46,564 nt of DNA from Candidatus Sulfotelmatobacter sp. (GTDB lineage Bacteria; Eisenbacteria; RBG-16-71-46), in NCBI GenBank assembly GCA_035498555.1, contig DATKAB010000062.1, forward strand, positions 1 to 46,564. The letters run 5' to 3'. Below the pieces are notes generated by a model that saw only the letters and a list, made by a program, of their open reading frames with translations, did not search any database and had not been told where the DNA came from. The first letter of the stretch is position 1. The number at the start of each line of letters is the position of its first letter. Shown piece after piece: positions 1-46,564 of the stretch. The position numbers and the translations under genes were made by a program.

Positions 1-513
1 CTGCGTCTTGATGTCCGACAGCGTCGCCGCCGGCACGTAGAGCGCGCGAATCCCGCCCTTCATCTGCGTCATCATGCCGTTCACGGTCACTTGCTTCGCG
101 AGCAGCGGCAGGAAGGCATCCTTCAGCGTCACCTGGCCGTCGCGCCGCGGATCGTGCTCTTCGGCGAACAGCAGGTAGAGATTGTTCTGGGCGTCCACGA
201 GCCCGATCGGCTGGCCGTTGTTGATGCACTTGGTGCCGCAGGGAATGTGGGCTTCGCCGCGCTTGCCGAGCTGGAGATAGCACGACACTTCGACCACCTC
301 GCCGGTGACGGCGGCGGGCTTGCCGGACGCCAGCACCTTCTTGTTGGCGTCGGTGGCCGCCGCCTTGATCGTGGTCTCGGTCCACTTGGAGTCGGCAGCC
401 TTGCCCACCGTCACCGGCGCGCCCGAATCGGCGCTGGTGTGATGGGCAATCGCCGGAATCGCCGCGGCGACCAGCAACAGGGACAGCGCGAAGCTCACGA
501 GTCGAGTGCGCAT
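1..513 (-). CDS. Secreted cysteine-containing hypothetical protein (3' end outside window)
   Basis: The ATG at 513 follows a good ribosome site (GGGAGG, 5-10 bases upstream on the minus strand) and the frame stays open to base 1, so the C-terminus is missing. Residues 1-23 form a Sec signal peptide (MRTRLVSFALSLLLVAAA then AIAHH). The mature part has a motif reading EVVEVSCYLQLGKRG, then HIPCGTKC, then GQPIGLVDAQNNLYLLF, with three cysteines, followed by a stretch that looks like a small beta-barrel (VTVNGMMTQMKGGIRALYV). I recall similar unnamed secreted proteins with a CYL...CG..C....P.GL pattern in other phyla, but no function is established that I can cite. A role in metal or redox handling is conceivable because the cysteines are clustered and the efflux operon lies directly upstream on the same strand, 80 bases away. 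That is inference only. Confidence 0.8.
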   Translation of the reverse strand, partial: MRTRLVSFALSLLLVAAAIPAIAHHTSADSGAPVTVGKAADSKWTETTIKAAATDANKKVLASGKPAAVTGEVVEVSCYLQLGKRGEAHIPCGTKCINNGQPIGLVDAQNNLYLLFAEEHDPRRDGQVTLKDAFLPLLAKQVTVNGMMTQMKGGIRALYVPAATLSDIKTQ

Positions 514-593
514 GGGATCCTCCCGAAAGGCGCGCGGAGCGCCGAAGCCGAGCGTGCGGTCAAGGCCGGTGGGGTAGGGCCGGCTCGCGGAGT

Positions 594-1847
594 CTACCGC
601 CGGGCGGCGGCGCGCGCATCCGACTCCCGGAAGCGCGCCGTGAGCAGGGGCGGCGTGAGCAGCGTGGTGAGCGAGATCATCAGCACCACCGCCGAGTAGA
701 CCGCGGGGCTCACCACCTTCCCGCCGTCCAGCGACAGCGACGCGCCGATACTGGCGAAGATCAGCCCGACCTCGCCGCGCGGGATCATGCCGAGCCCGAC
801 CGACAGCCGATCGAGCCCGCGCTCCAGCACGCCCAGCGAGCACGCCTGCTTGCCGGCGATCGCCGCCAGCGTCAGCACCGCGGCGAAGCCGAGGATTTCG
901 CGGTGAGCGAACCTGGACAGATCCACGCGCATGCCCATCAGGACGAAGAAGACCGGCACCAGAAACGAGGCCAGCGGCTCGATCAGCTCACGAATCTCGC
1001 GCCGATGGCGATCGCGGGCCATCAGCTCCTGGTAGTTGACCGGCTCGAGCACCAGGCCGGCCGCGAACGCGCCGACGATGGGCGCGAGCCCGGCTTTGGC
1101 GGCCAGCCACGACAGCGCGAAACAGAACGCCAGCGCCAGCGACAGGAGCACGCCCTGGCCACGCAGGTGACTGGCCACCCGGAAGACTCGCCGCGAGAGC
1201 CAGCCGCCGATCAGCACCGCCGCCACCAGGAAGGCCACCGCCTTGCCAACGATCCACGCCAGCGCCGAGATCCGGAACGCAGCGCCTCCGTTCGCCGCCT
1301 GGATCGCGCCCGAGATCACCGCCAGCACGATCAGTCCGAGCACGTCGTCGATCACCGCCGCGCCGAGGATGATGCGCCCCTCGCGGCTCGCGGTCCGGCC
1401 GAGATCGCCGAGCACCCGTGCGGTGATGCCGACGCTGGTCGCGCACAGGATCGCGCCGATGAACCAGTGGGCGAGCCCGGGACTGGCGGGAAAGAACTCG
1501 CGCGAAACGAAGAACCCCAGCACCATGGGCACGATGACGCCGAAGGTGGCGACCAGGAACGAGGACGCGCCCACCGCCAGCATGTCGCGCACGTTCGACT
1601 CGAGCCCGACCTGGAACAGCAGGAACAGCACGCCGATCTCGGCGAGCAGCTCGAGACTCGGCTGATGCGCCAGACGATCGAACTGGTGAAAGCCGATCAG
1701 TCCGAGATTGCCGATTACCACGCCGATCAGGAGCTCGCCGAGCACCGCCGGCTGGCCAATCGCCTCGAACGCTGCGCCGCCGAGGCGCGCGCCGAGCAGC
1801 ACCAGCACCAGCGCCAGCAGCACCGGCAGCAGGTCCGCGTGCGTCAA
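594..1847 (-). CDS. CPA2-family cation:proton antiporter
   Basis: About 417 residues, almost entirely hydrophobic, with 11-13 predicted membrane segments. It has hallmarks of the KefB/NapA-like Na+/H+ exchanger family: an early GQPAVLGELLIGVVIG helix, the acidic pair in IDDVLGLIVLAV, an FAAGLVLEP loop and a late PRGEVGLIFASIG helix. No C-terminal RCK/TrkA nucleotide-binding domain follows, so it resembles the short transporter-only members. The frame is open further upstream, but that part is antisense-like arginine-rich sequence over the preceding gene. I therefore choose the TTG at 1847, whose first bases overlap the TGA stop of the cupredoxin gene (TTGA), a coupling like the ATGA junctions elsewhere in this operon. 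It is the last gene of the metal-efflux operon. Possible roles are pH or monovalent cation homeostasis, or supplying the proton gradient used by the RND pump; the substrate is not visible. Confidence 0.88.
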   Translation of the reverse strand: MTHADLLPVLLALVLVLLGARLGGAAFEAIGQPAVLGELLIGVVIGNLGLIGFHQFDRLAHQPSLELLAEIGVLFLLFQVGLESNVRDMLAVGASSFLVATFGVIVPMVLGFFVSREFFPASPGLAHWFIGAILCATSVGITARVLGDLGRTASREGRIILGAAVIDDVLGLIVLAVISGAIQAANGGAAFRISALAWIVGKAVAFLVAAVLIGGWLSRRVFRVASHLRGQGVLLSLALAFCFALSWLAAKAGLAPIVGAFAAGLVLEPVNYQELMARDRHRREIRELIEPLASFLVPVFFVLMGMRVDLSRFAHREILGFAAVLTLAAIAGKQACSLGVLERGLDRLSVGLGMIPRGEVGLIFASIGASLSLDGGKVVSPAVYSAVVLMISLTTLLTPPLLTARFRESDARAAARR

Positions 1848-2173
1848 CGCACCACCACCTTGCCCTTCAGCATGCCCATGCCGCAACCGTAGCTCAGGGT
1901 TTCGGCGTCGGCCGCCGGCATCGCGATCCGCACGGTTTCGTTGAGTGGCAGCTCGTGCTTCTCGCCGCTCTGGTCGAACACCAGCTCGGTGGCGCAAGTC
2001 GCCTCGACCTTGCGCGTCACCGCCAGCGTGTAGGGCTGCCCCTTCGGCACGATCACGATCGGCGGCACGAAGCCATCCTCGGTCACGGCGATCGCGACCT
2101 CGCCGGGCGCGGCGCTCCTGCCACAGCCGGCCAGAGCTCCCAGCGCCACCAGCAAAATCAGCGTTCGTTTCAT
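1844..2173 (-). CDS. Cupredoxin-domain lipoprotein of the metal-efflux operon
   Basis: 109 residues starting at ATG 2173. Residues 1-17 are a lipoprotein signal (MKRTLILLVALGALAGC, lipid on C17). The remainder is one cupredoxin-like beta-sandwich: GFVPPIVIVPKGQPYTLAVTR, then EATCATELVFD, LPLNETVRI and YGCGMGMLKGKVVV. The pattern TCATELVF...LPLN...CGMGM is typical of small Cupredoxin_1 proteins found beside copper-transport genes. C60, C97 and the methionines M99/M101 are the likely metal ligands, since a classical plastocyanin His-His-Cys-Met set is not evident. Its membrane-anchored periplasmic position and its place immediately behind the CusA-type pump and PepSY-like protein suggest it binds Cu or Ag before export. 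The ribosome site (GGGGAT) is weak. The stop overlaps the next gene's TTG start. Confidence 0.85.
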   Translation of the reverse strand: MKRTLILLVALGALAGCGRSAAPGEVAIAVTEDGFVPPIVIVPKGQPYTLAVTRKVEATCATELVFDQSGEKHELPLNETVRIAMPAADAETLSYGCGMGMLKGKVVVR

Positions 2174-2198
2174 GTGCGAATCCCCGTCATCCGACCGT

Positions 2199-2645
2199 TC
2201 AAGGTCGACCGGCCTCGTTCGAATCCGCCATCGCATGCGCGCCCGGCGGCGGACCGCCGCTCTCTCCGCCCGCGCCCTTCGATCCCGAATACCCGATCCA
2301 CGCGATCAGAAATGGCAGCACGATCCCGGCCGAGACCGCCACCCAGGGCGCGCGGCCGTGCTTGCCGAGCTTGAATCCCAGGACGATGCCGAGCAGGGCG
2401 GTGCTCGCGAACACCAGCGCGATCGCCAGCTCGCCCAGCCGGAACACGTTTCCCGCCGGACCTCGCAGGCGCTCGGCCTTGTGGAGCACCGAGAGCCGCT
2501 CGAGCACCGCCGGCGCGTGATAGCTGCCGTCCTTGCGCGACTCGTGCAGCCGGAACGATTGCCACGCCCCCGAAACCGCGAAGAACAGCATGGCCGGCGC
2601 GACGCTCAAACTCAGATAGCGATGCCACCTCATCAACAGTCTCAT
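2199..2645 (-). CDS. Small PepSY-TM-like membrane protein
   Basis: 148 residues beginning MRLLMRWHRYLSLSVAPAML, the form seen at the first helix of PepSY-associated transmembrane proteins (basic-H-x-x-L-S-L...F..SG). Three hydrophobic segments are visible: about residues 9-29, 72-92 and 100-118. The central loop (residues about 30-70) is polar and charged, and the tail is Gly/Pro-rich and probably disordered. The ATG at 2645 overlaps the TGA of cusA (ATGA), so it is translationally coupled to the pump. There is no PepSY beta domain, so it is a minimal, helix-only version. A role as an accessory subunit, or as an electron/metal-handling partner of the efflux system, is inferred from its position; no catalytic residues can be identified. 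Confidence 0.82.
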   Translation of the reverse strand: MRLLMRWHRYLSLSVAPAMLFFAVSGAWQSFRLHESRKDGSYHAPAVLERLSVLHKAERLRGPAGNVFRLGELAIALVFASTALLGIVLGFKLGKHGRAPWVAVSAGIVLPFLIAWIGYSGSKGAGGESGGPPPGAHAMADSNEAGRP

Positions 2646-5600
2646 TCCGCCATTCCTCCCGATTGGGCGCCGTCGCCGCCAGTGGCCGGCAGCATACGAC
2701 CCTTCCACCACGCGAACACAGCCGGATACACCAGCAGCTCGAGCACGAACGAGCTGATCACGCCGCCTACCATCGGCGCGGCGATCCGCTTCATCACGTC
2801 GGCGCCGGTGCCGTGACTCCACAGGATCGGCAGGAGGCCGAAGAGGATCGCGAGCACCGTCATGTTCTTGGGCCGGATGCGATGCGCCGCGCCTTCGACG
2901 ATCGCCGCTTCGAGATCGCGCCGATCTCGCAGCGCGCCGCGCGAGACGCGCTCGCGCCACGCCAGCGTGAGGTAGAGCATCATGAGCTGGCCGGTCTCGG
3001 CGTCGAGCCCGGCGAGCGCGATCATCCCCACCCACACCGCGACGCTCAGGTTGTAGTGGAGCAGGAACAGCAGCCAGACCGCGCCCACCAGCGAGAACGG
3101 CACCGCCAGCAGGATGATCGCGGTCTCGGGGACGCTGCGCAGATTGAGCCACAGCAGCAGCGCCACCAGCAGCAGCGTGATCGGCACCACCCACAGCAGC
3201 CGGCGCCGGGCGCTCTCGAGATGCTCGAACTGTCCGGCCCACGCCAGCCGATAGCCGGGCGGCAGTGTGACCTGCGCCGCGACCGCGCGCTGCGCGGCGC
3301 GCACGTAGTCGGCGATCGGTCGGTCCGCGACGTCCACCGACACCAGGCCGAACAACTGGCCGTCCTCGCTCTGCAGCATCGGCGCGCCTTTGCGGAACGA
3401 GATCGTGGCCAGCTCGGCGAGTGGCACCTGCGCCCCGCTCGGCGTCCCCACCAGTACTCGCGAGATCGCCTCCGGACTGTCACGCAGCTCGCGCGGGTAG
3501 CGCACGGTGATCGCGATTCGCTCGCGCCCCGCGATCGTCTGCCCGACGGTCATGCCGCCGATCGCGGACTCGATCACGTCCTGGATGTCGCCGGCGGTGA
3601 GTCCGTAGCGCGCGGCCTGATCGCGACGCACGTCGAAGTCGAGGAAGTAGCCGCCCGAGAGCCGCTCGGCGTAGGCGCTGCGCGTGCCGCGCACGCTTCC
3701 GAGCGCCGCTTCCACCGCGACGCCGAGGCTCTCGATCCCGGCCACGTCGGGCCCGAACACCTTGACCGCGACCGCGCTCCGCACGCCGGTCGAGAGCATC
3801 TCGTTGCGGGTCTGGATCGGCATCCACCACAGGTTCGGCATGCCCGGGTAGCGCAGGCGTCGATCCAGCTCCGAGACCAGTCGTTCCCAGGTCATGCCCT
3901 TCCGCCATTCGCGTTCGGGCTCGAGCTGAATCATGGTCTCCACCATGCCCGGCGGCGCGGGATCGGTGGCGGTGCGCGCGCGCCCGATCTTGCCGAACGC
4001 GTGCGCCACCTCGGGCACTTCCATCAGGCGGCGGTCCATGTTCTGGAGAATCGCGGCCGATTCGGTCTCGGACATGCCGGGAGGCGCGGTCGGCATGTAG
4101 AGAATGGTGCCCTCGTTCAAGGGTGGCATGAACTCGGTGCCGAGCGAGAGGAACGCCGGCACGGTCGAGAGCACCAGCAGCGCCGCGCCCCCGATCACCC
4201 AGCCGCGCCGGCGAATCGCCAGGCGCAGCACCGGCGTGTAGAGCGCGATCAGCGCGCGCGCCAGCGGCTGCTCCCGTTCGGGTCGGATCCTCCCGCGAAT
4301 CAGCCAGGCGGCCAGCGCCGGCGTGAGCGTGATCGCGAGCAGCGCGGCGAAGGCCATCGAGTAGGTCTTGGTGAACGCCAGCGGCCGGAACAGCCGGCCC
4401 TCGGTGCCCGACAGGGAAAAGATCGGCAGGAAGGACACGGTGATCACCAGCAACGCGAAGAACACCGGCCGCCCGACTTCCTGGAGCGCGCGCACCAGGA
4501 CCGCGTCGCGTTGCGCCCGCGGCGCGGCGGCGTCCACCGACTCGAGCCGCTTGTGCACGTTCTCGACCATGATGATCGCGGCGTCCACCATCGCGCCGAT
4601 CGCGACCGCGATGCCGCCCAGCGACATGAGATTGGCGTTCAGGCCCTGGCGCAGCATGGGAACGAATGCGAGCAGGACGGCCGCGGGGAGCGACAGGATC
4701 GGGATCAGGGCGCTGCGGAAGTGCGAGAGGAACAGCAGGATCACCAGGCTCACGATCACCATCTCTTCGATCAGCGTGCGGCGCAGGGTGTCGGTGGCGC
4801 GGCGGATCAGCTCCGATCGGTCGTAGGTGACCACGATCTGCAGGCCCGGGGGCAGCGAGCGCCGCACCTCGGCGAGCCGGCGTTTCACGCCCTCGGCGAC
4901 CTTGAGCGCGTTCGCGCCCTGGCGCATCACCACCACGCCGCCCACCACCTCGCCGCGGCCGTCCAGCTCGGCGATGCCGCGCCGCGGCTCGGGGCCGAGA
5001 TGGACGTCGGCGACGTCGCCCACCGTCACCGCCACGCCATTCCCGCCGGTCTTGACCGGCGTCGCTTCGAGATCGGCGGCCGAGGTGACGTAGCCGTTGG
5101 CGCGCACCACGAACTCGTGCTCGGCGATCTCGAGCGCGCCCCCGCCGGTCGCGCCGCTCGCGCGCTTGAGCGCGTCGGCCACTTCCGAGAGCGTGACCCC
5201 GTAGCTCAGGAGCCGCGTGGGATTCACCTCGACCTGAAACTGGCGCACGAAGCCACCCACCGCGGCGACCTCGGCGACGCCGTCGACGCTCTGCAGCCAG
5301 TAGCGCAGCGTCCAGTCCTGGAAGCTGCGCAGCTCCCCGAGATCGAGGCGGCCGGTGGTGTCGACCAGCGCGTACTCGAACACCCAGCCGACGCCGGTGG
5401 CGTCGGGGCCGAGGCGCGGAGTCACGCCCGGGGGCAATCGCCCACCGGCCGCGGCCAGCGCTTCGAGCACGCGGCTGCGCGCCCAGTAGAGATCGACACC
5501 GTCCTTGAACACCACGGTCACGTACGAATCCCCGAACATCGAGAGGCCGCGCACGTAGCGCGCGCCGGGTGTCGAGCGAAGCGCCGCGACCAGCGGATAG

Positions 5601-5797
5601 GTGACCTGGTCCTCGATCAGGTCGGGGCTTCGGCCCGGCCACTCGGTCTGGACGATCACCTGGGTGTCGGTGAGATCGGGAATCGCGTCGAGGGGCGTGC
5701 GGAGCAGCGAGTAGACGCCGAAGCCGGCGGCCACCACGACGCCCAACACCGTCGCGGCGCGATGGCGCGCGCACCAGGCGATGACGCGTTCGATCAT
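2642..5797 (-). CDS. cusA: CusA-like heavy-metal efflux RND transporter (inner membrane pump)
   Basis: 1051 residues, the normal length for CusA/CzcA pumps. Start MIERVIAWCARHRAATVLG, followed by the family signature of a first periplasmic domain (PDLTDTQVIVQTEWPGRSP) and 12 membrane helices in two halves. The proton-relay aspartate in helix 4 is at D405 (AIGAMVDAAIIMVENVHKR). The three methionines known in E. coli CusA for Cu(I)/Ag(I) binding have clear counterparts: M575 (PPGMSETE), M618 (PPGMVETMIQL) and M667 (NEMLSTGVRS). That argues for monovalent Cu/Ag rather than Zn/Co/Ni, for which the methionines are not expected. It is fed by the adaptor gene 21 bases upstream and overlaps the PepSY-like gene by ATGA. 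It drives proton-coupled export through the TolC-like channel encoded in the same operon. Confidence 0.96.
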   Translation of the reverse strand: MIERVIAWCARHRAATVLGVVVAAGFGVYSLLRTPLDAIPDLTDTQVIVQTEWPGRSPDLIEDQVTYPLVAALRSTPGARYVRGLSMFGDSYVTVVFKDGVDLYWARSRVLEALAAAGGRLPPGVTPRLGPDATGVGWVFEYALVDTTGRLDLGELRSFQDWTLRYWLQSVDGVAEVAAVGGFVRQFQVEVNPTRLLSYGVTLSEVADALKRASGATGGGALEIAEHEFVVRANGYVTSAADLEATPVKTGGNGVAVTVGDVADVHLGPEPRRGIAELDGRGEVVGGVVVMRQGANALKVAEGVKRRLAEVRRSLPPGLQIVVTYDRSELIRRATDTLRRTLIEEMVIVSLVILLFLSHFRSALIPILSLPAAVLLAFVPMLRQGLNANLMSLGGIAVAIGAMVDAAIIMVENVHKRLESVDAAAPRAQRDAVLVRALQEVGRPVFFALLVITVSFLPIFSLSGTEGRLFRPLAFTKTYSMAFAALLAITLTPALAAWLIRGRIRPEREQPLARALIALYTPVLRLAIRRRGWVIGGAALLVLSTVPAFLSLGTEFMPPLNEGTILYMPTAPPGMSETESAAILQNMDRRLMEVPEVAHAFGKIGRARTATDPAPPGMVETMIQLEPEREWRKGMTWERLVSELDRRLRYPGMPNLWWMPIQTRNEMLSTGVRSAVAVKVFGPDVAGIESLGVAVEAALGSVRGTRSAYAERLSGGYFLDFDVRRDQAARYGLTAGDIQDVIESAIGGMTVGQTIAGRERIAITVRYPRELRDSPEAISRVLVGTPSGAQVPLAELATISFRKGAPMLQSEDGQLFGLVSVDVADRPIADYVRAAQRAVAAQVTLPPGYRLAWAGQFEHLESARRRLLWVVPITLLLVALLLWLNLRSVPETAIILLAVPFSLVGAVWLLFLLHYNLSVAVWVGMIALAGLDAETGQLMMLYLTLAWRERVSRGALRDRRDLEAAIVEGAAHRIRPKNMTVLAILFGLLPILWSHGTGADVMKRIAAPMVGGVISSFVLELLVYPAVFAWWKGRMLPATGGDGAQSGGMAE

Positions 5798-5818
5798 GGG
5801 CGGCCTCGCTTCATCGCC

Positions 5819-7291
5819 TCACCACTTCTCGCCCGCCGAGCGCAGCCGCGCTTCGGACGAGATCAGAAAGTTGCCCGAGGTGACGACGCGCTCGCCGGCC
5901 TCGAGTCCGCCGAGCACTTCGTACCATTCGCCGGCGTGGACCCCGAGCCGTACGTCGCGCGGTGCCAGCCGCCCGTCGCCGAGATCCACGAACACCAGGC
6001 GTCGCTCGCCGGTCGGCAGCACCGCGCTCTCGGGCACCGCGAGCCGCTCGCCGAGCGGCTTCTCGATCACCGCGTCCACGAACATGCCGGGCTTGAGATC
6101 GCCGGCCGGGTTCGGCACCTCGATGCGCACCGCGGCAGTGCGCGTGTCGGCGGTCAGGGTGGGATCCACGAACGCCACGCGACCCTTGCGAGAGCCACCG
6201 TCGAGATAGGGATTCGAGAGGGTGACCGGCGTTCCGACCGTCACCAGCGGCAGGTCGACCTGATAGATCGCCGCCATCACCCAGACCGGGTCGATCGGCG
6301 CGATCCGGAACAGCACGTCGCCGGCCGCGAACGGACTGCCCGCCACCACCCGCTTCTCGGTGATCACTCCGGTCGCCGGCGCCAGCACCGGAATCTCGTC
6401 GCGCGCCCTGCCCTCGCGCGCGATGCCTTCGATCTGCGCCGGCGGCACGTCCCACAGCAGCAGCCGGCGCCGCGCTGCGTCGGCCAGCTCGCGTGCCGAC
6501 GGATCGGTCGGCGCGGCGCGCAGCGCTTCGAGATACTCCTGTTGCGCCGAGAGCAGTTCCGGCGAATAGACCGTCAGCAGGGGCTCGCCGGCGTTGACGG
6601 TGCGTCCGGTGAAGTCGCCGGACAGCGTGCGCACGTAGCCCGAAAACTTGAGCGTCACGTCGTGGAGTCGGGTCTCGTCCCACGAGACGCGGCCCGCGGC
6701 GCGAACCGTGGCGGTCAGCGGGCGGCGCGCCACCCCCTCGGTGCGGATGCCGAGCGACTGCCGGCGCGCGGCGTCGAGCGTCACCGCCTGCGCCACGCCC
6801 AGCGATTCAGCGGGCGGGGCGCCGCCGGTGGCCGCTTCGCCGGTGAAGGTGGCCCCGGCGCGAAGCGTGCTCAGACGGTAGTCGGCGTGAAGCGGCGGGC
6901 CGGATTTCGGCGTCACGCGCAGCTCGACGGTCCAATCGCCGGCCATCGCGAGCCCGAAGCGCGCGCGATAGAAGCCGGGGGCGATCTCGCGAAACTCGCC
7001 GCGGCTCTCCATGCGCGGCATCGCGCCCATCGCTTCCATCACCACCCGCGCCTGGAGATCGGCGCCGCGCAGCGGCTGGCCGTCGCGATCGCGCACTGCC
7101 ACCAGCATCTGGTTCTCGCCCGCGCGCGGCGGATCGGGCGCGGTCGCGAGCCCGACCGAGAGCTCGCCGATCCTCTGGTACGCCAGGTCGGCCGGGAGCC
7201 TCGGAGCGCCGAACGGTCGCACGAGCAGCAGCGCCGCAACCGCGAGGACCGCCAACCCCGCCAGCGCGATCCCGGGCACGCGCGCCCTCAT
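5819..7291 (-). CDS. cusB: CusB-like periplasmic adaptor with N-terminal FixH/YtkA-like domain
   Basis: 490 residues, longer than the roughly 380-410 of simple CusB proteins. Residues 6-27 are an N-terminal membrane anchor (IALAGLAVLAVAALLLV). Residues about 43-140 form an immunoglobulin-like FixH/YtkA domain (NQMLVAVRDRDGQPLRGADL...GFYRARFGLAMAGDWTVELRV) with a methionine cluster at M85, M88, M91 and M94. A membrane-fusion protein follows: hairpin and barrel with RVSWDETRLHDV, LKFSGYVRTL, YSPELLSAQQEYLEA, APATGVITEKRV, and the C-terminal GLEAGERVVTSGNFLISSEARL typical of CusB. The start ATG at 7291 overlaps the stop of the outer-membrane-factor gene (ATGA). The extra domain probably binds or senses the metal, taking the place of the methionine-rich N-terminus of E. 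coli CusB; that is inference. Confidence 0.93.
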   Translation of the reverse strand: MRARVPGIALAGLAVLAVAALLLVRPFGAPRLPADLAYQRIGELSVGLATAPDPPRAGENQMLVAVRDRDGQPLRGADLQARVVMEAMGAMPRMESRGEFREIAPGFYRARFGLAMAGDWTVELRVTPKSGPPLHADYRLSTLRAGATFTGEAATGGAPPAESLGVAQAVTLDAARRQSLGIRTEGVARRPLTATVRAAGRVSWDETRLHDVTLKFSGYVRTLSGDFTGRTVNAGEPLLTVYSPELLSAQQEYLEALRAAPTDPSARELADAARRRLLLWDVPPAQIEGIAREGRARDEIPVLAPATGVITEKRVVAGSPFAAGDVLFRIAPIDPVWVMAAIYQVDLPLVTVGTPVTLSNPYLDGGSRKGRVAFVDPTLTADTRTAAVRIEVPNPAGDLKPGMFVDAVIEKPLGERLAVPESAVLPTGERRLVFVDLGDGRLAPRDVRLGVHAGEWYEVLGGLEAGERVVTSGNFLISSEARLRSAGEKW

Positions 7292-8544
7292 GGCCGGACC
7301 TCGGCTTCCGAGCGATCCGCGACCACGGCCTGCTGCGCCGCCGCCCAGGCACGCGCCCGCCGCACCCGCGCGGCTTCCAGCTCGAGCCGCGTGCCGGCGG
7401 CCCGCCGCGCGATGTCGAGCAGCGCGAGAAAGCTGCCGCGCCCGCTCTCGAACGATGCGCGCGCCGCGGCCAGCGCGCGAGCGCTGGTCGGAACCATCTC
7501 GCGCTCGATCACTTCGACCTCGTGGCCCGCCTCCTCGAGCTCCGCGGTCGATTGCTGGACGTGCCGCGCCGCCTCGTCGGCCGCCGCCGCGCGCTCCGCC
7601 TCGGCGCGCGAGACCCCGAAACGCGCCTCGTCCTCGGCGTCGGCCAGCCGGCCGAACCACAGCGGCAGGTTGAGCGCGACGATGCCCATCGATCGCCATT
7701 GCGGCTCGGCCATGGCGCGGTCGTAGCTCCATCCCAGCTCGAGGCGCGGCAGCCGCTGCCGGCCCGCCAGCGCCAGCCGCGATTCGGCCGCGGCGACACG
7801 CGCATCGGCTGCGGCGACTCCGGGCCAGCCACCGCGCGTGGCGATCGAGTCGCGCGCGGTGTCGGCGGCGGCCGGGATCTCGAGCACGCGCGGCGCGGGC
7901 GGCAGGCTGGCCGCGGGGTCGCGATGCAGAAGCGCGTTGATGCGCCCGGTGATGACTCGGCGCTCGCTCTCCAATTGCCGCTCGTGATGCTCCAGCTCGG
8001 CGATCTCGAGCTCGGCGGTCAGGGGATCCTGCTGCTCTCCGGTGCCGGCCGAGTAACGCGACAGCGCCACGCGCCGAAACTGATCCATCAGCGCCGACTG
8101 CTCGGCGTTGTTCTCGAGTGAGCGCGACACCAGGTAGTAGTCGAAGAACGCCTCGCGCGTCGCGCGCAGCAGATCGAGGCGCGCGCCCGCGGCGTCCTGC
8201 GACGCGGCGCCGGCGTCGGCCGCGGCGGCGCGGCGCTCGAGCCCGCGCTGGCCGAACGGCGTGAACCACTGCGTGACCTCGACGCGGTAGCCGGCATCGG
8301 GCGGACCCGAGCCGAAGCTCTGCGGCGCCGCCATCATGCGAACGCCGGGATCCTCGAGGGCCCCGCTCGTGCGCGCGCGGGCCGCGGCCTGCCCGGCGGC
8401 GGCTCGACTCGCGGCGAGGCCGGGATTGCGAGCCTCGACCTGGCGCTCGAGCCAGGCGAGCGACAGCGTGTCGGGCGGAGCCAGCTCCGCGGAAGCAGCG
8501 GGCGCGGCGGCGAGGAACGCCGCGACCACGAGAGTCAGAATCAT
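7288..8544 (-). CDS. TolC-family outer membrane factor of the Cus-type efflux system
   Basis: 418 residues with a signal peptide (MILTLVVAAFLAAAPAASA, residues 1-19). The mature protein shows the two-repeat OEP architecture: long Ala/Glu/Arg-rich helices (TLSLAWLERQVEARNPGLAASRAA near residue 28; RDSIATRGGWPGVAAADARVAAAESRLALA in the second half) alternating with short strands such as LELGWSYDRAMAEPQWRSMGIVALNLPLWFG. This matches CusC/CzcC-like factors. No lipobox cysteine follows the signal, so unlike E. coli CusC it is probably not a lipoprotein. It is the second gene of the operon, after the CC-motif gene, and its stop codon overlaps the adaptor start. It would form the exit duct for the CusA/CusB complex. 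Confidence 0.92.
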   Translation of the reverse strand: MILTLVVAAFLAAAPAASAELAPPDTLSLAWLERQVEARNPGLAASRAAAGQAAARARTSGALEDPGVRMMAAPQSFGSGPPDAGYRVEVTQWFTPFGQRGLERRAAAADAGAASQDAAGARLDLLRATREAFFDYYLVSRSLENNAEQSALMDQFRRVALSRYSAGTGEQQDPLTAELEIAELEHHERQLESERRVITGRINALLHRDPAASLPPAPRVLEIPAAADTARDSIATRGGWPGVAAADARVAAAESRLALAGRQRLPRLELGWSYDRAMAEPQWRSMGIVALNLPLWFGRLADAEDEARFGVSRAEAERAAAADEAARHVQQSTAELEEAGHEVEVIEREMVPTSARALAAARASFESGRGSFLALLDIARRAAGTRLELEAARVRRARAWAAAQQAVVADRSEAEVRP

Positions 8545-8618
8545 GGAGCCATCCCACCGCGCGAACCGGAAACTCGCGCCACGAAACGAAGCCCTGAATC
8601 GCGCGTGCGCGATCCGCT

Positions 8619-8662
8619 GCCGGGAGTCCTCCCGGCGGGCGTTCTCACCCGCGGGCGAGAAC
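8619..8662 (-). other. Pair of hairpins in the spacer between the CC-motif gene and the TolC gene
   Basis: Two inverted repeats sit side by side within the 134-base spacer inside the operon: an 8-bp arm pair at 8619-8626/8629-8636, and a 6-bp arm pair GTTCTC/GAGAAC at 8641-8646/8657-8662 enclosing CCCGCGGG. The minus-strand transcript would carry them after the stop of the CC-motif gene and before the tolC-like gene. They could reduce read-through or protect the downstream mRNA. GC-rich DNA gives chance hairpins, so this is only a moderately supported structure. Confidence 0.35.
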
Positions 8663-8678
8663 GAGCCTCAGCGTGGGA

Positions 8679-9098
8679 TCAGAGACGCGGCGGAGCGCGA
8701 CCCGCGTCGGGGGTCGCGGCGCGTTCCGGAGGTCGAACGGCCTCGACCGAGACGGCCCGAGCGAAGTCAGCCGTCTCGGTCGGAACTGCGGGGAGCAGTG
8801 CGAGGAGCGTGATCGCGGCCGGGGCCGTGGCGATCGTGGGAGACGCCGGCGCCACCACCGGCGCCATCGCAACGCAACACGGCGCGGTGGACTCGCGGCG
8901 GGTCTGATGCTCGCGCTGGGCGCGAGCGGCCGCCGCGACACAACAGGGGTGGAGCGGAGCGGACGGCCGAACCGAGGCGCCCGCCGGCGCCGCCGACAGC
9001 ATCGGCGCGCCGGTCACCACGCAGAAGTTGTTCCCGAGCAGGAACAGCGCGAGCGCGGTGGACGCCCAGATTCGCCGCAGGTCGTGGGTACGAGCCAT
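8679..9098 (-). CDS. Small CC-motif membrane/secreted protein heading the metal-efflux operon
   Basis: 139 residues from ATG 9098. Residues 10-30 are hydrophobic (IWASTALALFLLGNNFCVVTG) and may act as signal or anchor. The rest is Ala/Pro/Arg-rich and low in complexity but holds two double cysteines, HPCC at residues 50-53 and APCCVA at 72-77, plus a hydrophobic patch IATAPAAITLLALLPAV near residues 88-105. Similar short poorly conserved peptides with paired cysteines often open metal-resistance operons; that is general knowledge, not a family match. It lies 134 bases upstream of the TolC-like gene on the same strand. It may be a metal-sensing or metal-sequestering peptide, but low complexity means the reading frame itself deserves caution. 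Confidence 0.6.
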   Translation of the reverse strand: MARTHDLRRIWASTALALFLLGNNFCVVTGAPMLSAAPAGASVRPSAPLHPCCVAAAARAQREHQTRRESTAPCCVAMAPVVAPASPTIATAPAAITLLALLPAVPTETADFARAVSVEAVRPPERAATPDAGRAPPRL

Positions 9099-9443
9099 GA
9101 CCCCAATAGTATCGGCAGGCGGAGACCGCCGGGGTGTCCCAGAAGGGTCAACTCTCGTGAACGTCGCGCTCGGGCGCGCCCGAATTGCGGCGCGCGATCT
9201 GGGGCAGCTGGCGCGATCATCGAGCGGGTTCGAGAAGGCGGTGCGGTCCGATGATGATCCGCCTGCCGAGTCACATGATCAAGTGCCTGTCGCGATTATG
9301 CTTGGCTCCGTCCTCCGACGGGTTCCGCAACCCGTCGGGGTCGATGAGGGAGCGGCCGCTCGACGGCTTGTGATTTGTGCGAGGCGCGTGGGTCCCAATC
9401 ATGGGTCGGGAGAGCGCAAACCGTCCGTCGAGGACTTTCCTTC
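9099..9443. other. Divergent intergenic region (345 bases)
   Basis: This region separates the minus-strand efflux operon from a plus-strand surface-protein gene, and no credible gene is seen. Next to the operon start there is a short dyad (GGCGG-AGA-CCGCC, 9118-9130) and, on the minus strand, a GATACTAT that could be a -10 element of the operon promoter. A TTGACC occurs further up, but its spacing is too long for a normal promoter. Towards the other gene, a perfect 10-bp stem with a 4-base loop lies at 9315-9338 (CCGACGGGTT/AACCCGTCGG), about 105 bases before the start at 9444, without a following U-run. A metal-responsive regulator site would be expected near 9100-9130, but no recognised operator motif was found. 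Confidence 0.4.
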
Positions 9444-10418
9444 ATGCGAGTTCGCCAGATGCTCGGAGTGTTGTCGCTTCCGCTCGTCGCGTTCGCGACT
9501 CCGGTCCGCGCACAGGTCCTGGTGGATTACAACGCGGCGCTCGGCGCTCTGCCGCAGGCGAGCGGCTGGCTCTTCGTCGATGACGCGGGCGCCGAGCCCG
9601 CGCCAGTCGTTTCCGGTGGCGCGCTGCTCCCGCATCTCACCAACAATCCCGAGACGCGCTGGTGGCAGCGAGCGGACGTGCCGTTCCAGTTCCGGCCGGG
9701 GTTCGAAATGGTCATCGTTCTCGCGGTGTCGAGCTCGAGCTACAACGGCAACGTGGGCGACGGAACGCAGCGCTCCGGTTTCTACTTCGACGCGGTGGAT
9801 TCCACGGGCCGGCGACTCACGCTTGGAATCGCGACCCCGGGACTCACGGTGAATACCGATCTGCGGCTCGATCCCACGAACGGCATACCGCTCGTGCCGT
9901 CCGGCGGGGTGGGCTTTCACACCTATCGGCTTGCAGTGGTCGCCGATAGCGCGATTCTGCAGCTGGACGGCGCGCGGATCGGGGCGACGGTGCTGGGTCC
10001 GGCCATCCTCGGATCCAGTCCGGACAACGTCTACTTCGGCGACGGCACCGGGGCCGCGGGGAGCGAGGTGGCCATCCAGCGGGTTCGCTACGGCTATGAC
10101 AACGGAACGGCGGCGGTCGAGCCGGTTGCGATGGCGGTTCCCGGCGGCCTGCGCCTCGAGGCGCGCCCTTCGCGGGACCACGGCGGCGTGGACTTCGCGC
10201 TCCGCTCCGACCGCGGTGGAAGCGCGCGCGTGCGCATCCTGGATCTCTCGGGCCGGCGGCTCGCGGATCTCGGCGAGCATGTCGCGAGCGCGGCGGGCAC
10301 GACCCTCCACTGGCCGGGGACCGACGCCTCGGGCCGGAAGATCGCGTCCGGCGCCTACTTCGCGCTCGCCGAGGGCAGCGCCGGTCGCGCCAGCTGCCGC
10401 GCCATCGTGCTGCGCTGA
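9444..10418 (+). CDS. Secreted LamG-like protein with C-terminal sorting domain
   Basis: 324 residues from ATG 9444. Residues 1-23 form a signal peptide (MRVRQMLGVLSLPLVAFATPVRA). The middle (about residues 25-215) is a beta-sandwich resembling concanavalin/LamG folds (FRPGFEMVIVLAVSSSSYNG, GFYFDAVDSTGRRLTLGI, GFHTYRLAVVADSAILQLDGARIG, EVAIQRVRYGYDNG). Residues about 235-324 are a FlgD-like/Por-secretion-type C-terminal domain: LRSDRGGSARVRILDLSGRRLADLG, HWPGTDASGRKIASGAYFALAEG and the final CRAIVLR. The frame is open upstream to 9375, but the first convincing signal peptide begins at 9444. The protein is predicted to be exported and kept at the surface or released through the same pathway as the other sorting-domain proteins here. 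No catalytic motif is visible. Confidence 0.88.
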   Translation: MRVRQMLGVLSLPLVAFATPVRAQVLVDYNAALGALPQASGWLFVDDAGAEPAPVVSGGALLPHLTNNPETRWWQRADVPFQFRPGFEMVIVLAVSSSSYNGNVGDGTQRSGFYFDAVDSTGRRLTLGIATPGLTVNTDLRLDPTNGIPLVPSGGVGFHTYRLAVVADSAILQLDGARIGATVLGPAILGSSPDNVYFGDGTGAAGSEVAIQRVRYGYDNGTAAVEPVAMAVPGGLRLEARPSRDHGGVDFALRSDRGGSARVRILDLSGRRLADLGEHVASAAGTTLHWPGTDASGRKIASGAYFALAEGSAGRASCRAIVLR

Positions 10419-10486
10419 GACCGGGCCAGCACCGGCTCGACGAATTCACCCCGCGGCGCGAGGCATCCCCACCGCCCCCGCGCGCG

Positions 10487-10495
10487 TGCTAGATT
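10487..10495 (+). promoter_or_regulatory. Candidate extended -10 promoter of the YdjM-like gene
   Basis: TGCTAGATT matches an extended -10 element (TGn plus TAnnnT). Transcription would start near 10502, leaving a leader of about 12 bases that begins with the GGAGG ribosome site at 10503-10507. No clear -35 box is present. Similar TGCTAnnnT strings occur before the cysteine dioxygenase and sdhC starts. Confidence 0.4.
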
Positions 10496-10513
10496 TCACG
10501 CCCGGAGGCCGCC

Positions 10514-11179
10514 ATGTTCATCGGCCATTTCGCCGTCGGTTTCGCCTCGAAACGCGTGGCGCCACGCGCCTCGCTCGGCACGCTGATGATCGCGCCGCTG
10601 CTCGCCGATCTGCTGTGGCCGGTCTTTCTCTTGCTCGGGATCGAGCAGGTACGAATCGTCCGGAGCGCGAACCCCTTCACCACCCTCGAGTTCATCGCTT
10701 ATCCCTGGTCGCACAGCCTGCTGATGCTGTGCGTGTGGGGCGGGCTGTTCGCGCTGCTCTACTTCTGGCGGACGCGCGACTCGGTCGCAGCCTGGGTGAT
10801 CGCCGCCGGCGTCGTGAGCCACTGGGTGCTGGACTGGTTCGCGCATCAGCCCGACCTGCCCCTGATTCCGGGCGGCGGGCCCAAAGTCGGGCTCGGGCTG
10901 TGGAACTCGCCGGCCGCGACCATCATCGTCGAGGCGCTGATGTTCGTGGTCGGGCTCGCGATCTATCTCAGGACCACGCGCGCCAGGAATCTCGCCGGCC
11001 ATCTCGGCATGTGGTCGTTCGTGGTCGTGCTGCTCGCCTTCTACGTCGCGAGCATCGCCGGTCCGCCGCCGCCCAACGATCGCGCCATCGCGATCATGGG
11101 CAACATCGGCTGGCTGCTCGCGATCTGGATCTTCTGGTTCGACGCGCAGCGCGAGCCGATCGGCGTGTCCCCGGGTTGA
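10514..11179 (+). CDS. YdjM-like (metal-dependent hydrolase superfamily) membrane protein
   Basis: 221 residues with an ideal GGAGG ribosome site 7 bases before ATG 10514. It has six or so hydrophobic segments. Conserved histidine/aspartate clusters face the membrane surface: MFIGHFAVGFASKR at the N-terminus, YPWSHSLLMLCVWGG near residue 63, and VVSHWVLDWFAHQPDLPL near residues 99-116. The H...SHS...SH..LD pattern is that of the YdjM/LexA-regulated inner-membrane 'metal-dependent hydrolase' family (PF04307-like). The substrate of that family is not firmly known. The gene stands alone between a surface protein and a convergent VOC gene 10 bases downstream. Confidence 0.82.
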   Translation: MFIGHFAVGFASKRVAPRASLGTLMIAPLLADLLWPVFLLLGIEQVRIVRSANPFTTLEFIAYPWSHSLLMLCVWGGLFALLYFWRTRDSVAAWVIAAGVVSHWVLDWFAHQPDLPLIPGGGPKVGLGLWNSPAATIIVEALMFVVGLAIYLRTTRARNLAGHLGMWSFVVVLLAFYVASIAGPPPPNDRAIAIMGNIGWLLAIWIFWFDAQREPIGVSPG

Positions 11180-11189
11180 AACGCGCGCC

Positions 11190-11525
11190 TCAGCGCTTCG
11201 ATTTCCACAGCCCCACGACGTTGCCCTCGGGGTCCGCCATCCACGCGAACGTGCCGTTGGGAATCTCGATCGGCCCGACCAGCGTGCGCCCGCCGAGCCC
11301 GCCGGCCTTCTCGAGATAGGCGGCGACGTCGTTCACCTCGATGTAGAACGTGGTGTAGTTGTGCGGCTCGTGGCCGAGCGCGTTGATATGGCCGCCGATG
11401 CCGCTGGGGCTCGAATCCACGACGCCCATCGGATTGATGTTCCAGTCGAACAGCCGTCGATAGAAGGTCTCGATGCGCGCCCGATCGCGGCAGCCGATTT
11501 CGAAGTGAACCACGGGGCATCCCAT
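11190..11525 (-). CDS. VOC (glyoxalase/bleomycin resistance-like) family protein
   Basis: 111 residues forming one complete VOC module: VVHFEIGCRDRARIETFYRRLFDW (first beta-alpha-beta, with a metal-type His at residue 7), GHINALG, TTFYIEVNDVAAYLEKAGGLGGRTLVGPIEIPNG, and FAWMADPEGNVVGLWKSK, where the usual glutamate before the last strand is replaced (NVVGLW). These proteins are small metal-dependent or ligand-binding dimers; without the full His/Glu set the reaction cannot be assigned. Start is ATG 11525. It is convergent with the YdjM-like gene and lies 72 bases beyond the start side of the next minus-strand gene's 3' end. Confidence 0.88.
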   Translation of the reverse strand: MGCPVVHFEIGCRDRARIETFYRRLFDWNINPMGVVDSSPSGIGGHINALGHEPHNYTTFYIEVNDVAAYLEKAGGLGGRTLVGPIEIPNGTFAWMADPEGNVVGLWKSKR

Positions 11526-11597
11526 GAGCGTTCTCCGGTGTGGGGAGCGGCCTGAACGCGAGTGGGGGCTCGCTGGGTCTCGTGACGCAGGGGCACG

Positions 11598-14228
11598 CTA
11601 CTGCACCACGACCAGCCGGGTGGAGGCAAGCATGGATGCGCCGGCCTCGAGCCGCAGGAAATAGAGCCCCGGCCCCGGCACTGCCGGCTTCCACGCCAGC
11701 GTCGAGGGCGCGCCGGACGCGATCCAGCTCACGTCCGTGAAGTCCACGCGCCTCCCCGCGAGATCGTAGAGCGCGACGCGTGAGGGCGGCCTGAGAGTCG
11801 CCGCGAACGCCACGCGCAGCGCCTCGCCGGCACGCGCGGGGTTCGGCCAGGCGCGGACGCCCGAAGCGGGCGGCGCGGCCGGCGCCACCGGCAGATCGGC
11901 GCCGGCCGCGTCGTAGGCGGTGACGTCATCGACCGCCGCCTCGACGATGTCGTCGGGCGGCGTGTCGGCGGCGCTGAAGCGGACGCGCACGCGGTCGGTG
12001 GGCGCGACGAAATCGCGCACCGAGATCGAGACTTCCTTCCAGGCGTTCTCGAATCCCGCGTAAACCGTGTCGACCGGCACCCAGGTCGCGCCGTCGTCGT
12101 TGCTGAGTGCCACCGCAAACCAGTCGTCGCCGCGCCCGGTGGCGTACCACCAGCGCCAGTAGCCGATGGCCGGCTTCGCCATCCGCGAGAGATCGAGCCG
12201 CGGCGAGGTGAGCGACGTGTGCCCGTTGTCGATGTCGGCCTCGGTGAAGTTGGAAGGATCGCTGCCCTGGCCGGTCACGTAGCACTGGGTGCCCGCGCCG
12301 GGAGAGCGATCCGCGCCCGGCGCCACGTCACCGTCCGCGCCCGCGGCCACGATCGCCGACAACGCGGCGGCTCCGCCCAGCTCGGCGAGCGCGGCCTTCC
12401 GCGCCAGCGCCGGCGGGCACTGGCCGGTGCACGCGGGCAGGTTCTGGCAGCACGGCGGCACCGCGTCGCCGGCGGCGAGGAGCGGCACGATGCCGGTGCC
12501 GAGCGGTGTCACGCGCACCCACCGGCCGGTGGTCGCGTCGTCGCCGCTGCCGGGACCGCCGACGGTCCAGCCGCGATCGGTCTCGAAGTCGTCGTGGAAC
12601 TCGGCCGGCTGGAGCGACAGCGTCTGTCCGGGATAGAGGCCGCCGGCCGGCATCGCGAGCGACAGCGGCACGTAGCCCGGCGCATGCACCGAGAGCCGAT
12701 AGGCGTCCACCGGCACTTTGCCGAAGTCGAAGCGCCCGCCGGGATCGGTGCGGATCGTGGCCAGCGGCGTGTACTCGAGCCGCACCTCGGCGTCCTCGAG
12801 CGCCGCGCCGGTGCGCGCGTCGCGCACCAGTCCCGAGAACGGCGACCGCGCGCGCGGAATCATCGTCAGCAGCACCGTGTCGCGACTGCCGGTCGAGACC
12901 AGGCGCGTGGCGCTCGCGTCGTAGCAGCCGAACACGCGGGCGCGAACGGTATGGGCGCCGGGCGAGGGCGCGAACTGAACGATGCCGTCGCTCGGCGTCT
13001 CGAGCGAATCGCCCTGGGTGGTGAGCATCACCTGCGCGCGCGCGACCGGCGAGCCGTCGGCGTACGCGACGCGCGCACGGATCAGGCCGTAGTCGCGATC
13101 CGGCCGGTAGATGTAGAGCCCGGTCTCGCGGTCACTCGCGATCACGATGCCGGAGGGGAAGTAGGGGCACGCTTCCCACACGCCGTAGAAGCCGCCCGAA
13201 GGGCCGAAATACGAGTCGGCGCTCGCGAACTCGGCGGGATGCCGGGGATCGCTGATGTCGAGCGCGCGCACCCCCTCGGTGTAGTTGGCGAGATACAGCT
13301 CGTCTCCGAGCACGTGGGCGTTGTGGACGATCGCCTGCGGGTTCGAGGTGATGCCGTTGACGAGCTGGGGATGCGCGGGGTCCGACACGTCGAAGATCTT
13401 GAGCGGCTCGCCGTTCACTTCGTCGGTGACGTAGATCGTCTGGCCGTCCCGATCCGGCCAGATGTTGTGCGAGAACGCCCCGGGATAGGTCCAGGACTCG
13501 AGCATCGCCGGCGCCGCCGGATTGCTGAAGTCGAAGACCCGCGCGTAGCCGCCGTAGATCGAGGCGGCGTAGAGCAGGTTCCCGACCGGCACGCAGTCAT
13601 GAACGTAGTCGGCCGCAGCAATCGGCACCGTGCCTCCCGGCCACCACGACAGCTCGACCGGCGCTTCGGGGTTCGCGATCGACAGCACGCGCATGCCGGT
13701 GCCCTGGCCCTGCGCGTTGGTGGTGCCGTTACAGATCAGGATCGCTCGCGTGGTGTCGATCGCCACGGTGTGCGAGCGGATGAAGTTGGTGGTGTAGGTG
13801 GCGGCGAGCACCGGATGCTCGGGATCGCTCATGCGCACGATCTGCAGACCCTGGCCGATTCCCGAGCCCTCGGTGGTGATGTAGACCCAGTTCCGGTACG
13901 ACTTGGCCTCGCGCCAGGTCGAGACCGGTCCGGGAATGTAGGCGACGCGGTACGCGTGGACCGGATCGGTGACGTTGTAGATCGCGGTGCCGATCTGGAG
14001 CCCGAGGATCGCGTACTCGCGGCCGTCGCCGTGGACGTACGACCAGCACGCCGAGTAGCCGGTCTCGCCGGGCGGCGCCGGGAATTCGTCGAAGTGCGAG
14101 AGCAGCGTGAAATTGCGGGTGATCGCGAGCGGGCCGGCCGCGGTCGAGGCCGCCGTGGCGGGCGGCGAGCCGGCCAGCAGCAGGGCGGCGAGCGGCGCGA
14201 GGGCGGCGGTGAGATGAGGCAGGCGCAA
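11598..14228 (-). CDS. Choice-of-anchor B (LVIVD-repeat) secreted protein with regulatory-like domains and sorting domain
   Basis: About 876 residues if started at TTG 14228, which has a GGAG ribosome site 9 bases upstream and is followed directly by a signal peptide (LRLPHLTAALAPLAALLLAG...ATAAS). The frame is open to an ATG at 14318, giving an unlikely 30-residue extension. Residues about 30-380 carry LVIVD-type propeller repeats (GLQIGTAIYNVTDPVHAYRV, GLQIVRMSDPEHPVLAATY, YARVFDFSNPAAPAMLESW, LKIFDVSDPAHPQLVNGI, VRALDISDPRHPAEFAS). Two carboxypeptidase-regulatory-like Ig domains follow (RARVAYADGSPVARAQV; GLVRDARTGAALEDAEVRLEY). A beta-sandwich comes next (RLDLSRMAKPAIGYWRWWYATGRGDDWFAVALSNDDGATW), then a C-terminal sorting domain (WPNPARAGEALRVAF...VALYDLAGRRVDF...GLYFLRLEAG). 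The region with CCQNLPACTGQCPP is cysteine-rich. It is predicted to be a cell-surface protein of unknown ligand. Confidence 0.88.
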   Translation of the reverse strand: MRLPHLTAALAPLAALLLAGSPPATAASTAAGPLAITRNFTLLSHFDEFPAPPGETGYSACWSYVHGDGREYAILGLQIGTAIYNVTDPVHAYRVAYIPGPVSTWREAKSYRNWVYITTEGSGIGQGLQIVRMSDPEHPVLAATYTTNFIRSHTVAIDTTRAILICNGTTNAQGQGTGMRVLSIANPEAPVELSWWPGGTVPIAAADYVHDCVPVGNLLYAASIYGGYARVFDFSNPAAPAMLESWTYPGAFSHNIWPDRDGQTIYVTDEVNGEPLKIFDVSDPAHPQLVNGITSNPQAIVHNAHVLGDELYLANYTEGVRALDISDPRHPAEFASADSYFGPSGGFYGVWEACPYFPSGIVIASDRETGLYIYRPDRDYGLIRARVAYADGSPVARAQVMLTTQGDSLETPSDGIVQFAPSPGAHTVRARVFGCYDASATRLVSTGSRDTVLLTMIPRARSPFSGLVRDARTGAALEDAEVRLEYTPLATIRTDPGGRFDFGKVPVDAYRLSVHAPGYVPLSLAMPAGGLYPGQTLSLQPAEFHDDFETDRGWTVGGPGSGDDATTGRWVRVTPLGTGIVPLLAAGDAVPPCCQNLPACTGQCPPALARKAALAELGGAAALSAIVAAGADGDVAPGADRSPGAGTQCYVTGQGSDPSNFTEADIDNGHTSLTSPRLDLSRMAKPAIGYWRWWYATGRGDDWFAVALSNDDGATWVPVDTVYAGFENAWKEVSISVRDFVAPTDRVRVRFSAADTPPDDIVEAAVDDVTAYDAAGADLPVAPAAPPASGVRAWPNPARAGEALRVAFAATLRPPSRVALYDLAGRRVDFTDVSWIASGAPSTLAWKPAVPGPGLYFLRLEAGASMLASTRLVVVQ

Positions 14229-14354
14229 GCGAACGATCTCCGGGCGCGGCGCAACGGGGTGTGGAAAGGATAGCCCAAGCCCGGGCACCGTGGGTGACCA
14301 CGCCGTGGTCGAAACCAATTGCGACCGAGCGGAAAAAGCCTTTGAATAGCTGAC

Positions 14355-15395
14355 GTGAATCTCGACTCGGCGAAGTGCTCAGAAGGGTGGCCCAAACGAG
14401 GCGGAACTTGCTGTGGACGGCCAAGACTGGCTGTCCAGTGCCTCGGCGTCTTGTCGTTCGCGCTGGCGCTCTGCGGCTGCGCTCCCAAGCCCACCGCGCC
14501 CGCGGTCACTCCACCTGTTCAGCGCCTGCCCTACAGTTCGGACTATCCCTTCGCATGGGCACCCGACGGTCGCACAATTGCGTTCCGCCGGATCATCCGC
14601 AGCAGCGCCGGACCGCCTGGAATCTACGTGGTCCAGCTCGGCGACCATCATCCCAGGTATCTCTTCCCCGCCAATCTCCTTTGGCCCATGAACGGATCCT
14701 TCTCGTCGGATGGCCGCCGGCTGCTGCTCTCGTATGCCCTGCGGATCTACATCATCGACGTGGCGTCGGGGAAGTGGATTGCTCCGTTCTACACGCCAAG
14801 CGGTGAGGATTTTCCGGTCTGGACGAACGGCGACAATTCAATCATGTACATCCGCGTCTATGGCGACGTGTCACTGCCTCCGGATTCGTTCGGGGTCCAC
14901 GCTTACAGCCTATTGGACCACGTGGACCGAGCGGTTTCTTCGGCTGGAGAGGTGCTCAGGGCTTCGGACATCTGCTCGCTGCCCATCGATGGCCGCGTCG
15001 CGCTCGAAAACTTCGGGCCCCAGGGCCATAGAATTTTGCTCGCGCGCCCCGACGGCTCCGACCTCGCAACGCTCTTTCAGGCCGATCCTGGCCGACTCAT
15101 TTCAGACCTCCAGCCGTTCCTCGACCCAGTCCGCGGACGCCGCGGAGTCGTGTTCGGCTACGGACCGTACCCCGCGGTCTTCAAGAGCTACTTTGCTGAT
15201 GTTTCTGGATCCCCCGCTGATTCCTTGCCAAACGTTTCCAGCCATTTCGACCGCATCTCGCCCGACGGAACGCGTGTCCTGACTGCTGGCCTCGCGCCGG
15301 GCGACTCGGTGATTTCGCTGTTCATTCGGCCGTTGCTCGACCGGCTCTCCCGGCCACCCGTTCAGGTGACATGGTGGAGCCCGCCCCAACCTTAG
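14355..15395 (+). CDS. Beta-propeller (PD40/TolB-like) lipoprotein
   Basis: 346 residues from GTG 14355. The N-terminus is rather long before a lipoprotein signal (CLGVLSFALALCGC, lipid candidate C42), so a later start is possible, but no in-frame ATG/GTG with a ribosome site was found. The body contains WD40-like PD40 repeats: YPFAWAPDGRTIAFRRI, NGSFSSDGRRLLLSYALRIYIIDVASGKW, FPVWTNGDNSIMYI, GPQGHRILLARPDGSDLATLF and HFDRISPDGTRVLTAGL. It is predicted to be a membrane-anchored periplasmic or surface propeller. It opens a block of three genes with codon use unlike the surroundings (more AGG, ATA, TTA-like and A/T-ending codons) and is followed 56 bases later by a subtilisin-like protease, so the two may be cotranscribed. 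No enzymatic residues are visible. Confidence 0.82.
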   Translation: MNLDSAKCSEGWPKRGGTCCGRPRLAVQCLGVLSFALALCGCAPKPTAPAVTPPVQRLPYSSDYPFAWAPDGRTIAFRRIIRSSAGPPGIYVVQLGDHHPRYLFPANLLWPMNGSFSSDGRRLLLSYALRIYIIDVASGKWIAPFYTPSGEDFPVWTNGDNSIMYIRVYGDVSLPPDSFGVHAYSLLDHVDRAVSSAGEVLRASDICSLPIDGRVALENFGPQGHRILLARPDGSDLATLFQADPGRLISDLQPFLDPVRGRRGVVFGYGPYPAVFKSYFADVSGSPADSLPNVSSHFDRISPDGTRVLTAGLAPGDSVISLFIRPLLDRLSRPPVQVTWWSPPQP

Positions 15396-15451
15396 CTAGC
15401 CGACGCCTACCGGAGCCGGACTGGCGCTCGGCAGCTGCTCAGGAGGTCGCA

Positions 15452-18448
15452 ATGAAGGCGCCTTTGTTTCTTGCGGCGCTGGTGCTCGCGCTCCCCGCTG
15501 ATGCGGCGGCACTCTCTTTGGCGTGGCAGAACGGATCCAAGGACATTCAATTGACGGCAGCTGCGGCGTGCACGCTCGAGGTGGTTACCGCAGCAGGTGA
15601 GATCGTCCTTCCGGCCTCTTGGCGGATGGTGTTCGCGTGCGACGACGGCCAAGGGAACGGACTTGTAATTTCGGGAATGACGGTTGCGGCGGACCCGAGC
15701 GGCGCGGCCTTCGCTGGGGAGGGCGCCGCCATCAGCAATGCTGATTCCATCGCCCACGTCACCTACGAGAACTTTTCCAGCGCTCCCGGGGTGCCATCCG
15801 CGACATCCGCCTACTACGTCGCCCGTTTGCCCGCCGCGGCAAGAGCGAAGATTGTCCTCATCGCGCCCGTCGGCGCCGGGCAGAACGAAGCTGCGGTTGA
15901 TTCCGTGACGGTCAACTTAGGCATCGGCCTCCCTCCCGTCCCCATCATGACCTCGGCGCAATGCGCTTGGTTTGGTAATAGGCTCGCGCTTGCCGCCACC
16001 GGGATAGGCCTTAATAACGTCTCCTCCGCTTACCTGTCTTCCAGCGGGCGGGACTCGACTCCTGTGCAGATCCTTGGATCGGCGCTTGGGCAGGTCGCCC
16101 TAATGTCGGCGCCCATCGCCCCGGGGCAAGCGCTGCAGTCGGCCGCGCTAACGCTCGAGTCGTCTGGCGGCGTCAGGGCCGCTGCGCAGGTACCAGCGTC
16201 GATGTCTCCAGCAGCCGCAGCTAATAGCTCCCACATTGTGATCAGGTTCTTCCCTTACAGGGCATCCCAGACGCAACTGGTAGACGAAACGCTTTCGAGC
16301 TTCTCCTTCTCGTCCCCCTCGGCGCAGGACTACCTCGCCTCCGCCGGCGTCTCTGGCCTCATCAGGCTCATACCGGAGTTCGAACATGCAGACACTAACT
16401 CCGTCAACGAGCTGGGGGAGCCGGTCCACCTCGAGGACCTCGCCGACATCTACCGCGTGGAACTTCTGCCAGGAGCCGACGCAGCTGCCGCGGAGAGTCT
16501 CCTCAAGCTGGACCCCGACCTCATGTATGTCTCCAAGGACCTCTCTCTCTCGTCGCCGTCCTACTCGCCGGCGCCCAATGACACGCTCTTCCCAGTTCAG
16601 TGGGGTCTGCAGAATCTCGGCAGCGTCTACTGCGGCGGCGAGTTCGTCGGGGCGCCCGGCCTCGACATCAACGCGCTTGGCGCCTGGGACCTCACCACCG
16701 GGCCATCTGAGATCAAAGTGGGGATCATCGACACGGGCGTCGATATTCTACATCCCGATCTCGCAGGCCACGCTGAATATGGTGTCTGCGTCGCAGATGC
16801 CTGCAAGGACACCGCAGATGCCAGTGACTATGGCAACCACGGCACAGGCATCGCCAGCATCATTGGAGCGGCCACGAACAACGTTGCCGGGACGGCCGGA
16901 GTAGCCTGGAACTCGAGGCTCATCTCTATCCGGGCCGTTGACGACCAAGCTGAGGTCAGCCCGTCTTCCGTGGCCCGCGCCTATGCGTGGGCCGACGCTG
17001 CCGGCATCGGCGTTACAAACAACGCCATCGCATCAGCGATGCATCAAACACCTCCGTACGACCCAGACATCCAAGTTCTGTACGACGCGACCTTAAACTC
17101 GTTCAACCGCGGGCATTTGCTCGTCGCAGCAATGGGCAACGAGAACGACAATCTGCCGTCGTACCCAGCAGCACTTAAGGCGCAGGTATTTGGGGTCAGC
17201 GCGGTTCTCCCCAACGGCCGCCGCTGGGACGACACCCAGATAATGACGCCGTTTGTGTGCTCTATCCCGGAATTGTACCAATGCGGGGGCTCCGTTATCG
17301 GCCCATGGAATGACATCGCCGCGCCGGGGGGACACTTCATTGCTGCTGCCAGTTTCGACAACAACTCAAACCAGGAAGGCTGGCTGGTGCCCACGCCGGG
17401 CTGCCAGCTCCAGCCGCAATTCCCACCCCCCACTGGCCTCGGATTCGGCGGCACGTCCGCCGCGTCCGCCTTTGTCACCGGTGCAGCCGTCTTGCTGAAG
17501 GACTACTGCCCTCAGCTCACAGGAGAGGACATCGCCCAAATTCTTCAACGCACCGCCAAGCCGCTGCCTGAGACGGACACCACCCTGGTTGGCCGAGGCC
17601 TGGTCAATGCGCGCGCAGCTCTGGAATTCATTCGAAGGCCCAAGTTGCTGCTTCACCTGATCGCAGACGGTGTTGGTGACCATTCGACTCCGTTTGTCTG
17701 CGTTAACCCAAACGACCCCTCGATCCCGTTGCAATTTTATGACGTTCATGCTGCCTATCCACCTTGCCCTCCGCCCCCACCGGATCCGGACTTTTGTCCC
17801 CACGACGATTCCTACATTTGCTATGTGAGGAGAATGCAGACGACTGTTACATTTCCGATCGGGTTTGCTGGGACGCCCGCTGTGTGGGTCAGGTCATCAG
17901 GCAGCAGGGGGGCTGGTGACCCAAGTTACGATACAACTTGGGGGATAGTGGTTCCGCATTATTCCCTTCTCGAGACGTTGAATACGGGGAGAGTCGTCTC
18001 AGTCAGCCCATCTCAGGTGGTCCTCGAGACCAAGGTCTATGAAGTCCACAACGCGCACAATGGCGCGTTGATGTTCACATGGCCGACAGATTTTGGCCCG
18101 TTGCATCTCGCGTACACCGCCATTGGCCCCGGCAACTCGGTCGGCGTTGACGGCAAGCCTGCGCGACACCTAAAGGTAAGCGTCATGCCCAATCCAGTCA
18201 GAGGCCAGGCGAGGATCCTGCTGGAAATTCCCAGGCGCGGGAGTCTGAGGGCGGAGGTCTTTGATGTAGCAGGTAGGTCGGTAGCCCTCCCATTCAGCGG
18301 CGTCGTCGCCGATGGGCCGATGATGCTATCACTTGATCGTAACCGGATGGCTTGGCACGGGATGCCTGCGGGGGTCTATTTCCTATCAGTATTCTTTGAC
18401 GGAGAGAAACAGGTCAGGAGATTTGTGACCCTTGCCCCAGCACACTGA
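15452..18448 (+). CDS. Subtilisin-like (S8) secreted serine protease with C-terminal sorting domain
   Basis: 998 residues from ATG 15452, chosen because AGGAGG lies 5 bases upstream and a signal peptide follows (MKAPLFLAALVLALPADAAA). The open frame extends upstream to 15371 without support. The catalytic triad is complete: D427 (VGIIDTGVDILHPDL), H463 (YGNHGTGIASIIG) and S669 (GGTSAASAFVTGAAVLL); an oxyanion Asn is present in AAMGNENDN. Residues about 255-395 look like a propeptide/inhibitor region (IVIRFFPYRASQTQLVDE...IYRVELLPGADAAAAESLL). Between the protease domain and the end lies a region with VNPNDPSIPLQFYDVHAAYPPCPPPPPDPDFCPHD, a Pro/Cys-rich linker. The C-terminal ~90 residues are a sorting domain (VSVMPNPVRGQARILLEI...AEVFDVAGRSVALPF...GVYFLSVFFDG). 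Its codon use is less GC-biased than most neighbours. It overlaps the next gene by 17 bases. Confidence 0.94.
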   Translation: MKAPLFLAALVLALPADAAALSLAWQNGSKDIQLTAAAACTLEVVTAAGEIVLPASWRMVFACDDGQGNGLVISGMTVAADPSGAAFAGEGAAISNADSIAHVTYENFSSAPGVPSATSAYYVARLPAAARAKIVLIAPVGAGQNEAAVDSVTVNLGIGLPPVPIMTSAQCAWFGNRLALAATGIGLNNVSSAYLSSSGRDSTPVQILGSALGQVALMSAPIAPGQALQSAALTLESSGGVRAAAQVPASMSPAAAANSSHIVIRFFPYRASQTQLVDETLSSFSFSSPSAQDYLASAGVSGLIRLIPEFEHADTNSVNELGEPVHLEDLADIYRVELLPGADAAAAESLLKLDPDLMYVSKDLSLSSPSYSPAPNDTLFPVQWGLQNLGSVYCGGEFVGAPGLDINALGAWDLTTGPSEIKVGIIDTGVDILHPDLAGHAEYGVCVADACKDTADASDYGNHGTGIASIIGAATNNVAGTAGVAWNSRLISIRAVDDQAEVSPSSVARAYAWADAAGIGVTNNAIASAMHQTPPYDPDIQVLYDATLNSFNRGHLLVAAMGNENDNLPSYPAALKAQVFGVSAVLPNGRRWDDTQIMTPFVCSIPELYQCGGSVIGPWNDIAAPGGHFIAAASFDNNSNQEGWLVPTPGCQLQPQFPPPTGLGFGGTSAASAFVTGAAVLLKDYCPQLTGEDIAQILQRTAKPLPETDTTLVGRGLVNARAALEFIRRPKLLLHLIADGVGDHSTPFVCVNPNDPSIPLQFYDVHAAYPPCPPPPPDPDFCPHDDSYICYVRRMQTTVTFPIGFAGTPAVWVRSSGSRGAGDPSYDTTWGIVVPHYSLLETLNTGRVVSVSPSQVVLETKVYEVHNAHNGALMFTWPTDFGPLHLAYTAIGPGNSVGVDGKPARHLKVSVMPNPVRGQARILLEIPRRGSLRAEVFDVAGRSVALPFSGVVADGPMMLSLDRNRMAWHGMPAGVYFLSVFFDGEKQVRRFVTLAPAH

Positions 18449-19082
18449 CAAGGAGAGCTGTACGACGGGACCGAAACGGCTTTGGCCGGCGGTTGTGGCG
18501 ACTTCCGCATCGGTCCTCCTTTGGGCGAGTTGTGCTCTGAGCGGAGAGCGCGTGGTCCGGTTCGAAGTCGCTGCGGTCGCACGCTCGACCGATGCGATTA
18601 GGGTGACCGGCGCGGAGCCCGCCCGCATCGCCGTTCCAGGGGCTGAGGCCGAATTGACGGTCGCGGCCCCCAGGAGCGCCTTCGGACTTCTCGTTGGCGG
18701 AGGAGTCGGGGGCTCGTGGTATTTCGAGGAGGGAACCGGCTATCACGCGCGCACCTCTTACACCGAATGGCGCGGGCATGCCGGGATCGTAGCGGCACCC
18801 TTGCGCTCGAATGGCGTGGCGTTCGAGGTGGCGGCTCTCGCCGAGTACGGCGAACTGCGCTCGTGGCTCGAGAACGCCAACGTTAGCCAATCGGGGCCGC
18901 GTGGTTATTTCGTAGGTGGCGGCCTCAAGCTGAGGGCGGTCGGCAGGCCACTGTGGCAACTGAGACCGACGCTGGGACTCCAGGCCGACGTGTTCCGTGC
19001 CCATGCTGATGACCCCGAGTCGGCCGCGCGGTACGCTTGGATTGGCACCGGGGCCTCCATGTTCGTGGGCCTCCGATACTAG
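18432..19082 (+). CDS. Hypothetical secreted protein, probably a small outer-membrane barrel
   Basis: Up to 216 residues if started at TTG 18432, which overlaps the protease gene by 17 bases. A strong AAGGAGAG stretch at 18450-18457 has no ATG/GTG/TTG at good spacing behind it in this frame; the next alternative is GTG 18495, which begins just before a signal-like stretch (VATSASVLLWASCALSGERV). The mature part alternates polar and hydrophobic residues with glycines, as in small barrels: RSAFGLLVGGGVGGSWYFEEG, WRGHAGIVAAPLRSNGVAFEVAALAEYGEL, GPRGYFVGGGLKLRAVG, LRPTLGLQADVFRA, and ends YAWIGTGASMFVGLRY with a terminal aromatic, typical of outer-membrane proteins. No family is recognised. It is probably cotranscribed with the protease. 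Confidence 0.7.
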   Translation: MPQHTDKESCTTGPKRLWPAVVATSASVLLWASCALSGERVVRFEVAAVARSTDAIRVTGAEPARIAVPGAEAELTVAAPRSAFGLLVGGGVGGSWYFEEGTGYHARTSYTEWRGHAGIVAAPLRSNGVAFEVAALAEYGELRSWLENANVSQSGPRGYFVGGGLKLRAVGRPLWQLRPTLGLQADVFRAHADDPESAARYAWIGTGASMFVGLRY

Positions 19083-19138
19083 GGGCTGAGCCTCAACAGA
19101 ACGCTAAGCCCGCGGCTGAGGCTGCGGCGTCAAGTTCT

Positions 19139-19167
19139 TCGACAGGCCCCGGGGTAGGGGCTAGACT
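19139..19167 (+). promoter_or_regulatory. Candidate sigma70-type promoter
   Basis: TCGACA (19139-19144) and TAGACT (19162-19167) are separated by exactly 17 bases and match the consensus hexamers at 5 of 6 and 4 of 6 positions. The implied transcript start near 19174 leaves a leader of about 40 bases before the TolB-like lipoprotein gene at 19213. A hairpin able to form between AGCCTC and GAGGCT at roughly 19087-19124 lies upstream and could end the preceding transcript. Confidence 0.5.
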
Positions 19168-19212
19168 CGGGACGCTCTCTACCCTGGCCGACCGGGCCCG
19201 CACGGAGACTGA

Positions 19213-20214
19213 ATGCCGTTCCAACTCATTCCACCGCTTCGCGCCCGGCTCTCGCTTCTGGCCGGGCTCTCGCTGGCCGTCCTGTGCCCGTGGCTCGCCG
19301 GCTGTTCCAAGAGCAGCCCGGCCGCCCCCAAGGTTCCCGGGCCCACCAAGTTCATGGTGTTCTCGAGCGACCGGGGCCAGCCGGCCGGCAAGTACCGCAA
19401 CTACTTCCTCACCCTCGATGGCGCGAGCTACGCGCAGTACCCGGCCTCGGACACCGTCATCGCGCTGAAGCCCAGCATCAACAGCGACAACACGACGCTG
19501 GCCTACGAGGAGGATCCGGCCACCGGCTATTCGTTCAACAAGCGGGTAGTGCTCTACAACACCGACTCGCACGCGCGCACCGTGGACGTGAACGTGAACA
19601 TCCCGGGCGCGAACGCGACCGAACCCTACCTCTCGCTCGACGGCGCCAAGCTGTTGTTCGTGCGCGACACCCTCGGGGCGAAGCAGCTCCGGCTCTACGA
19701 CGTCGTGAACCTGGCGTTCATTCCCCTGCCGGGGCTGGCGGGGCCGCCAGGCACCAACGACCACGCTCCGGCCTGCGACGCCCAGGCGCATCGCATTGTG
19801 TTCGTGAGCGATCGAAACGGGAACGACGACGTGTTCCTCTACCAGCTGCCGACCACGTCGTTCATCGACATCGCGGGAATGACCTCGCCGTCGGAGGATC
19901 GCGAGCCCTGCATCTCGGGCGACGGGCGAACGCTTGCCTGGTCCACCGATCGCAACGCCGGCGACGGCTTCGACATCATGCTCGCCGACGTCAACAGCCT
20001 GACGCTCGTGCCGTTCACCGGGAACACCACGTCGGACGAAATGCAGCCGTCTCTGAGCCATGACGGAACCAACTTGCTGATGGTGTCCGACCGGCCGACG
20101 GGAATGGGTGGACTCGACGTGTGGAGCTTCAATCTGATCACCAGCACCGCCACCGAGGTCACGAATCAAAGCAGCGCGGGCGCCGACATTCTGCCGGTGC
20201 TGGTGTGGCCGTGA
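19213..20214 (+). CDS. TolB-like beta-propeller lipoprotein
   Basis: 333 residues from ATG 19213 with a lipoprotein signal (LSLAVLCPWLAGC, lipid on C31) followed by a Ser/Pro linker. The propeller is made of PD40-type blades ending in SDR/TDR motifs: FMVFSSDRGQPAGKYRNYFL, LAYEEDPATGYSFNKRVVLYN, AKLLFVRDTLGAKQLRLYD, HRIVFVSDRNGNDDVFLYQL, TLAWSTDRNAGDGFDIMLAD and NLLMVSDRPTGMGGLDVWSF. The pattern resembles TolB but there is no TolB N-terminal domain, so it is not the Tol-Pal TolB. It is predicted to be anchored in a membrane facing the periplasm or outside. Codon use returns to the strongly GC-biased style of most of the window, unlike the three genes just upstream. Confidence 0.85.
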   Translation: MPFQLIPPLRARLSLLAGLSLAVLCPWLAGCSKSSPAAPKVPGPTKFMVFSSDRGQPAGKYRNYFLTLDGASYAQYPASDTVIALKPSINSDNTTLAYEEDPATGYSFNKRVVLYNTDSHARTVDVNVNIPGANATEPYLSLDGAKLLFVRDTLGAKQLRLYDVVNLAFIPLPGLAGPPGTNDHAPACDAQAHRIVFVSDRNGNDDVFLYQLPTTSFIDIAGMTSPSEDREPCISGDGRTLAWSTDRNAGDGFDIMLADVNSLTLVPFTGNTTSDEMQPSLSHDGTNLLMVSDRPTGMGGLDVWSFNLITSTATEVTNQSSAGADILPVLVWP

Positions 20215-20400
20215 GCGAGGCCGCGCACTGCTCCGCTCGCGCAACGATCTGATTCCGGGATCGCCACGCCAGCCCAAGCCCGCGAGGGACGGGGTTCGCG
20301 CCACCTCACCGCCGTTTCCCTCGCGTGAATCCAACGCTGCGCGCCCTCTGCCGTTCGAGAATCGAATCCCGCCCGCGAAAATCGAGGCGAAAAAATCCTC

Positions 20401-20429
20401 TTGCCGGAAGCGGCGCGGCGAGGGATAAA
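20401..20429 (+). promoter_or_regulatory. Candidate promoter upstream of nrdJ
   Basis: TTGCCG (20401-20406) and GATAAA (20424-20429) are separated by 17 bases, the optimal spacing. This would give a 5' leader of more than 300 bases. It overlaps the left arm of the hairpin at 20418-20461, so the promoter and a full-length RNA hairpin cannot both be right; if this is the promoter, the dyad acts as DNA, if at all. Confidence 0.35.
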
Positions 20430-20461
20430 AGCGGTCACCGTCGGTAGTGATCGACCCTCGC
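20418..20461 (+). other. Composite hairpin in the nrdJ upstream region
   Basis: An outer perfect 7-bp stem (GCGAGGG 20418-20424 with CCCTCGC 20455-20461) and an inner 6-bp stem (GGTCAC 20433-20438 with GTGATC 20447-20452, one G-U) are separated by an asymmetric internal loop (ATAAAAGC on the left, GA on the right) and closed by an 8-base loop. Two stems around a purine-rich asymmetric loop are typical of folded regulatory RNAs. A conserved nrdJ-associated RNA motif has been described from environmental sequences; whether this is an example cannot be judged by eye. Confidence 0.4.
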
Positions 20462-20735
20462 GAACCGGCGGGCAGCGCTTTCCAAATCACGCGAACGACG
20501 AAGCACCGAGCAGCAGCAGTCGTAGCGGGTCAGCCCGCGCGGGCGTCGAGGTGTCTCTTGCCCTCCTCGCCACCGCGGTCTGGCTGAAGAGCAGGGGGCG
20601 CGGCAGCCACGCGTCGGTTCGGAATCGAGACACAGCAGGATGCGCCTGGCCGCGCGAGCGGCTCACGCGTCTCTGATCGGTTCACGAAGCGCCGATCGCC
20701 GCGAACTCCGCACGGGGAAGTCGCCGCATCCGCGA

Positions 20736-20751
20736 GGGACAGGGAGGTCCC
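20736..20751 (+). promoter_or_regulatory. Ribosome site of nrdJ displayed in a hairpin loop
   Basis: GGGAC (20736-20740) can pair with GTCCC (20747-20751), leaving AGGGAG in the loop; the ATG of nrdJ follows directly at 20752. The Shine-Dalgarno sequence would thus be held in a hexaloop with the start codon abutting the stem. Confidence 0.4.
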
Positions 20752-23700
20752 ATGACGCAGAGTTTGATTCACGACGTGCCCGCCACCGATTCGTCGAACG
20801 CTCCCACCACCGCCGGACTTCACGTTCCCCGCCGCTACACGAAGCGCGGCGTGAATCCGCTGGACGAGATTCTGTGGGAGAAACGCCGCACCGTCATTTC
20901 GAACACCGACGGCTCGGTGGTCTTCCAGATGGACGACGTCGAGGTGCCGAAGTCATGGTCGCAACTCGCCACCGACATCGTGGTGAGCAAGTACTTCCGC
21001 AAGGCCGGCCTGAAGGGCGCACCGGGCCACGAGACCAGCGTGCGCCAGGTTGTGCATCGCATCGCGCACACCATCCGCGTCACGGGCGAGCAGCAAGGCG
21101 GCTACTTTGCCAGCGCCGAAGACGCCGAGGCGTTCGAAGCCGAGCTCGCCTATCTGCTGGTGCACCAGATCGGCGCGTTCAATTCGCCAGTGTGGTTCAA
21201 CTGCGGCCTGTGGCACGAATACGGGATCGAGGGCTCGGGCGGAAATTTCAGCTGGGATCCCGACGCCGCCGCCGTGCAGGTCACCAAGGACTCCTATTCG
21301 CGCCCGCAGGTGTCGGCGTGCTTCATCCAGTCGGTGGACGACGATCTTATGTCGATCTTCGAGCTGGCCAAGAATGAAGCGCGCGTCTTCAAGTTCGGCA
21401 GTGGCACGGGGAGTAATTTCTCGCGACTGCGCGGCCGCATGGAGAAGCTCTCGGGCGGCGGCACCTCGTCGGGGCTGATGAGCTTCCTCGAAGTGCTCGA
21501 TCGCGGTGCCGGTGCCACCAAGTCGGGCGGCACCACGCGGCGGGCGGCCAAGATGGTGGTGCTCGACGCGGACCACCCCGAGATCGTCGACTTCGTCCAG
21601 TGGAAGGTGCGCGAGGAGCGCAAGGTCGGCGCGCTGATCGCCGCCGGCTATTCCTCGGACTTCAACGGCGACGCCTATCAGACCGTCTCGGGCCAGAACT
21701 CGAACAACTCGGTGCGCGCCAACGACGCGTTCATGAACGCGGTGGTGACGGACGGCGCCTGGCAGACCACCTTCCGCACCACCGGCCAGGTGCACGAGAC
21801 GCACAAGGCGCGCGAGCTGTGGCGGAAGATCGCCGAGGCCGCGTGGCAGTGCGCCGATCCGGGCGTCCAGTTCGACGACACGATCCAGCGCTGGCACACC
21901 TGCAAGGGCACCGATCGCATCAACGCGACGAATCCGTGCTCCGAATATGTGTTCTTGGACGACACCGCCTGCAATCTGGCCAGCGTCAATCTCATGAAGT
22001 TCCTGGGCGACGACGGCAGCTTCGACGTGGACGGCTACAAGCACGCCAATCGCGTCTTCTTCCTGGCGCAGGAGATCTTGGTCAGCTTCGCGTCGTACCC
22101 GACCGAGAAGATTGCGCAGCGGTCGTACGAATACCGGCCGCTCGGGCTCGGCTACGCCAATCTCGGCACGCTGCTGATGGTGCAGGGGCTGCCCTACGAC
22201 AGCGACGCGGCACGCGCCTACGCCGGCTGCGTCACCGCGATGATGACCGGCGAGGCCTACGCGCTCTCGGCCGAGATGGCGGCCAGCAAGGGAACCTTTG
22301 CGGGATACTCGAAGAACCGCGACAGCATGCTCGACGTGATGCGGCAGCACCGCGAGGCGGCGCGCTCGATCGACAGCGCGTTCGCTCCGCGCGAGCTGCG
22401 CGCGGCGGCGATCGAGGCCTGGGATCGCGCGATGGCGCTCGGCATCATGCACGGCTACCGCAACGCGCAGGCCACCGTGCTGGCGCCGACCGGCACCATC
22501 GGCCTGCTGATGGACTGCGACACCACCGGCGTCGAGCCTGACTTTGCACTCGTCAAGTTCAAGAAGCTGGCGGGCGGCGGCTACTTCAAGATCGTCAATC
22601 AGTCGGTACCACTGGCGCTGCGCCGGCTCGGCTACACCGATCAGGCCGTCGATCGCATCGTGCGCTACGCGGTCGGCTCGGGCTCGTTCGACGAGGCGCC
22701 GCACGTCAATCGCAGCACGCTCATGCACAAGGGGCTGCTCGACGAGGAAGTCGATCGCCTCGAGAACGCGCTGCCCGGCATGCTCGACATCCGCTTCGCG
22801 TTTTCGCGCGGCATGATGAGCGACGAGACGCTGACGCGCCTCGGCGTGAGCCAGGCCGAGCGCGAGAAGCCGACGTTCTCGGCGCTCCCGTTCCTCGGCT
22901 ACACCGACGAGCAGATCGAGGCGGCCAACGCGCACATCTGCGGCAGTCTCACCATCGAGGGGGCGCCGGGACTCAAGGCTGAGCACTACGCGGTGTTCGA
23001 CTGCGCGAATCGCTGCGGACCGAAGGGCAAGCGCTTCATCCAGCCGATGGGCCACATCCGCATGATGGCGGCGGTGCAGCCGTTCATCTCGGGCGCGATC
23101 AGCAAGACCGTGAACCTGCCCGGCGACTCGACGGTCGAGGACGTCGAGAAGATCTACTTCGATTCTTGGAAGCTGGGGCTCAAGGCGGTGGCGCTGTATC
23201 GCGACGGCTCGAAGCACAGCCAGCCGCTCGCGACCGCCAAGCGCGTCGAGAGCGCGGCCGACTCGGTGACGCCGCCCAAGCTGCGCCGCCGCCGGCTGCC
23301 CAAGCGCCGCCACGGCTTCACGCAGGAGGCGCGCATCGGCGGTCACAAGGTGTTCCTGCGCGCCGGCGAGTACGAAGACGGCACGCTCGGCGAGATCTTC
23401 ATCGACATGCACAAGGAGGGCGCGGCGTTCCGCAGCATGATGAACTGCTTCGCCATCGCCGTGTCGATGGGGCTCCAGTACGGCGTGCCGCTCGAGGATC
23501 TGGTGGATCAGTTCTGCTTCACGCGCTTCGAGCCACACGGGCGCGTCGACGGGCACGACAACATCCGCGCCGCCACCAGCGTCGTCGACTACGTGTTCCG
23601 CGTGCTCGGGCTCGAGTACCTGAACCGCACCGATCTCGCCCACATCATCGACGAGAGCCTCACCGGCCAGCCGCGCCCGCGCGCCACCGATCGGCCGGTC

Positions 23701-23961
23701 GGCAAGGAGCATCGCCAGGAGACCAACGGCCATGCCGCCGAGTCGGCGCCGGTCGGCGATCCGTTCGCGCCCGCGGCGATCGATCGCGGCGCGCCGGGCG
23801 GCAATCGGGTGGCGGCGGTGGCCGGCGAAGGCGGCATCAATCAGCAAGCCTCGAAGTTCTCGGGCGACGCGCCGATTTGCGACGTGTGCGGCCACATCAC
23901 GATTCGCAACGGCACCTGCTACAAGTGCCTCAATTGCGGAAACTCGCTGGGGTGTTCGTAA
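20752..23961 (+). CDS. nrdJ: Adenosylcobalamin-dependent (class II) ribonucleotide reductase
   Basis: 1069 residues, in the range of long bacterial NrdJ. It reduces ribonucleotides to deoxyribonucleotides with a radical from adenosylcobalamin and needs no oxygen. Visible features: the N-terminal segment [33 protein letters not shown] and [12 protein letters not shown], holding one of the redox cysteines; [14 protein letters not shown]; the active-site [21 protein letters not shown] with C396; [39 protein letters not shown]; a TSCPD domain near residues 855-960 ([51 protein letters not shown]); and a C-terminal cysteine-rich tail (C1043, C1046, C1056, C1059, C1062), probably for reduction by thioredoxin or metal binding. 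No class I nrdAB or class III nrdD appears nearby. The start is supported by an AGGGAG site. Confidence 0.96.
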
Positions 23962-23988
23962 GGCGCCCGCCTCACGAGCATTCCGGCC

Positions 23989-24017
23989 ACGGGCGGGAGC
24001 GACCGGCTCCCGCCCGT
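23989..24017 (+). terminator. Hairpin terminator after nrdJ
   Basis: A perfect 12-bp stem (ACGGGCGGGAGC 23989-24000 with its complement 24006-24017) closes a 5-base loop about 28 bases after the nrdJ stop. The following CGTGTTAG is only weakly T-rich. It lies between convergent genes and could serve both. Confidence 0.6.
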
Positions 24018-24075
24018 CGTGTTAGCGGGCGCGGAGCGCTGGCAGGAATCGGCCGGGCGCCGGGCGGCGCCCCGA

Positions 24076-24504
24076 TCAGCTCTGCCGGCTCGCCTTCTTC
24101 CCCGACTTCACCGACTCGCCGATCTGGATCTCGCCGTTCGCCTTGATGCGAACGTAGACCTCTTCGCCATCCTCGCCGCCGGGCGGCACCGTGCGATAGA
24201 CGACTTCGCCGTCTCCGGCGACGTCCTTCTGCCAGCCGTGAAGATGCTCGTCGTAGTACGCCACGATCCGCTCGGGGCGATCCTTGCTGCGAAACCACCA
24301 CGCCATGCCGTCCCACGACGCGCCCGGCCCATCGCCCAAGGAATTGCTGCCCATCTGGTCCATCAGCCTGGCGTGGGGATAGAGGGGCACCAGATCCTGA
24401 GCGTAGTAGGCGTCGGGCAGTTCCGCCTTCTGCGAACAGCCGGCGATCGGCACCGGCAGCAGAGTGGCCAGCACGGCGGCACGCACGAGGGTTCCGAGTC
24501 GCAT
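24076..24504 (-). CDS. Small lipoprotein of unknown function
   Basis: 142 residues from ATG 24504, with GGAGA 6-10 bases upstream. The frame is open to 24573, but that extension is arginine-rich and unsupported. Residues 1-23 are a lipoprotein signal (MRLGTLVRAAVLATLLPVPIAGC, lipid on C23). The mature part has a DLVPLYPHARLMDQMGSNSLGDGPGASWDGMAWWFRSKDRPERIVAYYDEHLHGW segment resembling periplasmic proteins that act on 'YP.A' plus 'YY...L...GW' patterns, followed by a strand-rich end (EVVYRTVPPGGEDGEEVYVRIKANGEIQIGESVK) and a basic tail. No catalytic residues are recognised. It diverges from the barrel-like gene at 24687, with a 182-base shared upstream region. Confidence 0.8.
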   Translation of the reverse strand: MRLGTLVRAAVLATLLPVPIAGCSQKAELPDAYYAQDLVPLYPHARLMDQMGSNSLGDGPGASWDGMAWWFRSKDRPERIVAYYDEHLHGWQKDVAGDGEVVYRTVPPGGEDGEEVYVRIKANGEIQIGESVKSGKKASRQS

Positions 24505-24686
24505 GAAGTTTCTCCGGCGGCGGTGGAGGCCGGACGTGCGGATGCCGGCCCTCCGTGGAGTGATCGGCACCATCGGGTCGGAGCTTGAGCGCCTGCTGGC
24601 CGCGAATCCGCGTTGACAGGCGCAAGGCGTCCGGCAAGACTGGCCAGCCTCGTTGCCCGCCGCCCACGTCTTCGGAGGACCGCACC

Positions 24687-25349
24687 GTGCCTCGCTTCGC
24701 GACCGCCACGCTCCTCCTCGCGGCGTTGTCTCTGGCCGTCGCGCCTCGCCCGAGCGGGGCGGCCCCGATCGGCTTCCAGGTCGAGCTGCAGGGCGTCGGC
24801 AGCCAGCTCGGCGGCAACACCGGCATCGCCGGCATCCACTCGGTGACCGACCTTTACGCGCCCCAGTTCGGGTTCATGGTGGGTGCGACCTACGGCTTCA
24901 CCGATCATCTGGTGTTCGGCGTGCGCAGCGGCGAGTTCGCCGAGAAGCAGGACGTCACCGATATCGCGCGCGAGGTGGGATCGCTCTCTGCTCCGCTCAC
25001 CGCCAACGCCGAGCTGCAAGTGATTCCCACGCATGCGCTGCTTCAGTACCGCGCGAAGCTCGCGCGAAAGTTCGGCGTTTACGACGAGTTCGGTGTGGGC
25101 GTGTCCTCGTTCAAGCAGAACTTCGAAGTCTTTCGCAGCGGACAATCGTTGGTGCGCACCGCCGCGCGTCAGCTGAATCTCTCGTTCCTGATCGGCGGCG
25201 GCGGATCGTGGGATTACCAGACCGCCTTCTCGGTGGTTGCGAGCTTCGACGTGCTGGTGGTGCCGAGCGCGAACGGCGAGGTGTGGTCCGAGGGCCACAA
25301 CCCACAGTTCTTCATGTTCGCGCTCGGGATCCGCTACCCGCGGCGCTGA
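24687..25349 (+). CDS. Outer-membrane beta-barrel-like protein
   Basis: 220 residues from GTG 24687, selected for its GGAGG site 8 bases upstream and because it starts exactly at a signal peptide ([26 protein letters not shown]); the frame continues upstream without support. The mature protein alternates hydrophobic and polar residues with turns: [111 protein letters not shown], ending [13 protein letters not shown]. The last strand ends in an aromatic-hydrophobic repeat rather than a terminal Phe. It probably forms an 8-stranded OmpA/OmpW-like barrel; the specific family is not identified. The Ca2+/H+ exchanger starts 4 bases after its stop, so the two are likely cotranscribed. Confidence 0.82.
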
Positions 25350-25353
25350 TCGC

Positions 25354-26484
25354 ATGCCGGCCGCCGCCGCGCGCCGGGGCGCCTGGTTCGCGCCCGAGAA
25401 TGCGCTTCAACTGCTGCTGCTGTTCGTGGTGCTGGCGCCGCTGGCGGCCGCGCTGCACTGGGGCAGCATCGCCGTGTTCGGCTTCGCGGCGCTGGCGGTG
25501 ATTCCACTCGCCGGCCAGATGGGCGACGCGACCGAGCGCCTCGCCGCGCGCCTCGGCGCCGGCATCGGCGCATTGCTCAATGCCACCTTCGGCAACGCCG
25601 CCGAGCTGATCATCGCGCTGGCGGCGATGCAGCGCGGGCTGTACGACGTCGTCAAGGCCAGCCTCACCGGGAGCATCATCGGCAACGTGCTGCTGGTCAC
25701 CGGTCTCGCCTGCTGTCTCGGCGGCATCGGCCGCGAAAAGCAGAGCTTCGATCGCGCCGCCGCCTCGGCCAATTCCACGCTGCTGGCGCTGGCGGCGATC
25801 GGCCTGCTGGTGCCGGCGGTCTTCCATTTCGTGGCCGAGGCCGCGATCCGGAACGCGCGGCTCGATGCGGCCAGCGAGGCGGCGCTCGAGCGCGGCCTCT
25901 CGCTCGAGATCGCGATCGTGCTGTTCGCGGTCTACGTGCTGAGCCTGGCCTTCAGCCTGCGCACCCACCGGCACCTGTTCGCCGGCCCGGGACACGCGGC
26001 GACCGAGGTCGAACGCGGACCGCTGTGGCGCCCGGTGCTGCGACTGCTGGTGGCCACGGCGCTGGTGGCGTGGATGAGTGAACTGCTGGTGGGCGCGGTG
26101 GAGGGGGCATCGGAGTCGCTCGGCCTCACGCCGGTGTTCGTCGGGGTGATCGTGGTGGCGGTGATCGGCAACGCCGCCGAGCACTCGACCGCGGTCACCC
26201 TGGCGATCCGCAACCAGATGGATCTCGCCTTGAACATCGCGATCGGCTCGAGCATTCAGATCGCGCTGTTCGTTGCCCCACTGCTGGTGTTCGTCTCCTA
26301 CGCGCTGCCGCACGGCGCGATGAATCTGCGCTTCACGCCCTTCGAGGTGCTGGCGGTCGGAATCAGCGCGGCGGTCGCCAGTCTTGTCTCGCAGGATGGC
26401 GAATCGAACTGGCTCGAGGGCGCACTGATGCTGGCGGTCTACGGCATCCTGGCGATGGCCTTCTACTTCCTGCCCGCCGCCTGA
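25354..26484 (+). CDS. cax: Calcium/proton exchanger (CAX family)
   Basis: 376 residues with about 11 membrane segments. It carries the two diagnostic alpha-repeats of CAX exchangers: [19 protein letters not shown] (residues about 80-98) and [31 protein letters not shown] (about 267-297), each with the GNAAE ion-binding glutamate. It exchanges cytoplasmic Ca2+ for protons in the inner membrane. ATG 25354 lies 4 bases after the stop of the barrel gene; there is no strong ribosome site, consistent with translational coupling. Its 3' end overlaps the 3' end of the oppositely oriented MarR gene by 22 bases. Confidence 0.95.
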
Positions 26485-26999
26485 GTCGCACGGCGCGTTC
26501 GCACCGGGGCGGGTTCGCGCTTGAGCTTGACCCTCTCGCCCGCGGTCCGACCGGCGTTGCCGAGTCCGAGCTTCCGGGCGAGCGCGCCGAGCGTTTCCTG
26601 CTCCCCGGGCGTGAGCACCGAGTACAGCTCGCGGATCTCGCCGGCGTGCGCCGGGAAGATGCGGCTGATCAGGCGCCGGCCCTCGGGTGACAGTTGCACG
26701 CGGCTGCAGCGCCGATCGTTCTCGCTCGGCTCGCGGCGCACCAGCTCGCGCTTCTCCAGATTGTCGAGCACGGTCGTGATGTTGGCACCGCTGCTCAGGC
26801 GCTTCTCGCTCAACGCCGTCGGCGACAGCGGACCCAGGAACAGGAGCGTTTCGAGCACTCCGAACTGGCTTTCGGTGAGCCCGGCCGCGTTCACCCAGCG
26901 CTCGAGCAGCGTCTTGAGCGTGCCGGCCGCGCGCATCAGCTTGATGTGCGCGTTGAGGGCGCGAACCTCGGCCGGGTTTCCCGAATAGCGGGTGGGCAT
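26463..26999 (-). CDS. MarR-family transcriptional regulator
   Basis: 178 residues from ATG 26999, which follows a GAGGAG site; an upstream 18-residue extension to 27053 is arginine-rich and ignored. The winged-helix domain is clear: [74 protein letters not shown], with the DRR wing typical of MarR proteins. The long C-terminal tail beyond about residue 150 is basic and probably flexible. It lies 67 bases after doxX in the same direction and is presumably the operon's autoregulator acting at the palindrome at 27591-27608. MarR/DoxX pairs are commonly linked to quinone, thiol or oxidative stress; the ligand here is unknown. Confidence 0.93.
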
Positions 27000-27066
27000 G
27001 CGGTGTCTCCTCGTGGCCAGGGCTGGGCCCGGACGATCGCCCGTCCGGCCCACCCTAGCACGCGCC

Positions 27067-27513
27067 TCAGTGCAGCAGCCGCGAGAGCCACAGATCTACC
27101 GACCAGGCGCCGCTGCCGTGCCAGATCACGACCAGCGCGAGCGCCATCGCCAGCAGGTGGTATTCGAAGCCCTCGCCCTGGTTCTGCCCGTACCAGTTCA
27201 TGAAGAAGCCGTGGGGCCGATGGACGCGCAGGGTCGCGACCAGCATCACCACGGCAATGCCGAGCGCCGCGAGGCGGCCGAACACCCCGAAGATCAGCGC
27301 CACCGATCCCAGCGACTCGGCGGTGATCGCCGCCGCCGTGAGCGGATAGGGAATACCCATGCTGGCGAAGCCGCTGAGCGTGCCGCGCAGCCCGCCGCCG
27401 CCAAACCAGCCGAACAGCTTCTGGAGTCCGTGGGGAAGGATCACGAGCCCCAGCACGATGCGAACCAGCGCCACCGCCGGATCGGGGGTGGTGGAAAGCA
27501 ATGCCTGCCACAT
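27067..27513 (-). CDS. DoxX-family membrane protein
   Basis: 148 residues, four membrane helices, typical DoxX length. The start MWQALLSTTPDPAVALVRIVLGLVILPHGLQKLFGWFGGGGL contains the conserved R...G..F..HG..K.F..FGG signature. Then come MGIPYPLTAAAITAESLGSVALIFGVFGRLAALGIAVVMLVA and the FFMNWYGQNQGEGFEYHLLAMALALVVIW segment, all standard. ATG 27513 follows GAGAGG. It is the first gene of a doxX-marR operon under the palindromic operator. DoxX proteins are inner-membrane and linked to thiol/quinone redox balance in known cases; a specific activity is not visible here. Confidence 0.93.
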   Translation of the reverse strand: MWQALLSTTPDPAVALVRIVLGLVILPHGLQKLFGWFGGGGLRGTLSGFASMGIPYPLTAAAITAESLGSVALIFGVFGRLAALGIAVVMLVATLRVHRPHGFFMNWYGQNQGEGFEYHLLAMALALVVIWHGSGAWSVDLWLSRLLH

Positions 27514-27583
27514 GAGCGAACCTCTCGAGCGACCGAGCCGGCGCCGCCCCGATCCGCGGCCTCGGACCCGCCGGCGCAATCGA

Positions 27584-27622
27584 TTCGATGTCGAAGCAAT
27601 TGCTTCGATGTCAAAACAATTG
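27584..27622 (-). promoter_or_regulatory. Operator/promoter of the doxX-marR operon
   Basis: A perfect 18-bp palindrome, TCGAAGCAATTGCTTCGA, occupies 27591-27608. It lies inside two 19-base direct repeats (27584-27602 and 27604-27622, 17 of 19 identical, period 20), each ending CAATTG. On the minus strand, TTGACA (27609-27614) abuts the palindrome and is the best -35 box in the area; a matching -10 would lie just beyond it, although the hexamer there is poor. A palindrome within the promoter spacer is how MarR proteins usually repress. The site is about 75 bases before the doxX start. Confidence 0.72.
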
Positions 27623-27841
27623 TCGTGCGGCGCAGATGGTTGATGGGGGGATGCGGGCCGCTAAGTCATTGAAATGCGGTCCGGTTTCTGCCGAATTCCG
27701 GTCCGCGGGAAACGATCCACAGTCTTCGCCGCACAACCAGGACAATGGCGCGGGCCCGCCGCGCTCGAGCCGGGCGCGAGAAAAGCGCGTTTCCGGGAGC
27801 CGGGCCTCTGCTACTCTTCCTCGCACCAGGAGGGCTACCCC
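27623..27841 (+). other. Upstream region of the cysteine dioxygenase gene
   Basis: The remainder of the 328-base divergent region (27514-27841) holds no credible gene. It contains a near-perfect inverted repeat (GCGGTCCGG 27676-27684 with CCGGTCCGC 27698-27706, 8 of 9) and an extended -10-like TGCTACTCT at 27809-27817, followed by the AGGAGG ribosome site of the dioxygenase. No clear -35 box was found. Confidence 0.4.
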
Positions 27842-28420
27842 ATGACCGTCACACCCCAGAGATCCGCACGCGTCGACGAGCTGGTGCGCCGTCTGGACGA
27901 GGCGGTCGCGGTCCGCGACGACGAAGGTCGATGTCGCAACGTGAAGCGCGTGCTCAGCGAAATGCTGAGTGCCGGCGAGCAGTTTCTCGACCCCGCATTC
28001 CTCCAGCCCACCCCCAATGTCTACGCTCGCCGCCTGCTGCATCGCGATCCCGCCGGCCGCTACACCGCGCTGGTCATGGTCTGGGATCGCGGGCAGGGAA
28101 CCCCGCTCCACGACCACGCCGGCATGTGGTGCGTCGAGTGCGTCTACCAGGGCCGGATTCGGGTCACCTCCTACTCGGTGCACGGCGGCGACCCCGACAC
28201 CGGCGTCGTCCAGTTCCGAAAAGAGAACGAGATCCACGCCGGCCCCGGCGAAGCGGGCGCATTGATCCCGCCCTTCGAGTACCACGTGCTCGAGAACGCC
28301 GGCGACATGCCGGCGGTGACGCTTCACGTCTACGGCGGCGAGATGACCTACTGCCACATCTTCAATCCGGTGGATGGCGGCTGGCGTCGCGCATTTCGCG
28401 AGCTGAGCTACACGGCGTGA
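27842..28420 (+). CDS. Cysteine dioxygenase family protein
   Basis: 192 residues from ATG 27842, preceded by AGGAGG at 8 bases. A single cupin barrel has the iron ligands H90 and H92 (TPLHDHAGMWC) and H148 (PPFEYHVLENA). C97 stands at the place of the cross-linking cysteine of mammalian cysteine dioxygenase, with tyrosines at 164 and 170 (LHVYGGEMTYCHIFNP) as possible partners. The enzyme is expected to oxidise L-cysteine, or a related thiol such as 3-mercaptopropionate, to the sulfinate with O2 in the cytoplasm. The arginine that would distinguish cysteine from mercaptopropionate use cannot be assigned without alignment. The next gene, 55 bases on, encodes a YeiH-type sulfate exporter, supporting a role in thiol-sulfur oxidation. 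Confidence 0.9.
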   Translation: MTVTPQRSARVDELVRRLDEAVAVRDDEGRCRNVKRVLSEMLSAGEQFLDPAFLQPTPNVYARRLLHRDPAGRYTALVMVWDRGQGTPLHDHAGMWCVECVYQGRIRVTSYSVHGGDPDTGVVQFRKENEIHAGPGEAGALIPPFEYHVLENAGDMPAVTLHVYGGEMTYCHIFNPVDGGWRRAFRELSYTA

Positions 28421-28475
28421 GTGAAGCCGTCGACCGCGCGGAGTCGCGCCGGCGGCCGCGCGGCCGGAGGCACGT

Positions 28476-29495
28476 TTGAGCGACGTCACCGCGCCGAAGT
28501 CCGGCGTGATCGCGCTGCTCCCCGGACTGCTGCTCGCCGCGCTGCTCGCCACCGCCGGTTTCGTGCTCGCCGATCGCCCGTGGGTCCAGCAGCACCTGCA
28601 TGTCAGCGCGCTCCTCGTCGTGATCCTGCTCGGTATGCTGGTGCGCTCGATCCTTCCGCTCCCCGCCTCCACGACCCCCGGCCTGCGTCTCGCGCAGCGG
28701 CCGCTGCTCCGCTGGGCGGTCGCCGGGCTCGGCCTCCGCCTTTCGCTGGCCGAGCTGGGGAAGATCGGGCTCCCCGCGCTCGGCGTGGTGGCGATCTCGT
28801 GCTGCGCCGCGCTCGCTTTCGGCTGGTGGATGGCGCGGCGCCTCGGCGTACCTGAAAAGCTCGGGCTCCTGCTCGGGGTGGGGGGCGCGATCTGCGGCGC
28901 CTCGGCGGTGGTGGCGGCCGACAGCGTGGTGCAGGGCGAGAAACGCGACTCGGCGATCGCGATCGGCGTGATCACGCTGTTCGGCACCATCGGCATCGTG
29001 CTCTATCCGCTGATCGGCCGGCGGTTCGCCATGAACGATTTCGTGTTCGGCGTGTGGGACGGCGCTTCGCTCCACGAGATGGCACAGGTGGTGGCCGCGG
29101 CGTTCGGCAAGAGCGACGAGGCGGTGCGGGTCGCGACGGTGGTGAAGCTCGCGCGCATCGCACTGCTCGCGCCGGTGGTCTTCGGCTTGAGCGCGATGAT
29201 GCGGCGTCGCCATCAACAGGCGGGCCAGGCGCACGTCGCACCGGTGCCGTGGTTTCTGGTGATGTTCCTGGTGTTCGCGTGCGTGAATTCGCTGGGATGG
29301 ATTCCGGCGCCGGCGCTCGAACAGCTCCGTCGCGCCGATCTGTGGCTGCTGTGCGTCGCCATGGCCGGCGTCGGACTGCAGACCGGGTTCTCGGATCTGC
29401 GCGAAGCCGGCTGGGCCCCGCTCACCGCCGGCGCCGTTCAGTGGCTGTTCCTGGCCGCGACCGCCTACGGACTCTCGATCGCCTTCTGCCGATGA
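28476..29495 (+). CDS. YeiH/UPF0324-family putative sulfate exporter
   Basis: 339 residues from TTG 28476, with GGAGG 5-6 bases upstream. About ten membrane helices. Family hallmarks include ALLVVILLGMLVRSILPLP, LLRWAVAGLGLRLSLAELGKIG, LLLGVGGAICGASAVVAADSVV, AIAIGVITLFGTIGIVLYPLIGR and VWDGASLHEMAQVVAAA, all as in the YeiH/PSE family. Some members are proposed to export sulfate arising from taurine or cysteate breakdown. Placement directly after the cysteine dioxygenase fits removal of sulfite/sulfate produced from cysteine sulfinate; this is inference from context. The stop overlaps the start of the next gene (ATGA). Confidence 0.9.
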   Translation: MSDVTAPKSGVIALLPGLLLAALLATAGFVLADRPWVQQHLHVSALLVVILLGMLVRSILPLPASTTPGLRLAQRPLLRWAVAGLGLRLSLAELGKIGLPALGVVAISCCAALAFGWWMARRLGVPEKLGLLLGVGGAICGASAVVAADSVVQGEKRDSAIAIGVITLFGTIGIVLYPLIGRRFAMNDFVFGVWDGASLHEMAQVVAAAFGKSDEAVRVATVVKLARIALLAPVVFGLSAMMRRRHQQAGQAHVAPVPWFLVMFLVFACVNSLGWIPAPALEQLRRADLWLLCVAMAGVGLQTGFSDLREAGWAPLTAGAVQWLFLAATAYGLSIAFCR

Positions 29496-31366
29496 AGCGC
29501 CACTCCCGCGCGCGCGGACGCTGGCCGCGCGGCGACCGATCCGAAGGCTCCGCCCGCCCGGGCTCGCGCTCGGTTTCGTCCGGCGCGGCGCTCCCGTTGC
29601 GGCACCCGCTGATGGTCGTGGCCGCGCTCGCTGCCGCCGCGAGCCTGCTGCTCTCGGCCGGCTACCGTCTCTACGACACCGACCTGTGGACGCTGCTCGT
29701 CACCGGCAAGGCAATCTGGTCCGGACGCGGCCTGCCGATGCACGACCAGTGGACCTGGACCAACTTCGGCGCCCCCCAGGTGATGTCGTCGTGGTTGTTC
29801 CGCGCTCTGCTCTGGCCGGTCTGGAGCGCCGGCGGCGTGGCCGCGTTGTTCGCGTGGCGATGGGCGATCGAGCTCGCCACCTTCGCGCTGCTGTGGGTGA
29901 CGGCGCGGCGCATGGGCGCCCGCGGCCCGGGGGCGCTGGTGGCGCTGTCGTGGTGCGGCGTGGTGGCGCGGCTTCGCACCGACGTGCGCCCCGAGGCGCT
30001 CGCGGCCCTGCTGTTCGCCGCATCGCTGTGGATCCTCGAGACGCGCCGCGGGGGGTCCCGTGGAGCGGAGCCCGGCCCCGATCACCGGGCGTGGTTGATC
30101 CCGATCGCCGGGGTGTGGGTGAACGTCCACCTCTCCTGGTATCTGCTGTTCTTCCTGTGGGGGCTCTACCTGCTCGACGGCCGCGGCGGGCGGCCGTGGC
30201 GGCTGGTGCTGCTCGCGGCGCTCGCGCTGTTCGTCAACCCGTGGGGCGTGGCGGCGCTCGCCCAGCCGTTCGAGTTTCTCTTCGTGTGGAGCCGCGAGCC
30301 GATCTTCCGCTTCATCGCCGAGCTCCAGCCGCTCGACATGTCGGTGCACCAGCGCGACGGGCTGGTGGCGCTGGTGGGATCGTGGGCGGCGCTGGCGCTG
30401 TGGCGCTGGCGGCGGGCACATGCCGCAGGCAGGTCGGGCTTCGACGTGGTCGAGATCGCGGGCGGGGCGCTGCTGCTCGCCGCCAGCGTTCACTCGCAGC
30501 GCTTCCTCGGCATCTTCGCGATCTTCGCGGCGCCGTTCCTGGCGCGCGACCTGGCCGCCGCGGTTCAGGCGATTCCACGCGGATTGCTGCCCGCGCCCCC
30601 ACGCGCGCTGCCGCCGCTGGCCGCGGCGGTCGGCTGCCTCGCGATCGGGATTCCCGAGTGGAGCAATCCCGATCTGCCGCTCGGAATCTCGCTCGATCAG
30701 GACGCGCTGCCGGTCGCGGCCTGCGACTTCGTCGAGGCGCACGGCATCCGCGGCCCGGTGTTCAACGACTTCCACCTCGGCGGCTATGTCGCGTGGCGCT
30801 TCTGGCCGGACCGCGCCCGCCTGCCGTTCATGACCACCCAGCCGGAGAATGCGCGCCGTGAAGATCGCGACGCGATCGTCCGGGTCGACGCCGATCCCTC
30901 GGCGTGGGCCGCGCTCGATCAGCGTTGCCGGTTCGACTGGCTGCTGCTCGATCGGCTGCGCAACGGTCCGGGAGACCACTTGCTCACCACCCTCGACCGC
31001 GATTCGAGCTTCGCTTGCGTGTTCATGGACGACGCCGCCTACCTGTTGGTGCGCCGCGCCGGCGCGACCGCCGCGCTCGCCGATTCGTTCGGCTTCCGTA
31101 CGGTGCCCGCCGATCCAGCCGGCCGCGAAGCGCTCATCGCCCGTTGCGAAAGCGACGCCGCGGTTCGCGTCGCGGCGCGCGCGGAGTTCGAGCGCCAGGC
31201 TCGGGATTCGCCGCGCAACGCCTTCGCCGAGCAGGCGCTCGGAACTCTCGACCTGATGGACGGACGCTACGGCGAAGCGCGCATCCATCTCGAGCGCGCG
31301 CTGTTCGTGCGGCCGTCGCTCGAGAGCGCCCGCCGCATGCTGGCGGCGGCGCCGGCCGGACGCTGA
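29492..31366 (+). CDS. Polytopic membrane protein with C-terminal soluble/TPR region
   Basis: 624 residues from ATG 29492, overlapping the exporter stop. The N-terminal 38 residues are basic and Ser/Gly-rich, followed by about 9-10 hydrophobic segments (LMVVAALAAAASLLLSAGYRLYDTD through AAAVGCLAIGIPEW, up to about residue 390). YDTDLWTLLVTGKAIW and MHDQWTWTNFGAPQVMSSWLFRALLW resemble the first periplasmic loop of GT-C-type membrane proteins. The C-terminal third is soluble (FNDFHLGGYVAWRFWPDRARLPFMTTQPENARRED) and ends in a TPR-like unit (FAEQALGTLDLMDGRYGEARIHLERALFVRPSLESARRMLAA). The same membrane-plus-TPR layout recurs in the protein at 41977. I do not recognise a named family; a lipid-linked glycan function is only a suggestion. 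Confidence 0.85.
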   Translation: MKRHSRARGRWPRGDRSEGSARPGSRSVSSGAALPLRHPLMVVAALAAAASLLLSAGYRLYDTDLWTLLVTGKAIWSGRGLPMHDQWTWTNFGAPQVMSSWLFRALLWPVWSAGGVAALFAWRWAIELATFALLWVTARRMGARGPGALVALSWCGVVARLRTDVRPEALAALLFAASLWILETRRGGSRGAEPGPDHRAWLIPIAGVWVNVHLSWYLLFFLWGLYLLDGRGGRPWRLVLLAALALFVNPWGVAALAQPFEFLFVWSREPIFRFIAELQPLDMSVHQRDGLVALVGSWAALALWRWRRAHAAGRSGFDVVEIAGGALLLAASVHSQRFLGIFAIFAAPFLARDLAAAVQAIPRGLLPAPPRALPPLAAAVGCLAIGIPEWSNPDLPLGISLDQDALPVAACDFVEAHGIRGPVFNDFHLGGYVAWRFWPDRARLPFMTTQPENARREDRDAIVRVDADPSAWAALDQRCRFDWLLLDRLRNGPGDHLLTTLDRDSSFACVFMDDAAYLLVRRAGATAALADSFGFRTVPADPAGREALIARCESDAAVRVAARAEFERQARDSPRNAFAEQALGTLDLMDGRYGEARIHLERALFVRPSLESARRMLAAAPAGR

Positions 31367-31371
31367 GCGGC

Positions 31372-31620
31372 ATGCGCTTCGACGTGCTGCTCCACGAGCT
31401 GCGGCTCTACAAGAGCCGCTCGCAGGCGGCGGCGGCGATCGAGGAGGGTCGCGCGCTGCTCGACGGCGCGAGCGTCAAGCCGAGTCGCGAGGCGCGCGCC
31501 GGCCAGCGCATCACGCTGATCGAAGCAGGACGGCGGCGCTCGGTCGAGATTCTCGACCTGCCGCGCGGCGGCCTCAGTAAAGAGGCGGCGCGCGGGCTCG
31601 TCCGCGAAGTCGCCGAGTAG
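31372..31620 (+). CDS. S4-domain RNA-binding protein (Hsp15/RqcP-like)
   Basis: 82 residues consisting of one S4 domain: MRFDVLLHELRLYKSRSQAAAAIEEGRALLDGASVKPSREARAGQRITLIEAGRRRSVEILDLP. The R-D/L...L...KSRS.A...I..G...ldG..vkPS..v..G..i pattern matches the Hsp15/RqcP type that binds peptidyl-tRNA-bearing 50S ribosomal subunits in ribosome rescue. It starts 3 bases after the previous stop, without a strong ribosome site, so it is probably cotranscribed and coupled. The tail KEAARGLVREVAE lacks the longer basic extension of E. coli Hsp15. Confidence 0.9.
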   Translation: MRFDVLLHELRLYKSRSQAAAAIEEGRALLDGASVKPSREARAGQRITLIEAGRRRSVEILDLPRGGLSKEAARGLVREVAE

Positions 31621-31650
31621 CGGCTCCCGCAGCGCGTTCGATATTCGTGA

Positions 31651-31684
31651 ACCGGGCCGCCGGCCAATCTCTGGCCGGCCCGGT
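31651..31684 (+). terminator. Hairpin between the S4 gene and sdhC
   Basis: ACCGGG (31651-31656) and CCGGCCA (31660-31666) pair with TGGCCGG (31672-31678) and CCCGGT (31679-31684), with a 3-base bulge and a 5-base loop, giving 13 base pairs. No U-run follows. It lies about 30 bases after the S4 stop and ahead of the candidate sdh promoter. Confidence 0.5.
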
Positions 31685-31707
31685 GCTGGTGGGCCGCGTC
31701 GCCCGGG

Positions 31708-31716
31708 TGCTATTTT
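31708..31716 (+). promoter_or_regulatory. Candidate extended -10 promoter of the sdh operon
   Basis: TGCTATTTT fits TGn plus TAnnnT. No good -35 box is present. The predicted transcript starts near 31724, about 43 bases before the TTG start at 31767. Confidence 0.4.
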
Positions 31717-31766
31717 CGGTCCCGCTCAGGGTCTCACGCTCATTCCGTCGTGCCCGGAGGTATCGC

Positions 31767-32618
31767 TTGGGAGCTGATTCCACGCGGCGCTGGTCGAGCG
31801 GGACGGGCGCGGTCTCCAGCGCCTCCGCGCCCACTTCACACCGCGGCGCCGGCTTCGCGCAGCGCTTCGGCGAGAGCGAGCGCTCCGACGCCTGGTGGCT
31901 GAAGCCGCTGAGCCAGGCGGCCGGCTTGGTCGTGCTGATCGGCTACGCCAACTATGCGGCGATCCTCGGCCCCGCGCACTACCACTTCGAGGCGATGGGC
32001 CGGCACTACCTCTCGCCGTTCTACTCGCCCTACGTCCACCCGGCGTGGCTGCCTTTCTGGCTCTCGCCGGCCCTGCTGATCCTGATCTTCCCGCTCGGCT
32101 TCCGCACCACCTGCTACTACTACCGCAAGGCCTACTATCGCTCGTTCTTCGCCGACCCGATGGCGTGCGCGGTCGGCGAGCTGAAGCCCGGCGGCTATCG
32201 GGGCGAGACGCGCTTCCCGTTCATCCTGCAGAACATGCACCGCTACTTCCTGTACGCGGCGCTGGTGTTCCTGATCTTCCTGTGGAAGGACGTGTTCGAC
32301 GCCTTCGCCTTCACCAACGCCGACGGCTCGTGGGGCATCGGCATGGGTGGCGGCTCGCTCGCGATCCTGGCCTCGACCGGGCTGCTCACGCTCTACACCT
32401 TCTCGTGCCATTCGATCCGCCACCTGGTGGGCGGGCAGGTCGACTGCTTCTCGTGCGCGGTGGCCGGCGGCCCGCGGCTCAAGACCTGGGGCGTGGTCTC
32501 GATCCTGAACGAACATCACATGGCGTGGGCGTGGTGGAGTCTGTTCGCGGTGTGCTTCGCCGACTTCTACGTGCGCATGTGCTCGATGGGCGTGTTCCAC
32601 GACCCGAGGTTCTTCTGA
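31767..32618 (+). CDS. sdhC: Succinate dehydrogenase membrane anchor, Sdh1-type
   Basis: 283 residues from TTG 31767, chosen because GGAGG lies 6 bases upstream; the frame continues to 31647 with an unsupported arginine-rich extension. After a polar N-terminus (to about residue 50) there are five membrane helices: LSQAAGLVVLIGYANYAAIL, PFWLSPALLILIFPLGFRTTC, RYFLYAALVFLIFLWKDVF, SLAILASTGLLTLYTFSCHSIRHLVGG, and MAWAWWSLFAVCFADFYVRMCSMGVF. Histidines in GPAHYHFEAMGRHY, QNMHRYF, CHSIRHL and LNEHHMAWAW are potential haem ligands. The pattern is that of the large single anchor subunit of mycobacterial Sdh1-type enzymes rather than separate SdhC/SdhD. Its TGA overlaps the ATG of sdhA. Confidence 0.9.
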   Translation: MGADSTRRWSSGTGAVSSASAPTSHRGAGFAQRFGESERSDAWWLKPLSQAAGLVVLIGYANYAAILGPAHYHFEAMGRHYLSPFYSPYVHPAWLPFWLSPALLILIFPLGFRTTCYYYRKAYYRSFFADPMACAVGELKPGGYRGETRFPFILQNMHRYFLYAALVFLIFLWKDVFDAFAFTNADGSWGIGMGGGSLAILASTGLLTLYTFSCHSIRHLVGGQVDCFSCAVAGGPRLKTWGVVSILNEHHMAWAWWSLFAVCFADFYVRMCSMGVFHDPRFF

Positions 32619-34456
32619 TGCAGAAACTCGAAGTGCACGAGCACGACGTGCTGGTGATCGGCGCCGGCGGCGCGGGGTTGCGCGCGGCCATCGAGGCCTC
32701 GGCGATGGGGGCGAGCGTCGGGCTGATCTGCAAGTCGCTGCTCGGCAAGGCCCACACGGTGATGGCCGAGGGCGGCGTGGCGGCGGCGCTCGCGAACGTG
32801 GATCCGCAGGACGACTGGAAGACGCACTTCCAGGACACCATGAAGGGCGGCTCCTTCCTCAATCACTGGCGCATGGCGCAGCTCCACGCGCAGGAAGCGC
32901 CCGATCGCGTGCGCGAACTGGAGCAGTGGGGCGCGCTGTTCGACCGCACCAGCGACGGCCGCATCCTGCAACGCGCCTTCGGCGGCCACAAATGGAAGCG
33001 CCTCGCCCACGTCGGCGATCGCACCGGCCTCGAGATGATCCGCACGCTTCAGGATCGCGGCGTGCATCAGGGCCTCGAGGTCTACATGGAATGCACGATC
33101 ACCAAGCTGTTCCTCGACGGCGGCCGCATCGCCGGCGCGCTCGGCTACTGGCGGAAGAACGGCGAGTTCGTGCTGTTCCGCGCCAAGGCGGTGGTGCTCG
33201 CCACCGGCGGCATCGGCAAGGCCTACAAGATCACCTCGAACTCGTGGGAATACACCGGCGACGGCCAGGCGCTGGCCTATCGCGCCGGCGCCGAGCTGAT
33301 CGACATGGAGTTCGTGCAATTCCATCCCACCGGCATGGTGTGGCCGCCCGGCGTGATGGGCCTGCTGGTGACCGAGGGAGTTCGTGGCGAAGGCGGGGTT
33401 CTACGGAACAGCAAGGGCGAGCGCTTCATGTGGAAGTACCTGCCCGAGGCGCGCCGTCAGGAATACGCCGAGACCGAGGAAGAAGCGCGCGAATGGCTCG
33501 AGGCCTCGGTGGCGCAGCGCCAGACCCAGGCGCGGCGCCCCCCCGAGCTGTCGACCCGCGACAACGTCTCGCGCTCGATCTACACCGAGGTGAAGGAGGG
33601 CCGCGGCTCGCCGCACGGCGGGGCGTTCCTGGATATCAGCTACCTCCCGGCCGAGCGCGTGAAGCGGAAGCTCCCCTCCATGTACCACCAGTTCCTGGAG
33701 CTCGCCGACGTCGACATCACCAGGCAGCCGATGGAAGTGGGGCCGACCACTCACTACATGATGGGCGGCATCCGCGTGGAGCCCGACACCGCCGCCGCCA
33801 CCGTGCCGGGCCTGTTCGCGGCGGGCGAAGCCGCCGCCGGCATGCACGGCGCGAATCGCCTGGGCGGCAACTCGCTCTCGGATCTGCTGGTGTTCGGCAG
33901 GCGCGCCGGCGAAGGCGCCGCCCGGTACGCCAAGTCGATTTCAGCGGCGCCGCGCGTCGACGACGCCGAGGTCGAGGCCGAGATCGCCGATCTGCTCGCG
34001 CCGTTCTCGCGCCCCTCCGGCGAGAATCCTTACGACGTCCATCGCGCGCTGCAGGAGACCATGGACAAGTACGTCGGCATCTTCCGCGAGCCGAAGGATC
34101 TCGAGCGCGCGCTCGAATCACTCGAGCAGCTCAAGGCGCGCGCCGCGAAGACCGGCGTCCAGGGGAACCGCGCGTATCATCCGGGCTGGCACATGACCCG
34201 CGACCTGCACAGCATGCTGGTGGTGTCCGAGGCCATCACGCGCAGCGCCCTGCTGCGCCGCGAGAGCCGCGGGGCCCATTCGCGGCTCGACTTCCCCAAT
34301 CCCGATCCGGCGTTCGGCTCGGTCAACCACTGCGCGAAGCTCGTGAACGGCGCGATGAGCGTTGAGCCGACGCCGCTGCCGCAAATGCCCGCCGAGCTGA
34401 AGGCGCTGTTCGACGCGCCCAAGGAAGCGCCCAAGGCGAAGGAGCCGGTGCGATGA
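32618..34456 (+). CDS. sdhA: Succinate dehydrogenase flavoprotein subunit
   Basis: 612 residues. The FAD-binding fold opens with DVLVIGAGGAGLRAAIEASAMGASV; H46 in GKAHTVMAEGGVAAAL is the expected site of covalent FAD attachment. Substrate-site motifs present are EFVQFHPTGMVWPPGVMGLLVTEGVRGEGGVLRN and TTHYMMGGIRVEPDTAAATVPGLFAAGEAAAGMHGANRLGGNSLSDLLVFG. The capping domain and C-terminal helical domain (KYVGIFREPKDLERALESLEQL) are complete. It oxidises succinate to fumarate at the cytoplasmic face in complex with the two flanking subunits. Start ATG 32618 overlaps sdhC by one base; the stop overlaps sdhB by four (ATGA). Confidence 0.96.
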   Translation: MQKLEVHEHDVLVIGAGGAGLRAAIEASAMGASVGLICKSLLGKAHTVMAEGGVAAALANVDPQDDWKTHFQDTMKGGSFLNHWRMAQLHAQEAPDRVRELEQWGALFDRTSDGRILQRAFGGHKWKRLAHVGDRTGLEMIRTLQDRGVHQGLEVYMECTITKLFLDGGRIAGALGYWRKNGEFVLFRAKAVVLATGGIGKAYKITSNSWEYTGDGQALAYRAGAELIDMEFVQFHPTGMVWPPGVMGLLVTEGVRGEGGVLRNSKGERFMWKYLPEARRQEYAETEEEAREWLEASVAQRQTQARRPPELSTRDNVSRSIYTEVKEGRGSPHGGAFLDISYLPAERVKRKLPSMYHQFLELADVDITRQPMEVGPTTHYMMGGIRVEPDTAAATVPGLFAAGEAAAGMHGANRLGGNSLSDLLVFGRRAGEGAARYAKSISAAPRVDDAEVEAEIADLLAPFSRPSGENPYDVHRALQETMDKYVGIFREPKDLERALESLEQLKARAAKTGVQGNRAYHPGWHMTRDLHSMLVVSEAITRSALLRRESRGAHSRLDFPNPDPAFGSVNHCAKLVNGAMSVEPTPLPQMPAELKALFDAPKEAPKAKEPVR

Positions 34457-35208
34457 GCGGCGGAGCGAACGGCGCGCGCGAGGTGACCCTCAAGGTCTAC
34501 CGCGGCGACGCCGCGGGCGGCGAAGAGGTCGAATACCAGGTCCCGGTCGAGACCGGCATGGTGGTGCTGGACGCGGTGCACTGGATCCAGGCGCACCGGG
34601 CGCCCGATCTCGCGGTGCGCTGGAACTGCAAGGCCGCCAAGTGCGGCTCGTGCAGCGCCGAGGTCAACGGCAAGCCGGCGCTGATGTGCAAGTCGCGGCT
34701 CGACCACTTCCCGGCCGGCGAAACCATTCGCGTGCGGCCGATGAAGACCTTCCCGATCGTGAAGGACCTGGTCACCGACGTGTCGTGGAACTACGAGGTC
34801 AACAAGCGAATCGCGCCGTTCACGCCGAAGCCCGACACCGAGTGGAAGTGGCAGCAGAGCGACATCGATCGCGTGCAGGAATTCCGCAAGTGCATCGAGT
34901 GCTTCCTGTGCCAGAACGTCTGCCATGTGCTGCGCACGCACGAGCTGAAGAGCGAATTCGCCGGACCGCGGTTCTTCGTGCGCGTCGCCGGACTCGAGAT
35001 GCACCCGATGGACGGCGCCGATCGGCTGAAGTTCCTCAAGGACGAAGGCGGTATCGGCTACTGCAACATCACCAAGTGCTGCACCGAGGTCTGTCCGGAG
35101 AGCATTCACATCACGGACAACGCGATCATCCCGCTGAAGGAGCGCGTGGTGGATCGCTTCTACGACCCGGTGGCGAAACTGCTGCGGGTGTTCAGCGGCG
35201 GGAAGTAG
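34453..35208 (+). CDS. sdhB: Succinate dehydrogenase iron-sulfur subunit
   Basis: 251 residues. The [2Fe-2S] cysteines are C59, C64, C67 and C79 (WNCKAAKCGSCSAEVNGKPALMC). The C-terminal domain carries C147, C150, C153 and C157 (KCIECFLCQNVC) and C204, C210 and C214 (GYCNITKCCTEVCPESI), enough for one [4Fe-4S] and one [3Fe-4S] cluster. It transfers electrons from the flavin to the membrane quinone site. It is the last gene of the sdh operon and is followed by a long palindrome shared with the convergent HD-GYP gene. Confidence 0.96.
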   Translation: MSGGANGAREVTLKVYRGDAAGGEEVEYQVPVETGMVVLDAVHWIQAHRAPDLAVRWNCKAAKCGSCSAEVNGKPALMCKSRLDHFPAGETIRVRPMKTFPIVKDLVTDVSWNYEVNKRIAPFTPKPDTEWKWQQSDIDRVQEFRKCIECFLCQNVCHVLRTHELKSEFAGPRFFVRVAGLEMHPMDGADRLKFLKDEGGIGYCNITKCCTEVCPESIHITDNAIIPLKERVVDRFYDPVAKLLRVFSGGK

Positions 35209-35217
35209 CGGGAAATG

Positions 35218-35239
35218 GGCGGGACGGCGCCGTCCCGCC
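35218..35239. terminator. Bidirectional hairpin between sdhB and the HD-GYP gene
   Basis: A perfect 22-base palindrome (built from GGCGGGACGGC and its complement) starts 10 bases after the sdhB stop and touches the stop codon of the convergent HD-GYP gene. As RNA it forms a stable stem of about 9 bp. A short T-rich tract (CATTTCCCG) follows on the minus strand; none follows on the plus strand. Confidence 0.6.
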
Positions 35240-36699
35240 TACGCCGCCCGGCGATGCTCCTCGTCGAGCTCGATGCCGCTCTCGAGCGCGCTCGGCAGCG
35301 GGAGCGAGCGCTCTTCCTCGGCCGGCTCGGCGAGCCCCGGGATCACGTGGGTCAGCGCGTCGATGCACTCGCCGCTCACCGAGACGTCGCGATCCTTCTC
35401 GAGGATCTTGAGCGCGGTCTCCTCGGGCAGCGCCGGGCGATAGGGGCGCGCGGTCGAGAGCGCGTCGAACTGATCGGCGGTCGCGAGCACCTGCGCCACC
35501 AGCGGGAACTGATCGCCCTTCAATCCGCGGAAGTATCCCCGGCCGTCCAGCCGCTCGTGGTGCGAGGCCGCGATCTGGGCGATCGGCTTGAAGCCGCGCA
35601 CGTGGAGCAGCACGCGCAGCGTGTAATACGGATGGAGCTTCACCGCTTCCCATTCGGCAGGTGAGAGCGGCCCCGGCTTGTCGAGGATGCTGTTCGGCAA
35701 CGAGAGCTTCCCGATGTCGTGGAGCAGCGCCGCGCGCTTGAACTGGCGCAACGATGGCTCGTCGAACCCGAGCTTGCGGCCGATCGCGAGCGCGATCTCG
35801 GTGACGCGATAGGAGTGCGCCGCGGTGTAGGGCGACTTGGCGTCGACCACGCCGGCGAAGGCCAGCGCGATGCGGTCGAGCGCCTCGGGGCCGGCGAGCA
35901 ACGAGGCGTCGCCGGGCTCGCTCGCGCGCACCGCGTCGCCCAGGTCGCGCTCGCTCAAGCCGCACCACGATTCGAGCGACGGCCCCATTTCGTGGGTGAG
36001 CTTGACCAGCGTCGGATCGAACCAGCGGCCGCTGCGCGCGTCGGCCATCGCCAGCGCAGCGCGCGGGCCCTCGACCATCGCGAACACCTCGAGTGATTGC
36101 GCCAGGCACAGAATGCGGCCGAGCAGCGGGACCTGCTCGCCCGAGAGTCCGCGCGGCTGGCCGTGGCCGTCCCAGTGCTCTTCGAGGGACTCCACCGCGG
36201 CGATCACGCCGGCGCTGAAGCCCAGGCTGCGCACGATGGTGGCGCCCTGGGCGCAGCGGATCGCCACCAGCTCGCCGGCCACCGACGGGCCGCGCCGCGC
36301 CAGGCTGGCGATGCGCTTGGCGCGCTCGAGCCAGGAGCCCCCGGGCGAGGCGTGGGCCAGGCCGAAGCGCACCGCCTTCGCGTAGTTGGCCCAGTCCACG
36401 CGCATGCGAGCGCTTTTCGCTTCGCGATCGTCGCCGCCGAACAGCTCGAAGACGCGGGCGGCGTTGCTCGAACAGCCCACGTCCTTCAGGAGCGCCGCGT
36501 AGAACAGATCGGTGCGCTGCCGGATCGAGAGGCCGAACTGCTGCGCAATCGTCTGGGAAATCAGACAGGTGCGCAGGGCGTGGCCCATCGGCTGGCCTTC
36601 GGTGAGGTCGAGGGCGAAGGACAGCGCCGAGAGCACTTCGGAGACGCGCACCGAGTCGTTGGGCGCGGCGTCGGAGTCGTGCACGTGAAGGTCGCTCAC
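35239..36699 (-). CDS. HD-GYP domain protein with a degenerate N-terminal HD copy
   Basis: 486 residues from GTG 36699 (weak ribosome site; ATG at residue 38 is an alternative). The C-terminal half is an HD-GYP domain: AHSYRVTEIAL (H295), ALLHDIGKLSLPNSILDKPG (H327, D328), LHPYYTLRVL (H356), ASHHERLDGRGYF (H380, H381) and ATADQFDAL (D409). GYP reads GYF, so the final proline is lost. The N-terminal half (residues 20-215) repeats the layout in decayed form: MGHALRTCLISQTIA, ALLKDVGCSSNA (KD in place of HD) and EHWDGHGQPRGLSGEQVPLLGRILCLAQSLEVF. HD-GYP enzymes usually hydrolyse cyclic di-GMP; activity is likely but not certain, and the first half is probably structural or regulatory. No response-regulator receiver domain is fused. 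Confidence 0.9.
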   Translation of the reverse strand: MSDLHVHDSDAAPNDSVRVSEVLSALSFALDLTEGQPMGHALRTCLISQTIAQQFGLSIRQRTDLFYAALLKDVGCSSNAARVFELFGGDDREAKSARMRVDWANYAKAVRFGLAHASPGGSWLERAKRIASLARRGPSVAGELVAIRCAQGATIVRSLGFSAGVIAAVESLEEHWDGHGQPRGLSGEQVPLLGRILCLAQSLEVFAMVEGPRAALAMADARSGRWFDPTLVKLTHEMGPSLESWCGLSERDLGDAVRASEPGDASLLAGPEALDRIALAFAGVVDAKSPYTAAHSYRVTEIALAIGRKLGFDEPSLRQFKRAALLHDIGKLSLPNSILDKPGPLSPAEWEAVKLHPYYTLRVLLHVRGFKPIAQIAASHHERLDGRGYFRGLKGDQFPLVAQVLATADQFDALSTARPYRPALPEETALKILEKDRDVSVSGECIDALTHVIPGLAEPAEEERSLPLPSALESGIELDEEHRRAA

Positions 36700-36977
36700 C
36701 CGGGAGTGATCGGCGAGCTTCGCGGCGCAGTTGAGTCCTAACCGCGGATTTGGCGGGTGAATCGCATTTTGCTACCCGCGTTGCATGGCGCAAGACCGGC
36801 GCGGCCAACCTGCCCGCCGATCGCCCCGATCGGACCGGTCACGCTCCGGGCTGGCGCGGCCGCGGCCGCTGCGGCTACACTTTTCCCCGGGTACTCCCCT
36901 CTTCAGGTCGTGTGTTCCACGGCACCCGCGGCGATCCTGCGGCTCGGCCGTTCAAGCAGCTTTGCTCAGGAGTTTTC

Positions 36978-38987
36978 ATGGCCCCCGTCCGTGGTCTCCG
37001 TCGCACCCGCATTTCCATTGGCCTCGCCGCGCTGCTGCTGGTGGCGCTCGCACCCGCCGCGTTCGCTCTGCGAATCGTGGACTACAACATCACGAACTAC
37101 GGTGCGGTCGGCACCTTCAACTTTCCCGCCCGCCAACCCTACTTCCGCACCATCTTCGCCCCGCTCAACGCCGACATCGTGGTGGTGCAGGAGATGCGGG
37201 CGGCGGCCGGCGTGGATTCGTTCCGGAACAATGTGCTCAACGTGAACGAGCCCGGACAGTGGGCATCGGCGCAGTTCTTCAATGGCAACGACACCGACAA
37301 CGCGCTGTTCTACAAGCCGTCCAAGGTGCAGGTGCTGGGCGCGTGGGCGTTCTACCCCGATCCGCCCACCAATCTGCGGCTGGTCACGGTGTGGAGGCTC
37401 AAGCCGGTCGGCTATTCGTCGGATCAGGCCGAGTTCCGCATCTACTCGCAGCACCTGAAGGCCTCGACCGGCTTCGAGAGCGAGCGGCTCACCGAAGCGA
37501 CCGGCATTCGCGACAGCATGAACGCCATGCCGCCCGGCACCCACGCGATCGTGCTCGGCGACTGGAACTTCTACAACTCGTCCAGCGAGCCGGCTTACTC
37601 GAAGGTCCAGGAGGTCCAGGTCAACAACATCGGGCGCGTCTACGATCCCTTGAATCCCACGCTGGCGGTGCAGAACTGGCACAACAACGCCGCGTTCGTG
37701 AACATCCACACCCAGTGTCCGTGCGTCACCTGTCCGGCGGGCTCGGGGTTCTCGGGGGGCGGGCTCGACGACCGCTTCGACCAGATCCTGCCCACCCACA
37801 ATTTCAGCACCGGACAGGGCCTGGCGCTGTTGTCCAGCACTTACACCGTGGTCGGGCAGGACGGCCTCCACTTCAATCTCAACATCAACGACCAGCCGGT
37901 GATTCCCGAGGGCCAGCCCTACGCCGACGCGCTCTGGAACGCGAGCGACCACTTGCCCTCGCGCGTCGACCTCCAGGTGCCGGCCAAGCTCAACGCCTCG
38001 AGCTCGCCGATCGCCTTCGGCACGTTCATCGTCGGCGCGACACCGCCGAGCCAGACGCTCTCGGTCTCGAATCCCGCCACGCCGCCCGCCGATCAGCTTC
38101 GCTACAGCTACACGGCGCCCGCCGGCGTCACGACGCCCGCCGGCGTGGATTCGGTCGCGCCCGGCAACACTTCGCTCGACCCGATCGGGCTCGACACCGC
38201 GGCGCCGGTCGCGGTGAGCGGCAATGTCACGCTCAGCTCGGGCGCGGTGGATTCCGGGACGCTCCTGATCCCGGTCTCGGGCACGGTCTTGAGCCACGCC
38301 GCAGCGTCTCTCGATTCGCTGACCGCGACGCCCGCCGACTCGCTCGACTTCGGCGTCCACGACGCCGGCGGCTTCACCGACCAGCTCGCGCGCGTTCACA
38401 ACCTGGGCTACGACGCCCTGCACGCGCGGCTCTCGGTCTCGGGCGCCACCATCACCGGCCCCGATGCGGCGCGCTTCTCGATCGCGGGCGGATTTTCGCC
38501 GGCGCTGGTCGCCGGCGTGGCGGGAGGCTGGAACGTGCACTTCGACGACACCGGTGCGCCGACCGGCACGACCTTCGACGCGACGCTGACGTTCAGCTGC
38601 GCCGACGAGCCGCTGCCGGGCGCGACCGCGCTTCCCGGCGTGAGCCTCGCGCTCCACGCCGAGACCACCAGCGGCTCGACCGCCGTTCCCGGCGACCGGC
38701 TGCCCACGGTCACGAGGCTCTATCCGCCGTTCCCGAACCCGCTCTCGGGCGCGAGCACGATCCGCTTCGATCTCGCGCGGCCCGCATCACTCCAGCTCGA
38801 CGTCTTCGACCTCTCGGGCCGCCGGGTGGCGAGGCTCGCCGAGGGTGAATTCGCCGCCGGCAGCTATTCGACGCAGTGGAACGGGCGTCTCACGAGCGGC
38901 GGCAGCGCCGGCGCGGGCCTCTATTTCATCCGCATGAGCGGGCGCGGCGTTCCGACCGCGACCATGCGACTCGCCGTGGTACGGTAG
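36978..38987 (+). CDS. Secreted endonuclease/exonuclease/phosphatase-family protein with sorting domain (copy 1)
   Basis: 669 residues from ATG 36978, with CAGGAG 8 bases upstream. Residues 1-30 form a signal peptide (ISIGLAALLLVALAPAAFA). Residues 31-330 are an EEP (DNase I-like) domain with E72 (VVVQEMR), H159 (YSQHLKAS), D195/N197 (VLGDWNFYN) and D324/H325 (NASDHLPSRVDL), so the catalytic set looks complete. A cysteine cluster, CPCVTC, lies near residues 247-252. Residues about 335-580 hold two immunoglobulin-like repeats of the choice-of-anchor D/ASH type (IAFGTFIVGATPPSQTLSVSNP; DFGVHDAGGFTDQLARVHNLGYDALHARLSVSGATI). The C-terminal ~85 residues are the sorting domain (YPPFPNPLSGASTIRFDL...LDVFDLSGRRVARLAEG...GLYFIRMSG...MRLAVVR). 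It probably acts on extracellular nucleic acids or phosphoesters; substrate not known. Confidence 0.92.
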   Translation: MAPVRGLRRTRISIGLAALLLVALAPAAFALRIVDYNITNYGAVGTFNFPARQPYFRTIFAPLNADIVVVQEMRAAAGVDSFRNNVLNVNEPGQWASAQFFNGNDTDNALFYKPSKVQVLGAWAFYPDPPTNLRLVTVWRLKPVGYSSDQAEFRIYSQHLKASTGFESERLTEATGIRDSMNAMPPGTHAIVLGDWNFYNSSSEPAYSKVQEVQVNNIGRVYDPLNPTLAVQNWHNNAAFVNIHTQCPCVTCPAGSGFSGGGLDDRFDQILPTHNFSTGQGLALLSSTYTVVGQDGLHFNLNINDQPVIPEGQPYADALWNASDHLPSRVDLQVPAKLNASSSPIAFGTFIVGATPPSQTLSVSNPATPPADQLRYSYTAPAGVTTPAGVDSVAPGNTSLDPIGLDTAAPVAVSGNVTLSSGAVDSGTLLIPVSGTVLSHAAASLDSLTATPADSLDFGVHDAGGFTDQLARVHNLGYDALHARLSVSGATITGPDAARFSIAGGFSPALVAGVAGGWNVHFDDTGAPTGTTFDATLTFSCADEPLPGATALPGVSLALHAETTSGSTAVPGDRLPTVTRLYPPFPNPLSGASTIRFDLARPASLQLDVFDLSGRRVARLAEGEFAAGSYSTQWNGRLTSGGSAGAGLYFIRMSGRGVPTATMRLAVVR

Positions 38988-38992
38988 CGGGC

Positions 38993-40984
38993 GTGTCCTC
39001 CCGCACTCGCATCCCGGCTCTGGCCGTCGCCCTCGTCGCGCTGGCCTCTCAGCTGGTCCTCGGAATCGCCCCCGCTCACGCGTTGCGCGTCGTGACCTGG
39101 AACATGCTCCAGTATCCCGACTACAACCTGGCCGGGCGGCAGCCGAGCTTCCGCACGGTGATGGCCAACATCAACGCCGATGTGCTGATCGCGCAGGAGC
39201 TGCTGAGCCAGGCGGGCGTCGATTCGTTCCAGAACAACGTGCTCAACGTGGTCGAGCCCGGGCAGTGGACCAACAGCGGCTACGCCTCGCTCCAGACCAG
39301 TCCGGTGCCGGAGGGCGGCTCGATCTTCTGGAAGCCGGCGAAGGTCAGCGTCAGCTTCGTGAGCCAGCTGGTCACCGGTGGGCCGCGCAACGTGCTGTTC
39401 GGGCGCGTCACGCCGGTCGGCTACACGGCGCTTTCCGGGACCTTCCGCGTCTACTCCGTGCACTTCAAGGCCGACGGATGTTCGGGGGCGTGCGACTCCA
39501 CCACCCGCCGGCTGGAGGCGACGAGTCTGCGCAGTCAGCTCAACAACATTCCGGCGAACACGAACTTCCTGCTCGGTGGCGACACCAACATCTACGGCGC
39601 CTACGAGGGCGCCTACGTCCGGCTCACCGAGTCGCAGAGCGACAACGACGGACGCGGCTTCGACCCGCTCAACATGCCGGGCAACTGGCACACCAACGCC
39701 AGCTACGCGCCGTTCTTCTCGCAGTGTCCTTGCGCGACCGGCTGCCCGGCCGGCATCTCGGGCGGTGGACTCGACGATCGCTTCGACCTGTTCCTGTCGT
39801 CGGCGTCGATGACCGACGGGCAGGGCGTGGACGTCGTGCCCGGCGCCTACTCGGCCTACGGGAACGATGGCCAGCACTTCAACTGGGACGTGAACGGCGG
39901 GGGCTTCAACAACGCCGTGGGGCTGACCATCGCGAACGCGCTCTGGACCGCCTCCGATCATCTGCCGGTGATCTGCACCGTCCAGCTGGCGTCGAAGATC
40001 CACGCGAACTCGACGGTGAATTTTGGCCCGGTCCTGATCGGCGCCACCGCGCAGCAGAACTACACCGTCACCAACAACGCGGTGACCCCGGCCGACTCGC
40101 TCCGCTTCTCGTTCGCGCCGCCGGCGGGTTTCACCGCCCCGGCCGGAAACTTCTCGGCGGCGCCCGGCGGCTCGAACGTCCAGCCGCTCGGCATGAATAC
40201 CGCCTCGGTCGGGGTGAAGAGCGGGACGCTCTCGCTCTCGACCAACGCGCCGGACTCGCTGGTCAAACCCGCGCAGCTCTCGGGCACGGTGTTGAGCCAC
40301 GCCGTGGCCTCGCTCGATTCGGCCTCGGTGGTGCTCGGCGGCAGCGCCGATTTCGGAGCTCATCCGGCGGGCGGCTTCGCGCCGGCCGAAGTGCGCGTCC
40401 AGAACGTCGGCTACAACTCGCTCCAGGCGCGGCTCTCGATCAACGGCGGCTCGATCACGGGCGGCGACGGGCGCTTCTCGGTGGTGGGCGACTTCTCGCC
40501 GTGGCTGATCGACGGCGTTGGCCACACGTTCGAGTTCCTGTTCGACGACAACGGCGCGACGCTCGATTCGACCTACACCGCGACCGTGATTCTGAACAGC
40601 GGCGACGAAGCCCTGCCTGGCGCCCTGCCCCAGCCCGATCTGACCGTGACGCTCTCGGCGCGTGTCTCGAACGGCAGCACCGGGGTCGAGGGCGGCGGGC
40701 TGCCGGCCGCGATCGCGTTCCTGCCGCCACGACCCAATCCACTCGGCAGCGAGACGCGTTTCGCGTTCGATCTGCCGCGCGCCACGAGCGTCTCGCTGGC
40801 GGTGTTCGACGCGAGCGGTCGCCGGCTGGCGAACCTGCTGGAGGGGCCCGAGGAAGCCGGCCGCCACGAGCTGCAGTGGGCGGCGCGAAGCGACGATGGC
40901 CGGCGCCTCGCCGCCGGGCTCTACTTCGTTCGCTTCACCGCCGGCGGCTACACGCGCACCCGGCGGATCGCGGTCCTACCCTGA
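38993..40984 (+). CDS. Secreted endonuclease/exonuclease/phosphatase-family protein with sorting domain (copy 2)
   Basis: 663 residues from GTG 38993, only 5 bases after the stop of copy 1, so the pair is cotranscribed. The domain order is identical: signal peptide (LAVALVALASQLVLGIAPAHA), EEP domain with E69 (IAQELL), H157 (YSVHFKAD), D197/N199 (LGGDTNIYG) and D322/H323 (TASDHLPVICTV), the cysteine cluster QCPCATGCPAG, two Ig-like repeats (VNFGPVLIGATAQQNYTVTNN; DFGAHPAGGFAPAEVRVQNVGYNSLQARLSINGGSI) and a C-terminal sorting domain (RPNPLGSETRFAFDL...LAVFDASGRRLANLLEG...GLYFVRFTAGGYTRTRRIAVLP). It has an extra cysteine pair (GCSGACDS, near residues 162-168) absent from copy 1. Tandem duplication followed by divergence is evident. 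Its end overlaps a convergent small gene by 9 bases. Confidence 0.92.
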   Translation: MSSRTRIPALAVALVALASQLVLGIAPAHALRVVTWNMLQYPDYNLAGRQPSFRTVMANINADVLIAQELLSQAGVDSFQNNVLNVVEPGQWTNSGYASLQTSPVPEGGSIFWKPAKVSVSFVSQLVTGGPRNVLFGRVTPVGYTALSGTFRVYSVHFKADGCSGACDSTTRRLEATSLRSQLNNIPANTNFLLGGDTNIYGAYEGAYVRLTESQSDNDGRGFDPLNMPGNWHTNASYAPFFSQCPCATGCPAGISGGGLDDRFDLFLSSASMTDGQGVDVVPGAYSAYGNDGQHFNWDVNGGGFNNAVGLTIANALWTASDHLPVICTVQLASKIHANSTVNFGPVLIGATAQQNYTVTNNAVTPADSLRFSFAPPAGFTAPAGNFSAAPGGSNVQPLGMNTASVGVKSGTLSLSTNAPDSLVKPAQLSGTVLSHAVASLDSASVVLGGSADFGAHPAGGFAPAEVRVQNVGYNSLQARLSINGGSITGGDGRFSVVGDFSPWLIDGVGHTFEFLFDDNGATLDSTYTATVILNSGDEALPGALPQPDLTVTLSARVSNGSTGVEGGGLPAAIAFLPPRPNPLGSETRFAFDLPRATSVSLAVFDASGRRLANLLEGPEEAGRHELQWAARSDDGRRLAAGLYFVRFTAGGYTRTRRIAVLP

Positions 40985-41167
40985 CGAGGCGCCCTCCGGC
41001 CTGATCGGCTCGTAGCCCGGGCATTCACGCACCGGCAGGCGTGGATACCTGTCGAAGCGGGGATCGGTGGCGGAGCGCTCGCACAGGAAATAGGTTGCGC
41101 GCGGAGTCGGCACGCGCCGCGAGTGGCGGCAATCCAGACACAGGCCGACCCGATCTTCTCGCTCCAC
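40976..41167 (-). CDS. 63-residue four-cysteine protein
   Basis: Starts at GTG 41167 with AGGAGG about 8 bases upstream; the frame continues to GTG 41218 with a poorly supported 17-residue extension. The sequence contains GLCLDCRHSRRVPTPRATYF, then LCERSATDPRFDRYPRLP and VRECPGYEP, giving four cysteines in the pattern C-x2-C-x17-C...C. I recall this short C..C.H...F..C..S..DPRFP.YPRLPV..C.GYE pattern as a recurrent unnamed protein in GC-rich bacteria; it looks like a small zinc-ribbon-like module. Function unknown. The stop (TAG) overlaps the 3' end of the convergent nuclease gene by 9 bases. Confidence 0.8.
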   Translation of the reverse strand: MEREDRVGLCLDCRHSRRVPTPRATYFLCERSATDPRFDRYPRLPVRECPGYEPIRPEGASSG

Positions 41168-41561
41168 CCCTCGTTCCTCCTGCGCCGGTTGCCCCGCGTT
41201 TCGCGCGAGTTTCCCCACTCTTCAGCGGTCGCGCCCGGCCGCGCTCCTCACGCCGCGCCGCGTAGATTTTCTGCGAGCGCGGCTCGCGCGCTCGCCGGCC
41301 ACAAGAGTGTCGGTCCGGCAGACACCCGGGGCTCGAAATGGCTCTCAATTCCGCCGCAAATCCGCCTGCTGTCGGGCCAGCTTACAGTTTTCTCCCTGGC
41401 GGCGGCCTGGTCGGCCTCATGGGAGCACGTCAAGGAACGCCCACCCGCTTGGGGGTGTTGCAATTGCCGCGAGAGACGTGCTCGCGGCACGAGGCTTGCG
41501 GAGGGGAGAGGCCAAGAGCTGCCCTGCCGAGTCTCACTGGAGTCAGAAAAGGATTACCCCC
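41168..41561 (+). other. Long leader region before the PEP-CTERM gene (394 bases)
   Basis: Divergent region between the four-cysteine gene (minus) and the PEP-CTERM gene (plus). No credible coding frame is seen. It contains a small hairpin GTGTC/GACAC around 41308-41326 and the structured element at 41423-41491 listed separately. I looked for a sigma54 -24/-12 pair, which often precedes PEP-CTERM genes, and for a cyclic-di-GMP-I riboswitch core, and found neither with correct spacing or sequence. Confidence 0.5.
41423..41491 (+). ncRNA. Candidate structured leader RNA with two exclusive hairpins
   Basis: A perfect 9-bp stem pairs GAGCACGTC (41423-41431) with GACGTGCTC (41475-41483). Inside it a second hairpin pairs CACCC (41442-41446) with GGGTG (41453-41457), flanked by GC/GC pairs at 41439-41440/41460-41461. 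The right arm of the large stem can instead form a local hairpin, CGTGC (41477-41481) with GCACG (41487-41491). The two states exclude each other, as in switching leaders. The element ends about 70 bases before the PEP-CTERM start codon. GC-rich sequence makes chance hairpins common, so confidence is limited. Confidence 0.42.
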
Positions 41562-41870
41562 ATGAAGAAGTGGCTTCTCACTCTCGCGGTCCTGGCGATC
41601 CTCGCGTCGCCGGCTCTCGCCTACGTCCAGAGCGGACATCTCCTCTCGAATTCCCAGGGAAACGGCGCGGCGGCTCGTGCCAGCCGGGTTCCTTCATGGA
41701 TCGAGAGCCACGGCCCGCTGACCCAGCCCGGGGCTCCGAATGTGGATCCGCCGGTGATGCCGTTCGGCGAAGGTCCGAGCCGTCCGATCCCGGAGCCGGG
41801 CACCATGGCTCTCGCTTCTCTCGGTCTTCTTGCGCTCGGGGTCTCCAGGGCCCGGCGCCGCGGGCACTGA
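41562..41870 (+). CDS. Small PEP-CTERM exported protein
   Basis: 102 residues from ATG 41562 (AAGGA 7-11 bases upstream). Residues 1-20 form a signal peptide (MKKWLLTLAVLAILASPALA). The short mature part (YVQSGHLLSNSQGNGAAARASRVP...) is Gly/Pro/Ser-rich with no domain. The C-terminus is a textbook PEP-CTERM signal: IPEPGT (PEP at residues 77-79), a hydrophobic stretch MALASLGLLALGV and a basic end SRARRRGH. Such proteins are sorted and cleaved by exosortase, usually for exopolysaccharide-linked export. No exosortase gene is in this window. It is flanked by a structured leader and a strong terminator, so it appears to be a single-gene transcript. Confidence 0.9.
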   Translation: MKKWLLTLAVLAILASPALAYVQSGHLLSNSQGNGAAARASRVPSWIESHGPLTQPGAPNVDPPVMPFGEGPSRPIPEPGTMALASLGLLALGVSRARRRGH

Positions 41871-41908
41871 TCGGCCGGGCATCCCCACGACCAGCTGACC
41901 CATCCCGC

Positions 41909-41939
41909 GCAGCGGCGGAGTCCTCGACTCCGCCGCTGC
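41909..41939 (+). terminator. Strong hairpin terminator after the PEP-CTERM gene
   Basis: GCAGCGGCGGAGTC (41909-41922) pairs perfectly over 14 bp with 41926-41939 around a 3-base loop, 38 bases after the PEP-CTERM stop. AGTCTTTC follows, a short T-rich stretch. It is the most stable simple hairpin I found in the window. Confidence 0.7.
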
Positions 41940-41976
41940 AGTCTTTCGGGCTCGCCGTAGACTAGACTTGCGGGTC

Positions 41977-44079
41977 ATGCCTGCCCCATCACGCCGGGCG
42001 CGCAAGGCTCCCCCCGCTTCGCGACCGGCCCGATCCCGCGACGGCGCCGCCTTGCCCTCGATCACCACCGATCGTCTGCTCACGCGCGCGGCCTGGGCTC
42101 TGGCCGCGGTGCTCGGACTCGCCCTCGGCTTCATGATCGCCGGCCCGCACCGGATCGGCGACTACATGGCCGAGACCGATTTCTACGGCGCCTATGCCGC
42201 CGGCGCGCGCCTGATCCAGCACGGGCACCTGATCCCGTCGCGTTACGGCGTGGTGGGGCCGGGATACGAGGTGTTGCTGGCGCTCGCCGGCTTCCTGATT
42301 CCCAATCTGTTCGTGGCCGCCGAGATCCTGTCTCTGCTCGCCACCGTGGCCACTCTGCTGCTGTGGTTCGCCATCCTCCGCCGGCTCGTGGACGCGCGCG
42401 TGGCTTTCGCCGCCGCCCTGCTGTTCGCGGCCAACACGTTCGTCTTCCGCTATGGCTTCTCGGCCACCACCGACGCGCCGGCGATCGCCTGGCAGGCGCT
42501 CGCGTTCTTCCTACTGCTCACCCCCGGCGATGGCCGCGCCCGCTTCGGCGCCGGGCTCGCCGGCGCGATCGCGTTCCTCACCCGCTACAACGCCATCTAC
42601 CTGCTGCCGGCCGGACTGCTGGCGATGCTCGCCGGCGCGACTCCGGCGCGCGCCGACGCCGGAGTTTCGCGGCGCCGGCAGGCGCTGCTCTTCACGCTCG
42701 GATTCCTGGCGCCGGTGGTGCCCTGGGTGGTGTATTCGCTCGCGCACGGCTCGGGGTTCTCGTTCCAGCTCCATCACAACATCGCCTACGAGGTGTTCGC
42801 CCGCTCGAAGGGCATTCCCTGGGACGACTACCAGAAGTACATGCAGGCCAACTTTCACAACCTCGGCGACGTGATCGCTCGCGATCCGCGCGCGGTGGCG
42901 ACGCGCCTGCTGCTCAACGTCTTCGAGCACCTGCGCGACGATGCGACGAAACTGCTCGGGCTGGCGACGGCGATCGCCGCAGCGGCCGGACTCGCGCTGT
43001 ACGCGCTCGACCGCCGCGCGCGTGCGCTGTGGCCGGTGATGTTCGGCGGCGCGCTGCTGTTCCTCACGCTGGTGCCGGCGTTCTACTCGGAGCGCTATTC
43101 GCTCGCTCTCATGCCGATGTATGCGGCCCTGGGCGGCCTCGCCTTCGGTTCGCCGCGGCTGGCGTTCCCGCTCGGGCGCGCGTGGCTCAAGGCCCCGCTG
43201 ATCCTGGTGCCGCTGACCCTGGCGCTTCGCGCCAACGTCAGGAGCCAGACCTACGCGATGACTCAGCTCCCCAACGAGGTGCTCGAAGCGGCCGAGACGC
43301 TGCGCGCGCTCAAGCGCCCCGGCGACCGGTTGATCGCCCGCAAGCCCCATCTCGCGTTCCACGCGGGCGTCGAGGCCGCGCCGTTCCCGTTTGCTGATTC
43401 GCTCGGGGATCTGGCGGCCGGAGCGAGGCAGCTGGGAGCGCGCTGGATGTTCTTCTCGTGGCCCGAGGCCGAAACGCGTCCCGCGTTCTGGTTCCTGCTC
43501 GACACTGCCGCGACCGTGCCCGGGCTCACGGTGCGCAAGGTGACGACACTGCACCCGGCGGTGCTCTACGAGATCGGCCCCGAGTTCGGGCGCACGCCGG
43601 CCTGGTTCTCGAACGACACGCTGCGCGCCTGGCACACGCTGCGCGCACGCACCCTGGTGGACGCCGGCAATTCCTCGCTGCTCGCCAGCCGGGGCGCGAT
43701 CGAGCGAGCGCTCGGCCGCTACGAGGACGCGCGCGCGTCGCTGCAGGCAGCCCTGGCCGGCGACCCCAACAATCTCGAGGTGCTGCTCGAGCTCGGCGCG
43801 GTCGGCTACCAGCTGAACGACGCCGCGCTCTCGATCGCTGCGCTCGAGCGCGCGGTTCAGCTCCATCCCGACAACGCCGACGCGCGGCTCGGCCTTGGCT
43901 GGGCGTACGACCTCGCCGGCCGCGACGTGGATGCCGCGGCAACCTGGGCGCCGGTGGTGTCTCAGGCGCGCGATGTTGCTACGCTGCGCCGCATGCGAGA
44001 AGTGCTGCAGAGCGCCGGCAACGTCGCGGCCGCCGCCGAAGCCGAGCGCGCGCTCCAGCGACCGGGTCCGGCCCGATGA
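41977..44079 (+). CDS. GT-C-like polytopic membrane protein (glycosyltransferase 39 style) with C-terminal TPRs
   Basis: 700 residues from ATG 41977 (a TTG three codons earlier is possible). The basic N-terminus is followed by about ten membrane helices. The first extracytoplasmic loop, MAETDFYGAYAAGARLIQHGHLIPSRYGVVGPGYEVLLALAG, contains the acidic residue in the usual D/E position of GT-C (ArnT/PMT-like) enzymes. LFAANTFVFRYGFSATTDAPAIAWQALAFFLLLTP and FLTRYNAIYLLPAGLLAMLAG also fit that family. The C-terminal part, from about residue 560, has TPR units (ALGRYEDARASLQAALAGDPNNLEVLLELGAVGYQLNDAALSIAALERAVQLHPDNADARLGLGWAYDLAGRD). It would transfer sugars from lipid carriers if active. Its stop overlaps the next gene's start (ATGA). 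It shares its architecture with the protein at 29492. Confidence 0.88.
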   Translation: MPAPSRRARKAPPASRPARSRDGAALPSITTDRLLTRAAWALAAVLGLALGFMIAGPHRIGDYMAETDFYGAYAAGARLIQHGHLIPSRYGVVGPGYEVLLALAGFLIPNLFVAAEILSLLATVATLLLWFAILRRLVDARVAFAAALLFAANTFVFRYGFSATTDAPAIAWQALAFFLLLTPGDGRARFGAGLAGAIAFLTRYNAIYLLPAGLLAMLAGATPARADAGVSRRRQALLFTLGFLAPVVPWVVYSLAHGSGFSFQLHHNIAYEVFARSKGIPWDDYQKYMQANFHNLGDVIARDPRAVATRLLLNVFEHLRDDATKLLGLATAIAAAAGLALYALDRRARALWPVMFGGALLFLTLVPAFYSERYSLALMPMYAALGGLAFGSPRLAFPLGRAWLKAPLILVPLTLALRANVRSQTYAMTQLPNEVLEAAETLRALKRPGDRLIARKPHLAFHAGVEAAPFPFADSLGDLAAGARQLGARWMFFSWPEAETRPAFWFLLDTAATVPGLTVRKVTTLHPAVLYEIGPEFGRTPAWFSNDTLRAWHTLRARTLVDAGNSSLLASRGAIERALGRYEDARASLQAALAGDPNNLEVLLELGAVGYQLNDAALSIAALERAVQLHPDNADARLGLGWAYDLAGRDVDAAATWAPVVSQARDVATLRRMREVLQSAGNVAAAAEAERALQRPGPAR

Positions 44080-44984
44080 CGGCGCGGCCCTTTCGCGGGG
44101 CTCTCCTCGGCCCGGCCGCCACGCTGCTGCTGCTCGCGCTGTGCTCGGGCTGCGCCGGGTCGCAGCGAAGCGTGCGGCACGCTCCCCGCGCGCGCACCGC
44201 CCCGCCGCCCGCCGATTCGCTCACCCTGCTGCTGTGGCACATGGACGAGACCGGCGGCAGCGAGGTCACCGACGCCGGGCCGCTTCACCTGCTCGGCCTC
44301 GCCGGACCCGACACGCGGACCGACTTCGGCCGCATCGAGCGCGCGCGGCTGTTCACGCGCAGCATCGATTCGTTCGTGGCCTGTGGCTATGCCGATCCGC
44401 TCGAGTCGCCCGCCGCGCTCACCGTCGAGGCCTGGGTGCGCGTGGACGAATACGGACAGTACGAGGACACGCCGATCGCCGGACGCTGGACCCCGAACGT
44501 CAACGAGCACAGCTGGCTGTTCACGGTGCTCGGACGGGACCTGCTCCCGCCGATCGCCAACCTGCCGAGCCCGGGCCAGCACCAGGACCTGCTGCCCGCC
44601 TCGATCGGGGGCGACAACCTGGGCAAGCTGATGTTCGCATTCCAGCCGCGTGATGCCGGCAGTCCACTGTCGTTCGTGTCGAATCGCGCGCTCGAGATCG
44701 GCCGCTGGACGCACGTCGCGGTCAGCTACGACGGGCGGGTGGTGCGCTTCTATGTCGATGGCAATCTCGATGCCCAGTACGCCGTGCTGGGCGCCATTCG
44801 TCCCAGCCCGGCGCCGCTGCTGGTGGGCAACTCGTTCGATCCGCGCTGGCTCACCAACTTCGGTACCACCGAGATCCACGTCCTCTCCAACGTCGATCGC
44901 AATCCCTACTACGCCTTCGTCGGCGCGATCGACGAGCTGCGCATCTCGAACGCCGTCCGCACCGCGTTCCCGTACGTGCGATAG
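44076..44984 (+). CDS. LamG/concanavalin-like lipoprotein
   Basis: 302 residues from ATG 44076. A lipoprotein-type signal ends in LLLLALCSGC (C26 the likely lipid cysteine, with an unusual C-S-G before it). The mature protein is a LamG-like jelly roll: LLLWHMDETGGSEVTDAGPLHLLGLAG, SPAALTVEAWVRVDEYGQYEDTPIAGRW, GRWTHVAVSYDGRVVRFYVDGNLDAQYAVLG and YYAFVGAIDELRISNAVRTAF. This 'W.h.det...d.s......G' start and 'fsGxIDELRISN' end are the standard frame of laminin-G-like carbohydrate-binding domains. Expected to sit on the outer or inner membrane and bind glycans or proteins. Translationally coupled to the upstream membrane protein, suggesting a shared cell-surface role. Confidence 0.88.
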   Translation: MTARPFRGALLGPAATLLLLALCSGCAGSQRSVRHAPRARTAPPPADSLTLLLWHMDETGGSEVTDAGPLHLLGLAGPDTRTDFGRIERARLFTRSIDSFVACGYADPLESPAALTVEAWVRVDEYGQYEDTPIAGRWTPNVNEHSWLFTVLGRDLLPPIANLPSPGQHQDLLPASIGGDNLGKLMFAFQPRDAGSPLSFVSNRALEIGRWTHVAVSYDGRVVRFYVDGNLDAQYAVLGAIRPSPAPLLVGNSFDPRWLTNFGTTEIHVLSNVDRNPYYAFVGAIDELRISNAVRTAFPYVR

Positions 44985-45003
44985 GCACGCTTCTGGCAGC
45001 CGG

Positions 45004-45028
45004 CTCCCGGACCACCCGCCTCCGGGAG
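45004..45028 (+). promoter_or_regulatory. Hairpin that could mask the ribosome site of the second protease
   Basis: CTCCCGG (45004-45010) can pair perfectly with CCGGGAG (45022-45028). The right arm contains the GGGAG ribosome site, 7 bases before ATG 45036. In the folded state initiation would be blocked, so translation may depend on unfolding or on read-through from the upstream gene. Confidence 0.4.
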
Positions 45029-45035
45029 ATCCGAC

Positions 45036-46564
45036 ATGCGAAGTCGTGCGCTGCTGGTCGCGCTCCTGATCGCTGCCGTCGCGGCCCGCCGTGACGCCCA
45101 CGCCGAAGCCATGCCGGGGGCGGATGCCGCCGAGCGCCTCGAGATCGCCCGCCACGTCGTGGTCATGCTGTCGCCGCCGCGCGCGGGCCAGACGCCGGCG
45201 AGCCAGCGCGCGCGCTTCCTCGAACGTGTCGCGCCGCTGGCGTTGGCGCCGCTCGACCGGCTGGCGGACCGCGCAGCCGGCGCCGCACCCGACCCCTTCG
45301 GCCTCGATCCCGCGCGCGTGCTCCGCCTCGCCGCCGCCGATCCCGAGGCGGCGCGTGCCGCGCTCGCCTCGCTCGCCGCGGATCCGCAGGTGGCATGGGC
45401 GGAGCCCGAGCGGGCGCGCGAAGCCTGCGCCTTCCCGCTCGACGATTCACCGCCCGACGATCCGCTCTATCTCGACACGCGCCAGTGGGGCCTGTGGAAC
45501 GCGGGCGCGACGGGAGTCTTCGGCGGGCTTTCCGGCGCCGACATCGGGGCGCGCGAAGCGTGGCGGCTCTCGTGCGGCGCGAACGGGGTGCTGCTGGGCG
45601 TCGCCGACACCGGCATCGATCCCGCTCACCCGGACCTCGCGCGGGCTCTCCCGGATGGTTCGCCGCGGCTCGCACTCGGCGTCGGCGTGGCGGGCGAGCC
45701 CTCCGCCTGGGCCGATTCCAACGGTCACGGCACCGCCGTCGCCGGGGTGATGGCGGCGCGGACGCACGACGGTCCGCACTTCGACTCGCTCGGCGTCGCC
45801 GGCGTGTGCGGAGGCGATGGCGGCGACAACGCCGGATGCCGGCTCGCCATCTTCAAGATCGCGCCGGGGCATTCCGGCACCGCCTCGTCCTTCGACATCG
45901 CGCGCGCCATCGTGCTGGCCGCTGACGCCGGTGTGCGCGCGCTCAACCTGTCGTTCGCCGGCGACGGCGCGAGCATCGTCGAGCGCCGCGCGCTCTACTA
46001 CGCCATCACGCGCGGCTGCGTGGTGGTGGCGGCGATCGGCAATCGCGGGCTCACCGCGCCGCTCGCGCCGCAGTATCCGGCGGCCTACGCGGCCGAGGGC
46101 CTGTGCGTGGCGGTCGGGGCCAGCGACGCGTGGGATCGGCGCGCCGCGTTCTCGTCCTGTGGACCGGGGCTCGATCTGCTGGCGCCCGGCCTCGACATCT
46201 GGAGCACCGGCCTCACCTATTCGAACGGCCTCGGCGCCAGCACCCGCGGTTATCTCGACGCCTCGGGCACCTCGCTCGCGGCGCCGTTCGTGACGGGAAC
46301 GATCGGGCTGATGGCGGCGTATTGTCCAGGCCTCGGCGACACCGACTTCCAACAACTGCTGCGCATGAGCGCTCACGACCTCGGCGCTCCGGGACCGGAG
46401 GCCGATACCGGCTGGGGCCGGCTCGACGCCGCGGCGGCGCTGCGGCTGATCCCGCCCGGCACCGGCGTCTGGCACGATGAAACCGAGACCATCGCGCGTC
46501 CGACCGGCGTGTTCGACACGCTGAGAGTGGCGGCGGATTCGTTCGGCACCTTCGATCGCGGAAC
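45036..46564 (+). CDS. Subtilisin-like (S8) secreted serine protease (3' end outside window)
   Basis: At least 509 residues; the frame is open to the right edge. Signal peptide MRSRALLVALLIAAVAARRDAHA. A propeptide (RHVVVMLSPP...AALASLAADPQVAWAEPERAREA) precedes the catalytic domain. Triad: D191 (LLGVADTGIDPAHPDLA), H231 (DSNGHGTAVAGVMAA) and S413 (DASGTSLAAPFVTGTIGLMAAY), with the oxyanion N336 (VVVAAIGNRGL). Cysteines in GVCGGDGGDNAGCRLAIF and RAAFSSCGP may form disulfides. After the protease domain a new region begins (GTGVWHDETETIARPTGVFDTLRVAADSFGTFDRG), so further domains, perhaps including a sorting domain, are expected beyond the edge. Compared with the protease at 15452 its codon use follows the GC-rich style of the window, so the two are distant relatives rather than a recent duplication. 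Confidence 0.93.
   Translation, partial: MRSRALLVALLIAAVAARRDAHAEAMPGADAAERLEIARHVVVMLSPPRAGQTPASQRARFLERVAPLALAPLDRLADRAAGAAPDPFGLDPARVLRLAAADPEAARAALASLAADPQVAWAEPERAREACAFPLDDSPPDDPLYLDTRQWGLWNAGATGVFGGLSGADIGAREAWRLSCGANGVLLGVADTGIDPAHPDLARALPDGSPRLALGVGVAGEPSAWADSNGHGTAVAGVMAARTHDGPHFDSLGVAGVCGGDGGDNAGCRLAIFKIAPGHSGTASSFDIARAIVLAADAGVRALNLSFAGDGASIVERRALYYAITRGCVVVAAIGNRGLTAPLAPQYPAAYAAEGLCVAVGASDAWDRRAAFSSCGPGLDLLAPGLDIWSTGLTYSNGLGASTRGYLDASGTSLAAPFVTGTIGLMAAYCPGLGDTDFQQLLRMSAHDLGAPGPEADTGWGRLDAAAALRLIPPGTGVWHDETETIARPTGVFDTLRVAADSFGTFDRG

Follow-up and report, generated by a model that had tools for sequence, protein, structure and literature searches.

What occupies the 537 bases that separate the stop of an upstream open reading frame (20214) from the ATG of nrdJ (20752)? 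The gap lies in a window of 46,564 nucleotides, by which we mean the whole stretch of Eisenbacteria DNA that was analysed, and the preliminary description took all of it for a structured region. The gap and a structured leader within it stand, the latter on the evidence of covariation. The real structure starts only near position 20436, however, and the whole 537 nucleotides fold only slightly better than shuffled versions (z −1.80). The GC content of the leader region is 68%, and at the DNA level its similarity to other DNA is limited to short matches of 83–84%. The features that frame the gap are as follows.

20214: stop of the upstream open reading frame, left edge of the gap.
20401–20429, + strand: putative promoter, with a −35-like TTGCCG (20401–20406), a −10-like GATAAA (20424–20429) and a 17-nt spacer; a CTTG...TATAAA-like pair stands at equal distance in aligned relatives.
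20752–23961, + strand: nrdJ, encoding an adenosylcobalamin-dependent (class II) ribonucleotide reductase; NCBIfam NF005122/TIGR02504 above cut-off, Pfam PF02867 and PF08471.

The NCBIfam and Pfam assignments bear out the earlier proposal that the product of nrdJ depends on cobalamin. Further upstream, at 15371–18448, lies a gene for a subtilase-family (S8) peptidase of 1025 amino acids. The same genome also encodes another large chain of ribonucleotide reductase, a short one of 590 amino acids (G000:C73:395-2167, L180), and a relative (G017:C373, L028) has a second nrdJ-like gene that is 59% identical and contains one in-frame TAG. The nrdJ gene of another relative (G001) carries a LAGLIDADG-domain intein (L032:2668-3777) at about residues 394–399 of the window protein. 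Split matches point to an nrdJ intein at the equivalent place in five more genomes (G003, G005, G006, G007 and G019), and the window nrdJ has none.

A promoter-like element within the gap

The preliminary description had singled out a two-part hairpin at 20418–20461. This can be drawn on paper (GCGAGGG/CCCTCGC, 44 nt, −19.1 kcal/mol) and, taken alone, has a z-score of −3.25, but we reject it as a functional structure. In each of 60 dinucleotide shuffles of the region, some 44-nt window equals or exceeds it in stability; in addition, the pairing of its arms is not conserved in relatives, and its ATAAAAGC internal loop coincides with a −10-like box. Aligning the leaders of relatives, as had been proposed, brought out compensatory changes in other helices, chiefly Pa and P3 (below).

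The −10-like box holds the same relative place in 16 of 16 aligned leaders. It reads TATAAA in most relatives and GATAAA/ATAAAA in the window, with a conserved CTTG upstream. The promoter region does not match the strict sigma-70 consensus; taken as a promoter, the element would place the start of transcription near 20436. The 5′ arm of the hairpin at 20418–20461 is probably not transcribed, since it overlaps the −10-like box and the putative start lies at about 20436. In many relatives an inverted repeat, CGGTG...CACCG, surrounds the −10 box (20415–20442 in the window, where it is degenerate), and may act as an operator or belong to the start region.

A covarying leader confined to one family

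Sixteen leaders from the family of uncultured bacteria to which the window genome belongs share a folded, presumed 5′ untranslated region beginning at about 20436. A hairpin at its 5′ end (Pa) is followed by the helices P1, P2 and P3, which form a three-way junction, and by a hairpin that contains the Shine-Dalgarno (SD) sequence. In every case the leader directly precedes nrdJ and is accompanied by the conserved promoter-like element, from which its putative start is taken. Its parts in the window are listed here.

20438–20471, + strand: 5′ hairpin Pa, CCGTCGGT (20438–20445) with ACCGGCGG (20464–20471), the loop carrying a conserved (A)CUCCUC motif; 8 pairs, 7 of them compensatory over 16 leaders; also found by RNAalifold without structural input.
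20478–20483, + strand: 5′ strand of P1, CUUUCC, which closes the three-way junction; CCUUCC/GGAAGG in relatives; in G006 both bases of a U-A pair are changed, giving A-U.
20490–20527, + strand: hairpin P2, CGC..ACGAC (20490–20499) with GUCGU..GCG (20519–20527); RNAalifold consensus, weakly defined outside the main group.
20529–20584, + strand: long hairpin P3, 20529–20545 with 20568–20584; 15 pairs counted, 14 compensatory, 83% of cells paired.
20590–20712, + strand: insertion of about 115 nt between P3 and the 3′ strand of P1, in the window genome only; a gap in 15 of 15 aligned relatives.
20715–20720, + strand: 3′ strand of P1, GGGAAG, complementary to 20478–20483; GGAAGG in relatives.
20736–20751, + strand: SD hairpin GGGAC-AGGGAG-GUCCC, abutting the ATG; kept across the family, and in each genome found almost exclusively at nrdJ.

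We call the leader a real structure because of its covariation and not its folding energy. Across the 16 leaders, compensatory double changes occur in 21 of the 23 pairs of Pa and P3 (0 of 500 shuffles), and 85.6% of the cells of these helices are paired, as against 65.5% in shuffled and 32–45% in slid alignments. The shared helices were first recognised by eye, and so were the registers of Pa and P3; strand swaps, RNAalifold and covariance models provide the independent checks. For the 5′ strands of both P3 and Pa, the partner from the same leader beats partners swapped in from others (0 of 20000 permutations each). Seven leaders were also aligned with MAFFT without guidance, and from this alignment RNAalifold returned Pa, P1, P2, P3 and three pairs of the SD hairpin, with compensatory changes in 21 of 47 pairs. 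Conserved secondary structure with compensatory changes is one mark of a cis-regulatory leader RNA. Few unpaired bases of the leader are strictly conserved.

Cells with G-U pairs outnumber those with C-A (31 against 16), which fits an RNA transcribed from this strand and argues against reading the inverted repeats as DNA operators with no RNA structure. The palindrome-like sequence around the −10 box of many relatives is what would favour operators; P3, a long hairpin of variable sequence, is unlike one, and we consider this reading very improbable.

Covariance models were used to follow the motif through other genomes. The first was built from five leaders, with that of the window entered without its private insertion of about 115 nt, which splits or misplaces the match in the window genome. 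(The insertion has predicted hairpins of its own.) This model recovered three leaders that it had not seen (G006, G004 and G003) at E-values of 2.4e-21 to 9e-21. With a second model, held-out leaders were found in G011 (4e-9), G005 (7e-9), G016 (5e-7), G001 (3e-6) and G019 (4e-4), and weakly in G013 (0.04). Strong matches occur once per genome, at nrdJ alone and in the family of the window genome alone: none stands before another gene of the family, other families of the class and phylum gave no convincing match, and none was found outside the family among 385 genomes (20 of which are the family itself) with stricter filters that may lose weak members. A single weak match was seen in G026 (E 3e-4), and an extra copy in G015 (C359) has no open reading frame starting after it on the same strand. 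Among 80 nrdJ loci from other phyla, the best match (E 0.011) falls inside the nrdJ match and not before it.

A distribution so specific to gene and family, together with a paired core that is conserved while its sequence varies, could mean that a regulatory protein binds here, for instance the reductase itself in autoregulation. Against this, no candidate RNA-binding partner was identified, and we think it unlikely.

The Shine-Dalgarno hairpin and a possible long-range switch

The hairpin that holds the SD sequence directly against the start codon had been pointed out in the preliminary description, and is confirmed as GGGAC-AGGGAG-GTCCC in the window DNA. Most relatives have GGACC-AGGGA-GGTCC or GGACC-AGGAG-GGTCC, while the hairpin is weaker, shorter or altered in G004, G006, G007 and G012. 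A pattern search of 20 family genomes gave at most two matches per genome, mostly the nrdJ site, and every match to the GGACC-AGGGA/AGGAG-GGTCC form was an nrdJ site. This near-uniqueness to nrdJ rules out a generic feature of these genomes. The structure of the leader thereby overlaps the ribosome-binding site, a further mark of a cis-regulatory leader RNA.

Two strands could connect this hairpin with the 5′ end of the leader.

20455–20462, + strand: Pa-loop strand CCCUCGCG, able to pair with 20731–20738; 7 of the 8 main-group leaders have 8–10 bp of complementarity in the corresponding position, with weak covariation.
20731–20738, + strand: CGCGAGGG, partner of the Pa-loop strand by complementarity; its last three nucleotides also belong to the 5′ arm of the SD hairpin.

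In those seven leaders the CUCCUC-like stretch of the Pa loop is complementary to a CGCGAGG(A/G)-like sequence lying just before the 5′ arm of the SD hairpin or overlapping it. G006 has the partner 16 nt farther upstream, and the long-range helix is absent from genera g2 and g12. The CCCUCGCG/CGCGAGGG pairing of the window differs from other leaders by a U-A to C-G double change. Over the whole helix 2 of 9 pairs covary, a figure reached by 57 of 500 shuffles, and nominal per-leader shuffle p values in the main group are 0.02–0.14.

In predicted ensembles, which contain no pseudoknots, some leaders, that of the window among them, fall in the state with Pa and the SD hairpin (0.92 and 0.90 in the window), and in others the long-range state dominates, as in G003 (0.99) and G007 (0.98). 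On these predictions the long-range helix is likely to compete with the SD hairpin; in G002 and G010 the two can coexist because their strands do not overlap. The leader holds no terminator-like site, which makes translation the likelier level of control.

Restriction to one family and one gene would also fit a structured leader that does not switch, in which a hairpin at +1 protects the 5′ end of the mRNA and the SD hairpin fixes the level of translation. Pa begins about 2 nt past the putative start, as such a leader would have it, and the covariation lies mostly in Pa and P3 and not in the competing pairing. Conservation of the anti-SD-like loop and its SD-adjacent partner in most main-group leaders argues the other way, as does the predicted dominance of each alternative fold in some relatives, and we regard a leader of this kind as rather unlikely.

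Proposed control of nrdJ and comparison with known systems

The Rfam covariance searches that had been suggested, including those for the cobalamin and nrdJ motifs, gave no credible match at the leader. For the window leader there was none at the gathering score or at a permissive E-value, and for 17 sequences from relatives none was credible. The Cobalamin model (RF00174) does not match at the nrdJ leader; its sole match in the genome is a canonical cobalamin riboswitch on another contig (G000:C170:111-251, L183), followed by a gene that by eye reads like a TonB-dependent receptor. Across the 20 family genomes the nrdJ RNA model (RF03034) produced no match over its cut-off and none at the nrdJ leader. 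The earlier remark that no B12 box was recognised, and that a different or new regulatory RNA was possible, is thus upheld by the lack of an Rfam match and by the strong covariation. The nrdJ leader RNA is previously undescribed and new at the level of the family. Our literature search found no paper naming both Eisenbacteria and riboswitches.

Bacterial reductase genes are usually controlled by NrdR. The NCBIfam model for this protein finds nothing in the window genome (completeness 100); nine of 14 control genomes were positive. No NrdR box was found at the promoters.

The explanation that we favour, and hold to be reasonably probable, is that a cis-regulatory 5′ leader RNA, specific to the family, controls the translation of nrdJ, the Pa loop pairing just upstream of the SD sequence and either competing with the SD hairpin or stacking on it. 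Transcription would start near 20436, and the leader would fold into Pa, the three-way junction and the last hairpin, which encloses the SD sequence. The loop of Pa, with its conserved ACUCCUC... (CCCUCGCG in the window), could then pair with the CGCGAGG(A/G) sequence before the SD hairpin or overlapping its 5′ arm. On sensing a signal, the folded part would tilt the equilibrium of that hairpin, with translation low when it is closed and high when it is opened. In this way the leader probably sets the amount of NrdJ made; both the translational control and the direction of the switch are what we infer. The covariation of Pa and P3, the recovery of held-out leaders, the excess of G-U over C-A cells, the near-unique SD hairpin, the predicted dominance of each fold in some relatives, the lack of a terminator-like site and the failure to find NrdR or its boxes all favour this explanation. 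The weak long-range covariation, the absence of the long-range helix from two genera, the altered SD hairpin of four genomes, the scarcity of conserved unpaired bases and the confinement to one family and one gene count against it.

As a special case of this explanation, the leader might be a metabolite riboswitch of a new class, with the junction as aptamer (for AdoCbl, another cobamide or a nucleotide perhaps) and the SD hairpin as expression platform. The architecture of junction, ribosome-binding-site hairpin and competing long-range helix suggests this, as do the gene context and the failure to find NrdR, and the canonical cobalamin riboswitch elsewhere in the genome means that RNA control of B12 functions exists there. 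Confinement to one gene in one family speaks against it, and so do the few strictly conserved unpaired positions, unlike those of most aptamers; we see it as a lesser possibility. More doubtful still is the fuller claim: that the leaders form a new class of riboswitch, responsive to a cobamide or a nucleotide, through which a lineage lacking NrdR exerts direct control over the translation of its class II reductase.

Ribonucleotide reductase supplies the precursors of DNA, and a conserved structured nrdJ leader in a genome where no NrdR was found suggests that their synthesis is under the control of RNA. A ligand, if one came to light, would show how the reductase gene itself monitors B12 or nucleotide status. 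An alignment and covariance models are available, and make the motif directly testable.

Known systems resemble the leader in part. Control by NrdR and its boxes, which have been described at nrdRJ (PMC3848588), differs in that the window genome has neither a detected NrdR protein nor a promoter box. The nrdJ RNA motif (RF03034), annotated in Streptomyces (PMC8079986, PMC8388888), is likewise a structured RNA upstream of nrdJ, but has 80 positions against about 195 in this leader. With the cobalamin riboswitch (RF00174) the leader shares a place before a B12-related gene, a loop interaction near a ribosome-binding-site hairpin and plausible translational control; it differs in going unmatched by the covariance model, which finds the true riboswitch of this genome on C170. 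In P. acnes it is the alternative reductases nrdAB and nrdDG, and not nrdRJ, that have cobalamin riboswitches upstream (PMC3848588). While it matches no described family among those searched, the nrdJ leader is like the SD-sequestering translational leader RNAs in holding its SD sequence in a hairpin beside the start codon, together with a competing pairing.
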